From an uncultured Acidobacteriota bacterium (GTDB lineage: Bacteria; Acidobacteriota; Thermoanaerobaculia; UBA5066), in the NCBI GenBank assembly GCA_903845115.1, contig CAIMWE010000138.1:1-44462 (forward strand): a stretch of 44,462 nt of DNA, given 5' to 3'. The position numbers and the translations under genes are program-made. Shown in pieces: positions 1 through 44,462 of the stretch (position 1 is the first letter of the stretch; each line of letters begins with the position of its first letter). The notes beneath the pieces are model-generated. The model was given only the letters and a program-made list of their open reading frames with translations. It had not been told where the DNA came from and did no database searches.

Positions 1-2
1 GG

Positions 3-1514
3 ATGGGAGGCCCCTCGGGCGGCGCCGGCGGCGGGGGTGACGTAACCCAGGAATGGGGCGTCGTCCGCGGCTCGCTCCGCCAGACGCTCGTCGTCCCGGC
101 GGTCGCGCGCTCGCAGGGGATGAACGACGCCTTCTGGCGGACCGACCTCGTCCTCCGCAATCCATCCTCCGAGCCGGTCTCGGTCTTCTGCTCCATGGCC
201 CGGAACGGAGCGCCAGGCCCGGTCCCCGGCGGTCCGGGGACGTCCCTCGTGACGATCGACCTCCTGCCCAACGAGATCCGGGTCGTCCCGGACCTCGTCA
301 AGACACTCTTCGGCCTGGAAAGCGGCCACGGAGCCCTCTTCCTCTCCCCCGACGGCTCCTCCTCGGTAGAAGCGACGACCCGTACCTACACGACGACCTC
401 CGCCGGGAGTGTCGGGATGGGCGTCGGCGCCGTGGACTTCTACACCGCGGTCGGGCCCGGATTCCCGATCACCTTCTCGGGCGCCCTGCAGGGGAGCGGA
501 TTCCACACCAACGTCTCGGCCACAGACACGAGCAGCCGGGGAGCGACCATCCACATCACGGTCCCCGCCTCCCCCGACGGGGCCCCCTCCTTCTCGGGAG
601 ACTTCTCCACTCCTGCGGCGGGGCCTCTTCAGGTCAGCGACGTCGCCGGCTGGATGGGCGTTCCGTGGTCCCGGACCTCCGCCGTCCGGTTCGAGGCCAC
701 GTCGGGCTCGGCCATCCCGTTCCTCGTCGTCATCGACGACCGGACGAACGACCCGACCTACTTCCCGCCCGACCTCCCGACCTCGGTCGTACGGACGATC
801 CCGGCCATCGTTCACGCCGACGGCGCCGAAGGGGCGGTCTTCCGGAGCGACCTCTTCCTCTACAACCCCTCGAGCCAGATCCGTACCGTGAACCTGGCGG
901 GGAAGCTCTGGAACGAGGCGGGAGACGAGAAGGTCGTGACGCTCACCCTCCTCGCGGGGGAATCCCGCCGGATCGTCGACCCGCTCCAGGTCATCTTCGG
1001 GAAAAGCGGGGTCGCGAGGCTCCGCCTCCTCTCGCCGTCGTTCGCGGGGGCCGGGTCGCCCCCGCTCGACAACGTCCGTGTCACCTCCCGGACCTACTCC
1101 GTCGACCCCTCTGGAGCCACCCGCGGCCTTCCGCTCCCGCCCCTCAACTCGTTCCAGTCGGCCGGTTCCGGCGACACGCTGGAGATCCTCGGGCCGGTCG
1201 GCGGGGCGGCCTTCCGGACGAACCTCTCGCTCGTGGAACTCTCACTCCCGCCCACGACCCCGTCCACCGTGAACGTCCGGGTCGAGATCCTGAACGAGAA
1301 GGGGGCCCAGATCGACGCCTTCACCGCCGCCCTCCCGGTGGCCGGAGGGATGCAGCTGAACGACCTCTTCCGCTCGCGCGGCCTCGGCGACGGGCCTGTC
1401 GCGGCGCTGATCCGCGTCTCGCCCGCGGGAGGGATGGTCGGCGCCTACGCCACCACGATCGACAACGGCACCAACGACCCGACCTACTTCGCCGCGAACC
1501 TGGGGGCGAAGTAG
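3..1514 (+). CDS. Secreted/surface repeat protein, C-terminal part (5' end outside window)
   Basis: The reading frame is open from the window edge, so this is probably the C-terminal 503 residues of a longer protein; the ATG at position 3 has no visible upstream region. It shows three related beta-rich modules. Each carries a version of FWRTDLVLRNPSS, VFRSDLFLYNPSS or AFRTNLSLVEL, and two end in TNDPTYFPPDLP or TNDPTYFAANLG. No transmembrane segment or catalytic motif is visible. The Gly/Ser/Thr-rich composition and repeats fit an extracellular adhesive or stalk-like C-terminal region. I infer export; the signal peptide would lie upstream of the window. No function can be assigned from the sequence. 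Confidence 0.75.
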   Translation: MGGPSGGAGGGGDVTQEWGVVRGSLRQTLVVPAVARSQGMNDAFWRTDLVLRNPSSEPVSVFCSMARNGAPGPVPGGPGTSLVTIDLLPNEIRVVPDLVKTLFGLESGHGALFLSPDGSSSVEATTRTYTTTSAGSVGMGVGAVDFYTAVGPGFPITFSGALQGSGFHTNVSATDTSSRGATIHITVPASPDGAPSFSGDFSTPAAGPLQVSDVAGWMGVPWSRTSAVRFEATSGSAIPFLVVIDDRTNDPTYFPPDLPTSVVRTIPAIVHADGAEGAVFRSDLFLYNPSSQIRTVNLAGKLWNEAGDEKVVTLTLLAGESRRIVDPLQVIFGKSGVARLRLLSPSFAGAGSPPLDNVRVTSRTYSVDPSGATRGLPLPPLNSFQSAGSGDTLEILGPVGGAAFRTNLSLVELSLPPTTPSTVNVRVEILNEKGAQIDAFTAALPVAGGMQLNDLFRSRGLGDGPVAALIRVSPAGGMVGAYATTIDNGTNDPTYFAANLGAK

Positions 1515-1759
1515 GGAGCGGCGAATCGAACCGGGCTCCCGCCGGGAGAGCCTCGGCCGGTCCGGCGCCGAAGGCCGGTCCGACCTGTTGCTTTGGCGCG
1601 TATCCGACCGACTGCGCCAGCACGATCGCCTGGTCCGGCCGCAGCTCCAGCTTCGGGCCGAGCGCGTCCATGCTCACCCAGTCCATGTTGCCGGGGCCCG
1701 CCGCCACGCCCGGCCAGCAGCGGGGAGATCGCGGTAGAGTCGAGCGCGGAGGCAAGGAA
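1515..1759. other. Intergenic region with possible gene remnant on minus strand
   Basis: This is a 245-bp gap between the repeat protein and the MaoC gene. It holds a direct duplication of GGCCGGTCCG near 1558-1586. On the minus strand, from about 1686 to 1570, the translation looks protein-like (it includes DALGPKLELRPDQAIVLAQ) but has no proper end: the frame runs antisense into the repeat-protein gene. A decayed gene fragment is possible but weakly supported. No clear promoter or terminator is seen. Confidence 0.25.
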
Positions 1760-2185
1760 ATGGAAGTGACAGATCGGAAGAAGCTCGTCGTCGGAGAGAG
1801 CGCGTCGCTCGTCAAGGTCGTCGATGGAACGGCCATCGACCTCTTCGCGGAGGCGACCGGGGACCGGAACTCGATCCACCTCGAGGAAGCCGCGGCCCGG
1901 GCGGCCGGTTTCGAGGGACGGATCGCTCACGGGATGTACTCCGCTTCCCTGGTCTCGCAGGTCCTCGGGATGCAGCTTCCGGGGCCGGGCACGATCTACC
2001 TGGGCCAGCAGATCCGATTCGGCGTTCCCGTGCGCATGGGCGACACGCTCGAGGTGACGGTGGAGGTCAAGTCGATCCGGCCCGACAAGCCGATCGTCAC
2101 CCTGGAGACCAGGTGCCGGAACCAGAAGGACGAGGATGTCCTGACGGGAGAGGCCGTCGTGAAGGTGGCCCGGGACCGCTGCTGA
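1760..2185 (+). CDS. MaoC-like (R)-specific enoyl-CoA hydratase (PhaJ-type)
   Basis: This 141-aa single hot-dog domain protein has the length of PhaJ-type (R)-specific enoyl-CoA hydratases. The hydratase-2 motif is clear: EATGDRNSIH supplies the catalytic D35-x4-H40 pair, followed by the conserved GRIAHGMYSASLVS helix. Known members add water to trans-2-enoyl-CoA to give (R)-3-hydroxyacyl-CoA, linking beta-oxidation with polyester or fatty-acid synthesis; the substrate here is not known. The start ATG at 1760 is preceded by GGAGGCAAGGAA, a good Shine-Dalgarno region. The gene stands alone, converging on the serine hydrolase 34 bp downstream, with no polyester synthase nearby. Confidence 0.85.
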   Translation: MEVTDRKKLVVGESASLVKVVDGTAIDLFAEATGDRNSIHLEEAAARAAGFEGRIAHGMYSASLVSQVLGMQLPGPGTIYLGQQIRFGVPVRMGDTLEVTVEVKSIRPDKPIVTLETRCRNQKDEDVLTGEAVVKVARDRC

Positions 2186-2219
2186 CTCCGGAGCGGGGGG
2201 CTGCCGCCCGGCCCTCCCG

Positions 2220-3779
2220 TTACGGCTTCCCGGACACGCGGGGCAGCGAGACGTCGAAGATCCTCAGGGCATCGACTCGACCGGCAGCGTCGAAGGTGAA
2301 CTGGACCGTCTCCTCGAGGTTGTCGGGCTCACCGACCTTCCAGAGAAACGTGTCGAGGACCTGGTGGGTGAGCGGCGCCCGCATCCGGTTCCAGCGAAGC
2401 GCCAGCATCCCGTCGTCGACGGCCACCGTCATCGCCCCGTGGGAGAGGTTCCGGTAGGTGCCTGCATAGGAGGTCAGGTCGAGCGACGGGTTCGTTTCCG
2501 GCGTCCGGCTCGCCTCCTGCGCCCTCTTCCTCGCCTCGCTCCGCGCCTTCCCCTTCGCCTCCAGGTCCAGGTAGTAGGCATTCCAGTCGCGGGACGGGGC
2601 GCCCGCCACGATCAGGTCGTAGAGGCCGTTCCGCAGGGCCAGCAGCGCCTGGGCCCTCCCGGCGTTCGTCAGGAGGACGAAGCCCACGGAGCGCTTCGGC
2701 AGGAGGTCGACGCGGGCGCGGAAGCCGTTGAGGGAACCGGTGCGGGTGACGAGCAGCTCTCCCCGATGGTCCTGGATCACCCAGGCCATCCCGTGCGCCA
2801 TCAAGTTCGTCTCGGGGTTGCTCGCCCGGGTCGACTCCTCCAGGCGGATCACGATCTGCGGCGACTTCGTCTCCTCGAGCGCCTCCGCCGAGACGAACCG
2901 CTTTCCGTCGATCGTCCCGTTCCCGAGCTGGAAGTGGACCCATCGGGCGAGGTCCCGCGCGGTCGAGTTCACCGTGCCGGCCGGCCCGAGCGGCTCGTTC
3001 GGGATCGGGATCTGGGGGACGATCCGGCCGTCCTCGGCCACCTTGTGTCCGGCGGCCCGGTCCTCGGCCCCGAGCCACTCGGCCTCGCTGACACCGGTCC
3101 CGGACATCCCGAGCGGCGCGAAGATCCTCGCCCGGACCAGGGTCTCCCACGGCGTCCTCGCCGCCGACGCCGCCGCCTCCCCCGCGGCCATCAGCATGAT
3201 GTTGTTGTAGCCGTACTGCGAGCGGAAGGGGCGCGCCAGGGGGAGGAACGCGGCCCGGCGAATCACCTCTTCCCGGCTCCAGGGCGAGTCGTCCCACAGC
3301 TCGTCGTGCTCGGCCAGGCCGGTCCTGTGGGAGACCAGGTCGCGCAGGGTGACGAGCGAGTCGGCGCAGGGGTCGGAGAGCCGGAAGTAGTCGAGGTGGG
3401 CGCGGACCGGGTCGTCCCAGCGCAGCTTCTTCTCGTCCACCAGCATCGCCATCAGCGTGGTCGTGAACGCCTTCGTCGCGGAGCCGATCTGGAAGCGCGT
3501 GTCGGGCCCCACCGGCTCCTTCCCGTCCAGGGTCCTGACGCCATAGCCCTTCAGGGCAACGACCCGGTCGTGGTCGACGATCGCGATGGCCAGCCCCGGC
3601 AGCTGCCACCGCTCCATCGTCGCGGCAACGAGCCGGTCGACGGCAGCGGAGTCGAACGGGGAGCGGTCGGCGGCCTTCGTTTCCCGGGCGGACGCTTCCG
3701 GGGCGGGAATTGGCGCCGGCTGAGACGCCGAGACGCCGGACAGGGCCAGGACCGCAAGGAATCCACGGAGTGGCTTCAT
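2220..3779 (-). CDS. Secreted serine beta-lactamase-like hydrolase (class C/DD-peptidase fold)
   Basis: This 519-aa protein begins with an N-terminal signal peptide (basic MKPLR, then a hydrophobic stretch ending near SAS). The beta-lactamase/esterase fold follows. The nucleophile motif SATK is at about residues 100-103, the Tyr motif is YGYNN, and RTGSLNGF stands in the position of the usual KTG/HTG triad. The last ~100 residues resemble a DUF3471-type beta domain (SYAGTYRNLSHGAM...). Family members are periplasmic or extracellular D-amino-acid peptidases or esterases; few are true beta-lactamases, so drug resistance should not be assumed. It is monocistronic. A -10-like TATCAT ends exactly 6 nt before the ATG, suggesting a leaderless transcript. 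Confidence 0.85.
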   Translation of the reverse strand: MKPLRGFLAVLALSGVSASQPAPIPAPEASARETKAADRSPFDSAAVDRLVAATMERWQLPGLAIAIVDHDRVVALKGYGVRTLDGKEPVGPDTRFQIGSATKAFTTTLMAMLVDEKKLRWDDPVRAHLDYFRLSDPCADSLVTLRDLVSHRTGLAEHDELWDDSPWSREEVIRRAAFLPLARPFRSQYGYNNIMLMAAGEAAASAARTPWETLVRARIFAPLGMSGTGVSEAEWLGAEDRAAGHKVAEDGRIVPQIPIPNEPLGPAGTVNSTARDLARWVHFQLGNGTIDGKRFVSAEALEETKSPQIVIRLEESTRASNPETNLMAHGMAWVIQDHRGELLVTRTGSLNGFRARVDLLPKRSVGFVLLTNAGRAQALLALRNGLYDLIVAGAPSRDWNAYYLDLEAKGKARSEARKRAQEASRTPETNPSLDLTSYAGTYRNLSHGAMTVAVDDGMLALRWNRMRAPLTHQVLDTFLWKVGEPDNLEETVQFTFDAAGRVDALRIFDVSLPRVSGKP

Positions 3780-3785
3780 CCCCGG

Positions 3786-3791
3786 ATGATA
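3786..3791 (-). promoter_or_regulatory. -10-like TATCAT six nt before the serine hydrolase ATG
   Basis: On the minus strand TATCAT matches the sigma-70 -10 consensus at 5 of 6 bases. It is followed by CCGGGG and then the ATG, which places the expected +1 at or next to the start codon. The -35 region is weak. CCGGGG could also act as a poor ribosome-binding site. Confidence 0.4.
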
Positions 3792-3837
3792 TCCAGGGAC
3801 CGGCTCGCCGAATCCAGTCGCCCGGGCGGCCGCCCGA

Positions 3838-4183
3838 AGTACCCCGCTCCCTAAATACGATGACGTGCGTTCGGAGCGCCGCGCGGCCAGGTGGGAGGCG
3901 TCGCGACGAACGTGGCCGTCCGACCTCGGAGGAGCGACAACAAAGCAGACGGCCGCGCGCCGCCCGAACCCATCGAGCCTTCCCGTCTAAAACAGCGCCC
4001 CAGCCAGTGGAGGGAGCAGGGGGCGGCGAGTAGCGCCCCCCGGAGAGAGCGCAAGGCGGCTGCGGGCGATTTCTGCGTTGCGCCTCCTCGGCGGAGAGCC
4101 AACTCCAGCCTGCGTCGGCGCGCCTTGAAAGCGCCTCGCAGGCGCCATGCGCGCACGTCACTGTATTTGTGGGGCGGGGTACT
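3838..4183. mobile_element. MITE-like non-autonomous element with terminal inverted repeats
   Basis: The 492-bp gap between the serine hydrolase and the GNAT gene contains a 346-bp segment bounded by inverted repeats. The left end (3838-3869) begins AGTACCCCGC and contains AAATAC then TGACGTGCG. The right end (4152-4183, reverse complement) reads the same way, ungapped, with about 27 of 32 bases identical. Weaker complementarity continues for another ~11 bases. No credible ORF lies inside, and no target-site duplication is evident at the ends. The interior has several short GC-rich hairpins. This fits a MITE or REP-derived element moved in trans; I cannot name the transposase family. Confidence 0.6.
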
Positions 4184-4271
4184 AAGCCGCCTCGGCGTCC
4201 TCCCCCTCCCCGCCGCCGCCATCCGCTCGAGCCGCCGTCCGAGCCGTTCGCGTCCCTTGCTCCTGTTCCCT

Positions 4272-5345
4272 TCAGGCGTGGGGTCCGGCCGCGAGGGCCT
4301 GGACCGCCCGGTGGTCCTCCCGGACCAGCTCCAGGAGCCGGAACGCCCGCTCGCGGTACAGCTTGATCCGGTCGAATCCGGGCGCGTGGGTCAGCTTCTG
4401 GAGGACCAGCGCGTCGTGGTCGAACCAGCGCGGGAAGTACCCGGACAGGAAGTAGCCCCGCGGACGGAAGACCGCCGCCGCGTGTCCGGCCCACGGCTCG
4501 TGAAGGGAGACGAAGAGCTGCCGGACGCCGAGCCCTTCGCGCTCGGCGCGCTCCTCCAGCAGCGCCGCCTCCTCCTCGAGGTCGGCGCCGACCGAGGAGA
4601 GGTTGGCCCGGAGGACGCCGGCCCCCGCGTAGGAGGTGGCCGACATCGCGGTCCGCGATCCCGGCGGAGGGGCCGCCGTCGATCCCTCGACCGCCCGGTC
4701 GATCCCGCACCCCTCGACGAGGAACCTGGCCGGGTCGAGGTAGACGGGGGAGACGAAGAGCCTCTGCGGGCGGTCGCAAAAAGTCCTGGTGCACATGACG
4801 ACGCTCACCCGGTCGGGGGCCCCCTCTCGCGCGAGCGCCCCCTCCGGCATCAGGTCGACCTCGATCCCGGTGTCGTTGCACCCGAGAATCCCGGTCATCT
4901 TCTGGAGGCTCGTGTGGTTCGCGACCGCTTCGCCGTAGGCCGCGTCGATCGGGAGCGTCGGCGCGATCTCGTCGAGGAGGATCTGCTGGATCCGGAGCGC
5001 GAGCCCCCCGCGGCGGTAGGCCGGGATCACGGCCCCCTGGCCCAGCTCGGGGAGACCCGGGTGGGGAGCCGAGCTCCGGTAGAGGGCCACGTGCCCGACG
5101 ACGTCTCCGGAGGGGGTCCGCGCCACGACGCTGACGGTCGTCCCGTCGGCGTTTGCCGCGATCAGCCGCTCCGGGACGTAGGGGATCTCGGCCGGATAGC
5201 CGTCGCCGTAGATCTCGTGAAAGACGCGCGCGACTCCCCACGCGTCCTCGGGGCGGAACCTCCCGATCTCGACCGGCTGGCCCGGCGTGACCTCCCGGGG
5301 TTCGGACTCGATCCGCTGGATGGCCTCGGCCTTCGACATCGTCAT
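4272..5345 (-). CDS. Two-domain GNAT-family acyltransferase-like protein, last gene of the Mo-hydroxylase operon
   Basis: This 357-aa protein has an N-terminal GNAT domain (about residues 25-190). The acyl-CoA-binding motif is VIPAYRRGGLALRI, preceded by a central strand carrying VVARTPSGDVVGHVALY. The second half (about 200-350) looks like a degenerate GNAT repeat ending in GYFLSGYFPRWFDHDALVLQ and KLYRERAFRLLELVREDH. The ATG at 5345 follows a near-perfect AAGGAGGT site and overlaps the MFS stop by 4 bp. Its layout parallels the C-terminal part of the RsbW-like/GNAT fusion at the other end of the operon, so the two are probably paralogs. The acyl donor and acceptor are unknown; modification of the operon's small-molecule product is an inference. 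Confidence 0.75.
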   Translation of the reverse strand: MTMSKAEAIQRIESEPREVTPGQPVEIGRFRPEDAWGVARVFHEIYGDGYPAEIPYVPERLIAANADGTTVSVVARTPSGDVVGHVALYRSSAPHPGLPELGQGAVIPAYRRGGLALRIQQILLDEIAPTLPIDAAYGEAVANHTSLQKMTGILGCNDTGIEVDLMPEGALAREGAPDRVSVVMCTRTFCDRPQRLFVSPVYLDPARFLVEGCGIDRAVEGSTAAPPPGSRTAMSATSYAGAGVLRANLSSVGADLEEEAALLEERAEREGLGVRQLFVSLHEPWAGHAAAVFRPRGYFLSGYFPRWFDHDALVLQKLTHAPGFDRIKLYRERAFRLLELVREDHRAVQALAAGPHA

Positions 5346-6520
5346 GGGGACCTCCTTGGAACGGGAACGGGATGGGGGCGGAATGCCGCCGCGGCGGCCC
5401 CCGCCGCGGAGAGCGCCGCACAGCCGCCGAAGAGAAGGGGATAGCCGCCCGTCTGGAGGAAGGGTCCCCCCAGGGCGGGGCCGACGAAGAAGCCGGCCTG
5501 GAAGACCGCCATGCCGAGGTTGGTGTTGAGCGGGCGGAGGTGCGGCGGGGAGACGTCGAAGAGGTAGCCGGAGAGGAGCGGCATCGCGACCCCCCACGAG
5601 AGGCCGAGGACGACCGCGACGCCGAGGAACGGCGCCGGTCCCGTCGCCCGGGGGAGGAGGACGAAGCCGGCTGAGATCGCGGCGAGGGCGACGGCGAGCC
5701 CCTTTCGCTTGTCGACGCGGTCCAGGAGCTTCCCCCCCGCGACGCGGACCCCCGCCTCGGCGGCGGTGGAGACGGTCAGGAAGAGGCCGGGGTTCGCGAT
5801 CCCCGCGCCGATCCCCCAGCCGTTGAGGAAGGCGAAGACCGCCCCGTAGGCGCTCCAGACCACGAGCGAGAGGAGGAGGTCGAGCCGGACCGGCCCGCTC
5901 CGGAGGTTCTCCCGGAGCTCTGCCGCGGTCGGAGCTGGCGGCGCGCCGGCGGCGGAGACCGGCCGGAAGAGGAGGGCGAGCGGGAGCGCCCCGAGGGTCG
6001 CCACCCCGAGCCACGCGAGCGCGGGGCCGAAGCCGCCGAGCGCCCTCTCCACCGGAGCGAAGAGCGGCGGGACGAGGGCGTACGGGACCAGGAGGATGAC
6101 CGACATCCAGCCGAACGCTTCCGCGCTCCGCCCCTCGGGGATGCCGGCGACGAAACGGGCGGTCACCGCGGTCAGGAGGACGGCGTAAGCGGCGCCGTGC
6201 CCGACGCGCAGGAACGTCAGCGGGAGGAACCCGTCGGCCGCCCGGTAGAGGAGGAGCGCCGCCGCCGTCGCCGCCACGGCGGCGACCGAGACGCGGCGGG
6301 CGTTCCCCGCGTGCAGGAGAGGGCTGACCCCGATCCGGACCACGAGGACGGCGAGCGAGAAGACCCCGATCACGAAGCCGGCGGCCTGCTCCGTCATTCC
6401 CCGGGAGAGGAGGTCCTCGTGGAAGGGAAAGAAGGCCGCGGCGCTCACCTGGGCGAGGAAGACCACGCCCGAGACGAGGAAGAAGTCGCGCGTGAAGAGG
6501 GGCCGGGCGCCGTCGCTCAT
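5342..6520 (-). CDS. MFS transporter
   Basis: This 392-aa polytopic membrane protein has roughly twelve hydrophobic segments and the two-bundle architecture of the major facilitator superfamily. A short basic loop (HAGNARRVSV) follows the second helix at the motif-A position, and a second one (LLDRVDKRKGLAVAL) sits in the second half. It overlaps the upstream FAD-subunit gene and the downstream GNAT gene by 4 bp each, so it is co-translated with the molybdenum hydroxylase. Uptake of the hydroxylase substrate or export of an acylated or transaminated product are both plausible. The sequence does not show direction or substrate. Confidence 0.85.
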   Translation of the reverse strand: MSDGARPLFTRDFFLVSGVVFLAQVSAAAFFPFHEDLLSRGMTEQAAGFVIGVFSLAVLVVRIGVSPLLHAGNARRVSVAAVAATAAALLLYRAADGFLPLTFLRVGHGAAYAVLLTAVTARFVAGIPEGRSAEAFGWMSVILLVPYALVPPLFAPVERALGGFGPALAWLGVATLGALPLALLFRPVSAAGAPPAPTAAELRENLRSGPVRLDLLLSLVVWSAYGAVFAFLNGWGIGAGIANPGLFLTVSTAAEAGVRVAGGKLLDRVDKRKGLAVALAAISAGFVLLPRATGPAPFLGVAVVLGLSWGVAMPLLSGYLFDVSPPHLRPLNTNLGMAVFQAGFFVGPALGGPFLQTGGYPLLFGGCAALSAAGAAAAAFRPHPVPVPRRSP

Positions 6521-7365
6521 GCCGCCGGCCCGAGGAGCGACAGCCGCTCCAGCAGGAGCCCGGAGACGACGCGCCGGTAAGCGGCGCTCGCCCGGACGTC
6601 ATCGATCGGGGCGACCGCCCGCTCGACCTCCGGCGCGAGGGAGGCGAGGAGCTCCCGCGTCGGCCGCCGCCCGGCCAGGGCCGCCTCCACCTCCGGCACC
6701 CGGACCACCGTCGGGCCGACGCTCCCCCAGGCGAGCCGGGCCCTCCGGACGGTGCCGTCCTCGGCGAGGTCGAGGAGGGCCGCCAGGCTCGCCACGGCGC
6801 AGGCGAGCGCCTTGCGGCGGCCGACCTTCTCGTGGTGAGGGAGGCCGAACCCGGCGGCCTTCGGGACGGCGACGCCGAGGAGGAGCTCGCCCGGGCCGAG
6901 CCGCGTCGCCCCCGGACCGACGACGAAGTCGCCGACGGGGAGGCGCCGACGGGAGGCGCGGGTCCCGAGCTCCACCTCGGCGCCGAGGACGTACAGCGGC
7001 GGGAGCGTGTCGCCGGCGGGCGAGGCGGTAGCGACGTTTCCGCCGAGCGTCCCCATGTGCCGGACCGGCGGCGAGCCGACCGTCCTCATCGCCCGGCAGA
7101 GGAGCGGCAGCTCCCGCCGGACGAGGGGCGAGTCGAGGAGCCGGGAGTAGGTCGCCGCGGCGCCGAGGTAGAGGTGGTCCCCCCGGTCCTCGACCCGCGC
7201 GAGAGTGTCGACGCGCTCGAGGCAGAGGAGCGCCGGCGGGCTCTTCTTCCCCTCGGCGATCGCCACGAGGAGGTCGGTCCCCCCGGCGTAGGGGGCCGCT
7301 CCGGGATGCCGGTCCAGGAGGTCCCAGACCTCGTCGAGGGAGCGGGGGAGGAAGACCTCCCTCAT
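6517..7365 (-). CDS. Molybdenum hydroxylase FAD-binding (medium) subunit, XdhB/CoxM-like
   Basis: This 282-aa protein matches the medium subunit of xanthine dehydrogenase/CO dehydrogenase-type enzymes. The FAD pyrophosphate-binding loop is PYAGGTDLLVAI. The second flavin motif, RHMGTLGGNVATASPAGD, leads into a conserved PPLYVLGAEVEL strand, and a C-terminal CO_deh_flav_C-like domain follows. In the family it passes electrons from the 2Fe-2S subunit to NAD+ or another acceptor. It overlaps its neighbours by 4 bp on both sides. The subunit order (Mo, FeS, FAD) is compact, and the three together form one complete hydroxylase. Confidence 0.92.
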   Translation of the reverse strand: MREVFLPRSLDEVWDLLDRHPGAAPYAGGTDLLVAIAEGKKSPPALLCLERVDTLARVEDRGDHLYLGAAATYSRLLDSPLVRRELPLLCRAMRTVGSPPVRHMGTLGGNVATASPAGDTLPPLYVLGAEVELGTRASRRRLPVGDFVVGPGATRLGPGELLLGVAVPKAAGFGLPHHEKVGRRKALACAVASLAALLDLAEDGTVRRARLAWGSVGPTVVRVPEVEAALAGRRPTRELLASLAPEVERAVAPIDDVRASAAYRRVVSGLLLERLSLLGPAA

Positions 7366-7844
7366 CGCTTCCTCCCGGCCGGGGCACCGACGGTGGCGGC
7401 AGAGGCGGCGGCGACGGCGTCGACGATCTTGACGTAGCCGGTGCAGCGGCAGAGGTTCCCCGAGAGCCCCTCGCGGATCGCGTCCCGGTCGGGGTCCGGG
7501 TCGCGGGAGAGGAGGTCGGCGGCCGCGAGGAGCATCCCCGGCGTGCAGTAGCCGCACTGGACCGCCCCGTGCGCGGCGAACGCCTCCTGGAGCGGGTGGC
7601 TGCCGTCGGGAGAGAGTCCCTCGACCGTCGTCACCGCGCGCCCCTGCAGCTGGGCCGCGAGCATCAGGCAGGAGAGCCGGCTCTCGCCGTCGACGAGGAT
7701 CGTGCAGGCGCCGCAGTCGCCCGCCCCGCACGCCTCCTTCGTTCCCCTCAGGCCGAGCTCCTCGCGGAGGAGATCGACGACCCGGCGGTCGGGGGGGACG
7801 TCGAGCACTGCGGGGGAGCCGTTCAGGACGAAGTCGATCCTCAT
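7362..7844 (-). CDS. Molybdenum hydroxylase 2Fe-2S (small) subunit, XdhC/CoxS-like
   Basis: This 160-aa protein carries both iron-sulfur clusters typical of the small subunit. The plant-ferredoxin-type cluster is in KEACGAGDCGACTILVDG with a further Cys in SRLSC. The second cluster is in the alpha-helical domain, QCGYCTPGML and GNLCRCTGY. Its length is standard for the family. It relays electrons from the molybdopterin site to FAD. The ATG at 7844 overlaps the stop of the large subunit (ATGA), and the stop overlaps the start of the FAD subunit, so translation of the three subunits is coupled. Confidence 0.95.
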   Translation of the reverse strand: MRIDFVLNGSPAVLDVPPDRRVVDLLREELGLRGTKEACGAGDCGACTILVDGESRLSCLMLAAQLQGRAVTTVEGLSPDGSHPLQEAFAAHGAVQCGYCTPGMLLAAADLLSRDPDPDRDAIREGLSGNLCRCTGYVKIVDAVAAASAATVGAPAGRKR

Positions 7845-10153
7845 GGCGCCTCTCCGTTCCCCCGGCCGCGCAGGGCCGCGAGGATCCGCTCGGGCGTGAA
7901 CGGGGCGCGGGGGAGCCGGATTCCACAGGCGTCGGCCAGGGCGTTGGCCACCGCCGGGACCGGGCCGTTGACGGCGATCTCGCCGACCCCCTTCAGACCG
8001 AAGGGCCCTGTCTCCTCGTGGACCGGGACGAAGAGGGTCTCGATCTCCGGGACGTCGACGGAGGTCGGGACGAGGTAGGTGCGGAGGCTCGAGGTCTCGA
8101 TCCGGCCGCCCTCCACGACGAGCTCCTCGGAGAGGGCGAGGCCGAGCCCCTGGGCCACCGCCCCCTGGACCTGCTGGGCGGCGAGCTGGGGGTTGACCAG
8201 GGCGCCGCAGTCCGTGACCGCGAGGTACCGGTCCACCTCCAGCTGGCCCGTCAGCTCGTCCACCTCGACGAGAGCGAGGTGCGCGCCGAACGCGAAGACC
8301 CGATGCGGGAAGCCGTGGAGCCGGATCGTCTCGCTCGCCCGCTGGCCGTCCGCCGCCACGGGCGCCCGCCAGCGGTGGACCGCGACCCGCTCCGGCTCCC
8401 CCATGGCCGACGCGAGACGCGAGAGCGGGATCTCCCGGCCGGTCGGGAGGTGCCGGACGGCGCCCGGGACGAGGGCCACTTCCTCGACGCCGCGCGCCAT
8501 CCAGAGGTCGGCGGCGCGCGCCACGATCCGCTCGCGGAGGAGCCGGGCCGCCCCGTCGAGCGCCTGGCCGAAGCTGTAGGTCGTGCGGCTGCCGGCCGAC
8601 GAGCCGCTCGGGAGGGTCCGGTCGGTGTCGGGAAGGACGAGCTCGACCGCGCCGGCCGGCTGGCCGAGGAGCGCCCCCGCGATCTGGGAGTTCGTCGAGA
8701 CGTTTCCTTGCCCCATGTCGGCGACGCCACAGAAGACGCGGAAGCGCCCGTCGGGAAGGAGCTCGACCTTCGCGTTGGCGACGTCGGGGACCACCGGCCC
8801 GTAGCCGGTGCCGTGCCAGAGGGCGGCGAGGCCGGCCCCGCGGCGCTTGAACGGTCCCGCCGCCGATTTCCACTCCTCTCGCCCCGTCCAGAGCGGGTGC
8901 CGCGCCACCTCGTCGAGGCAGTCGGCGAGGCCGACGGAGCAGAGGAGCGTGAAGCCGGTTCCCGTGACGTCGCCGCGCCGGAGCGCATTCCTCCGGCGGA
9001 ACTCGAGCCGGTCGATCCCGAGCCGGTTGGCGAGGAGGTCGACCGCCTGCTCCACCGCGGCGGTCACCTGCGTCACCCCGAAGCCGCGGAAGGCGCCGCC
9101 GATCGGGTTGTCGGTGTAGACCGCCCGGCCCGTCACGACGGAGTGCGAGACCCTGTAGGGGCCGGTCGCGTGCTCCATCCCCAGCTCGAGGACCGCCCCC
9201 CCGAGGTGGTCGTACGGTCCCTTGTCGAGCCGGAGGTCGGCCGAGGCGAACCGGAGGGTCCCGTTGGCCCGGGCCCCGAGCCGCACCGACATCCGGGCGG
9301 CGTGCCGCTTGGTGCCGGAGACGATCGACTCCTCGCGCCCCCAGCGCATGCGGACAGGCCGCCCGCCGGCGTGAAGGGCGGCGAGGACGAGGAAGGTCTG
9401 GACGGTGATGCCGTCCTTCCCGCCGAACCCGCCGCCCAGGTAGGGGGCCGAGATCCGGAGACGCGACGGGTCGAGGCCGAGCGCCTCGGCCACCTCCATC
9501 CGGTCGCGGTAGGGGGTCTGCGTCGAGCAGGTCAGCTCGACGCGCCCGTCCGCCGTCTCGACCGCCCAGCCGTTCTCGGTCTCGAGGTAGGCGTGCTCCT
9601 GGCGCGGCGTGGCGAACGCGAGCTCCACGGTCTCGTCGCACTCCGCCTCTCCCGCGGCGCCCGAGCCGGCGGTGAGGGTCCCCTCGAGGAGGACGTTCCC
9701 GCCGAGGTGGTCCGGGTGGAGGAGCGGCGCCCCCTCCGAGAGGGCGGATTCGACATCGAGGAGGGGCGGAAGGGGCTCGAGGTCCGCCTCCACGAGCGAA
9801 AGCGCCCGGGTCAGCGCCTCGGGCGTCGTGGCCACGACGAGGGCGACGGCGTCACCGGCGTGGCGGACCACCTCGTCGACGAGGACCGGCTGGTCGCGCC
9901 GGATCACCCCCTGGCGGTTCGTCCCCTTCACGTCCCGGTGGGTCAGGACCGCGACCACCCCCTCGACGGCGGCCGCCCGGTCGGTCCGGACGGCCGCGAC
10001 GCGAGCCCGGACGACGTCGGCCCGCCGGACGCCGGCCCAGAGCGCCCCCGCCGGGACCGTGTCGGCGGCGAAGAGGGGATCTCCGCGCGTCTTGGGGCCC
10101 GCGTCGGCCCGCGGGACCGCCACGCCGATCCGGAGCGGCTCGGAGGGCGTCAT
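7841..10153 (-). CDS. Molybdenum hydroxylase large (molybdopterin-binding) subunit, xanthine dehydrogenase family
   Basis: This 770-aa protein is a full-length large subunit. It has the N-terminal a/b hammerhead domain (GDPLFAADTVPAGALWAGV) and the cofactor-binding loops YLGGGFGGKDG, GGAFRGFG and GVADMGQGNVSTN. The catalytic glutamate sits in GVGEIAVNG at about residue 725. The AFRGFG loop places it with xanthine dehydrogenase-like enzymes rather than CO dehydrogenases, which have a Cys-containing active-site loop. Family members hydroxylate N-heterocycles or aldehydes; the actual substrate is unknown. No cofactor-insertion chaperone (XdhC/CoxF type) or molybdopterin gene is in the window. 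It overlaps both neighbours by 4 bp. Confidence 0.92.
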   Translation of the reverse strand: MTPSEPLRIGVAVPRADAGPKTRGDPLFAADTVPAGALWAGVRRADVVRARVAAVRTDRAAAVEGVVAVLTHRDVKGTNRQGVIRRDQPVLVDEVVRHAGDAVALVVATTPEALTRALSLVEADLEPLPPLLDVESALSEGAPLLHPDHLGGNVLLEGTLTAGSGAAGEAECDETVELAFATPRQEHAYLETENGWAVETADGRVELTCSTQTPYRDRMEVAEALGLDPSRLRISAPYLGGGFGGKDGITVQTFLVLAALHAGGRPVRMRWGREESIVSGTKRHAARMSVRLGARANGTLRFASADLRLDKGPYDHLGGAVLELGMEHATGPYRVSHSVVTGRAVYTDNPIGGAFRGFGVTQVTAAVEQAVDLLANRLGIDRLEFRRRNALRRGDVTGTGFTLLCSVGLADCLDEVARHPLWTGREEWKSAAGPFKRRGAGLAALWHGTGYGPVVPDVANAKVELLPDGRFRVFCGVADMGQGNVSTNSQIAGALLGQPAGAVELVLPDTDRTLPSGSSAGSRTTYSFGQALDGAARLLRERIVARAADLWMARGVEEVALVPGAVRHLPTGREIPLSRLASAMGEPERVAVHRWRAPVAADGQRASETIRLHGFPHRVFAFGAHLALVEVDELTGQLEVDRYLAVTDCGALVNPQLAAQQVQGAVAQGLGLALSEELVVEGGRIETSSLRTYLVPTSVDVPEIETLFVPVHEETGPFGLKGVGEIAVNGPVPAVANALADACGIRLPRAPFTPERILAALRGRGNGEAP

Positions 10154-11256
10154 TCCAGCGTCCTCCGGAGGGCGGCGACGAAGTCCTCCATCGCGTCGTG
10201 GCAGCCGATGCTGACGCGGATCCAGCCCGGGAACCGGAAGTCGGTCATCGCCCGGATCATCACCCCCTCGCGCATCAGCTTCCTGTAGGCGAGCGTGTCG
10301 CTGATCGGGAGCTCCACCATCACGAAGTTCCCTTCGCCTGAAGCGGTGGGGAGGCTCATCGCCCCCAGCTCGCTCAGTAAGTAGGCCTTCTCGCCGCGGA
10401 CGAGCGCCCGCGTCGCCGGGACGTGCTCCGGGTCGTCGAGCGCGGCGAGCGCCGCCTCCTGCGCGACGATGTTCACCGAGTAGACGATGCAGGTCCGCCG
10501 GACCGTATCGACGAGGTTCCTCTCCCCGATGAGGTAGCCGATCCGGAGGCCCGCCAGCCCCCACATCTTGGAGAAGGTCCGGAAGACGACGAGGTTCGGG
10601 TGTTCGGGGAGGAGGGAGATGCCTTCCGGGTAATCGGGCGACTCCACGAACTCCGCGTAGGCCTCGTCGAGGACGACGATGGTCCTTCCGTCGACCCGGG
10701 CCAGGAAGTCGAGGAGCGTCGCGCGGTCCCAGTAGGTCCCGGTCGGGTTGTTGGGGTTGCAGACGAAGACCACCTTCGTCCGCTCGTCGATCCTGGCCAG
10801 CATCCCCTCGACGTCGAAGCGTCCGTCACGCAGCGGGACGAGCCGCACCTCCACCCCGGAGAACCGGGCGGTCCACTCGTAGACGGCGAATGTCCGGTCG
10901 GCCGTGACGATGTTGTCCCCCTCCCGGCAGAACGCCTTCAGCACCAGACCGATCGTTTCGTTGGCGCCGTTGCCGAAGAGGATCTGATCCGGGTCGACGC
11001 CGAGTCGCTCGCCCAGCCTTCTCCGGAGGTAGAACGAGTCGCCGCTGGGGTAGACCGCGCCGAGAGGCGGGGGGAACCGGCGCAGCACCTCCTGGGCCGC
11101 CGCCGGCGGACCGAGGGGGTTCTCGTTGTTGTTGAGGCGATGGAGGCGGGAGACGCCGTAGAGCGCCATCAGCTCGGGGTCCGGCCGGCTCGGGACGTAC
11201 GCCTTGAACTGCCGGACGAACTCCGGGACGATGGCGTCGAGAACGAAAGAGGTCAT
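10150..11256 (-). CDS. hisC: HisC-like class I/II PLP aminotransferase (histidinol-phosphate aminotransferase family)
   Basis: This 368-aa fold-type I aminotransferase has the HisC/CobD look: LNNNENPLGPP near the N terminus, VCNPNNPTGTYW, VVLDEAYAEF, and the PLP lysine in TFSKMWGLAGLRIGY at about K230. The C-terminal arginine that binds substrate carboxylate or phosphate is in PGWIRVSIG. Family members transaminate histidinol phosphate, but no other histidine gene is nearby. The gene is wedged by ATGA overlaps between the RsbW/GNAT fusion and the molybdenum hydroxylase. I therefore infer a role in that operon's own pathway rather than in histidine synthesis; a second genomic hisC would support this. 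Confidence 0.85.
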   Translation of the reverse strand: MTSFVLDAIVPEFVRQFKAYVPSRPDPELMALYGVSRLHRLNNNENPLGPPAAAQEVLRRFPPPLGAVYPSGDSFYLRRRLGERLGVDPDQILFGNGANETIGLVLKAFCREGDNIVTADRTFAVYEWTARFSGVEVRLVPLRDGRFDVEGMLARIDERTKVVFVCNPNNPTGTYWDRATLLDFLARVDGRTIVVLDEAYAEFVESPDYPEGISLLPEHPNLVVFRTFSKMWGLAGLRIGYLIGERNLVDTVRRTCIVYSVNIVAQEAALAALDDPEHVPATRALVRGEKAYLLSELGAMSLPTASGEGNFVMVELPISDTLAYRKLMREGVMIRAMTDFRFPGWIRVSIGCHDAMEDFVAALRRTLE

Positions 11257-12566
11257 CGTCTCCCGGTCTCCGCCGCGAGCTGGAAGAGGAGGACGTCGCC
11301 GTTCCCGGCCCACGGGAGGATGAGCCGCGGGACGAATCCCGCCTCGAGGAGGGCGGGGGCGAACCCGGCGTGCGACGGCTCCCCGAGGTCCAGCTCGGCG
11401 AGGGGCCGCCGGAAGGAGTCGGCTGCGAGCGCGTCGACGAGCCCCCGGAGCATCTCCCGCGCGTCGGAGCCGAGCCAGAGCGGGGTGAGGCGAGCCTGGC
11501 CCGCCACGCGGTCGACCTCGGTCGCGAAGGCGGTCCCCCCGTCGCCGGAGGGGGGAGAGCCCGGGACGACGCGGACGACGCGGCCGAACGAGAGCCGCCG
11601 GAAGCTGTCGCGGACGAACGCCTCGACGGAGGGATGGACGTGGGCGACCCCGCCAGGGTCCTCGTCGAGCTGCCGGTATCGCGCCTCCACCGTCCGGGCC
11701 GTCCCGTCGGCGAGAGGGACCTCGAACGTTCCCAGGGGCTCCATCGCCCGCGAGGGGAGCGCGGAAGTCGGGCTGCGGGCGATCAGCCCCTCCAGGCCGG
11801 TACGCGCGAGCGAGCCGACGACCGCGTCCAAGAGGAGCGAAGCGACCCCCTCTACCGGCGGGTCCTGGAAGAGGAACGGGCCGAAGAGCCCCGCCATCCG
11901 GGCGCCGGCCGGGAGCCAGAAGAGGGCCCCGGCCAGCCGCCCGACCGCATCGGCCGCGACGACCGCGCCCAGGTCCCCGGCCGCCGCCATGCCGGCCACC
12001 TTCTCCGGACTCTCGAAGGCGCGCGGCCACTGCTCCGCCGGGTAGCGCGCGGCGGCGAGCCCGGCCGCCAGCGGGAACTCGTGCGGCTGCGCCGCGCGGG
12101 CCGAGACGGGTCCCTCGGGCCGCGGCTCGGGAGGAGGCGGAGCGGCCTTCGGGAAGCTCCGCTCCTTCGTCAGCGAAAGGAGGATCTGCTCGGCCCGGCG
12201 GGAGATCCGGAAGCGGTCGACCACCTGGGAGGCGATCGCCAGGGCGGTCCGCGAGAGGAGGGGGTCGTCGTCCGGCGTGGTCCGGAAGGTGAGGTTGAAC
12301 GGCCGAAAGTCGACGTGCTCCGGGGTGAAGCGGATCTCCACCTCGGCGCGCCAGCGGCTGCCGAGGATCCGGATGACGACCTCGCGCCCCGGCGCCCCCG
12401 ACAGGGCGAGGTGCGAGAAGACCTCCTCGGTCGCGACGCCGAGCGCACCGGCGTCCTCCTCCTTGAACCCGAGAGCCCGCGCCCCCTCGAGGGCCGCGGC
12501 GGAGACGAGGGGGACGAGCGACGGCAACGCGGCGAGGTGCAGCTCGGCGATCGTCCGGTCAGCCAC
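11253..12566 (-). CDS. RsbW/SpoIIAB-like domain fused to a degenerate double GNAT domain
   Basis: This 437-aa protein has an N-terminal ~135 residues resembling the anti-sigma serine-kinase fold (HATPase_c_2). It shows an EDAGALGVATEEVFSHLALS helix where the N-box belongs and a C-terminal LSLTKERSFP strand. The canonical N-box Asn and DxGxG are not evident, so ATP binding is doubtful. Residues ~155-435 resemble the two-domain GNAT protein at 4272-5345, ending in SHAGFAPALLEAGFVPRL and GDVLLFQLA. I chose the GTG at 12566 because GGGAGG lies 5-10 nt before it; the longer frame upstream is low-complexity. It overlaps the 76-aa gene by 8 bp and hisC by 4 bp. A sensory or scaffolding role is inference. 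Confidence 0.6.
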   Translation of the reverse strand: MADRTIAELHLAALPSLVPLVSAAALEGARALGFKEEDAGALGVATEEVFSHLALSGAPGREVVIRILGSRWRAEVEIRFTPEHVDFRPFNLTFRTTPDDDPLLSRTALAIASQVVDRFRISRRAEQILLSLTKERSFPKAAPPPPEPRPEGPVSARAAQPHEFPLAAGLAAARYPAEQWPRAFESPEKVAGMAAAGDLGAVVAADAVGRLAGALFWLPAGARMAGLFGPFLFQDPPVEGVASLLLDAVVGSLARTGLEGLIARSPTSALPSRAMEPLGTFEVPLADGTARTVEARYRQLDEDPGGVAHVHPSVEAFVRDSFRRLSFGRVVRVVPGSPPSGDGGTAFATEVDRVAGQARLTPLWLGSDAREMLRGLVDALAADSFRRPLAELDLGEPSHAGFAPALLEAGFVPRLILPWAGNGDVLLFQLAAETGRR

Positions 12567-12789
12567 GGGAGCCTCCCTTCCCCGCCGTCCCTTTCGCCCG
12601 GTCGCCCGGCGGCCCCGCGTCCTCGATCTCCCCGGCGAACCCCTCGGCGGTCGAAAGGGTCCGGAGCGAGACCGCGTCGCCACGTCTGCCACGGGTTTGC
12701 TCGCCCACGCTCATCAACGCCTCCTCCGCGGCCAGCTCGAGATCGCCGCCGCCGAACGGCGGAAGCCCGGCCCCGCCGGCCATTCCCAT
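12559..12789 (-). CDS. Small unknown protein, first gene of the Mo-hydroxylase operon
   Basis: This predicted 76-aa soluble protein is Gly/Ala/Glu-rich: a short N-terminal helix (DLELAAEEALMSVGEQTRGR) is followed by a disordered, charged tail. The ATG at 12789 has a strong GGGGGAG site upstream. The stop overlaps the GTG of the RsbW/GNAT gene by 8 bp, so it is well placed to couple translation into the operon. I recognise no family. It may be a small partner of the RsbW-like domain, since anti-sigma-like domains usually act on small proteins, but this rests on position only. A longer frame up to 12912 exists but lacks a better start. Confidence 0.5.
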   Translation of the reverse strand: MGMAGGAGLPPFGGGDLELAAEEALMSVGEQTRGRRGDAVSLRTLSTAEGFAGEIEDAGPPGDRAKGTAGKGGSRG

Positions 12790-12965
12790 GGCTGCCTCCC
12801 CCCCGCCGAAAGGACCCCTTCGAGGAAGGGGCCGTGGCCGTGAGGGAATTCTACGACCCCATGGAGATGGAGGAATGACGGGACAGCGTCGTACGCGGCG
12901 GTGTGCGTGCACGGAAGTCGCGCTGGATGGTGGAGAGGGATTCGAGGCTGCTGACTCGTCCGCTC
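12790..12965 (-). promoter_or_regulatory. Upstream region of the eight-gene operon
   Basis: This 176-bp region is the probable control region. On the minus strand a -10-like TAGAAT (12848-12853) lies about 60 bp before the first start codon; its -35 is poor. Between it and the gene is a perfect 7-bp hairpin with a 3-nt loop (12815-12831, CCCCTTC-GAG-GAAGGGG) that would lie in the 5' leader. It shares the string ACCCCTTCGAG with the nearby 61-bp palindrome. A leader-hairpin role in expression is inference. Confidence 0.35.
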
Positions 12966-13026
12966 AGAGGCTGTGAAGGAATCTGGAAGGGGCGCGCGAC
13001 CCCTTCGAGATTTCTTCACAGCCTCT
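12966..13026. repeat. 61-bp near-perfect palindrome at the 3' end of the DUF4143 ATPase gene
   Basis: Two 27-nt arms (12966-12992 and 13000-13026) are inverted repeats with 25 of 27 positions matching and a 7-nt CG-rich loop. The outer part reads AGAGGCTGTGAAG. The distal arm ends in the first base of the ATPase stop codon, so the mRNA would end in this hairpin. There is no T-tract. It could be a terminator-like structure, a REP-type element, or a very short palindromic MITE. Confidence 0.75.
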
Positions 13027-14264
13027 CAGGGGGCCCAGAGCGAGGGCAATGGCAGGAGCCAGAGCTTGTCGCCCGATGGCACGGCTCGATCTCCCAGGTA
13101 GAGCATCACCCCTGCCTGGAACCGGGCGCCGAGCTGGTCCCGAAGCGCGCGGAGCGCCGTGAAGTCCGCTGCCCCCACGCTCGTGCTCGCCTTGACCTCC
13201 ACGGCGGCCACCGAGCCGCTGGCCTGCTCGAGGATCACGTCCGCTTCCAGACCGGACGCCGCTCGGAAGTGGTGCAACGTCACCCCCTGTTCGCTCCAGG
13301 ACGCCTGCTTCCTGAGCTCTCCCACGACGAACGTCTCGAGGAACCGTCCAAGGAGCTGCCGGTCTCCGGCGAGCCGTCCGGCGCCAGCGCCGACGAGGTG
13401 ACACGCCAGGCCGGTATCCACGAAATGAAGCTTGGGGGCCTTGACCAGGCGCTGGCCGAGGTTGGCGGACCAGGCGGGAAGGCGGTGGACGAGAAAGACC
13501 GCTTCGAGAAGTCCGAGATAACGCGTCAGCGTCGTGTGCGGCAGTCCCGCGTCGCGCCCCACGTCCGAGAGGTTCAGGAGACCGGACGACCGTGCGGCGA
13601 GGATCTTGAGGAGGTTCGGGAGGGCGTGCAGCGCCTCCACCCGCGCCAGGTCCCGCACGTCCCTCTGCAGCAACGTGGAGATGTAGGACGCGAACCACGC
13701 CGCCCGGCGGTCGGCGCTCCCGCGCCGCGTGGCCTCCGGGTAGCCGCCGCACACCAGCCGCGACGGGAGGTCATCTCCTTCGGAGCGTCCCTTCTCCTCC
13801 CGGGTGCCGCTCCACGAGCCCCCGAAGAGCCGCGCCACGAAGCCTTCTCGTACGCCCGTCCGCTCGCCCGCCGAGAACGGAAAGAGAGGAATGACCTCCA
13901 TTCGCCCGACCAGCGATTCCGCCAGGCGCGGCAGGGTGAGGACGCTGGCAGAGCCGGTGAGCAGGAAGCGCCCGGGGCAACGATCCCGGTCCACCGACAG
14001 CTTGATGGCCGGGAAGAGCGCCGGCACCTTCTGGATCTCGTCGAGGACGACGGGCCCTCGAAGGTTGAGGATGAAGCCCTGGGGATCGGCGCTGGCGAGG
14101 GCCAGCGTGGCGGAGTCGTCGAGCGTGAAGTACCGGGCCCCGAGAGGATCGGCGATCGCCTGCGCGAGCGTGGTCTTGCCGGTCTGCCGGGCACCGTTGA
14201 GGAGGACGACGGGCGTATCCGACAGGGCGCGCTGGACCATCCCTGTAACATTTCGCCGGATCAT
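13026..14264 (-). CDS. AAA ATPase with DUF4143 nuclease-like C-terminal domain
   Basis: This 412-aa protein has the standard layout of AAA_14/DUF4143 proteins. The Walker A is LLNGARQTGKTT (Lys about 30) and the Walker B is VVLDEIQKVP. Sensor-like FLLTGSAS follows, then GGYPEA, then the DUF4143 domain with FVDTGLACHL, FLETFVVGELRKQ and the restriction-endonuclease-like ADVILEQ...VAAVEVKAS strand pair. Such solitary ATPases are common and patchily distributed in bacteria, and their biological role is not settled. I chose the ATG at 14264 because the family normally begins about there (MIRRNV) and a promoter-like element sits directly before it; an in-frame ATG exists at 14324. It is an isolated gene between a palindrome and tRNA-Ser. 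Confidence 0.85.
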   Translation of the reverse strand: MIRRNVTGMVQRALSDTPVVLLNGARQTGKTTLAQAIADPLGARYFTLDDSATLALASADPQGFILNLRGPVVLDEIQKVPALFPAIKLSVDRDRCPGRFLLTGSASVLTLPRLAESLVGRMEVIPLFPFSAGERTGVREGFVARLFGGSWSGTREEKGRSEGDDLPSRLVCGGYPEATRRGSADRRAAWFASYISTLLQRDVRDLARVEALHALPNLLKILAARSSGLLNLSDVGRDAGLPHTTLTRYLGLLEAVFLVHRLPAWSANLGQRLVKAPKLHFVDTGLACHLVGAGAGRLAGDRQLLGRFLETFVVGELRKQASWSEQGVTLHHFRAASGLEADVILEQASGSVAAVEVKASTSVGAADFTALRALRDQLGARFQAGVMLYLGDRAVPSGDKLWLLPLPSLWAP

Positions 14265-14299
14265 GGGGAAATTCTGACCGTTGCTTGGGGAAATTGCAA
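14265..14299 (-). promoter_or_regulatory. Promoter with paired GGGGAAATT repeats before the DUF4143 ATPase
   Basis: On the minus strand, TTGCAA (14294-14299), a 17-bp spacer and CAGAAT (14271-14276) form a sigma-70-like promoter. Its -10 ends 6 nt before the ATG, so a leaderless mRNA is predicted and no Shine-Dalgarno sequence is present. GGGGAAATT (plus strand) occurs twice, at 14265-14273 and 14287-14295, exactly 22 bp apart (two helical turns). One copy overlaps the -35 and the other the transcription start, a typical operator arrangement. Confidence 0.55.
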
Positions 14300-14475
14300 G
14301 ACAGAAGCGGCTCAGGACCGGCACTCGCCGACCCTTCGGGGTGCAACCGGGCCAGTTTCTTTTTCGGGATTCGAGGCTGACACTGCTCGGATCGCGCGGT
14401 CGCTCGACCCTGAGGGTGGGTTCGAACCCGCTCTGTCCCCCATGGGGGGGGCGGCGAAGGCGTGAAAGAATTAGA

Positions 14476-14565
14476 TGGCGGACAGGGTGGGATTTGAACC
14501 CACGGTAACCTTTCGGCTACACACGGCTTCCAACCGTGCTCCTTAAACCACTCGGACACCTGTCC
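14476..14565 (-). tRNA. tRNA-Ser (anticodon GGA)
   Basis: A complete 90-nt class II tRNA with encoded CCA. The acceptor stem GGACAGG pairs with CCTGTCC. The anticodon arm CACGG-TTGGAAG-CCGTG gives anticodon GGA (UCC/UCU). A long variable arm (GTAGCCGAAAGGTTAC) identifies Ser, and the T loop is TTCAAAT. A TTGACG (plus-strand 14610-14615) upstream may be its -35, though the -10 is weak. Its 3' end faces the DUF4143 gene. Confidence 0.95.
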
Positions 14566-14678
14566 ACAGCTTTCGAGCGGGCGGTAACCTTGCCCTCGAA
14601 GTCGCGATCCGTCAAGGGGGGCTCGTCGGATCGTGGAATGAGACCGAATGCCCCCCGAGAAACAGGAGACGACCGAAG

Positions 14679-15152
14679 ATGAGAACCAACCCGACCATGA
14701 CCCGGATGACCCTGATCCCGCTCCTGGCGATTTGCCTCTGGGCGCCCGCGCTGCCGGGCGACGAGGGAACGTTCCTGGAAAAGGAGGTGGCCGTCCCGCG
14801 GACCGAGAAGGTCCCGGTCGACCTGTCGTTCCAGAAGGCGACTCTCCTCTGGGTCGAGTCCCAGAACGACCCGCAGAGCAAGGACGTCAGGGACGCGGCC
14901 GAGAAGGACCCGAAAGACAAGACGTGGCTGCTGATCCGCTTCCACTACAGGAACGACGACTACCTCAAGCACCGCCTCCAGCTGCGGGTCGTCCTGCTGG
15001 GGGAGAAGGGCGAGGTCTTCGGGGAGGCGGGACGGAACGGGACCCTCGACCCCCAGCAGAAGGACGACACCTTCACCTTCCCGCTGCGCGTCAAGACCGT
15101 GGACTGGCCGCGGGCCGCGAAGCTGAAGGTTCTGGCGACGTTCCTGGACTGA
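14679..15152 (+). CDS. Small secreted protein of unknown function
   Basis: This 157-aa protein has an N-terminal signal peptide (MRTNPTMTRM, then hydrophobic LIPLLAICLWAPALPG). The ~125-residue mature part is rich in beta strands and charged residues (TWLLIRFHYRNDDYLKHRLQLRVVLL fold core, with TFPLRVKTVDWPRAAKLKVLATF at the end). It has no cysteines or lipobox. The ATG at 14679 is preceded by AGGAG about 10 nt upstream; in-frame ATGs at 14697 and 14706 are alternatives. It lies alone between tRNA-Ser and tRNA-Glu. I do not recognise the family; the strand pattern could be an immunoglobulin-like domain. Confidence 0.65.
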   Translation: MRTNPTMTRMTLIPLLAICLWAPALPGDEGTFLEKEVAVPRTEKVPVDLSFQKATLLWVESQNDPQSKDVRDAAEKDPKDKTWLLIRFHYRNDDYLKHRLQLRVVLLGEKGEVFGEAGRNGTLDPQQKDDTFTFPLRVKTVDWPRAAKLKVLATFLD

Positions 15153-15170
15153 AAGACGGCTGAAGATGGC

Positions 15171-15199
15171 TTGCCGCATGCGCCCGCGCGTGTTAGGCT
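15171..15199 (+). promoter_or_regulatory. Promoter for tRNA-Glu
   Basis: TTGCCG (15171-15176), a 17-bp spacer and TAGGCT (15194-15199) lie 40 bp before the mature tRNA-Glu 5' end, leaving a ~33-nt leader containing a GC hairpin. The same -10 hexamer, TAGGCT, is used in the candidate promoter at 42276. Confidence 0.5.
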
Positions 15200-15238
15200 C
15201 CCGTCCCCTCGCGGGAAATGGCCCGCGCTCGGGAGCAA

Positions 15239-15314
15239 GGCGCATTCGTCTAGCGGTCTAGGACGCCGCCCTCTCACGGCGGTAACACGGGTTCGAGTCC
15301 CGTATGCGCTACCA
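15239..15314 (+). tRNA. tRNA-Glu (anticodon CTC)
   Basis: A 76-nt tRNA with encoded CCA. The acceptor GGCGCAT pairs with ATGCGCT (terminal G-U). The anticodon arm CCGCC-CTCTCAC-GGCGG gives CTC (reads GAG). The T arm is ACGGG-TTCGAGT-CCCGT. The aldehyde dehydrogenase starts 44 bp after it and may be read from the same transcript. Confidence 0.95.
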
Positions 15315-15357
15315 GCCTCCCCTCCCGAGAGGACAAGCCGGATTCATGGAGGTGGTC

Positions 15358-16779
15358 ATGCGCGTCCAGAAGCTCTTCCTCGGAGGCCGCTGGGAAGAAG
15401 GGGCCGCCGGGGAACTCGCGGTCGCATCCCCGTACCACGGAGGACAGGTCTCCAGCGTCGCCAGGGCATCGGCCGCGCAGATCGCCGCGGCAGCGGACGC
15501 CTCGGCGGCGGCCACCCGGACCATGGCCGAGCTCTCCCCCGAGAGGAAGGCTTCGATCCTGGAAGGCGCCCGGGCTCACCTCCTGCAGCGCAAGGAGGAG
15601 ATCGCCGCCCTCCTCGTCGAGGAGGCCGGCAAGCCGGTCTCGCTGGCCCGGGTCGAGGTCGACCGCGCGGCCGACACGTTCCTGGCCTCGGCCCACGTCG
15701 CTCGCTATCCCGCGGTCGAGGCGAAGGACCTCGGAGGGTTCGGGAGCGGGGCCGGGCGGCTGGCGCTCGTTCGCCGCGTTCCGGTCGGACCGGTTCTGGC
15801 GATCTCTCCCTTCAACTTCCCCTTGAACCTCGTCTGCCACAAGCTGGCCCCCGCCGTGGCGGCCGGCTGCCCGGTCGTCCTGAAGCCGGCGAGCCAGACC
15901 CCGTCTCCCGCTCTCGCTGTCGCGGAGGCGCTGGAGGCGGCGGGCCTCCCCGAGGGGGGGCTCTCGGTCCTGCCGAGCCGGGCGTCCGACCTGGAGCCGC
16001 TCGCGTCCGACCGCCGTTTCCGCCTTCTCACCTTCACCGGTTCGGCCGAGGTCGGCTGGGGCCTCAAGAGGAAGGCGTGGGACAAGAGGGTGACGCTGGA
16101 GCTGGGAGGGAATGCCGGCATCATCGTGGAGCCGGACGCCGGCGACCTCGCGGACGTCGCGACCCGGATCGCCGTGGCCGCCTCGGCCTTCGCCGGGCAG
16201 TCGTGCATCAGCGTCCAGAGGATCTTCGTCCAGGACGGGATCTACGCGGAGATGAAACGCCTGCTCGCCGAGGCCTTCCGGGCGGTCCCGGCGGGAGACC
16301 CTTCGGAGCCCAGGACGCTCTGCGGTCCGATGATCGACGCGGCCAACGCCGACCGGGTGATGGACTGGATCGGGAAGGCCGTGGCCGCGGGAGGGAAGGT
16401 CCTCGCGGGCGGAAAGCGCAACGGAGCGGTCGTCGACCCGACGCTCCTGGAGGAGGTCCCGCCCGACCAGCCGATCGTCGCCGACGAGGTCTTCGGCCCT
16501 GTCGCCGTCCTCGCGCGCTACTCCGATTTCGGCGACGCGCTGGCTGCGGTCGACGACTCGCGCTTCGGCCTGCAGGCGGGGGTCTTCACGAAGGACGTGA
16601 CGAAGATCCGGCGAGCGTGGGAACGGCTCGAGGTGGGGGGCCTGATCCAGGGCGACGTCCCGACGTGGCGCTCGGACCCGATGCCCTACGGGGGCGCCAG
16701 GGAGTCGGGCACGGGGCGCGAGGGGCCGGCCTACACGTGGCGGGAGATGACGGAGGAGCGGCTCCTCGTCCTGAAGTGA
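15358..16779 (+). CDS. NAD(P)-dependent aldehyde dehydrogenase
   Basis: This 473-aa ALDH-superfamily enzyme has all core motifs. The Asn/Pro active-site strand is ISPFNFPLNLV, followed by VVLKPASQTP. The catalytic base is at about E248 in LELGGNAG, the nucleophile at about C283 in GQSCISVQR, and EVFGPVAVL lies near the C terminus. The HKLAPAVAAG stretch after PFNFPLNLV resembles the lactaldehyde, glyceraldehyde-3-phosphate (non-phosphorylating) and semialdehyde dehydrogenase branch, but the substrate cannot be fixed. I chose the ATG at 15358 because GGAGGT lies at the right distance; an in-frame ATG at 15346 overlaps that site. It is probably monocistronic or follows tRNA-Glu. Confidence 0.9.
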   Translation: MRVQKLFLGGRWEEGAAGELAVASPYHGGQVSSVARASAAQIAAAADASAAATRTMAELSPERKASILEGARAHLLQRKEEIAALLVEEAGKPVSLARVEVDRAADTFLASAHVARYPAVEAKDLGGFGSGAGRLALVRRVPVGPVLAISPFNFPLNLVCHKLAPAVAAGCPVVLKPASQTPSPALAVAEALEAAGLPEGGLSVLPSRASDLEPLASDRRFRLLTFTGSAEVGWGLKRKAWDKRVTLELGGNAGIIVEPDAGDLADVATRIAVAASAFAGQSCISVQRIFVQDGIYAEMKRLLAEAFRAVPAGDPSEPRTLCGPMIDAANADRVMDWIGKAVAAGGKVLAGGKRNGAVVDPTLLEEVPPDQPIVADEVFGPVAVLARYSDFGDALAAVDDSRFGLQAGVFTKDVTKIRRAWERLEVGGLIQGDVPTWRSDPMPYGGARESGTGREGPAYTWREMTEERLLVLK

Positions 16780-16850
16780 GGGGCGGCGGCAGGAGGCTTG
16801 CACAGCTCCGTGTGCCCCCGGGGAGACCGTCATCCGGAAGGAACGCCGAA

Positions 16851-16919
16851 GTGAAACAGGGAGCCAAGATCCTCATCGCCCTCCTGGTCCTGGTCGGGAC
16901 CGTCTACCTCATCTCCTGA
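16851..16919 (+). CDS. Possible 22-aa single-pass membrane peptide
   Basis: A GTG-started frame of 22 codons would give a basic N terminus (MKQGAK) and one strongly hydrophobic helix (ILIALLVLVGTVYLIS), the usual design of bacterial small membrane proteins. AAGGAA lies about 8 nt before the GTG. It starts 71 bp after the aldehyde dehydrogenase and ends 31 bp before the convergent mscS-like gene, where a GC hairpin (16925-16938) could end both transcripts. It could be a chance frame; only comparison with relatives can tell. Confidence 0.35.
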   Translation: MKQGAKILIALLVLVGTVYLIS

Positions 16920-16950
16920 CGCGGCGCGGGTTCCCGCGGCCGGGCCCGGT

Positions 16951-18552
16951 TCAGCCGCCCCTGGCGACGTGAACCGTGCGGGTCGGGAAGGCCAGGCCCG
17001 TCCCGGCCTTCTCGACCGTCGTGAGGAAGCCCAGGAGCAGCTCTTCGCGCACGGCCCGGAACTCCTGGTAGTCGGTCGTCTCGATCCACGCGACCACCTC
17101 GACGTTCAGGGCGGACGCGCCGATCTCGGCGAAGCGGACCACGATCAGCTCCTTCCAGACCTTCGGGTGAGCCTGGAGCAGGGCCTCGAAGGAGGAGAGG
17201 ACCTGGCGCATCTGGGCCTCGGTCGTCCCGAAGACGAGCCCGAGGGTCGCGGTGAGCCGGATCCGGTCCCGCTGGGTGAAGCTCTCGATCTCGCGATCGG
17301 CCAGCTTGCCGTTCGGAATCGTCACGATGGTCCGGTCGAAGGTCCGGAGGCGGGTCGACCGGAGTCCGATCGTCTCGACGGTGCCGAGGAAGTCGCCGAC
17401 CTTCACGGTGTCCCCGACCCGGAGGGGCTGGTCGATGCCGAGCGAGACCGACCCGAAGAGGTTCTCGACCGTCTTCTGCGCGGCGAGCGCGAGCGCGATG
17501 CCGCCGATCCCGAGGCCGGCGACGAGGCTGGCCACCGGGACGCCGACCTCCGACAGGGCGGCGACGATGCCGAGGGCGACGATCGTCACCTCGCCGGCGC
17601 GGACGCCGAGCGTCAGGATCGACGGGGCGGAGGGGTTCGACTTCGCCCACTCCGAGGTGGCGGCGGCGTCGGCCGCCACGCGGATCGCCCGGTAGAACGC
17701 CCAGAAGAAGTCGAGGGCGAAGAAGGCCTTCAGGATGCCGACGACGAACGCCTCCCCGGACGCGTTCGCCTGGAGGTAGGGAAGGCCGGCCCGGGCCAGC
17801 CCGATCGCCCAGAGGACCGAGATCGGTCCCGTCAGGCGGCGGACCAGCTCCTCGTCCCACAGGGTCGCTGTCCGCTTGGCCAGGAGGATGAGGACGCGCC
17901 GCGTTCCCCATCCGAGGAGCCGGCCGGCGACGAGGAGGAGCGGGACGGCGCAGAGGATCGCCAGCCACTGCCACGAGACGAGCCCCCCGGTCCTCGTCCG
18001 GAAGAGGAAGTCGGGGAGCCGTTCGCGGAGAACCCGGTCGGGAAGCGCCTCGTACCAGCCGGGAACCCGGGCGACGGTCGCCCGCGAGAAGGCCCACTGG
18101 GGGCCGTCGGGCCGGTCCCGCCGCACGAGCCGGACCGGTTCGCGCTTCCCGTGCCCGACGGGGATCGTCCCGAGCTCGTCGACTTCGGGCGGCAGCCCGT
18201 CGTCGCGGTCTCCGCCGGGGAGAGCCGGGACCCTGGCGAGGTCGATCCAGAGCGAGTGGTCGAGGACGGCCTTCAGCTGCTTCGCCAGCTCCGCTCCCCG
18301 CGTCTCGGAGCCGGCCGGGAGGTCGAGGAACCGGGCCGCGTCCTCGTACTGGCCGCCGTCGCAGAGGGCGAAGTACCCGGCGAGGGCGGACCGGGGAGAG
18401 TCGGGCGATACCTCGGGGACCGGTGTGGGGGAGGGAGAAAGGCTCGCAGCCATCGCCTTCGCCGGACCGCCGACTGACCCGGGAGCGGCCAGGACGGGAC
18501 AGGCACCGAGCAGGAGGATCGCGGAGAGAAACGCGAGAACGCGCAATGGCAT
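16951..18552 (-). CDS. MscS-family mechanosensitive channel with N-terminal extracytoplasmic domain
   Basis: This 533-aa protein has a signal peptide (hydrophobic VLAFLSAILLLGACPVLA) and a ~150-residue extracytoplasmic region. Transmembrane helices follow from about residue 190. The pore-lining helix has the Gly/Ala pattern VAGLGIGGIALALAAQKTVENLFGS in two packed segments. The MscS beta domain follows (QPLRVGDTVKVGDFLGTV, TFDRTIVTIPNGKLADREI) and then the mixed a/b C-terminal domain. MscS channels release solutes during hypo-osmotic shock. It is larger than E. coli MscS (286 aa) because of the N-terminal domain. Its promoter-like element suggests a leaderless mRNA. It diverges from phoH. Confidence 0.9.
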   Translation of the reverse strand: MPLRVLAFLSAILLLGACPVLAAPGSVGGPAKAMAASLSPSPTPVPEVSPDSPRSALAGYFALCDGGQYEDAARFLDLPAGSETRGAELAKQLKAVLDHSLWIDLARVPALPGGDRDDGLPPEVDELGTIPVGHGKREPVRLVRRDRPDGPQWAFSRATVARVPGWYEALPDRVLRERLPDFLFRTRTGGLVSWQWLAILCAVPLLLVAGRLLGWGTRRVLILLAKRTATLWDEELVRRLTGPISVLWAIGLARAGLPYLQANASGEAFVVGILKAFFALDFFWAFYRAIRVAADAAATSEWAKSNPSAPSILTLGVRAGEVTIVALGIVAALSEVGVPVASLVAGLGIGGIALALAAQKTVENLFGSVSLGIDQPLRVGDTVKVGDFLGTVETIGLRSTRLRTFDRTIVTIPNGKLADREIESFTQRDRIRLTATLGLVFGTTEAQMRQVLSSFEALLQAHPKVWKELIVVRFAEIGASALNVEVVAWIETTDYQEFRAVREELLLGFLTTVEKAGTGLAFPTRTVHVARGG

Positions 18553-18558
18553 GCCAGG

Positions 18559-18587
18559 AATTAAGCATCCGCCTTCGTTCCGGTCAA
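18559..18587 (-). promoter_or_regulatory. Leaderless-type promoter of the MscS-family gene
   Basis: On the minus strand TTGACC (18582-18587), 17 bp, and TTAATT (18559-18564) end exactly 6 nt before the ATG at 18552. The predicted +1 is therefore the A of the start codon. CCTGGC between them is no ribosome-binding site. The -35 matches consensus at 5 of 6 bases. Confidence 0.5.
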
Positions 18588-18604
18588 GGGTTCTCGCGTT
18601 CGAT

Positions 18605-18634
18605 TTGACTCCTCCGAAGGGGCCCCTTTATGCT
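18605..18634 (+). promoter_or_regulatory. Promoter-like element overlapping the phoH start
   Basis: TTGACT (18605-18610), 18 bp, then TATGCT (18629-18634). If used, transcription would begin near 18641, downstream of the annotated phoH ATG at 18630. The real start would then lie further in: a strong GAGGAGG (18645-18651) is followed 8 nt later by an in-frame ATC at 18660. Confidence 0.35.
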
Positions 18635-19670
18635 GAAGCAACCAGAGGAGGCGCGCGCCATCAGACCAGGATCCATTCCGCTGACATTGCCCGAAGCCGG
18701 GCTGAGCGCTCTCTTTGGTGTCCAGGACGAAAACCTGCGGATCCTCGAAGACGCCTTCGGCGTCGAGATCTCCGCGCGCGGCCGCGAGGTCTCGCTCACC
18801 GGAGAGCCTGCCGCGGCGGCGCTGGCGGCCCGTCTCCTATCCCAGTTCGGGCTGCTGCTCGAGAAGGGGTGGGTGCCCAAGAAGCCGGACCTCTTGACGG
18901 CCATCCGGATCGTGAAGGACGACCCCGAGGCCTCCCTCGTCGACTTCTTCTTCGAGAACCGGTCGGTGGGGCCGTCCCTGCGGCAGGTCGTCTCGCCGAG
19001 GAGCGTGAGGCAGCAGGAGTACCTGGCGGCGATCCAGGACCACGACGTCGTCTTCGCGATCGGGCCCGCCGGCACCGGCAAGACCTACCTCGCCGTGGCG
19101 ATGGCGGCGGCCGCCCTGCTCGAGAAACAGGTCCGTCGGATCGTCCTCTGCCGCCCGGCCGTCGAGGCCGGCGAGAAGCTCGGGTTCCTGCCCGGCGACC
19201 TGGCCGAGAAGGTCAACCCCTACCTCCGCCCGCTGCACGACGCCCTCTTCGACATCCTGGGGACGGAGAAGGTCGGCCGGATGATGGAGAGGAACATCAT
19301 CGAGATCGCGCCTCTCGCGTTCATGCGCGGCCGGACGCTGAACGAGGCGTTCGTCATCCTGGACGAGGCGCAGAACACCACCTCCGAGCAGATGAAGATG
19401 TTCCTCACCCGGATCGGCTTCGGGTCGAAGGCCGTCATCACCGGGGACGTGACGCAGATCGACCTCCCCCAGGGAAAGGTCTCCGGGCTGAAAGAGGCCG
19501 ACCGGGTCCTGGTGAACGTCCCGTCGATCCGGTTCATCCGGTTCGACCAGCGCGACGTCGTCCGCCATCCGATCGTGCAGGCCATCGTGAACGCGTACGA
19601 CGCCTTCGAGAAGAGCCGACCCGTGCCGGACCAGTTCGGCCGGACGCGGGCCGCCTCCGAAGAGTCGTAG
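18630..19670 (+). CDS. phoH: PhoH-family ATPase (PhoH/YbeZ)
   Basis: This 346-aa cytoplasmic P-loop protein has an N-terminal KH-like region ([19 protein letters not shown]). The PhoH ATPase core follows, with Walker [12 protein letters not shown] at about residues 145-155, [18 protein letters not shown], Walker [11 protein letters not shown], and [11 protein letters not shown]. PhoH/YbeZ partners the RNase YbeY in ribosome and RNA maturation in known bacteria, and ybeY follows 41 bp downstream here. The ATG at 18630 has a GAAGGGG site 7 nt upstream. However, a promoter-like element overlaps that ATG, and an alternative start at an ATC (18660) with a better Shine-Dalgarno sequence would give 336 aa. 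Confidence 0.95.
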
Positions 19671-19711
19671 AAGTGTCCCCGAAGCGCTCGAGTCCGGAAA
19701 AGGGCGCCCCT

Positions 19712-20194
19712 GTGAGCGATCTCCGCTCCGCCGCGACCTCCGTCGATGTCGACGCGTCCGTCAGGTCGGGGCCGCGCGCGGGCGACGTCTCGGCCTGGGC
19801 GGCGGCATGCCTCCGGGCAGCCGGGTGCCGGAAGGGAACGCTGTCGGTTCTCCTCTGCGGCGACCGGCGGATGAAGACCCTGAACGGGTTGTGGAGGAAG
19901 AAGGACCGGCCGACGGACGTCCTCTCGTTCCCATCCGGCGAGGCGGGCGGTGCAGCGTTCGTCGGCGACGTCGCGATCGACGTGCCGTACGCGAGCCGCC
20001 AGGCGCGCCGGCAGGGACACTCCCTCGACCGCGAGGTGCAGATCCTCCTCGCCCACGGGATCCTCCATCTCCTCGGCCACGACCACGAGGCCGACGACGG
20101 GACGATGTTCGCCCTCCAGCGGCGCCTCGTTCGCCGCGTCTTCGGGCCCGGGCCGGACGGCGCTCCGGCCACCGGCCGGAGCCCGGTGTCGTGA
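19712..20194 (+). CDS. ybeY: Endoribonuclease YbeY (16S rRNA 3'-end maturation)
   Basis: This 160-aa metallo-RNase has the UPF0054 signature HGILHLLGHDHEADD, whose three histidines bind zinc, and the preceding RPTDVLSFPSGE motif. YbeY acts in 16S rRNA maturation and ribosome quality control. I chose GTG 19712, which has an AAGGG stretch upstream; an in-frame GTG at 19673 would add 13 residues and lies only 3 nt after phoH. The stop overlaps the GTG of the CorC gene (GTGA), so translation is probably coupled. The N-terminal ~30 residues are Ala/Gly-rich and less conserved. Confidence 0.92.
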   Translation: MSDLRSAATSVDVDASVRSGPRAGDVSAWAAACLRAAGCRKGTLSVLLCGDRRMKTLNGLWRKKDRPTDVLSFPSGEAGGAAFVGDVAIDVPYASRQARRQGHSLDREVQILLAHGILHLLGHDHEADDGTMFALQRRLVRRVFGPGPDGAPATGRSPVS

Positions 20195-21477
20195 GCTTCG
20201 CCGCCGTCGTCGCGCTCCTCCTCGCGGGTCTCTTCGCGCTCCTCTACTTCATCCTCTCGTCGTTCGCCCACGCGATCGAGAGCCTGTCGGACGTCCGCCG
20301 CAAGGCGCTCGTGGAGGAGGAACCGGCCCGCTTCGGCCGGGTCCTCTCGGGGACGAACGAGGGACCGTCGCGGATCGCCGCGCGCCTCACCGCACAGGGC
20401 GCCGTGCTGGGGGGACTCTTCTCGTCCAACTGGGCGCTGGCCGCACTCGGCGCTCCCGAGCCGTGGCTCCTCGCGGCGGCGGGGATCCTGATCGGCTGGC
20501 TCCTCCTCGAAACCGCGGTCCTGAGGTCGGTCTCCCGCCGCGGCCCGGAGGCGCTCCTGGTCGACTCCTCCTGGCTGATCCCGATCGTGGCGCTCTTCTC
20601 GGTCCCCCTCACTCCGCTCCTGACGCGTCTCACCGCGCGAAGGCCGGGGCCCCCGGAGGAGGACGTGTCGACGCCGCAGGAGAAGGAGGCCACGAAAGAT
20701 GCGGAGGTCCGGGCGCTCCTCGACGTGGCCCGCGAGGAAGGGATCCTGGAGAAGCACGACGAGGAGCTGATCTCCCGGGCGGTCGACTTCGGGGACCGGA
20801 CGGTGGGAGAGGTCATGACGCCGCGCCCCGACATGACGGTCGTGGAGGTGGACACGCCCCTCGACACGGTCGCCGACCTCTTCGTGAGCACGAAGTTCAC
20901 GCGGATCCCGCTCGTGGAAGGCGGAATCGACCGACCGGTCGGGTTCGTCCACGTCAAGGACGTCTTCACCGTCCTCCGGGCTCCCGCCGCGCCGGCCACG
21001 GCCCGCCCCGTGGCCCGGCCGATCCTCTTCGCGCCGGAGAGCCAGACGATCCGGACACTCCTCGGGGACTTCCGGAGGCGCCGGCAGCAGATGGCGATCG
21101 TGGTGGACGAGTACGGCGTCGTCTCGGGGCTCGTCACGCTCGAGGACCTGGTGGAAGAGCTGGTGGGCGAGATCGCCGACGAGCACGAGGTCGGGCTGGA
21201 CCCGGTCGTTCCGGCGCCGGAGGGCGGATACTCGGTGGCCGGCCGCGTCCGGGCCTCGGAGGTCGAGGGACTCTTCGACGTCGTGTTTCCGCCCGGCGGC
21301 TACGACACGGTCGCGGGCCTCGTCTCGGCGAAGCTGGGCCACATCCCGAAGCCGGGCGAGACCGCGGCGGAATCGGGTCTCCTCTTCACGGTGGAGGAGT
21401 CGGACCGCCGCCGGATCCTCAGGGTGCGGGTCGCGCGGGGAGACGTCAACGAGAAGGCGGGAGGAGGCCAGGGATGA
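20191..21477 (+). CDS. CNNM/CorC (HlyC-type) CBS-domain membrane protein
   Basis: This 428-aa protein has about four N-terminal hydrophobic segments (LLLAGLFALLYFILSSF onward, a DUF21/CNNM-type region). The linker carries DVAREEGILEKHDEELI and the hallmark GEVMTPRPDM, then a CBS pair (residues ~205-325, with RIPLVEGGIDRPVGFVHVKD and MAIVVDEYGVVSGLVTLED). The C-terminal CorC_HlyC domain includes GYDTVAGLVSAKLGHIPKPGE. Such proteins are linked to Mg2+/Co2+ efflux or resistance. The membrane part is less typical than in CorC proper. GTG 20191 overlaps ybeY by 4 bp and the stop overlaps era by 4 bp. Confidence 0.88.
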   Translation: MSFAAVVALLLAGLFALLYFILSSFAHAIESLSDVRRKALVEEEPARFGRVLSGTNEGPSRIAARLTAQGAVLGGLFSSNWALAALGAPEPWLLAAAGILIGWLLLETAVLRSVSRRGPEALLVDSSWLIPIVALFSVPLTPLLTRLTARRPGPPEEDVSTPQEKEATKDAEVRALLDVAREEGILEKHDEELISRAVDFGDRTVGEVMTPRPDMTVVEVDTPLDTVADLFVSTKFTRIPLVEGGIDRPVGFVHVKDVFTVLRAPAAPATARPVARPILFAPESQTIRTLLGDFRRRRQQMAIVVDEYGVVSGLVTLEDLVEELVGEIADEHEVGLDPVVPAPEGGYSVAGRVRASEVEGLFDVVFPPGGYDTVAGLVSAKLGHIPKPGETAAESGLLFTVEESDRRRILRVRVARGDVNEKAGGGQG

Positions 21478-22382
21478 ACGGGGAAAATGGCTCGTCAGGA
21501 GGGCGCCGCTCGGGAACGGTGGCCGTGATCGGCCGGCCGAACGCCGGAAAATCGACGCTCGTCAACGCGCTCGTCGGCCAGAAAATCGCCATCGTCTCGG
21601 ACAAGCCGCAGACCACCCGGCGGAGGATCCTCGGCATCCGGACGGCGCCCCTGGGGCAGATCGTGTTCGTGGACACTCCGGGGCTCCACAAGCCGCTCCA
21701 TCGCCTCAACCGCGTGATGCAGGCCGAGGCGATCGAGGCGATCCGGGAGGTGGACGTCCGGATGCTCGTGATCGACGTCTCCGTCCCTTCCGGCGGGGGA
21801 GACCGGTACACGTTCGACCTCCTCGCGAAGGCGGAGCCGCCGCGCCTCGCCCTTCTCAACAAGATCGACCGGATCGAGAAGCGGGTCCTCCTTCCCCGGA
21901 TGGCCCAGCTCGGGGAGCTCGGCATCTTCGACGAGATCGTCCCGGTGTCGGCGCTCCGCGGCGACGGCCTCGAGGAGGTCGTCCCCCTTCTCTACCGCCA
22001 CCTCCCGGAAGGAGAGGACCTCTTCCCCGAGGGGACGGTGACGACGACCGGCCAGTCGGTCAGGTTCGCCGAGATCATCCGCGAGAAGTTCCTCGAGCGG
22101 ACGCGCGAGGAGATTCCCTACGGGCTCGGCGTCGTCATCGACGACATCGCCCGGGACGAGCAGAAGAACCTCACCGTCGTGATGGCGACCGTCGTCGTCG
22201 ACAAGGACAACCACCGGAAGATCGTCCTCGGGTCGGGCGGGCGGATGATCCGGGACTCGGGGACGGCGGCCCGGCTGGAGCTGGAGCAGACCTTCGGCGG
22301 GCGTTTCTTCCTCGACCTCAACGTGAAGGCGCGTCCCGGCTGGAGGGAAGACCCCCATTTCCTCTCGACCCTGACGAGCTGA
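21474..22382 (+). CDS. era: GTPase Era
   Basis: This 302-aa protein has the full Era layout. The G domain has G1 GRPNAGKS (residues 20-27), the QTTRRR switch region, G3 DTPGLHKP and G4 NKID, followed by the C-terminal KH domain (IVLGSGGRMIRDSGTAARLELE, then FLDLNVKARPGWREDP). Era binds the 3' end of 16S rRNA and is needed for 30S assembly, which fits its place after phoH and ybeY. The ATG overlaps the corC stop. A GC hairpin just after the stop probably marks the end of the operon. Confidence 0.97.
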   Translation: MNGENGSSGGRRSGTVAVIGRPNAGKSTLVNALVGQKIAIVSDKPQTTRRRILGIRTAPLGQIVFVDTPGLHKPLHRLNRVMQAEAIEAIREVDVRMLVIDVSVPSGGGDRYTFDLLAKAEPPRLALLNKIDRIEKRVLLPRMAQLGELGIFDEIVPVSALRGDGLEEVVPLLYRHLPEGEDLFPEGTVTTTGQSVRFAEIIREKFLERTREEIPYGLGVVIDDIARDEQKNLTVVMATVVVDKDNHRKIVLGSGGRMIRDSGTAARLELEQTFGGRFFLDLNVKARPGWREDPHFLSTLTS

Positions 22383-22383
22383 G

Positions 22384-22400
22384 CCCCCGTTCGCCGGGGG
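22384..22400 (+). terminator. GC hairpin after era
   Basis: CCCCCG-TTCGC-CGGGGG forms a 6-bp GC stem directly after the era stop codon. It has no T-tract, so it is at best a weak or factor-dependent terminator of the phoH-ybeY-corC-era operon. Confidence 0.35.
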
Positions 22401-22461
22401 AAGCCCGCCACCCGGCCTCGTGCGGCACCTGGAGCTGCCCGGTGGGGGCGGGAAAGAGAGG

Positions 22462-22490
22462 TTGACACGGGGCGCGGGTGGGGTCATGTT
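22462..22490 (+). promoter_or_regulatory. Promoter for the PilZ gene
   Basis: A perfect TTGACA (22462-22467), 17 bp, and CATGTT (22485-22490). The predicted leader of ~45 nt ends in a GGAG site before the ATG at 22541. Confidence 0.5.
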
Positions 22491-22540
22491 CCAGGAAAAG
22501 GAACGTCGTGGGCGGGTTGTCCCGATTGTTGGAGATTTGG

Positions 22541-22921
22541 ATGCAGCAGGAGAGGCGGAAGACACGGAGATCCCCCGCGACGGCCGGGACCAGCGGGCGG
22601 CTTCGCTCCACGCTGGAGGCGTCGATCCTCGACCTGTCGGCGGACGGCCTGCGCCTCCAGCTCTCCGCGTCCCTCCGGCCGAATGCCGTCTACGATTTCC
22701 AGGCGGATCTCTCGGGCCACCGCGTCGCGGTGCAGATCCGGATCACCCGCTGCAGCGCGGGCGGGTTCCGGGACGACGGAAGGGGAGGGCGCTGCCTCCT
22801 CTACAACGCGGGCGCCGAGTTTCTCTGGACCGGGGCCGAGCCGAGGCTCGCGCTCGAGAAGTTCCTCGAGCAGAAGAAAAGTCCGCTCTCAGATACCGGG
22901 ATCCTCCGACTCTCCGGGTGA
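22541..22921 (+). CDS. PilZ-domain protein
   Basis: This 126-aa single-domain protein shows the PilZ c-di-GMP-binding pattern: the N-terminal arginine-rich switch QQERRKTRR and, on the next strand, ASILDLSADGLRLQLS, a relaxed version of the (D/N)xSxxG motif. The end of the domain is RCLLYNAGAEFLW. In known members the Arg switch and the DxSxxG strand bind c-di-GMP and signal to motility or secretion machinery. I chose the ATG at 22541 because GGAG lies 6-10 nt before it and the domain begins there. Its 3' end overlaps the convergent MglA-type gene by 33 bp. Both neighbours act in motility or polarity in other bacteria. Confidence 0.8.
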   Translation: MQQERRKTRRSPATAGTSGRLRSTLEASILDLSADGLRLQLSASLRPNAVYDFQADLSGHRVAVQIRITRCSAGGFRDDGRGGRCLLYNAGAEFLWTGAEPRLALEKFLEQKKSPLSDTGILRLSG

Positions 22922-24103
22922 CGGAACTACCGGCGTGTCCGGAGAGCGGACCGGCTCCCCGGCCGCCCCCCGCAGGGCCGCGAGGAGACGGTCGAGCCTG
23001 GCTTCCATCGCGCTGATCCGCCGCTCCAGCGCCTCGTAGTCCCCCGGGGCTCCCGGGAGCTCGCGGGTCCCGCCCGCCTCGGTCGTCCCGGCGCCCTCGT
23101 CCGGCACAGCCGCCACCGCGGGCGCCGGACCCCCGGGAACGGTCTCGTCGTCCGGGTCGGCGGCCTCGCCGGAGGAAACCCCGGATGGCTCCGGAGGAGC
23201 CGCGTCCGCGGAGCGGAGCTCCTCGATGGGCGAAGGCGGCTCGGGGAGGATCAGCTCCTCTGGAGCCGGCGCCTCTGGAACCCGGAGAGGAATCCCGAAG
23301 ATCTCGTCGGTGGGCTGGGAAGGGAGCTCTTCCGACATCTCGAACGGCGATTCGGGCGGAGGCGAAGGCTCGCCGCGACCGGGTGCGACCTCCGGCGGAG
23401 GGAGAGGGGCTTCCGGCGGCGCCGGAGGCGTCTCGGCCGGCGGAACGGGGCTCGCGATCCCCCCGCGCCAGGTCGCCGTGGCCTCGGCCCTGAGAACCGC
23501 CAGGCTCGTCGGGCGCTGCAGCCTCCTCATCAGGGCGACGAACGTCAGCTTCGAGGCCAGCTTGAAGGTCTCCACCACGCCTCGCCCCGCGGGGGCGACC
23601 GCCTCGACGAACGGGAGGTCGCGGAACCCGAGCGACTCCTGGAGCGCCTCGACGGAGAGGATGCCGGGCAGGTCCCGCTTGTTGTACTGGATGACCGTCG
23701 GGATGGACTCCGGAGCCGCTCCCATCTCGCGGAGGTTGTCCCGGAGGTTCTGGTACGACTCGAGGTTGTGCGACAGCATCGACCACTGCGAGTCGACGAC
23801 GAAGACGATTCCGTCGGCCCCCTTCAGGACCAGCTTGCGCGTCTCGTCGTAGAAAACCTGTCCGGGCACGGTGCAGAGCTGGAAGCGGACCGCGTACCCT
23901 TTGATGTTCCCGAGCTCGACCGGCAGGAGGTCGAAGTAGATCGTCCGGTCCTGGGAGGTGGCGAGGGAGAGGAGCTGGCCGGTGGAGGCCTGGTCGAGCC
24001 GTTCGTGAAGGGTCTTCAGGTTCGTCGTCTTGCCGGAGAGCCCGGGGCCGTAATAGACGATCTTCGCCGTCAGCTCGCGGGTCGTGTGGTTCAAGAGGAC
24101 CAT
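22889..24103 (-). CDS. MglA-type Ras-like GTPase with a long Pro/Glu-rich C-terminal tail
   Basis: Of 404 aa, residues 1-195 are a bacterial Ras-like GTPase of the MglA group: P loop GPGLSGKTTN (19-28), the MglA-style G3 TVPGQ (78-82) instead of DTAGQ, FYDETRKLVLKGADGIVFVVDS, and G4 NKRDLP (141-146). Residues ~220-360 are a disordered Pro/Glu/Ala tail, ending in a predicted coiled-coil helix (DYEALERRISAMEARLDRLL, ~372-392). MglA is ~195 aa in Myxococcus, so the tail is an addition. MglA sets cell polarity for motility; no MglB-like GAP gene is adjacent. A TATACT -10 and a leader hairpin lie upstream. Confidence 0.85.
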   Translation of the reverse strand: MVLLNHTTRELTAKIVYYGPGLSGKTTNLKTLHERLDQASTGQLLSLATSQDRTIYFDLLPVELGNIKGYAVRFQLCTVPGQVFYDETRKLVLKGADGIVFVVDSQWSMLSHNLESYQNLRDNLREMGAAPESIPTVIQYNKRDLPGILSVEALQESLGFRDLPFVEAVAPAGRGVVETFKLASKLTFVALMRRLQRPTSLAVLRAEATATWRGGIASPVPPAETPPAPPEAPLPPPEVAPGRGEPSPPPESPFEMSEELPSQPTDEIFGIPLRVPEAPAPEELILPEPPSPIEELRSADAAPPEPSGVSSGEAADPDDETVPGGPAPAVAAVPDEGAGTTEAGGTRELPGAPGDYEALERRISAMEARLDRLLAALRGAAGEPVRSPDTPVVPSPGESEDPGI

Positions 24104-24121
24104 TTCGGCATCGACTCCTGC

Positions 24122-24150
24122 GGTTCCGAGTCGGGAACCCGAAAAGTATA
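24122..24150 (-). promoter_or_regulatory. -10 box and leader hairpin of the MglA-type gene
   Basis: On the minus strand TATACT (24145-24150) is a strong -10 with a poor -35. The leader then contains a 6-bp stem GGTTCC-CGACTC-GGAACC (24122-24139), followed by GCAGGAG and the ATG at 24103. The hairpin abuts the ribosome-binding site but does not cover it. Confidence 0.35.
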
Positions 24151-24177
24151 GGCCGATCCGGATTACCATCCCCTGGC

Positions 24178-25020
24178 ATGACGGGAAGGGAGGATCGGGT
24201 CCAGACGCGGCTGGCGGGGATCCCGGTCTCCGGCGTCTCCATCGCGGGGCACGAGACCTGGTTCCACTTCCCGACGCTCGGGCTGACGTTCGACCTCGGC
24301 CGGACGCCGACCGAGCTGGTCCCGGTCTCCCACGTCTTCCTGACGCACGCCCACCTCGACCACGCGGCGGGCCTCGCGTACTGGTGCTCGCAGCGGAGGC
24401 TCGCCCGGCTGCCGGGCGGGACCGCCTGGACCGACCCCTCCACGGTGGAGACCTGGCGCGCGATCCTGACCCTTCACGCGCGGCTCGAGGGGGTCGAGTA
24501 CGACGCCGCGGTCGAGCCGCTGGCACCCGGCGAGTCCGTCAGCCTTCGAAAGGACCTCGACGTGACCGCCTTTCGGGTCTCCCACCGCGTCCCGACGCTC
24601 GGATTCGTCGCGTCCGAGAGGCGCCACCGGCTCGTGCCGTCGTGGCGCGGCCGCTCCGCCGCCGACATCCGCGAGGCGACCGCGCGAGGAGAGGCGGTCT
24701 CCGAGAGCTGGACGAGCCCGCTCGTGGCCTTCTGCGGAGACACCTCGGCCGAGATCTTCCCGACCGCTCCCGGGGAGGTCTTCCGGGCCAAAGTCCTGCT
24801 GCTGGAGTGCTCGTTCCTCGAGGACGAGCACAAGGACCGGGCGAACGGGTGGGGGCACCTCCACCTCTCCGAGATCGCCGAGCGGGCCGACCTCTTCCAG
24901 AACGAGGTCCTCGTCCTCACGCACCTCACCCTCCGGACCGGTCCGGCCGAGATCCGGCGCCTGCTCTCCGAGAGGCTCCCCGCCGGCCTGGCTGCCCGGA
25001 CCATCCCGTTCCTTCCCTGA
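24178..25020 (+). CDS. Metallo-beta-lactamase-fold hydrolase, RNase Z-like
   Basis: This 280-aa protein has the THAHLDHAAG signature (H57, H59, D61, H62) of the binuclear-zinc MBL fold. Further ligand candidates are SHRVPTLGF, CGDTSAE and LTHLTLR near the C terminus, in the order seen in the RNase Z/arylsulfatase branch. The length is close to short-form RNase Z, but the exosite arm is not obvious, so another phosphodiesterase role is possible. The ATG at 24178 has no Shine-Dalgarno sequence. The gene is divergent from the MglA-type gene and followed 3 bp later by the membrane-protein gene, suggesting co-transcription. Confidence 0.8.
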   Translation: MTGREDRVQTRLAGIPVSGVSIAGHETWFHFPTLGLTFDLGRTPTELVPVSHVFLTHAHLDHAAGLAYWCSQRRLARLPGGTAWTDPSTVETWRAILTLHARLEGVEYDAAVEPLAPGESVSLRKDLDVTAFRVSHRVPTLGFVASERRHRLVPSWRGRSAADIREATARGEAVSESWTSPLVAFCGDTSAEIFPTAPGEVFRAKVLLLECSFLEDEHKDRANGWGHLHLSEIAERADLFQNEVLVLTHLTLRTGPAEIRRLLSERLPAGLAARTIPFLP

Positions 25021-25023
25021 GCC

Positions 25024-26568
25024 GTGGACCACCGAACCGAGATCTGGCTCAAGGGGACGCTCTGCTGCCTGGGCCTTCTCGCGTTCCTCTGGAGGACCCG
25101 GCCGGCGTGCCCGCTCCCTCCGGGGAAGGCCGGCAAGCTGCTGGGGGGGGCCGCGCTCGCCGCCGTCCTCGCCTACTACAACTTCGGCACCTTCCACGGC
25201 CGGGGCTACGTGCACCACTGGGAGACGTTCCACTACGTCCTCGGGTCCAGGTACTTCCCGGAGCTCCGCTACGACGGGCTCTACGCGGCCTCGTTCGCCG
25301 CCGAGGCCGAGGCCTTTCCGGGGAAGGCGTTGCCGGCGACCGTCCGGGACCTCCGGACGAACGACGTCGTTCCCTCCCGGACGATCGAGTGGCACATGGG
25401 CGAGGTCAAGCGGCGCTTCACGCCGGAGCGGTGGCGCCAGTTCGTCCGGGACAACTCCCACTTCGTCGTCACCAGCGACCCGTCCTACCTCGCCCGGATC
25501 CGGCTGGACCACGGCTACAACCCGACTCCCGCCTGGACGTTCGTGGCTCGCCTGTTCGACGGCTGGCTCCCGGTCGACGAGACGACTCTTCGGCTCTGGG
25601 CCTCGCTCGATCTGGTCCTCCTGGCCACGGCCTTCGTCTTCGTCTTCCGGTCGTTCGGCAGCTGGGCCGGAACGGTCTCGCTCCTGGTCTTCGGCCTCGG
25701 GTACCCGTGGCGGTTCGACTGGGTCGGGGGGGCGTTCCTGCGGCAGGACTGGCTCGCGGCATCGGTCATCGGGCTCTGCATGCTGAAGCGGGAGCGGTGG
25801 GCCGCCGCGGGAGCGCTCTTCGGCTACGCCGCGTCGGTCCGGCTCTTCCCGGCGGCGTTCCTCTTCGGCCCCGCCGTCCTCGGGCTCCGGGCGGTTCTCC
25901 GGAAGGAGGAGACCGCCTGGCTCCGGAAGCTCGCGGCCTCCTTCGTCCTCTCGGTCGCCCTCTGGGTCGCCGCCGGCTCCTTCACCGGGCGCGGCGTCGC
26001 CGCGTGGGGGGAGTTCGGCCGGAACTTCCAGAAGCACCGCCAGACCTGGCTCACGAACAACGTCGGCCTGAAGAACCTGTTCCTGTACGGCCCGGAGACC
26101 TTCGACCGGCGGCTCGTCGACTGGTCCCAGCCGGAGCCGTGGCTCGGATGGCAGAAGAAGATGGACGCCATGGAGGAGGCGAAAAAGCCTCTCCTGGCCG
26201 CCGCGTCCCTGGCGTTCCTGGGGATGGTGGCCGTGGCGGCGTGGAGGGCGGGACGCGTGGAGGCCGCGCTCCTGGGCATCCCCGCGTTCTTCGCCGCCGG
26301 CGTCCTGACCTGCTACTACTGGGTGGTCCTGGTCGCGCTCGTCCTGACCGGGCGCCGGTGGCTCATCGCCGCGGTCATGGCGATCAGCGTCCTCCTCTTC
26401 GCCGCTGACCTCCTGACGCCGTCATTCGAGGCGATCTACGGGCTCGCCTCGTGGCTCCTCGCGTCGCTCTTCGTCTGGTGGTCGGTCCTGGTGGCGCGGG
26501 GCGTCACCGAAACACCTTCTTCCGGTTCCGGATATAGTCACGGAAAACGAACGAAGCGAGGTCGGTAG
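25024..26568 (+). CDS. Polytopic membrane protein, possibly glycosyltransferase family 87/DUF2029-like
   Basis: This 514-aa integral membrane protein has about ten hydrophobic helices. A large extracytoplasmic loop follows the second one (residues ~60-175) and is rich in Tyr, His and Arg (GRGYVHHWETFHYVLGSRYF, DGLYAASFAAEAEAF). The later part (SLLVFGLGYPWRFDWVGGAF, LFGYAASVRLFPAAFLFGPA) resembles polyprenyl-phosphate-sugar-dependent mannosyltransferase-like proteins, but no clear catalytic motif fixes this. The GTG at 25024 lies 3 bp after the RNase Z-like gene. Its last 65 bp overlap the 3' end of the convergent vWA gene. Confidence 0.7.
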   Translation: MDHRTEIWLKGTLCCLGLLAFLWRTRPACPLPPGKAGKLLGGAALAAVLAYYNFGTFHGRGYVHHWETFHYVLGSRYFPELRYDGLYAASFAAEAEAFPGKALPATVRDLRTNDVVPSRTIEWHMGEVKRRFTPERWRQFVRDNSHFVVTSDPSYLARIRLDHGYNPTPAWTFVARLFDGWLPVDETTLRLWASLDLVLLATAFVFVFRSFGSWAGTVSLLVFGLGYPWRFDWVGGAFLRQDWLAASVIGLCMLKRERWAAAGALFGYAASVRLFPAAFLFGPAVLGLRAVLRKEETAWLRKLAASFVLSVALWVAAGSFTGRGVAAWGEFGRNFQKHRQTWLTNNVGLKNLFLYGPETFDRRLVDWSQPEPWLGWQKKMDAMEEAKKPLLAAASLAFLGMVAVAAWRAGRVEAALLGIPAFFAAGVLTCYYWVVLVALVLTGRRWLIAAVMAISVLLFAADLLTPSFEAIYGLASWLLASLFVWWSVLVARGVTETPSSGSGYSHGKRTKRGR

Positions 26569-27592
26569 GCGACGCGTAGTACGCGCGGCCATGGGCGACC
26601 TTGGTCAACGTCTCCACGAAATCGACGAGAGCCGGGTCGGTCGCGATCATGAACGTGGTCAGCTGGATCCCCTCGCGGCGGCACCGCTCGGCCTCGTCGA
26701 GGGTCCGGTTCACGATCTTCAGGTCGAGGCCGAAGGGGTTCTTGTAGAGACGCCCCCCTTCGTGGATGCACGAGGGCTTGCCGTCGGTGATCAGGAAGAT
26801 CTGCCGGTTGGGAGTCCGCCGGCGGGCGAGGAGGCCGCGGGAGAGGGCCAGGCCGGCCTTGGTGTTCGTGTGGAACGGGCCCACCCGCGCCCGGGACAGC
26901 TCCTCGATGCGGACCGGATAGGCGTCGTCCCCGAACAGGACGACGTCGATGGTGTCCTTCGGGTACTTCTGGAGGATCAGCTCGGTCAGGGCGAGCGCGA
27001 CCTTCTTGGCCGGCGTGAAACGGTCCTCGCCGTAGAGGATCATCGAGTGGGAGATGTCGATCGCGATGGCGGTCGCGCAGGAGCTCTGGTGCTCCACGTC
27101 GAAGACCTCCAGGTCGGAGGGTTCGAGCCTCAGCTCGTCGGTGTCGCGCCGGGCGGCGTTCGCCACCGACCGGATGCCGTCCAGGCGCGCGAGGTCGTCT
27201 CCGAATTCGTAGGTGTGCGTCTCCGGGAGCTGCTCGGATCCTCCTCCCGGGCGGGGGACCGAGTGGAATCCGGCCCCGGATTTCTCGAGGGCGGAGAAGA
27301 TCTCCTCGAGAGCCGCCCGGCGGATCCGCCGTTCGCCGGCGCCGGCCAGGGCGAGGTTCCCCTCGGCGTCCCGGCCGACCAGTCCGTTCGCCTCGAGCGC
27401 CTCGCGGAAGGCCTCGATGTCGATGTCGGGCGAGATCCACCCCTTTCGCTGAAACTCCCGCATGGCATCCAGGGCCTGCTCGACGTCGCCTCCCAGCCGG
27501 ACGACCAGGTCGAGGAAGAGGCGGAGCAGCTCCTCGAACGTCAGGAGGGACTGCAGGAGGCCGAAGGGAAGCTCCCCGTACCGGTAATCCAC
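26504..27592 (-). CDS. von Willebrand factor A-domain protein (MoxR-partner type)
   Basis: This 362-aa cytoplasmic protein has an N-terminal helical region (~1-165). The vWA domain follows, with a complete MIDAS: DISHS at about D179-S183, the Thr in FHTNTKAG, and the Asp in LITDGKPS. No signal peptide or TM segment is present. Such proteins usually work with MoxR/chelatase-type AAA ATPases, often as neighbours. Here a fitting ATPase lies 7 kb away at 34448-36040 on the same strand. Known pairs act as metal chelatases or cofactor-insertion chaperones. The start is a GTG at 27592 with a weak ribosome-binding site. Confidence 0.82.
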   Translation of the reverse strand: MDYRYGELPFGLLQSLLTFEELLRLFLDLVVRLGGDVEQALDAMREFQRKGWISPDIDIEAFREALEANGLVGRDAEGNLALAGAGERRIRRAALEEIFSALEKSGAGFHSVPRPGGGSEQLPETHTYEFGDDLARLDGIRSVANAARRDTDELRLEPSDLEVFDVEHQSSCATAIAIDISHSMILYGEDRFTPAKKVALALTELILQKYPKDTIDVVLFGDDAYPVRIEELSRARVGPFHTNTKAGLALSRGLLARRRTPNRQIFLITDGKPSCIHEGGRLYKNPFGLDLKIVNRTLDEAERCRREGIQLTTFMIATDPALVDFVETLTKVAHGRAYYASPTDLASFVFRDYIRNRKKVFR

Positions 27593-27670
27593 GTCCGTCT
27601 CTACGACGCGGCGACGGAACGGGACTCACGCGCCCGCGGAGAAAGGGCTGGTCGAAGTCAGGTGGTACCG

Positions 27671-29764
27671 CTAGGGAAGCCAGGTGATCGGGCGCGAGAG
27701 GGTGCGAACGGCCCCTCCGGCCGAGCGGAAGACCACGCGGAGCTCGTGGCGTCCCTCGTCGCCGGGGAGGAATGGCAGGACCGTTTCGTAGCCGGCCCGG
27801 CTGCAGTCGCCGAGGCGGGGGATGGCCGCGGCCACGTCGGGGCGCGCCGTCCGGATCGTCCGCCCGGCCTCCCTCCGGTCGCCGTCCAGCAACACCTCCA
27901 GGAGCTGGCAGGAGCCCAGGGCGTCCTGGCTCCAGCCGCGGACCACGAGATCTCCCCTCACCGTCTCGCCCTCGGCGGGGCCGTCGATCGAGGCGGGAAT
28001 CGCGGCGTCCTCGGCGCCAGAGACCTCGGGGAAGGAGGCCGCCCGTTCCCGGAACCCCTCGAGGTCCTCGCGGCCGCCGAAGGGTGCGGACGGGCTCATG
28101 GGCGCGCCGCCGCGGACCCCGGTCACGCCGAGCACCCAGTCGGTCCCCCCCTGGTGAGGGAAGCGAAGAGGGGCCGTGAGGCGTCCCTGGGCCACGGCTC
28201 GCTCCAGGAACCGGAGGGTCGGGGAGACGGACGGCATCGGGAGGGCGTGTTCGTGGACCACGATCGTCCCGACGGGCCATCTCTCGATCCGATCGAGCGT
28301 CCCGGGGTCGATCGGGGACCTCCAGAGCGCCTCGGCGAGGTCGACGTGCCGCCGCGGGATGTAGCTCGACGTGCCGTTGACGACCGGCTTGAAGTGGAGG
28401 GTGGATGCGAGGAGGATGCGCGCGTCCGGAGCGGCGAGGTTGAGAGGCAGGTGGAGGATCGGGCCGCCGGTCTCGGCCGCCTTCAGGAACCGCTCGACGG
28501 GCGGGGTGGTCTCGGGGCGGAAGTCGAACGGAAGCGCCTGCCGGACGTCGGCGGCGATCGTCGCCAGCAGGAGGGCGAACCCGGCGCAGCGGGTCCGGGG
28601 CTCCCGCGCGATCCGTGCGAGGGCCGTGGCGCCCGCGGCCGCGAGGAGGCCGAAGCCGACGACCGAGACGAACGCGAACCGGGCGGCGGCGCGGATTCCC
28701 CCGTAGAGCGGTGGGACGAGGTCCGCGAGCGCAAGGAAGAACGGCGTCGCGGGCCCGAGGGATCCGAGGAATCCGATGGCCACCAGGAGCGCTCCGGTGC
28801 CGACGAGGGGCCGGAGCCCGGGCGTCCGCAGCGCCACGAGCGAGAGGATCGCGAGGGCGATCGCGGCCGTGCCCGGGTAGAGGGCCCGCTCGGAGCCGTT
28901 CCGGAAGGGAAGGAACCGCTGCCCGGGGTTCTCGTCCGTCGTCGCGAGCCAGCTGGAAGGGGAGGCCGAGTATTCCGCCGTCTCGACGCGGTCCCGAGTG
29001 AATCCCTCGACCCTTCGCACCCTGAGGAGAGGGACGGCGAGCGGAAGGACCAGGAGCGCGGCGACCGCGGCGCCGGCGAGAGCCCTCGCGGCGAACCGCC
29101 CGAAGGCCCGCCGCTCGCGGACGAGGGCGGGCGCGGCCAGGGCCGCGAGGGGAACCAGGGTGAACGCGAAGAGGTGGAGAGAGAACCAGGCGAGGGCCGC
29201 GAGCGAGAGCCCCAGGAGCGAGGCGGCCCGATACGTCCTCTCCCGCTCGAAGCGCCTCCAGGCGAGCAAGACCAGGGGAATCCCGCCGAACGCCGTGAAG
29301 GAGACGAACCCGAGCTGCACGGTCGTCAGGGCGCCGAACGTGGCGGCGAAGGCTCCGGCCAGGGCGGCGGCCCGCTGGGCGCCCAGGTCCCGGGCGAGGC
29401 GCGCGGTCGCCCAGGCGGCCCCGCCCAGGAGAAGAACGCAGAGGGCGTTCATGCAACCGGCCGGGCCGAGGCCCAGGAGCGAGAGCGGCAGGGAGAGCAC
29501 GCCGTAGCCGACGAGGGGCTCGGAGAACGCGAGCACGTCGCGGGCGGGAGCGAAGGCGTTCGCCTGGAACAGCGACAGGGGGGCGGTGGTGAGGGCGTGG
29601 CGGACCCAGGCGAGTGTCCAGGCCTGCATCGCGGCGTCGTAGCCGTCGCGCAGCGTGCGGTCGAGGCGGGCCGCGAGAGGCCAGCTCCAGGCCACGGCCG
29701 CCACGAGGCACGCTCCGAGGTCGGCGAGGGCCGTGGCGGGGGCCTCCCGACGACCGCCGTTCAC
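27671..29764 (-). CDS. Large polytopic membrane protein, YfhO/GT-C-like
   Basis: This ~697-aa protein has about eleven hydrophobic helices up to residue ~410, then a ~290-residue extracytoplasmic domain that includes a beta-sandwich (ASIDGPAEGETVRGDLVVRGW ... GRHELRVVFRSAGG). The helices resemble GT-C-fold glycosyltransferases or YfhO-like proteins (DRTLRDGYDAAMQAWTLAWV near the first loop). I chose GTG 29764 because GGGAGG lies 10 nt before it. The frame extends to a GTG at 29833, which would overlap the upstream YfhO gene by 38 bp. It follows that gene directly, so the two are likely co-transcribed. The substrate is unknown; surface-polysaccharide or protein glycosylation is the general role of such proteins. 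Confidence 0.7.
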   Translation of the reverse strand: MNGGRREAPATALADLGACLVAAVAWSWPLAARLDRTLRDGYDAAMQAWTLAWVRHALTTAPLSLFQANAFAPARDVLAFSEPLVGYGVLSLPLSLLGLGPAGCMNALCVLLLGGAAWATARLARDLGAQRAAALAGAFAATFGALTTVQLGFVSFTAFGGIPLVLLAWRRFERERTYRAASLLGLSLAALAWFSLHLFAFTLVPLAALAAPALVRERRAFGRFAARALAGAAVAALLVLPLAVPLLRVRRVEGFTRDRVETAEYSASPSSWLATTDENPGQRFLPFRNGSERALYPGTAAIALAILSLVALRTPGLRPLVGTGALLVAIGFLGSLGPATPFFLALADLVPPLYGGIRAAARFAFVSVVGFGLLAAAGATALARIAREPRTRCAGFALLLATIAADVRQALPFDFRPETTPPVERFLKAAETGGPILHLPLNLAAPDARILLASTLHFKPVVNGTSSYIPRRHVDLAEALWRSPIDPGTLDRIERWPVGTIVVHEHALPMPSVSPTLRFLERAVAQGRLTAPLRFPHQGGTDWVLGVTGVRGGAPMSPSAPFGGREDLEGFRERAASFPEVSGAEDAAIPASIDGPAEGETVRGDLVVRGWSQDALGSCQLLEVLLDGDRREAGRTIRTARPDVAAAIPRLGDCSRAGYETVLPFLPGDEGRHELRVVFRSAGGAVRTLSRPITWLP

Positions 29765-29795
29765 GACCGGGGTGCCTCCCACCGCCGTTCCGGCG

Positions 29796-32642
29796 TCATC
29801 CCGGGCGCCGGCCTCGCGCGACCGACCAGACACCTCCCGCGGCCAGGAGCAGGAGCGTCAGGCCGCTGAGCGCGGCGCCCCTCCTCAGGCTGGAAGGCCG
29901 GAACGCGAGCCGGACGAGGTGCCGCCCGGCGGGGACCGGTACCGCTCGCAGGAGGTAGTCGGCGCGGACCACCGGCGCGGGGCGTCCATCCACGGTCGCC
30001 TCCCAGCCGGGGTAGAAGACGTCGGCCAGGACGAGGAGGGACGGGGCCGCCGAGAGGGTCTCCACCTCGACCGTGTCCCGCTCCAGGGTCCGGACCGTGG
30101 CCGACGCGCCGGGGTCCGGGGGGCCGACGGGGTCGGCGAGAGGCTGCTCGAGGAGCGCGAGGCGAGAGGGGTCGAACGGCCGCCCGTCGTCGAGCTTCGC
30201 CGTCATCAGCGATCGGAGAATCTTCTCGTCGGACTCGACGGCCGTCTCGAACGCGAGCCAGGCGCGCGGCCGGACCCTCGTGTTCTCGTAGATCGCGCTC
30301 CCGCCGAGCGCGCCGGCCGCCTTCCACCTCCCGGGAGAAGCGGCCCCGGTACGCCTCGCGGCCGCGAAGGCCGCTCCGCTCGAGGAGTCCCGGAGCGTCA
30401 CCCTGTCGACGAGGATGGAGCCGGCCGGACCCGTCCACTCCAGCTCGAGCCTCGCGAGCGGCGCGGCCTTCTTCAGGAAGAGCGTGGTCTGGTAGGTATG
30501 GCTCGCGAAGGGCGCGCCGGAGTCGTCCCTGTCCTCCGAATTCGTGAAGGGACGGGCGAGAGAGTGGAGGACCTTCCGGCGGACGTCGGCCCGCTCCCAG
30601 CACCACTCCGAGGTGTCGGCCCCGGCCCGAAGGGAGAGGACCTCCTTCTCTCCGTCGGTCCGGAGGGCGGTGATCCTCACCATCTCGACCCCCTCCGGGA
30701 CCGAGGCCGCGCAGCCGAGGGATGACACGATGCCGAGCTCGTCCGCGACGGTGCCCCCCGCCTCCAGCGCGACCCTGATCGGGTGGGTCGGGTTGCATCC
30801 GGGGCCGAGGTCGACGCCGAGCCCGGCCGGCGACCACTTCATGCCCGGGGAGCTGCCGAGCGGTGTCACGTCGAGGCGCCCCTCCTCCGCGAGCGAGGCC
30901 CGGAGCGTCCCCGGGACGAAGGCCCAGCGAACCGCCAGCAGGTCGAACGTCAGGTTCGTCGAGACCAGCCGGTCGGGGATCAGGGCCCCCCAGTACTCGA
31001 TCCCGAGGAACTCCCGGTAACGCCGCAGCATCAGCGGGTTGTAGCCGCTCGCGCTCGGGAGGCGCCAGAGGGACGAGATGTTGGGAAGGGGCCCTCCCCC
31101 CTGCTCCGTCCCGGCGATCGGGAAGAGGCGCTGGTGGGTCCGGGCCAGCTCCTTCGCGAACGGGTCGAGGTCGGCCGGGCGCTCGGTCTCCTGGCGCTTC
31201 GGCGAGCCGAACCGCCACTCGAAGAACCATCCGTACTGGGCGAGCTCCAGAGCGAAGGCGAGGGCCAGGACGGCGGCGGTCGTGCGGGAAGGGCGAGTCG
31301 CCCGGAGCCAGAGGGCGGCGACGGTCACGGCGAAGAGCCCGATCGGGATCCCGACCGCGGTGTTTCGGAGCGGCGAGAGGGAGATCGGCCCAGCGCCGGG
31401 AACCGCCTTCGCCATCGACTCCAGGGTCCGGGTCGCGTCGAGCCGCCAGAGGACCGCCAGGAGGACGGCGAGCCCGACGAGGGCGCCGAGGAGGACCGCT
31501 CGCGCTCGCCGCCGCGGGGCGAGGCGCTCGAGAGCGGCGAGACCGTACGCGGCCAGGACCGAGGCTGCCATCGTGAACTCGAGGGCATGCCTTCCCTGCG
31601 CGCGGAACATGTTGAGGACCGGGACGCGGTAGAGGTACGAGGCTGCCGGCCCGTCGGCCCCGAGCGCGAAGACGATCGAGGCGGCCCCCACCGCCGTCCA
31701 GAAGAAGGCCTCCCGCCGGCGCCCCGGAAGGACGAGCGCGAGAAGAGCGAGCAGCAGCGTCGTCACTCCTACCCAGGCCGTCACCTCGGCAAGGTTCCAG
31801 AGGCCGAGATAGGGAAGGGGGTAGAGGGGGCTCGGCATCCCCCCGAAGATCGCGGGAAAGAGGAGCGAGGGGAGCTGCCGGAGGGGGAGCGAGAACGAGA
31901 CGAACTCCCCGAAAGGCATGGTCGACCGAACGCTCAGCGACGAGAGCTCGGCCATCGGGACGAGCGCGACCGCCGAGAGCCCGAGCCCCGCGACGAGGGT
32001 CCCGGCCGCGAGGGCGAGGAAGCGCAGCGGCGTCCGGGAGACGGCGAACGCGGTGAAGAGAGAGAAGGCTCCCGCCACCAGGAGCGAGAGGACGAGGGGC
32101 TGCGGGTGCCCGGCCAGGACCGAGCACGCGATCGAGGCCGCTGCCGCCAGGAACCAGGGGTACGAGGGGCGTTCGCCCAGCTCGTGGAGCGCCAGGAGAA
32201 GCAGGGGAAGCCACGCCGCCGCGTGGATCATGTTGCCGTGCCCGAGGTGGGACATGAAGAACCCGCCGCTGCCGTAGACGAGCCCGGCGAGCGCCCCGGC
32301 GGTCCTCGATCCCGTCAGGCGGGTCCCGAGGAGGAAGGCGAAGAGGCTCGCCAGGACGAAGGCGGAGACCGTGAAGAGGTTGAAGGAGCCGGCGGCGGCG
32401 CAGAGGATCCGGACCGGGGACCAGCGTGCCGCCTGCGGGTCGGCGAAGGCCGGGAAGCCCGAGAGGAGATCGGGGTTCCACAGGCCCTTCGTGTCCTGGA
32501 AGGACGGGTAGTTCTGGACGAAGCCGTCCCCGGGAGCCAGGAGCCTCCCGTCGAGGGGGACCGCCGAGAAGTAGACCGAAAAGAACGCGGCTGCGGCGGC
32601 GGCCGCGACGAGGACGCGCTGAAGCTCCCGGCGCCAGGTCAT
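29796..32642 (-). CDS. YfhO-family membrane protein
   Basis: This 948-aa protein has the YfhO plan: about twelve TM helices, a first periplasmic loop with DGRLLAPGDGFVQNYPSF, GFFMSHLGHGNMIHAAAWLP, a long extracytoplasmic region from ~450, and a final TM helix near the C terminus. The C-terminal signature VLADVFYPGWEATVDGRPA followed by VPAGRHLVRLAFRP is typical. Characterised relatives take part in glycosylation of surface polymers such as lipoteichoic acid; this organism is presumably diderm, so its acceptor is unknown. It heads a two-gene unit with the sister membrane protein downstream. The ATG at 32642 has no Shine-Dalgarno sequence, and a GATAAT box ends 8 nt upstream. Confidence 0.85.
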   Translation of the reverse strand: MTWRRELQRVLVAAAAAAAFFSVYFSAVPLDGRLLAPGDGFVQNYPSFQDTKGLWNPDLLSGFPAFADPQAARWSPVRILCAAAGSFNLFTVSAFVLASLFAFLLGTRLTGSRTAGALAGLVYGSGGFFMSHLGHGNMIHAAAWLPLLLLALHELGERPSYPWFLAAAASIACSVLAGHPQPLVLSLLVAGAFSLFTAFAVSRTPLRFLALAAGTLVAGLGLSAVALVPMAELSSLSVRSTMPFGEFVSFSLPLRQLPSLLFPAIFGGMPSPLYPLPYLGLWNLAEVTAWVGVTTLLLALLALVLPGRRREAFFWTAVGAASIVFALGADGPAASYLYRVPVLNMFRAQGRHALEFTMAASVLAAYGLAALERLAPRRRARAVLLGALVGLAVLLAVLWRLDATRTLESMAKAVPGAGPISLSPLRNTAVGIPIGLFAVTVAALWLRATRPSRTTAAVLALAFALELAQYGWFFEWRFGSPKRQETERPADLDPFAKELARTHQRLFPIAGTEQGGGPLPNISSLWRLPSASGYNPLMLRRYREFLGIEYWGALIPDRLVSTNLTFDLLAVRWAFVPGTLRASLAEEGRLDVTPLGSSPGMKWSPAGLGVDLGPGCNPTHPIRVALEAGGTVADELGIVSSLGCAASVPEGVEMVRITALRTDGEKEVLSLRAGADTSEWCWERADVRRKVLHSLARPFTNSEDRDDSGAPFASHTYQTTLFLKKAAPLARLELEWTGPAGSILVDRVTLRDSSSGAAFAAARRTGAASPGRWKAAGALGGSAIYENTRVRPRAWLAFETAVESDEKILRSLMTAKLDDGRPFDPSRLALLEQPLADPVGPPDPGASATVRTLERDTVEVETLSAAPSLLVLADVFYPGWEATVDGRPAPVVRADYLLRAVPVPAGRHLVRLAFRPSSLRRGAALSGLTLLLLAAGGVWSVARGRRPG

Positions 32643-32650
32643 CTGGCAGG

Positions 32651-32656
32651 ATTATC
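32651..32656 (-). promoter_or_regulatory. -10-like GATAAT 8 nt before the YfhO start
   Basis: On the minus strand GATAAT matches the -10 consensus at 5 of 6 bases and ends 8 nt before the ATG at 32642, which lacks a ribosome-binding site. This predicts a leader of 0-3 nt. The -35 region is GC-rich and unconvincing. On the other strand TATGAT (32716-32721) may serve the methyltransferase gene. Confidence 0.35.
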
Positions 32657-32787
32657 TACGGTCCTTCCGGCGCCGCCTTTCCGGCGGGGGGGCGAGTCGC
32701 CGAACGGGGACGACCTATGATCACGAGGGAATCGGAAGGGACCGTCGCGGCCGAACCGTGACAGGGCCTGAAAGGCGGGGGAGAGGA

Positions 32788-34410
32788 ATGGTCTGGTTGC
32801 CTTGGAGGATGTCGCGAGCAGCGAAGGCCAGGGAGCTCGAAAGCCGCATGCGTGCCGACTGGGACACGAGGGCGAGCGAGGACTACAAGCTCCACATCGC
32901 GACCGGCCACAGCCTGTCCGACGAGATGTTCCGCGACTCGGGCCGGCGAGACCTCGAAACCGTGATCCTCGACGGGATCGACCTCGACCCGTCCGCCACC
33001 GGTCTCGAGATCGGATGCGGCGTCGGGCGGCTTCTCGTCCCGCTGTCGGAAAAGCTCTCGGCGGTCCGGGGCGTCGACATCTCGCCCGTGATGGTCGAGA
33101 AGTCGCGGGAGTTCTGCGCGGCACGACGAAACATCCGGGTGGAGGTCACCGACGGCTCCCTCCGGACCGTCCCGGCCAGCTCCCTGGATTTCGTCTTCTC
33201 CTTCATCGTGTTCCAGCACATTCCCGACCGGGACCCGATCCGGGCCTACGTCCAGGAGGTGGCCCGCTGCCTCCGGGAGGGAGGCCTCTTCCGGTTCCAG
33301 GTCGACGGCCGGTGGGAGAGATTCAGGGACCGGCCGCCGGACACCTACGAAGGGGTGAAGTTCTCTCCCGAGGAGGCCCGCGGCCTTCTCGACGGCACCG
33401 GACTGTCGATCGTCGAGGAGTGGGGCGAGGAAACCCACTATCACCGGATCACGGCCCGCCGCGGTCACGACGGCTCCCCCCGCGCGGCCCTTCGACGTCG
33501 GGGGTACGACCCGACGCTCCTCGCGCAGCTCTTCTCGCGCCTGGGGCTCGAAGAGCCCGAGGCGCGGGCTCGCCTGGTCAGCGAGGGAGCGAGCGGAATC
33601 AGGCGCCAGCTCGGCCCGCTGGAGGAACGGTGGGTCGGGGCCGACGACGCGGCCTTCGTGCGCGAGGCCTCGAGAATCCTCCTCGGACGCGAGATCGACG
33701 AGGAGGGCGAGCAGTTTCACGTGAGGATCCTGAGCGGGAACTTCGAGGACCGCTCGGCCCTCCTCGACACGATCCTCACCAGCCTCGAGTTCGAGAACGT
33801 CGTCCGTCCCTTCACGCGGCAGGTCCCCTGGTACCGGGCCTCCTCCGCGCGGGCGGAGGCCCGGGGCAGACCGTCCCGCGAGAGGGATGACGACCCGAAC
33901 GATCTCTTCTCGCTGGCGGACCTGGTCGAGCGGACCCTCCCGGACGGCCCGCCGGAGGATGTCGTCCGGGCTGCCTTCCTCGGGGCCCGGGGTGCCGTCC
34001 CCGACGGCGAGGCGCTCGCGCACTACGCCCGCCAGCTCTCGAGCTCGGCCTGGGGGCGCCGTCTGCTCGTGCGGGAGCTTCTCGAGAGCTCCGGCGCCGA
34101 GCCCCCTCCCCCGCCCTCGAGCCGGGCGACGGCGAGGCTCCTCTCCGGGCCGGGCATCGCCGCTCCCACGAAAGGAGCGCCGCGGCCGGGTGAATCCTTC
34201 GAGGGCGAGGGGATCGTCGCGGCGTCCCTTCTGGAGGGGCTCCGGACGCTCGACGACCGGCGCTTCGTGGAGGCCGCCTATCTCGGGATCCTGGGCCGGT
34301 CCGCCGACGAAGCGGGCGCCGCGTACTACGCGGGAAAGCTCTCGGCGAGGGAGCTGGACCGGGCGCTGTTCGTCCGCGAGCTGCTCTGGAGCGACGAGCT
34401 GAGGAAGTAG
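32788..34410 (+). CDS. Class I SAM methyltransferase fused to three DUF4214-like repeats
   Basis: Residues ~20-225 of 540 form a SAM-dependent methyltransferase: motif I LEIGCGVGRLL (~73-83), the acidic VRGVDISPVMVEKS strand, and SLDFVFSFIVFQHIPD. The rest holds three repeats of a ~55-residue DUF4214-like helical unit: FVREASRILLGREIDEEG, VVRAAFLGARGAVPDGEA and FVEAAYLGILGRSADEAG. DUF4214 units occur in S-layer-type and surface proteins and in sugar-modifying enzymes. I chose the ATG at 32788 with GGGGGAGAGG just before it; an upstream in-frame GTG at 32758 lacks a site. A role in modifying surface glycans, together with the divergent YfhO pair, is inference. Confidence 0.8.
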   Translation: MVWLPWRMSRAAKARELESRMRADWDTRASEDYKLHIATGHSLSDEMFRDSGRRDLETVILDGIDLDPSATGLEIGCGVGRLLVPLSEKLSAVRGVDISPVMVEKSREFCAARRNIRVEVTDGSLRTVPASSLDFVFSFIVFQHIPDRDPIRAYVQEVARCLREGGLFRFQVDGRWERFRDRPPDTYEGVKFSPEEARGLLDGTGLSIVEEWGEETHYHRITARRGHDGSPRAALRRRGYDPTLLAQLFSRLGLEEPEARARLVSEGASGIRRQLGPLEERWVGADDAAFVREASRILLGREIDEEGEQFHVRILSGNFEDRSALLDTILTSLEFENVVRPFTRQVPWYRASSARAEARGRPSRERDDDPNDLFSLADLVERTLPDGPPEDVVRAAFLGARGAVPDGEALAHYARQLSSSAWGRRLLVRELLESSGAEPPPPPSSRATARLLSGPGIAAPTKGAPRPGESFEGEGIVAASLLEGLRTLDDRRFVEAAYLGILGRSADEAGAAYYAGKLSARELDRALFVRELLWSDELRK

Positions 34411-34447
34411 GCGAGGGCCCGCCCGGTGGCGGATCCCCCGATTCCCG

Positions 34448-36040
34448 TCAGCCCCGGCTGCGCATCAGGTTGAACTTCGCCATCTCGGCGTAGGTGACGG
34501 TCGAATCGAGGTCTTCCCGGGCGAGGCGCAGGCTCTGGACGAGGCCCTCCAGCAGCAGCTCCATGAGGAAAGCCCGCTCGAAGGGATCCCTGGGCCTGGC
34601 GTGGGCGAGGACCAGCTCCGACAGGCCGTCGATCGACTCCAGCCTGGCGAGGTGCTGAGGGAACGGAGTGTCGTCGGAGAGGACGACCGTCTTCCCGTCC
34701 TGGAACGAGGCGATGATCCGCTCGTACGGGCCGGCCGGCGAGGAGCCGGACCGCCGCTCCCCCTTGTCCGCCGCCTTCCCCTGGCCCTTCTCCACGGCGA
34801 AGGGGCCCCGCGCCTCCTCGGCGTCGAGGTCGGCCTCCGGGCGGCGCGACCGGGACTTCTCGGCGCGCCCCTTCGGGCCCTCCACCGGAGGGAACTTCGC
34901 CTCGAAGAGCGCCTTCACGGCCTCCCCGACGAGGCGCTTGGCCACGATCTCGGCCCCCTGCTGCTCACCCTCGAAGACCATCTCGACCTTGCCCGTGATG
35001 GCCGGAAGGGTCGCGAAGAGGTCGACGAGCCGCGGAGACTCGACGGTCTCGCCCGTTCGGAGCGCGCGGCGCTCGAGATTCGACACGAGGAGCTCGCGCG
35101 CCGCGATCGGCATCCGGGCGCTCACGCCGGAGGTCTGGTCGACGAGGTCGCTCCTGCGGGCGACGAAGGCGACCTCCTCGAGGAGGAGCTTGACGTCGTC
35201 GGGGATCCGGATCTCCACTCCGGGCAGCCCGCGCTCGGTCCAGGCCTCCTGGTCGGTGATCGCCACCGCGGTCTTCACGCTCTGCGGGTAGTGCGTCAGG
35301 ATCTGCGAGGCGATCCGGTCCTTGAGCGGCGTGATGATGTTGCCGCGGTTCGTGTAGTCCTCCGGGTTCGCCGAGAAGACCATCAGGATGTCGAGCGGGA
35401 TCCGGATCGGGAAGCCCCTGATCTGCAGGTCGCGCTCCTCGAGGATGTTGAGGAGGCCGACCTGGATGCGCGGCTGGAGGTCGGGGAGCTCGTTGATCGC
35501 GAAGATCCCGCGGTTGGTCCGCGGGACGATCCCGTAGTGGATGACCTCCTCGTCCGCGAACGTCTTCTTCAGCGTGGCCGCCTTCACCGGGTCGATGTCG
35601 CCGATCAGGTCGGCGATGGTCACGTCCGGCGTCGCCAGCTTTTCCCGGTAGCGGGCCTCCCGGGGGAGCCACTCCACCGGGAGGTCGGGGCCGGCGCTGG
35701 CGGCGATCCGGCGCGCGTACTTGGTGAACGGGGCGAAGGGCGATTCGTTCAGCTCCGACCCGGCGATCACGGGGACCGCCTCGTCGAGGAGGCCGACGAG
35801 CGCCCTCAGAATGCGCGTCTTCGCCTGTCCCCGGAGGCCGAGGAGCACGATGTCGTGGTGCGCCAGGATCGCGTTGTGGAGAGCGGGAAGGACCGTCCGG
35901 TCGTACCCGAGGATCCCGGGGAACGGGTTGCGCCCCTCCCGGAGCGCCGCCACCAGGTTCTCGCGGACCTCCTCGCGGACCGACCGGGGCCTGTACCCCG
36001 CCTCCAGCAGCTCCCCGAGCGTGTTCGGTCTTTCCTGCAT
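34448..36040 (-). CDS. MoxR/magnesium-chelatase-type AAA ATPase
   Basis: This 530-aa cytoplasmic AAA+ protein has Walker A GLRGQAKTR (68-76; Lys about 74), the Walker B region GIFAINELPDL, a chelatase-like insert (GDIDPVKAATLKKTFADEE), sensor 1 FSANPEDYTNRG and an arginine-finger region LKDRIASQILTHYP. A linker at ~400-445 (EGPKGRAEKSRSRRPEADLD) is low-complexity, and a helical C-terminal domain follows. In the family, the ATPase works with a vWA-domain protein to insert metals or remodel enzymes; the candidate partner is at 26504-27592. It is the last gene of a four-gene unit with a sensor kinase and an NtrC-type regulator, and GGGGGG precedes the ATG. Confidence 0.85.
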   Translation of the reverse strand: MQERPNTLGELLEAGYRPRSVREEVRENLVAALREGRNPFPGILGYDRTVLPALHNAILAHHDIVLLGLRGQAKTRILRALVGLLDEAVPVIAGSELNESPFAPFTKYARRIAASAGPDLPVEWLPREARYREKLATPDVTIADLIGDIDPVKAATLKKTFADEEVIHYGIVPRTNRGIFAINELPDLQPRIQVGLLNILEERDLQIRGFPIRIPLDILMVFSANPEDYTNRGNIITPLKDRIASQILTHYPQSVKTAVAITDQEAWTERGLPGVEIRIPDDVKLLLEEVAFVARRSDLVDQTSGVSARMPIAARELLVSNLERRALRTGETVESPRLVDLFATLPAITGKVEMVFEGEQQGAEIVAKRLVGEAVKALFEAKFPPVEGPKGRAEKSRSRRPEADLDAEEARGPFAVEKGQGKAADKGERRSGSSPAGPYERIIASFQDGKTVVLSDDTPFPQHLARLESIDGLSELVLAHARPRDPFERAFLMELLLEGLVQSLRLAREDLDSTVTYAEMAKFNLMRSRG

Positions 36041-36050
36041 CGGCCCCCCC

Positions 36051-36071
36051 TGCGACAGATGCTACGTCGCA
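36051..36071. promoter_or_regulatory. Small inverted repeat before the MoxR-type ATPase gene
   Basis: TGCGAC and GTCGCA form a perfect 6-bp inverted repeat with a 9-nt spacer, 11 nt upstream of the ATPase start codon, inside the 52-bp gap after the small secreted-protein gene. It may be an operator or leader hairpin; it is short enough to be chance. Confidence 0.25.
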
Positions 36072-36092
36072 GCGCCCGATCCGGCTTTCGCC

Positions 36093-36467
36093 TCAGGACG
36101 GGGGGCGGCTGGGGGAGGGCGCCGGCCGGACGGGGTCCGCGAGGCGGATGGAGACGGCCTTCGCGGCAGCGGCGGGCCCGAGGTAGCGGGCGACCGCGTG
36201 GTCGCCCGGCACCAGGTCCTCCGGAAGTACCGGGGTCTTCCCGCGGGAAAGGCGGGTCGCGGCGTCCAGCTGGAGCGTGACCGTCTCGGTGCGGGGCTTC
36301 GTCGGGCGGGCCTGGGCGGCGCTCTCGGAGATCACGACCTCGCCCTTGACGCGGTCCACCGAGACGATGGTCCCGACGATCGTCCGGACCGGGACCGGCG
36401 TGGGGGTGACCTTGGCCGCGGGGGGAGCGCCCGTGGCGGCGAAGAGGATCAGCGCGGCGAGGACCAT
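36093..36467 (-). CDS. Small exported protein, DUF5666-like beta domain
   Basis: This 124-aa protein has a short signal-like N terminus (MVLAALILFAATGAPPA), a Pro-rich linker, and one small beta-barrel-like domain (TIVGTIVSVDRVKGEVVIS, VTLQLDAATRLSRG, VPGDHAVARYLG). The pattern resembles DUF5666/OB-like domains that occur in exported proteins of unknown function. The ATG at 36467 is preceded by GAGGGGG, and the gene begins 13 bp after the response-regulator stop, so it belongs to the kinase-regulator operon. Its place between a sigma-54 regulator and a MoxR-type ATPase gives no firm hint of function. Confidence 0.65.
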   Translation of the reverse strand: MVLAALILFAATGAPPAAKVTPTPVPVRTIVGTIVSVDRVKGEVVISESAAQARPTKPRTETVTLQLDAATRLSRGKTPVLPEDLVPGDHAVARYLGPAAAAKAVSIRLADPVRPAPSPSRPPS

Positions 36468-36480
36468 GGGCCGCCCCCTC

Positions 36481-37862
<1,382 letters not shown>

Positions 37863-37866
<4 letters not shown>

Positions 37867-39332
37867 GAGGGGAGATTACCCCCGGTCAGCGGAAGGGTGA
37901 GCCGGAAGACCGCTCCCTCCTCCGGCGCGCGGTTTGCGGCCTCCACCCGGCCGCCGTGCTCCTCCACGATCCGCTTCACCATCGCGAGGCCCAGGCCGAG
38001 GCCCCCCTCCTTCCTCGAGAAGTACGGCTCGAAGAGGTGGGGGAGGTCCTCCGGGGCGATGCCCGGCCCCGAGTCGGAGACGGTCAGCGTGGCGCGGGCC
38101 GGCCACTCCGCCCCTCCCTCCTCCCTGCGGAGCGTGACGGTGAGGGCTCCACCCGTCCGTTCCATCGCCTGGATGCCGTTCTGCACCAGGTTCCACACGG
38201 AAGACTTCATCAGCGAACCGTCGGCCTGGACCCGGGGGAGACCGTGGTCGATGTCGCACGCGACCTCGACGCGGGCCTGGGCGGCCGTCTCGGCGAGATC
38301 GGCGAGGGTCCCGTCGACCAGCGTCGCGAGGTCCACCGGGACGAGGGTGAGGCTGAGCGGGCGGCCGAAGGCCAGGAAGTTGTTGATCAGCGTCGCGAGC
38401 CGGTTGATCTCCTCGCGCAGGCTCTCGATCCGGGACGAATACTCCTTCGCGAGGGCCTCGTCCGGGGGCCGGTGGCGCCGGCGCAGGACGTCGAGGCCGA
38501 GGGAGAGTGCGTTCAGCGGGTTCTTGATCTCGTGCGCGAGGCCGGAGGCGAGGTGCCCGATCTCGGCTCGCTTCTCGGCGTTGGCCAGCCGGCTCTCGAG
38601 CTCCTGGCGCTCGCGCAGCTTCTCGGTCATCCGGTTGAACGTCGAGGCGAGCCGGCCGATCTCGTCGTCCCGTTCCACCGGAACCGACACGGACAGGTCG
38701 CCGTCGGCGACCCGGGCCGCCGCGTCGGCCACCTCCTCGATCGGGCGGGTGGCGTTGTGGGTCAGGATCAGCATCACGGCCAGCCCGAGGGCGAAAACCC
38801 CGAGAAGCGCGTAAACGCGCCGCCGGAAATTCTCCGCCAGCTGGGATCTCACGTTCTCCAGCTCGTAGGAGATCTCGACCCACCCGAAGAACTTGCCGTC
38901 GATGACCAGGGGAATCTGGAGGACGTGGTTGCCGGCCCCCTCGCCGACGACCCCCTTGATGACGATGTCCTTCATGGCGACCGGCTTCGGCTTCTTCTTG
39001 CCGGGCGCCGGCGTGGGGGCGGTCTCCAGCGGTTGACCGGCCCGGGTGACCCGGATGTCCCTGAGCCCCTTCGCGCTCAGCTTCTCCTTGTACGTCTCGA
39101 GGACTTTCGCGTCGGTCCACCCCTCCGGGCCGATCTGCGTCGCGCCGACCTCGAGCGCCTTGGCGAGCACCTGGTAGGAGGCGTCGGCCTCCGCGAGGGT
39201 CTCGTCCCTCGTCCTGAAGTAGAGGAGGGTCTGGGCGGCCGTCGCGAGGACCAGGATGCCGGTCAACGCGAAGCCGAGCCGGCTCGACAGCCGGAGTCCT
39301 TTGAACGGATCGGGGATTCCCGAGAGCTTCAT
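37863..39332 (-). CDS. Membrane-bound sensor histidine kinase (NtrB/AtoS-like)
   Basis: This 489-aa kinase has TM1 at ~18-42, a ~130-residue periplasmic sensor domain with a Lys/Pro-rich loop ([15 protein letters not shown]), TM2 at ~172-192, and a HAMP domain ([18 protein letters not shown]). The H box [10 protein letters not shown] has phospho-histidine about H267. The HATPase domain has N box VQNGIQAM, G1 DSGPGI and G2 [12 protein letters not shown]. It should phosphorylate the regulator encoded immediately downstream. The ligand is unknown. It is transcribed divergently from acs with only 75 bp between start codons, so regulation of acs is possible. AAGGGGG precedes the ATG. Confidence 0.94.
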
Positions 39333-39344
39333 TGCTTTTCCCCC

Positions 39345-39373
39345 TTGCGGCCGGGGGATCTGTCAAGTAAAAC
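39345..39373 (+). promoter_or_regulatory. Candidate acs promoter in the kinase-acs divergent region
   Basis: TTGCGG (39345-39350), 17 bp, and TAAAAC (39368-39373) precede acs by 34 bp, leaving a ~27-nt leader with AAGGAG. On the opposite strand a perfect TTGACA (39361-39366) faces the kinase gene but has no good -10. The two signals overlap, so the promoters may compete. Confidence 0.4.
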
Positions 39374-39407
39374 ATCCCGACCCGAAAAAGCGAAGGAGAT
39401 GGTTTCC

Positions 39408-41366
<1,959 letters not shown>

Positions 41367-41403
41367 GAACCCGAAAGGGCCGGAAGCGGCCCTGTGGAAC
41401 TGG

Positions 41404-41434
41404 ACGGGCCTCCCTCGGGGGGCCCGTTTTTTTT
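41404..41434 (+). terminator. Rho-independent terminator of acs
   Basis: ACGGGCCTCC and GGGGGGCCCGT form a ~10-bp GC-rich stem (one G-U pair) with a CTC loop, followed by eight T residues. It lies 38 bp after the acs stop and upstream of the convergent LysE-type gene. This is the clearest intrinsic terminator in the window. Confidence 0.9.
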
Positions 41435-41516
41435 CGGGGACCCCGGACGGTCCTGGCTCCCTCGAGCTTCCCCCGCGACGCCACGTAGGACGCGGCTCGT
41501 GCCGGTCCGGCGCCCG

Positions 41517-42194
41517 TCAGAAGCCGACGACCGTCTTCAGGCTGAAGAAGAGCCCGAAGGCGACGAGGAGAGCGCCGGCCACCGTGGTCGACTTCCGGAT
41601 CCACTCCCCGGCCGGGTGGTTCCGGAGGCGGACGACCAGCTCGGCCAGCACCACGAACCAGGCGAAGACCCCGACCCCGATCCCGAGAGCGAAGCCGGCC
41701 GCGGGCCCCGGGCCCGTCGAAAGGAGGCGGTGGCCCACGAGGAACCCGGTCAGCAGCGTCCAGTTCACGATGAGGGCCGGGTTGGCGGCCCCCTGCAAGG
41801 CCCCGACGAAGAACGGGACGTTCCATCCGGCCTTCCGGGACGCCTCGCCGGGGACCCCGGCTCCGTTGGCCAACCCGTTCCTCGTGCCGCCGGTCTCCTC
41901 GCGTCTCCGGTCGACGACGAGGATCTTCGTCCCGTAGGCGACGAGGAAGAGGGCGAGGGCCAGCTTCACCGCGGTCCGCGTCATCACGACTGCCAGCAGC
42001 CACCCGAATCCGAGCCCGATCAGCCCGCAGATCAGGGTGTCGATCAGCGCCCCGCCGAGGGCGACGCGCAGGGCGTCCTTCACCTCCCCCCGCGACGACT
42101 TCCGGATGACGGTGACGTTGATGGGGCCGGGGGGAATCGCGCCGAAGAAGCCCGCGAGGAACCCGACGACGATCGCGATCGTGAAGGTCGTCAT
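41517..42194 (-). CDS. LysE/RhtB-family exporter
   Basis: This 225-aa protein has six hydrophobic helices and the LysE family signature near the N terminus, GFFGAIPPGPINV (Gly-x3-x-PGP). Between helices 3 and 4 it has a cytoplasmic loop of charged residues (VDRRREETGGTRNGL), longer than in LysE itself. Family members export amino acids or related small molecules; the substrate is unknown here. The ATG at 42194 is followed by MTTFTIAIVVGF, a normal first helix. It is convergent with acs and divergent from the secreted IPT-like gene. Confidence 0.85.
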   Translation of the reverse strand: MTTFTIAIVVGFLAGFFGAIPPGPINVTVIRKSSRGEVKDALRVALGGALIDTLICGLIGLGFGWLLAVVMTRTAVKLALALFLVAYGTKILVVDRRREETGGTRNGLANGAGVPGEASRKAGWNVPFFVGALQGAANPALIVNWTLLTGFLVGHRLLSTGPGPAAGFALGIGVGVFAWFVVLAELVVRLRNHPAGEWIRKSTTVAGALLVAFGLFFSLKTVVGF

Positions 42195-42252
42195 TCGCCG
42201 GGCGGCCCGTTCGGACGGCGCATCGGGCGAATCCTCTCACGCCGTCCGTCCC

Positions 42253-42281
42253 TTGCGACAGCCGTTCCGGAAGCGTAGGCT
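42253..42281 (+). promoter_or_regulatory. Leaderless-type promoter of the IPT-like gene
   Basis: TTGCGA (42253-42258), 17 bp, TAGGCT (42276-42281), then GACTCC and the ATG at 42288. The 6-nt gap places +1 on the start codon and there is no ribosome-binding site. The -10 is identical to that of the tRNA-Glu promoter. Confidence 0.55.
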
Positions 42282-42287
42282 GACTCC

Positions 42288-42905
42288 ATGAGGAAGAATC
42301 CCCTCTGGCTCGGCCTCGCGATCGCTCTCGTCGCGGTGATCCCCCTCCGGGCCCAGGACGTCTCGACCCTGGAGTTCGATCCGAAGGTCGGCGTCACCGG
42401 GACGCGGATCACGGTGAAGGGGCCCCTCCCAAAGGGGACCCAGGTCAAGTTCGGGAGCAAGGTCGTCCCCGTCCTCGTGGAGGCCAACGGCAAGACGAGC
42501 TTCCTCGTCCCCGAGTCGGCCGTCTCGTCGTTCATCGACGTCGTCGCGGGAGGGAAGACGGTCTCCCGCAGCGCCGTCCCGTTCGTCGTGGCCGGCTCGT
42601 CCCTCGTCAACACCCCGAAGCTGATCGGGCTGCGCGAGGCGATCGACGTCTTCGGGTACTCCGAGCCGGTCCCGTCGGGAGGGAACAAGCCCGAGCCGGT
42701 GGTCAGGCCCGTTCTCAAGCTCGACGACCAGGCGATCCTCACGATCGGTGAGCCGCCGCCGCAGAGGATGGGGCCCGCGGTGGACATGGGGGACCTGGCC
42801 TCGGCGGGCAGGGGGCCGCTCGGGTCCGCCTTCTTCCTCATCACCGCCCGCCCGCCGGTGAAGAAGCCGAAGCCGGCCCCGGCCGAGACGGCGCCTCCGG
42901 ACTGA
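42288..42905 (+). CDS. Secreted protein with an IPT/TIG-like domain
   Basis: This 205-aa protein has a signal peptide (MRKNPLWLGLAIALVAVIPLRAQ, cleavage near RAQ) and one immunoglobulin-like IPT/TIG-type domain: LEFDPKVGVTGTRITVKG, VKFGSKVVPVLVEANGKTSF and IDVVAGGKTVSRS fit the strand pattern. A Pro/Lys-rich tail ends the protein. TIG domains are common in exported or surface proteins and mediate binding; no enzymatic motif is seen. It starts a two- or three-gene unit, with the sigma-like fusion protein beginning 7 bp after its stop. The domain assignment is moderate; I would not assign a function. Confidence 0.65.
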   Translation: MRKNPLWLGLAIALVAVIPLRAQDVSTLEFDPKVGVTGTRITVKGPLPKGTQVKFGSKVVPVLVEANGKTSFLVPESAVSSFIDVVAGGKTVSRSAVPFVVAGSSLVNTPKLIGLREAIDVFGYSEPVPSGGNKPEPVVRPVLKLDDQAILTIGEPPPQRMGPAVDMGDLASAGRGPLGSAFFLITARPPVKKPKPAPAETAPPD

Positions 42906-42912
42906 TCGCGAG

Positions 42913-43821
42913 ATGGCTCTTTCCCTCGGCCTGGGGCCGACGTCTCCCCGGAAGCCGGGGCGGCGTGGGGTGACGGGTCCCCTGGCCGAGGGGTGGCCCG
43001 GAGACGAGCGCGCCGCGCTCAGATTCGCGGCCGGAGAGCCCGGGTCGCTCGCGCTCCTCGTCGGCCGCTTCGCCGAGGGTCTCTTTCCTCTCGCCGCGCG
43101 TCTGGCCGGGGTCGAGCGGGGCGAGGCGCTCCTGGAGGAGGCGTTCCTGCGCGCCCTGGCCGCCCGGGAGCGTTACCGCGGCGAGCCGCCCCTCGAGGAA
43201 TGGTTGACGGGACTCGTGGAGGAGAGCGCGAGGGCCCGGCCGCGCCGCTACCCGGGGAGCGCCGTCCCGGCCGGCGCCGGTCGGGACCTGGCCCCCCCGT
43301 TCGCACTCGCCTCTCGGCTCGTCTCCCGCCTCGAGGAGAGGCAGCTGGGGCCGGGCGCCGCCCTTCGCCGCGCCGGGTTCCTCGGACAGAAGATGAGGGT
43401 GTTCGCGATCGTGGCGTTCGTCGCCGTCGTGGCCTTCGTCGTCTGGGACCGGAAGCCCGAGCCCCCGCCTTCGGAGGGCGACGGGGCGGTCCCGGTCTTC
43501 TTCGACTCGTCGTCGGTCATCAGGGAAGCGGTGACTCCGCCAGGGAAGATCCCCATCGTCACCCTTCACCCTTCGAGAGGGGACACTCCGGGGTGGCGCC
43601 TGGCGTCGCCGGCCGTCCAGGCCAGGATCCCCTCCGCACTTACGGCTCTCTTCCGCCTCGACCTGGACGGGTCCGGGAGGGTGAAGGGAGTGAAAAAACT
43701 CTTCTCGGTCCCGTCCGTCCCGCCCGCCGGCGTCGAACAACTCCTTGAGAATCTTATCTTTGAGCCTATCGCGGGAATGCCACAGGCGGCCGCGATCGAA
43801 GTCCGGATCGTCGCGGAATAG
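42913..43821 (+). CDS. Sigma-70 region 2-like domain / TM helix / TonB-C-like domain fusion
   Basis: In this 302-aa protein, residues ~28-110 look like an ECF sigma region 2: GDERAALRFAAGEPGSLALL, LLEEAFLRALAARERYRGEP and PLEEWLTGLVEESARARPRR mimic the usual region 2.1-2.4 pattern. Region 4 is absent. One TM helix (~162-177, FAIVAFVAVVAFVVW) follows. After a Pro-rich linker, residues ~244-300 resemble a TonB C-terminal domain (LFRLDLDGSGRVKGVKKL, LLENLIFEPIAG, IEVRIVAE). Topology would be N-in, C-out, as in TonB. No ExbB/ExbD or receptor genes are near. I cannot say whether the sigma-like part binds RNA polymerase. SD is weak (GCGAG); it is 7 bp downstream of the IPT-like gene. Confidence 0.6.
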   Translation: MALSLGLGPTSPRKPGRRGVTGPLAEGWPGDERAALRFAAGEPGSLALLVGRFAEGLFPLAARLAGVERGEALLEEAFLRALAARERYRGEPPLEEWLTGLVEESARARPRRYPGSAVPAGAGRDLAPPFALASRLVSRLEERQLGPGAALRRAGFLGQKMRVFAIVAFVAVVAFVVWDRKPEPPPSEGDGAVPVFFDSSSVIREAVTPPGKIPIVTLHPSRGDTPGWRLASPAVQARIPSALTALFRLDLDGSGRVKGVKKLFSVPSVPPAGVEQLLENLIFEPIAGMPQAAAIEVRIVAE

Positions 43822-43829
43822 GCGGGCTG

Positions 43830-43848
43830 GGGGAGAATAGCGCTCCCC
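43830..43848 (+). terminator. Small hairpin after the sigma-like/TonB-C gene
   Basis: GGGGAG and CTCCCC form a 6-bp stem with a 7-nt loop, 8 bp after the stop codon and 15 bp before the next start. It has no T-tract, so it may be a weak terminator or part of the leader of the HExxH gene. Confidence 0.25.
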
Positions 43849-43863
43849 TCAGGAGCAGGGGGC

Positions 43864-44286
43864 ATGAAGCGCAAGCAGACGGACCGGGTGAAGAAGGCTC
43901 TCGACTACGTCAAGCGCAGGCTTCGCCTGGACATGGAATTCGTCGTCATCCCCGCGGAGCCGGGGGAGAGTTCCGGCGTCATGGAGATCGAGCGGTCGGA
44001 CCGCGGGACCGAGGACCGGAAGGCCTGGGTCATCACGTTCGACGTGAATTACGTGACTCACGAGACGGCCTACGCCCTGCGGCGCCACGCATTCCACGAG
44101 GTGCTGCACGCCCTGACCTGGCCGCTCTTCGACGAGGTGGAGGCGGCGATCCGCCGGGTTCCGGACACCGCCGTGAAGAGAGAGCTGATGGCCCGCTCGC
44201 TCGACGCGCGGGAGAACGTCGTCTACGAGCTGGAGCGGAAGCTGGGGCCGCTCGCGTTCCCGATGCTCCCGTGGGGAGAGCCTTGA
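43864..44286 (+). CDS. Small HExxH putative zinc metallopeptidase-like protein
   Basis: This 140-aa soluble protein has a short zincin motif in RRHAFHEVLHALTWPLF (H78-E79-x-x-H82) preceded by a helix and beta strands (KAWVITFDVNYVTHETAYAL). A downstream Glu/Asp-rich helix (ARENVVYELERKL) could supply a third metal ligand. It has no signal peptide. Compact proteins of this type occur in phage and bacterial genomes and resemble the IrrE/SprT-like metallopeptidase core; the exact family is uncertain. The ATG at 43864 has AGGAG plus GGGGG upstream. Its substrate is unknown. Confidence 0.65.
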   Translation: MKRKQTDRVKKALDYVKRRLRLDMEFVVIPAEPGESSGVMEIERSDRGTEDRKAWVITFDVNYVTHETAYALRRHAFHEVLHALTWPLFDEVEAAIRRVPDTAVKRELMARSLDARENVVYELERKLGPLAFPMLPWGEP

Positions 44287-44339
44287 GGCGGCCCCGGCCG
44301 GCGAGGGACCGGGAAGCGCCGCCCGTCCCGCGCGGCCGT

Positions 44340-44368
44340 TTGACGAACCGCGCCGATGACGCTAGATT
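44340..44368 (+). promoter_or_regulatory. Promoter for tRNA-Thr
   Basis: TTGACG (44340-44345), 17 bp, TAGATT (44363-44368), 18 bp before the mature tRNA 5' end. The -35 matches consensus at 5 of 6 bases. Confidence 0.6.
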
Positions 44369-44386
44369 CCGCGTCCCTTCGGTCGA

Positions 44387-44462
<76 letters not shown>

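Follow-up and report, generated by a model that had tools for sequence, protein, structure and literature searches.

The interior of a MITE, its ends aside, is generally taken as free to vary. With regard to insertion sites, IS630 prefers CTAG, and the eukaryotic Zator and PIF/Harbinger (Tourist-like) elements create TWA duplications. Zator is paired with ISAzo13-like elements in the available part of one account (PMC5718144). The IS1031 group is described, in the accessible portion of another, as having a TNA target and a 3-bp repeat, and the same text gives the end of ISLrh as GAACCTGTCTAGTATCT (PMC12016507). TIRtrons and TIRYT, as far as the available sections of their description go, are associated with tyrosine (Y1) transposases, and some have a GGGGWSAS motif (PMC3733652). 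Among described MITEs, Chunjie, Correia and QMITE are portrayed in the accessible part of the source as short and gene-less, with inverted ends and direct repeats, and as forming size series down to REP-like forms (PMC10969869). The element described here is like them in all of these respects. Our literature search found no paper devoted to Chunjie, and a search for the core and end strings of the present element yielded nothing related.

A multicopy miniature element and its insertion sites

The 346-base element lies in a stretch of 44,462 nt from an uncultured Acidobacteriota bacterium, hereafter the window. It is real, it is a MITE and it is one of many copies in its genome. The label MITE-like, given in an initial annotation made from the sequence alone, is therefore apt for what is a multicopy element of <500 bp with inverted ends and no gene. 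Its best boundaries are 3839-4182, with G...C at the edges. The 32-bp ends previously proposed as inverted repeats were confirmed, as the left end (3839-3870, + strand, starting GTACCCCGCTCCCTAAATACGATGACGT) and the right end (4151-4182, - strand) match at 27/32 positions, a level that none of the 43,217 equally spaced end pairs elsewhere in the window reaches (maximum 23). An ungapped inverted repeat of 43 bp is 77% complementary. The interior is indeed hairpin-rich, with fold z-scores of -6.4 as RNA (+ strand) and -4.8 as DNA (- strand), and no shuffled sequence folded as well as the 346-base stretch (0/100, both as RNA and as DNA). It also appears non-coding as described; mechanical open reading frames cross the element, yet no gene is evident, the sequence is a repeat and its conservation tracks base pairing. 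The adjoining gene (2220-3779, - strand), upstream of whose start the element sits, encodes a product with the Pfam Beta-lactamase and DUF3471 domains.

Searching its own genome for the element returned at least 60 matching pieces (40 of 106 candidates scored), and the copies occupy unrelated sites. Three are long (344-353 bp; the window, C156 and C70), five are medium two-ended copies of 272 bp (C166, C92, C130, C113 and C305), and identity among these eight is 93.8-98.9% over aligned bases. Four further copies of 52 bp consist of the two ends only (C221, C63, C13 and C100, the last with a damaged left end), and C259 holds a 101-bp deletion form; other fragments are present too. Another 12 copies are cut by contig ends (C195, C140, C27, C253, C155, C84, C76, C34, C44, C169, C205 and C269), and some of these may be one locus counted twice, since C269 and C166 have an identical right flank. 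The 52-bp copies are joined at a single ACGT, a motif that the window element has twice at the base of its interior hairpin (3863-3866 and 4155-4158, + strand). The simplest explanation would be that their interior was lost between the ACGT repeats, although these copies may also have moved in that form. Palindromes of 42-52 bp that contain MITE ends only and mostly have CTAG borders occur in genome G031 (L157, L158, L159, L161, L162 and L169), in parallel with the 52-bp copies. The initial annotation had held that a single copy, together with the lack of a transposase gene with matching ends, would speak against its proposal. The element is multicopy; a transposase with matching ends has so far not been found, the only candidate in the genome being a piece of an ISAzo13 transposase with a differing visible end.

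The statement that no target-site duplication is visible proved to be mistaken. A 3-bp duplication of TWA within CTWAG exists and is imperfect in the window copy, where a degraded GAA on the left (3836-3838) faces TAA, followed by G, on the right (4183-4185). Among the 12 two-ended copies of the same genome, the flanking 3-mers are identical in six, one base off in five and further apart in one. A core-bearing element in one Planctomycete genome (14 loci fetched, two of them dropped because they lie at contig starts) exhibits identical 3-mers in 7/12 and 3-mers one base off in 5/12. Every one of the 13 identical duplications is TAA/TAA or TTA/TTA. The identity of the flanks is not merely a longer inverted repeat, as inverted-complement flanks occur in 0/24 copies (12 from each set), and the unlike outer bases of two Planctomycete loci (L120 and L137) argue for a three-base rather than a five-base duplication. 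The 52-bp copies retain good duplications despite having no core, which suggests that movement may not require the core. A search for an empty site in 13 relatives, using the surroundings of the window copy, found no orthologous site.

Other core-bearing MITEs vary in this respect. A second class, in G022 and G031, duplicates TA, mostly within CTAG; TA pairs were seen in 6/6 cases in G022 and among 15 pairs, with exceptions, in G031. In two Planctomycete MAGs, core-bearing elements with ISAzo13-like ends (L118 and L129) have flanks of C-AT-G, not C-TWA-G. A scripted boundary search of 28 further core loci, which serves here only for the ends quoted from it (e.g. L219, L220 and L221), gave eight with ends and a 2- or 3-bp duplication (one imperfect), 18 without ends and two without a pattern-recognisable core.

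A conserved folded core in MITEs with unlike ends

Between its ends, the element consists of two inverted copies of a core of ~90 nt, module A at 3876-3964 (- strand) and module B at 4055-4145 (+ strand), which score 51.5 and 86.5 bits to model R1, respectively; both were among the sequences used to build R1, so these scores are not independent of it. The two copies are separated by a G/C-rich segment of 72 bp (3972-4043), which is found only in the three long copies. Relatives of this segment occur without the rest of the element in G005, G009 and G011, and a related fragment lies on contig C242 of the same genome. This hairpin segment represents a separate short repeat family. Its relatives include GGGGGGTCCGGGGGGCGGCGAACAGCGCCCCCCGGAGAGCGCGC and loci L014, L016, L017, L023 and L048, with two copies close together at L023.

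The folded form of the core is conserved beyond its sequence alone. In a 16-pair structure, 60 cells among 23 sequences changed on both sides, compared with 21.7 +/- 3.2 after shuffling (0/500), although the structure was taken from the fold of these same sequences and kinship inflates such counts. Sliding the partners left 8-11 both-side changes, and 89.4% of cells pair versus 70.4%. Two of the five covariation measures are weaker, namely the number of pairs with a both-side change (10 vs 7.9; 4/500 shuffles) and the number of further pair types (23 vs 20.1; 49/500 shuffles). The outcome was the same with a 13-pair structure and 21 sequences. By eye, the apical hairpin covaries as AACC/GGTT, GGAG/CTCC and GATG/CATC, and a T.G pair beside an unpaired base is conserved in 21/23 sequences, the other two having C.G. 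Half-repeats in module B (4073-4090 and 4109-4127) are predicted to oppose each other in the fold, which would render the folded core nearly two-fold symmetric.

This core is by no means confined to the window's family, as the corresponding parts of the element (element positions 33-135 and 209-315) reappear in other genomes next to ends of other kinds. An exact-pattern scan with one genome per species yielded 38 core stretches, and every one came from a MAG labelled Acidobacteria/Acidobacteriota or Planctomycetota. A covariance model of the core, built from 23 sequences, had matches (E <= 1e-5) in 47/297 sampled genomes of the phylum, seven of which had supplied model sequences, and in 33/167 genera; controls consisting of 12 ISAzo13-transposase loci and four Y1 loci yielded nothing with E up to 1. 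Plasmid and phage records contained nothing that matches the element at the DNA level. A second core-bearing MITE family, with ends GAGGCTGTGAAGG, exists in the same genome (L056-L062 and L249, on contigs C300, C273, C267, C208, C201, C117, C76 and C198), and its two-ended copy L061 has a TCA duplication in CTCAG. In the Planctomycete genome G060, distinct core-bearing MITEs are neighbours or directly adjoin one another (L128, L131 and L124). Here, then, a MITE interior is common to elements with unlike ends and changes by compensating pairs, and such a conserved core makes selection inside a MITE testable.

Candidate transposases and the role of the core

The 38 matches to GTACCCCGCTCC ends in the element's own genome revealed no autonomous element; of the two lone matches among them, one is a degraded mini copy and the other half a copy. 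Similarly, none was found among 42 end matches in G060, where paired ends span about 160 bp and the rest are single. End searches in G031 and G022 found short elements only, except for a 4-kb pair on G031:C49, which encloses several open reading frames that we read as ordinary genes. An autonomous copy could be hidden, as the draft assembly breaks at repeats and copies are cut by contig ends. Transposase genes were additionally sought by profile, using PF01609 in five genomes, PF13359 and PF01797 in 12, and PF13340 and PF07592 in 22; the set of 22 comprises 21 core-bearing genomes (20 of this phylum and one Planctomycete) plus G001, where the element had no match.

We lean, by a little over an even chance, towards the view that the element is a non-autonomous MITE moved in trans by an ISAzo13-type DDE transposase, with its core acting as folded DNA. 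The transposase would cut at the G...C ends, the element would insert into CTWAG with duplication of the middle TWA, and the core between the ends would help in recognition or retention of the element. The insertion mark is ISAzo13-like, the ends of sister MITEs are ISAzo13-like and the window family is joined to them stepwise, while the mover itself is mostly missing. In an end search that required G...C and favoured exact duplication, 5/10 ISAzo13 loci on plasmids had an identical TWA duplication with inverted ends (L250, L251, L253, L254 and L256), three of them in full CTWAG; two others match at 2/3 bases and three gave no ends. When 16 ISAzo13 ends were combined into a matrix, with 71,045 genomic 20-mers as the background, it recognized 6/10 ends of core MITEs outside the TA class at p <= 2.3e-4 (G060, L208, L210, L223, L129 and L155), and the second family of the window's genome reached p = 0.007. 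The same matrix matched neither of the window's own ends directly (p = 0.43 and 0.40; G014 lies within 0.40-0.44), and gapped alignment of these ends to three IS ends gave nothing below p 0.02. The window's ends are linked to ISAzo13 only via intermediate MITEs, along a chain of end similarity from the own family through G014, G060 and L129 to the ISAzo13 of G219; each step has p = 0.0005, which is the floor of 2000 shuffles in pairwise alignments of 55 pairs of chosen ends.

Several observations sit poorly with an ISAzo13-type mover. L129, a link of the chain, is flanked by CAT/TAT rather than TWA, and the second core-bearing class duplicates TA, with 0/7 of its ends matching the ISAzo13 matrix. 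PF07592 (ISAzo13) was present in only 2/22 genomes, G219, where the transposase is in two frames, and the window's own, where the one ISAzo13 transposase found is a reading frame without the family's N-terminal part and its single visible end differs from those of the element. The genomes with the most ISAzo13-like MITE ends (G060, G233, G295 and G151, i.e. those of G060, L208, L210 and L223) have no PF07592. Matches to the ISAzo13 protein occur in 168 plasmid records but in none from phages.

Other transposases have been considered. An IS5-family (IS1031-type) enzyme, which is also a 3-bp TNA duplicator, seems an unlikely mover. The TNA target and 3-bp repeat reported for that group in the available part of the source (PMC12016507) fit, as does the CCTGTC in the ends of some core-bearing MITEs (L046, L219, L220 and L221). 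However, PF13340 was found in 0/22 genomes and PF13359 in 0/12, and the two PF01609 matches in the own genome, one of them under the cut-off, lack clear inverted ends. A gene for a PF01609 (DDE_Tnp_1) transposase lies at C130:1093-1872 (L086) and has no clear inverted ends. A transposase like those of IS630/Tc1-mariner, as the mover of the TA class at least, has a comparably low probability. ISAzo13 resembles IS630, and G219's main ISAzo13 protein also hits the IS630 profile, though below the threshold of that model (8.2e-08), a similarity that may account for the TA class; the TA duplications of G022 and G031, mostly in CTAG, agree with such a mover, but the window's family duplicates three bases. 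It is highly improbable that the element is of REP/IS200-IS605 type and is moved by a Y1 transposase in single-stranded form; the initial annotation had seen the lack of a visible duplication as consistent with IS200/605- or REP-type movement. The strong hairpins would suit it, Y1 genes occur in 8/12 genomes, with four in the own genome, and TIR-flanked tyrosine transposases are described in Acidobacteria in the accessible part of one report (PMC3733652). Nevertheless, the copies are flanked by a direct duplication of 3 bp, none of the 30 Y1 loci scanned has the window's ends (L104 and L106 have one half-repeat-like match each), and the core-bearing genomes G002 and G007 have no Y1, G007 being only 83% complete. 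Two of the own Y1 genes, on C141 (L098) and C222 (L105), are flanked by GGGGTCAGG-type inverted repeats, which are unlike the element and resemble the TIRtrons of Di Nocera 2013; none could be made out clearly at the other two.

The core itself permits further readings. It is quite improbable that the core serves the host as a functional RNA or regulatory cassette and is mobile only incidentally. The covariation and the invariant unpaired bases would be expected of an RNA, but Rfam has no match for the window stretch or for seven other loci at the core, and the copies sit at unrelated sites. Moreover, the pairing departures within four families (G.T 21, A.C 19, other 24, compensated 7) have no bias towards pairs tolerated in RNA and hence lend no support to selection on the RNA strand. 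More plausible, though still doubtful, is that the core is an independent folded-DNA module of MITEs with unlike ends, of both TWA and TA types and in at least two phyla, recognized by one conserved factor other than the end-matching transposase. If so, mini-transposons that are otherwise unlike would have the core in common as a helper site or would carry it as a passenger. We favour a core that acts as folded DNA, either hairpin or cruciform, and aids recognition or retention of the element.

Comparison with known systems

An ISAzo13-type mover would give that family a large group of non-autonomous relatives; in a search that left out most subscription journals, we found neither such relatives nor a link between ISAzo13 and MITEs. 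The G...C ends and the TWA duplication, often in CTWAG, are common to the element and to the ISAzo13 family (PF07592, NF033519), and several sister MITEs share end sequence with that family. In contrast, the ends of the window element differ, the element has no transposase gene, and none of the 12 ISAzo13-transposase loci examined contains the core. The eukaryotic Zator and PIF/Harbinger (Tourist-like) elements resemble the element in their TWA duplication. TIRtrons and TIRYT share with it the occurrence of inverted repeats in Acidobacteria, often as dimers, and are Y1-linked in the portion of their description available (PMC3733652), whereas no such link was seen for the element at the Y1 loci examined. 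Compared with Chunjie, Correia and QMITE, as far as the accessible descriptions of these go, the element is set apart by its covarying core, which is common to unlike-ended MITEs of two phyla.
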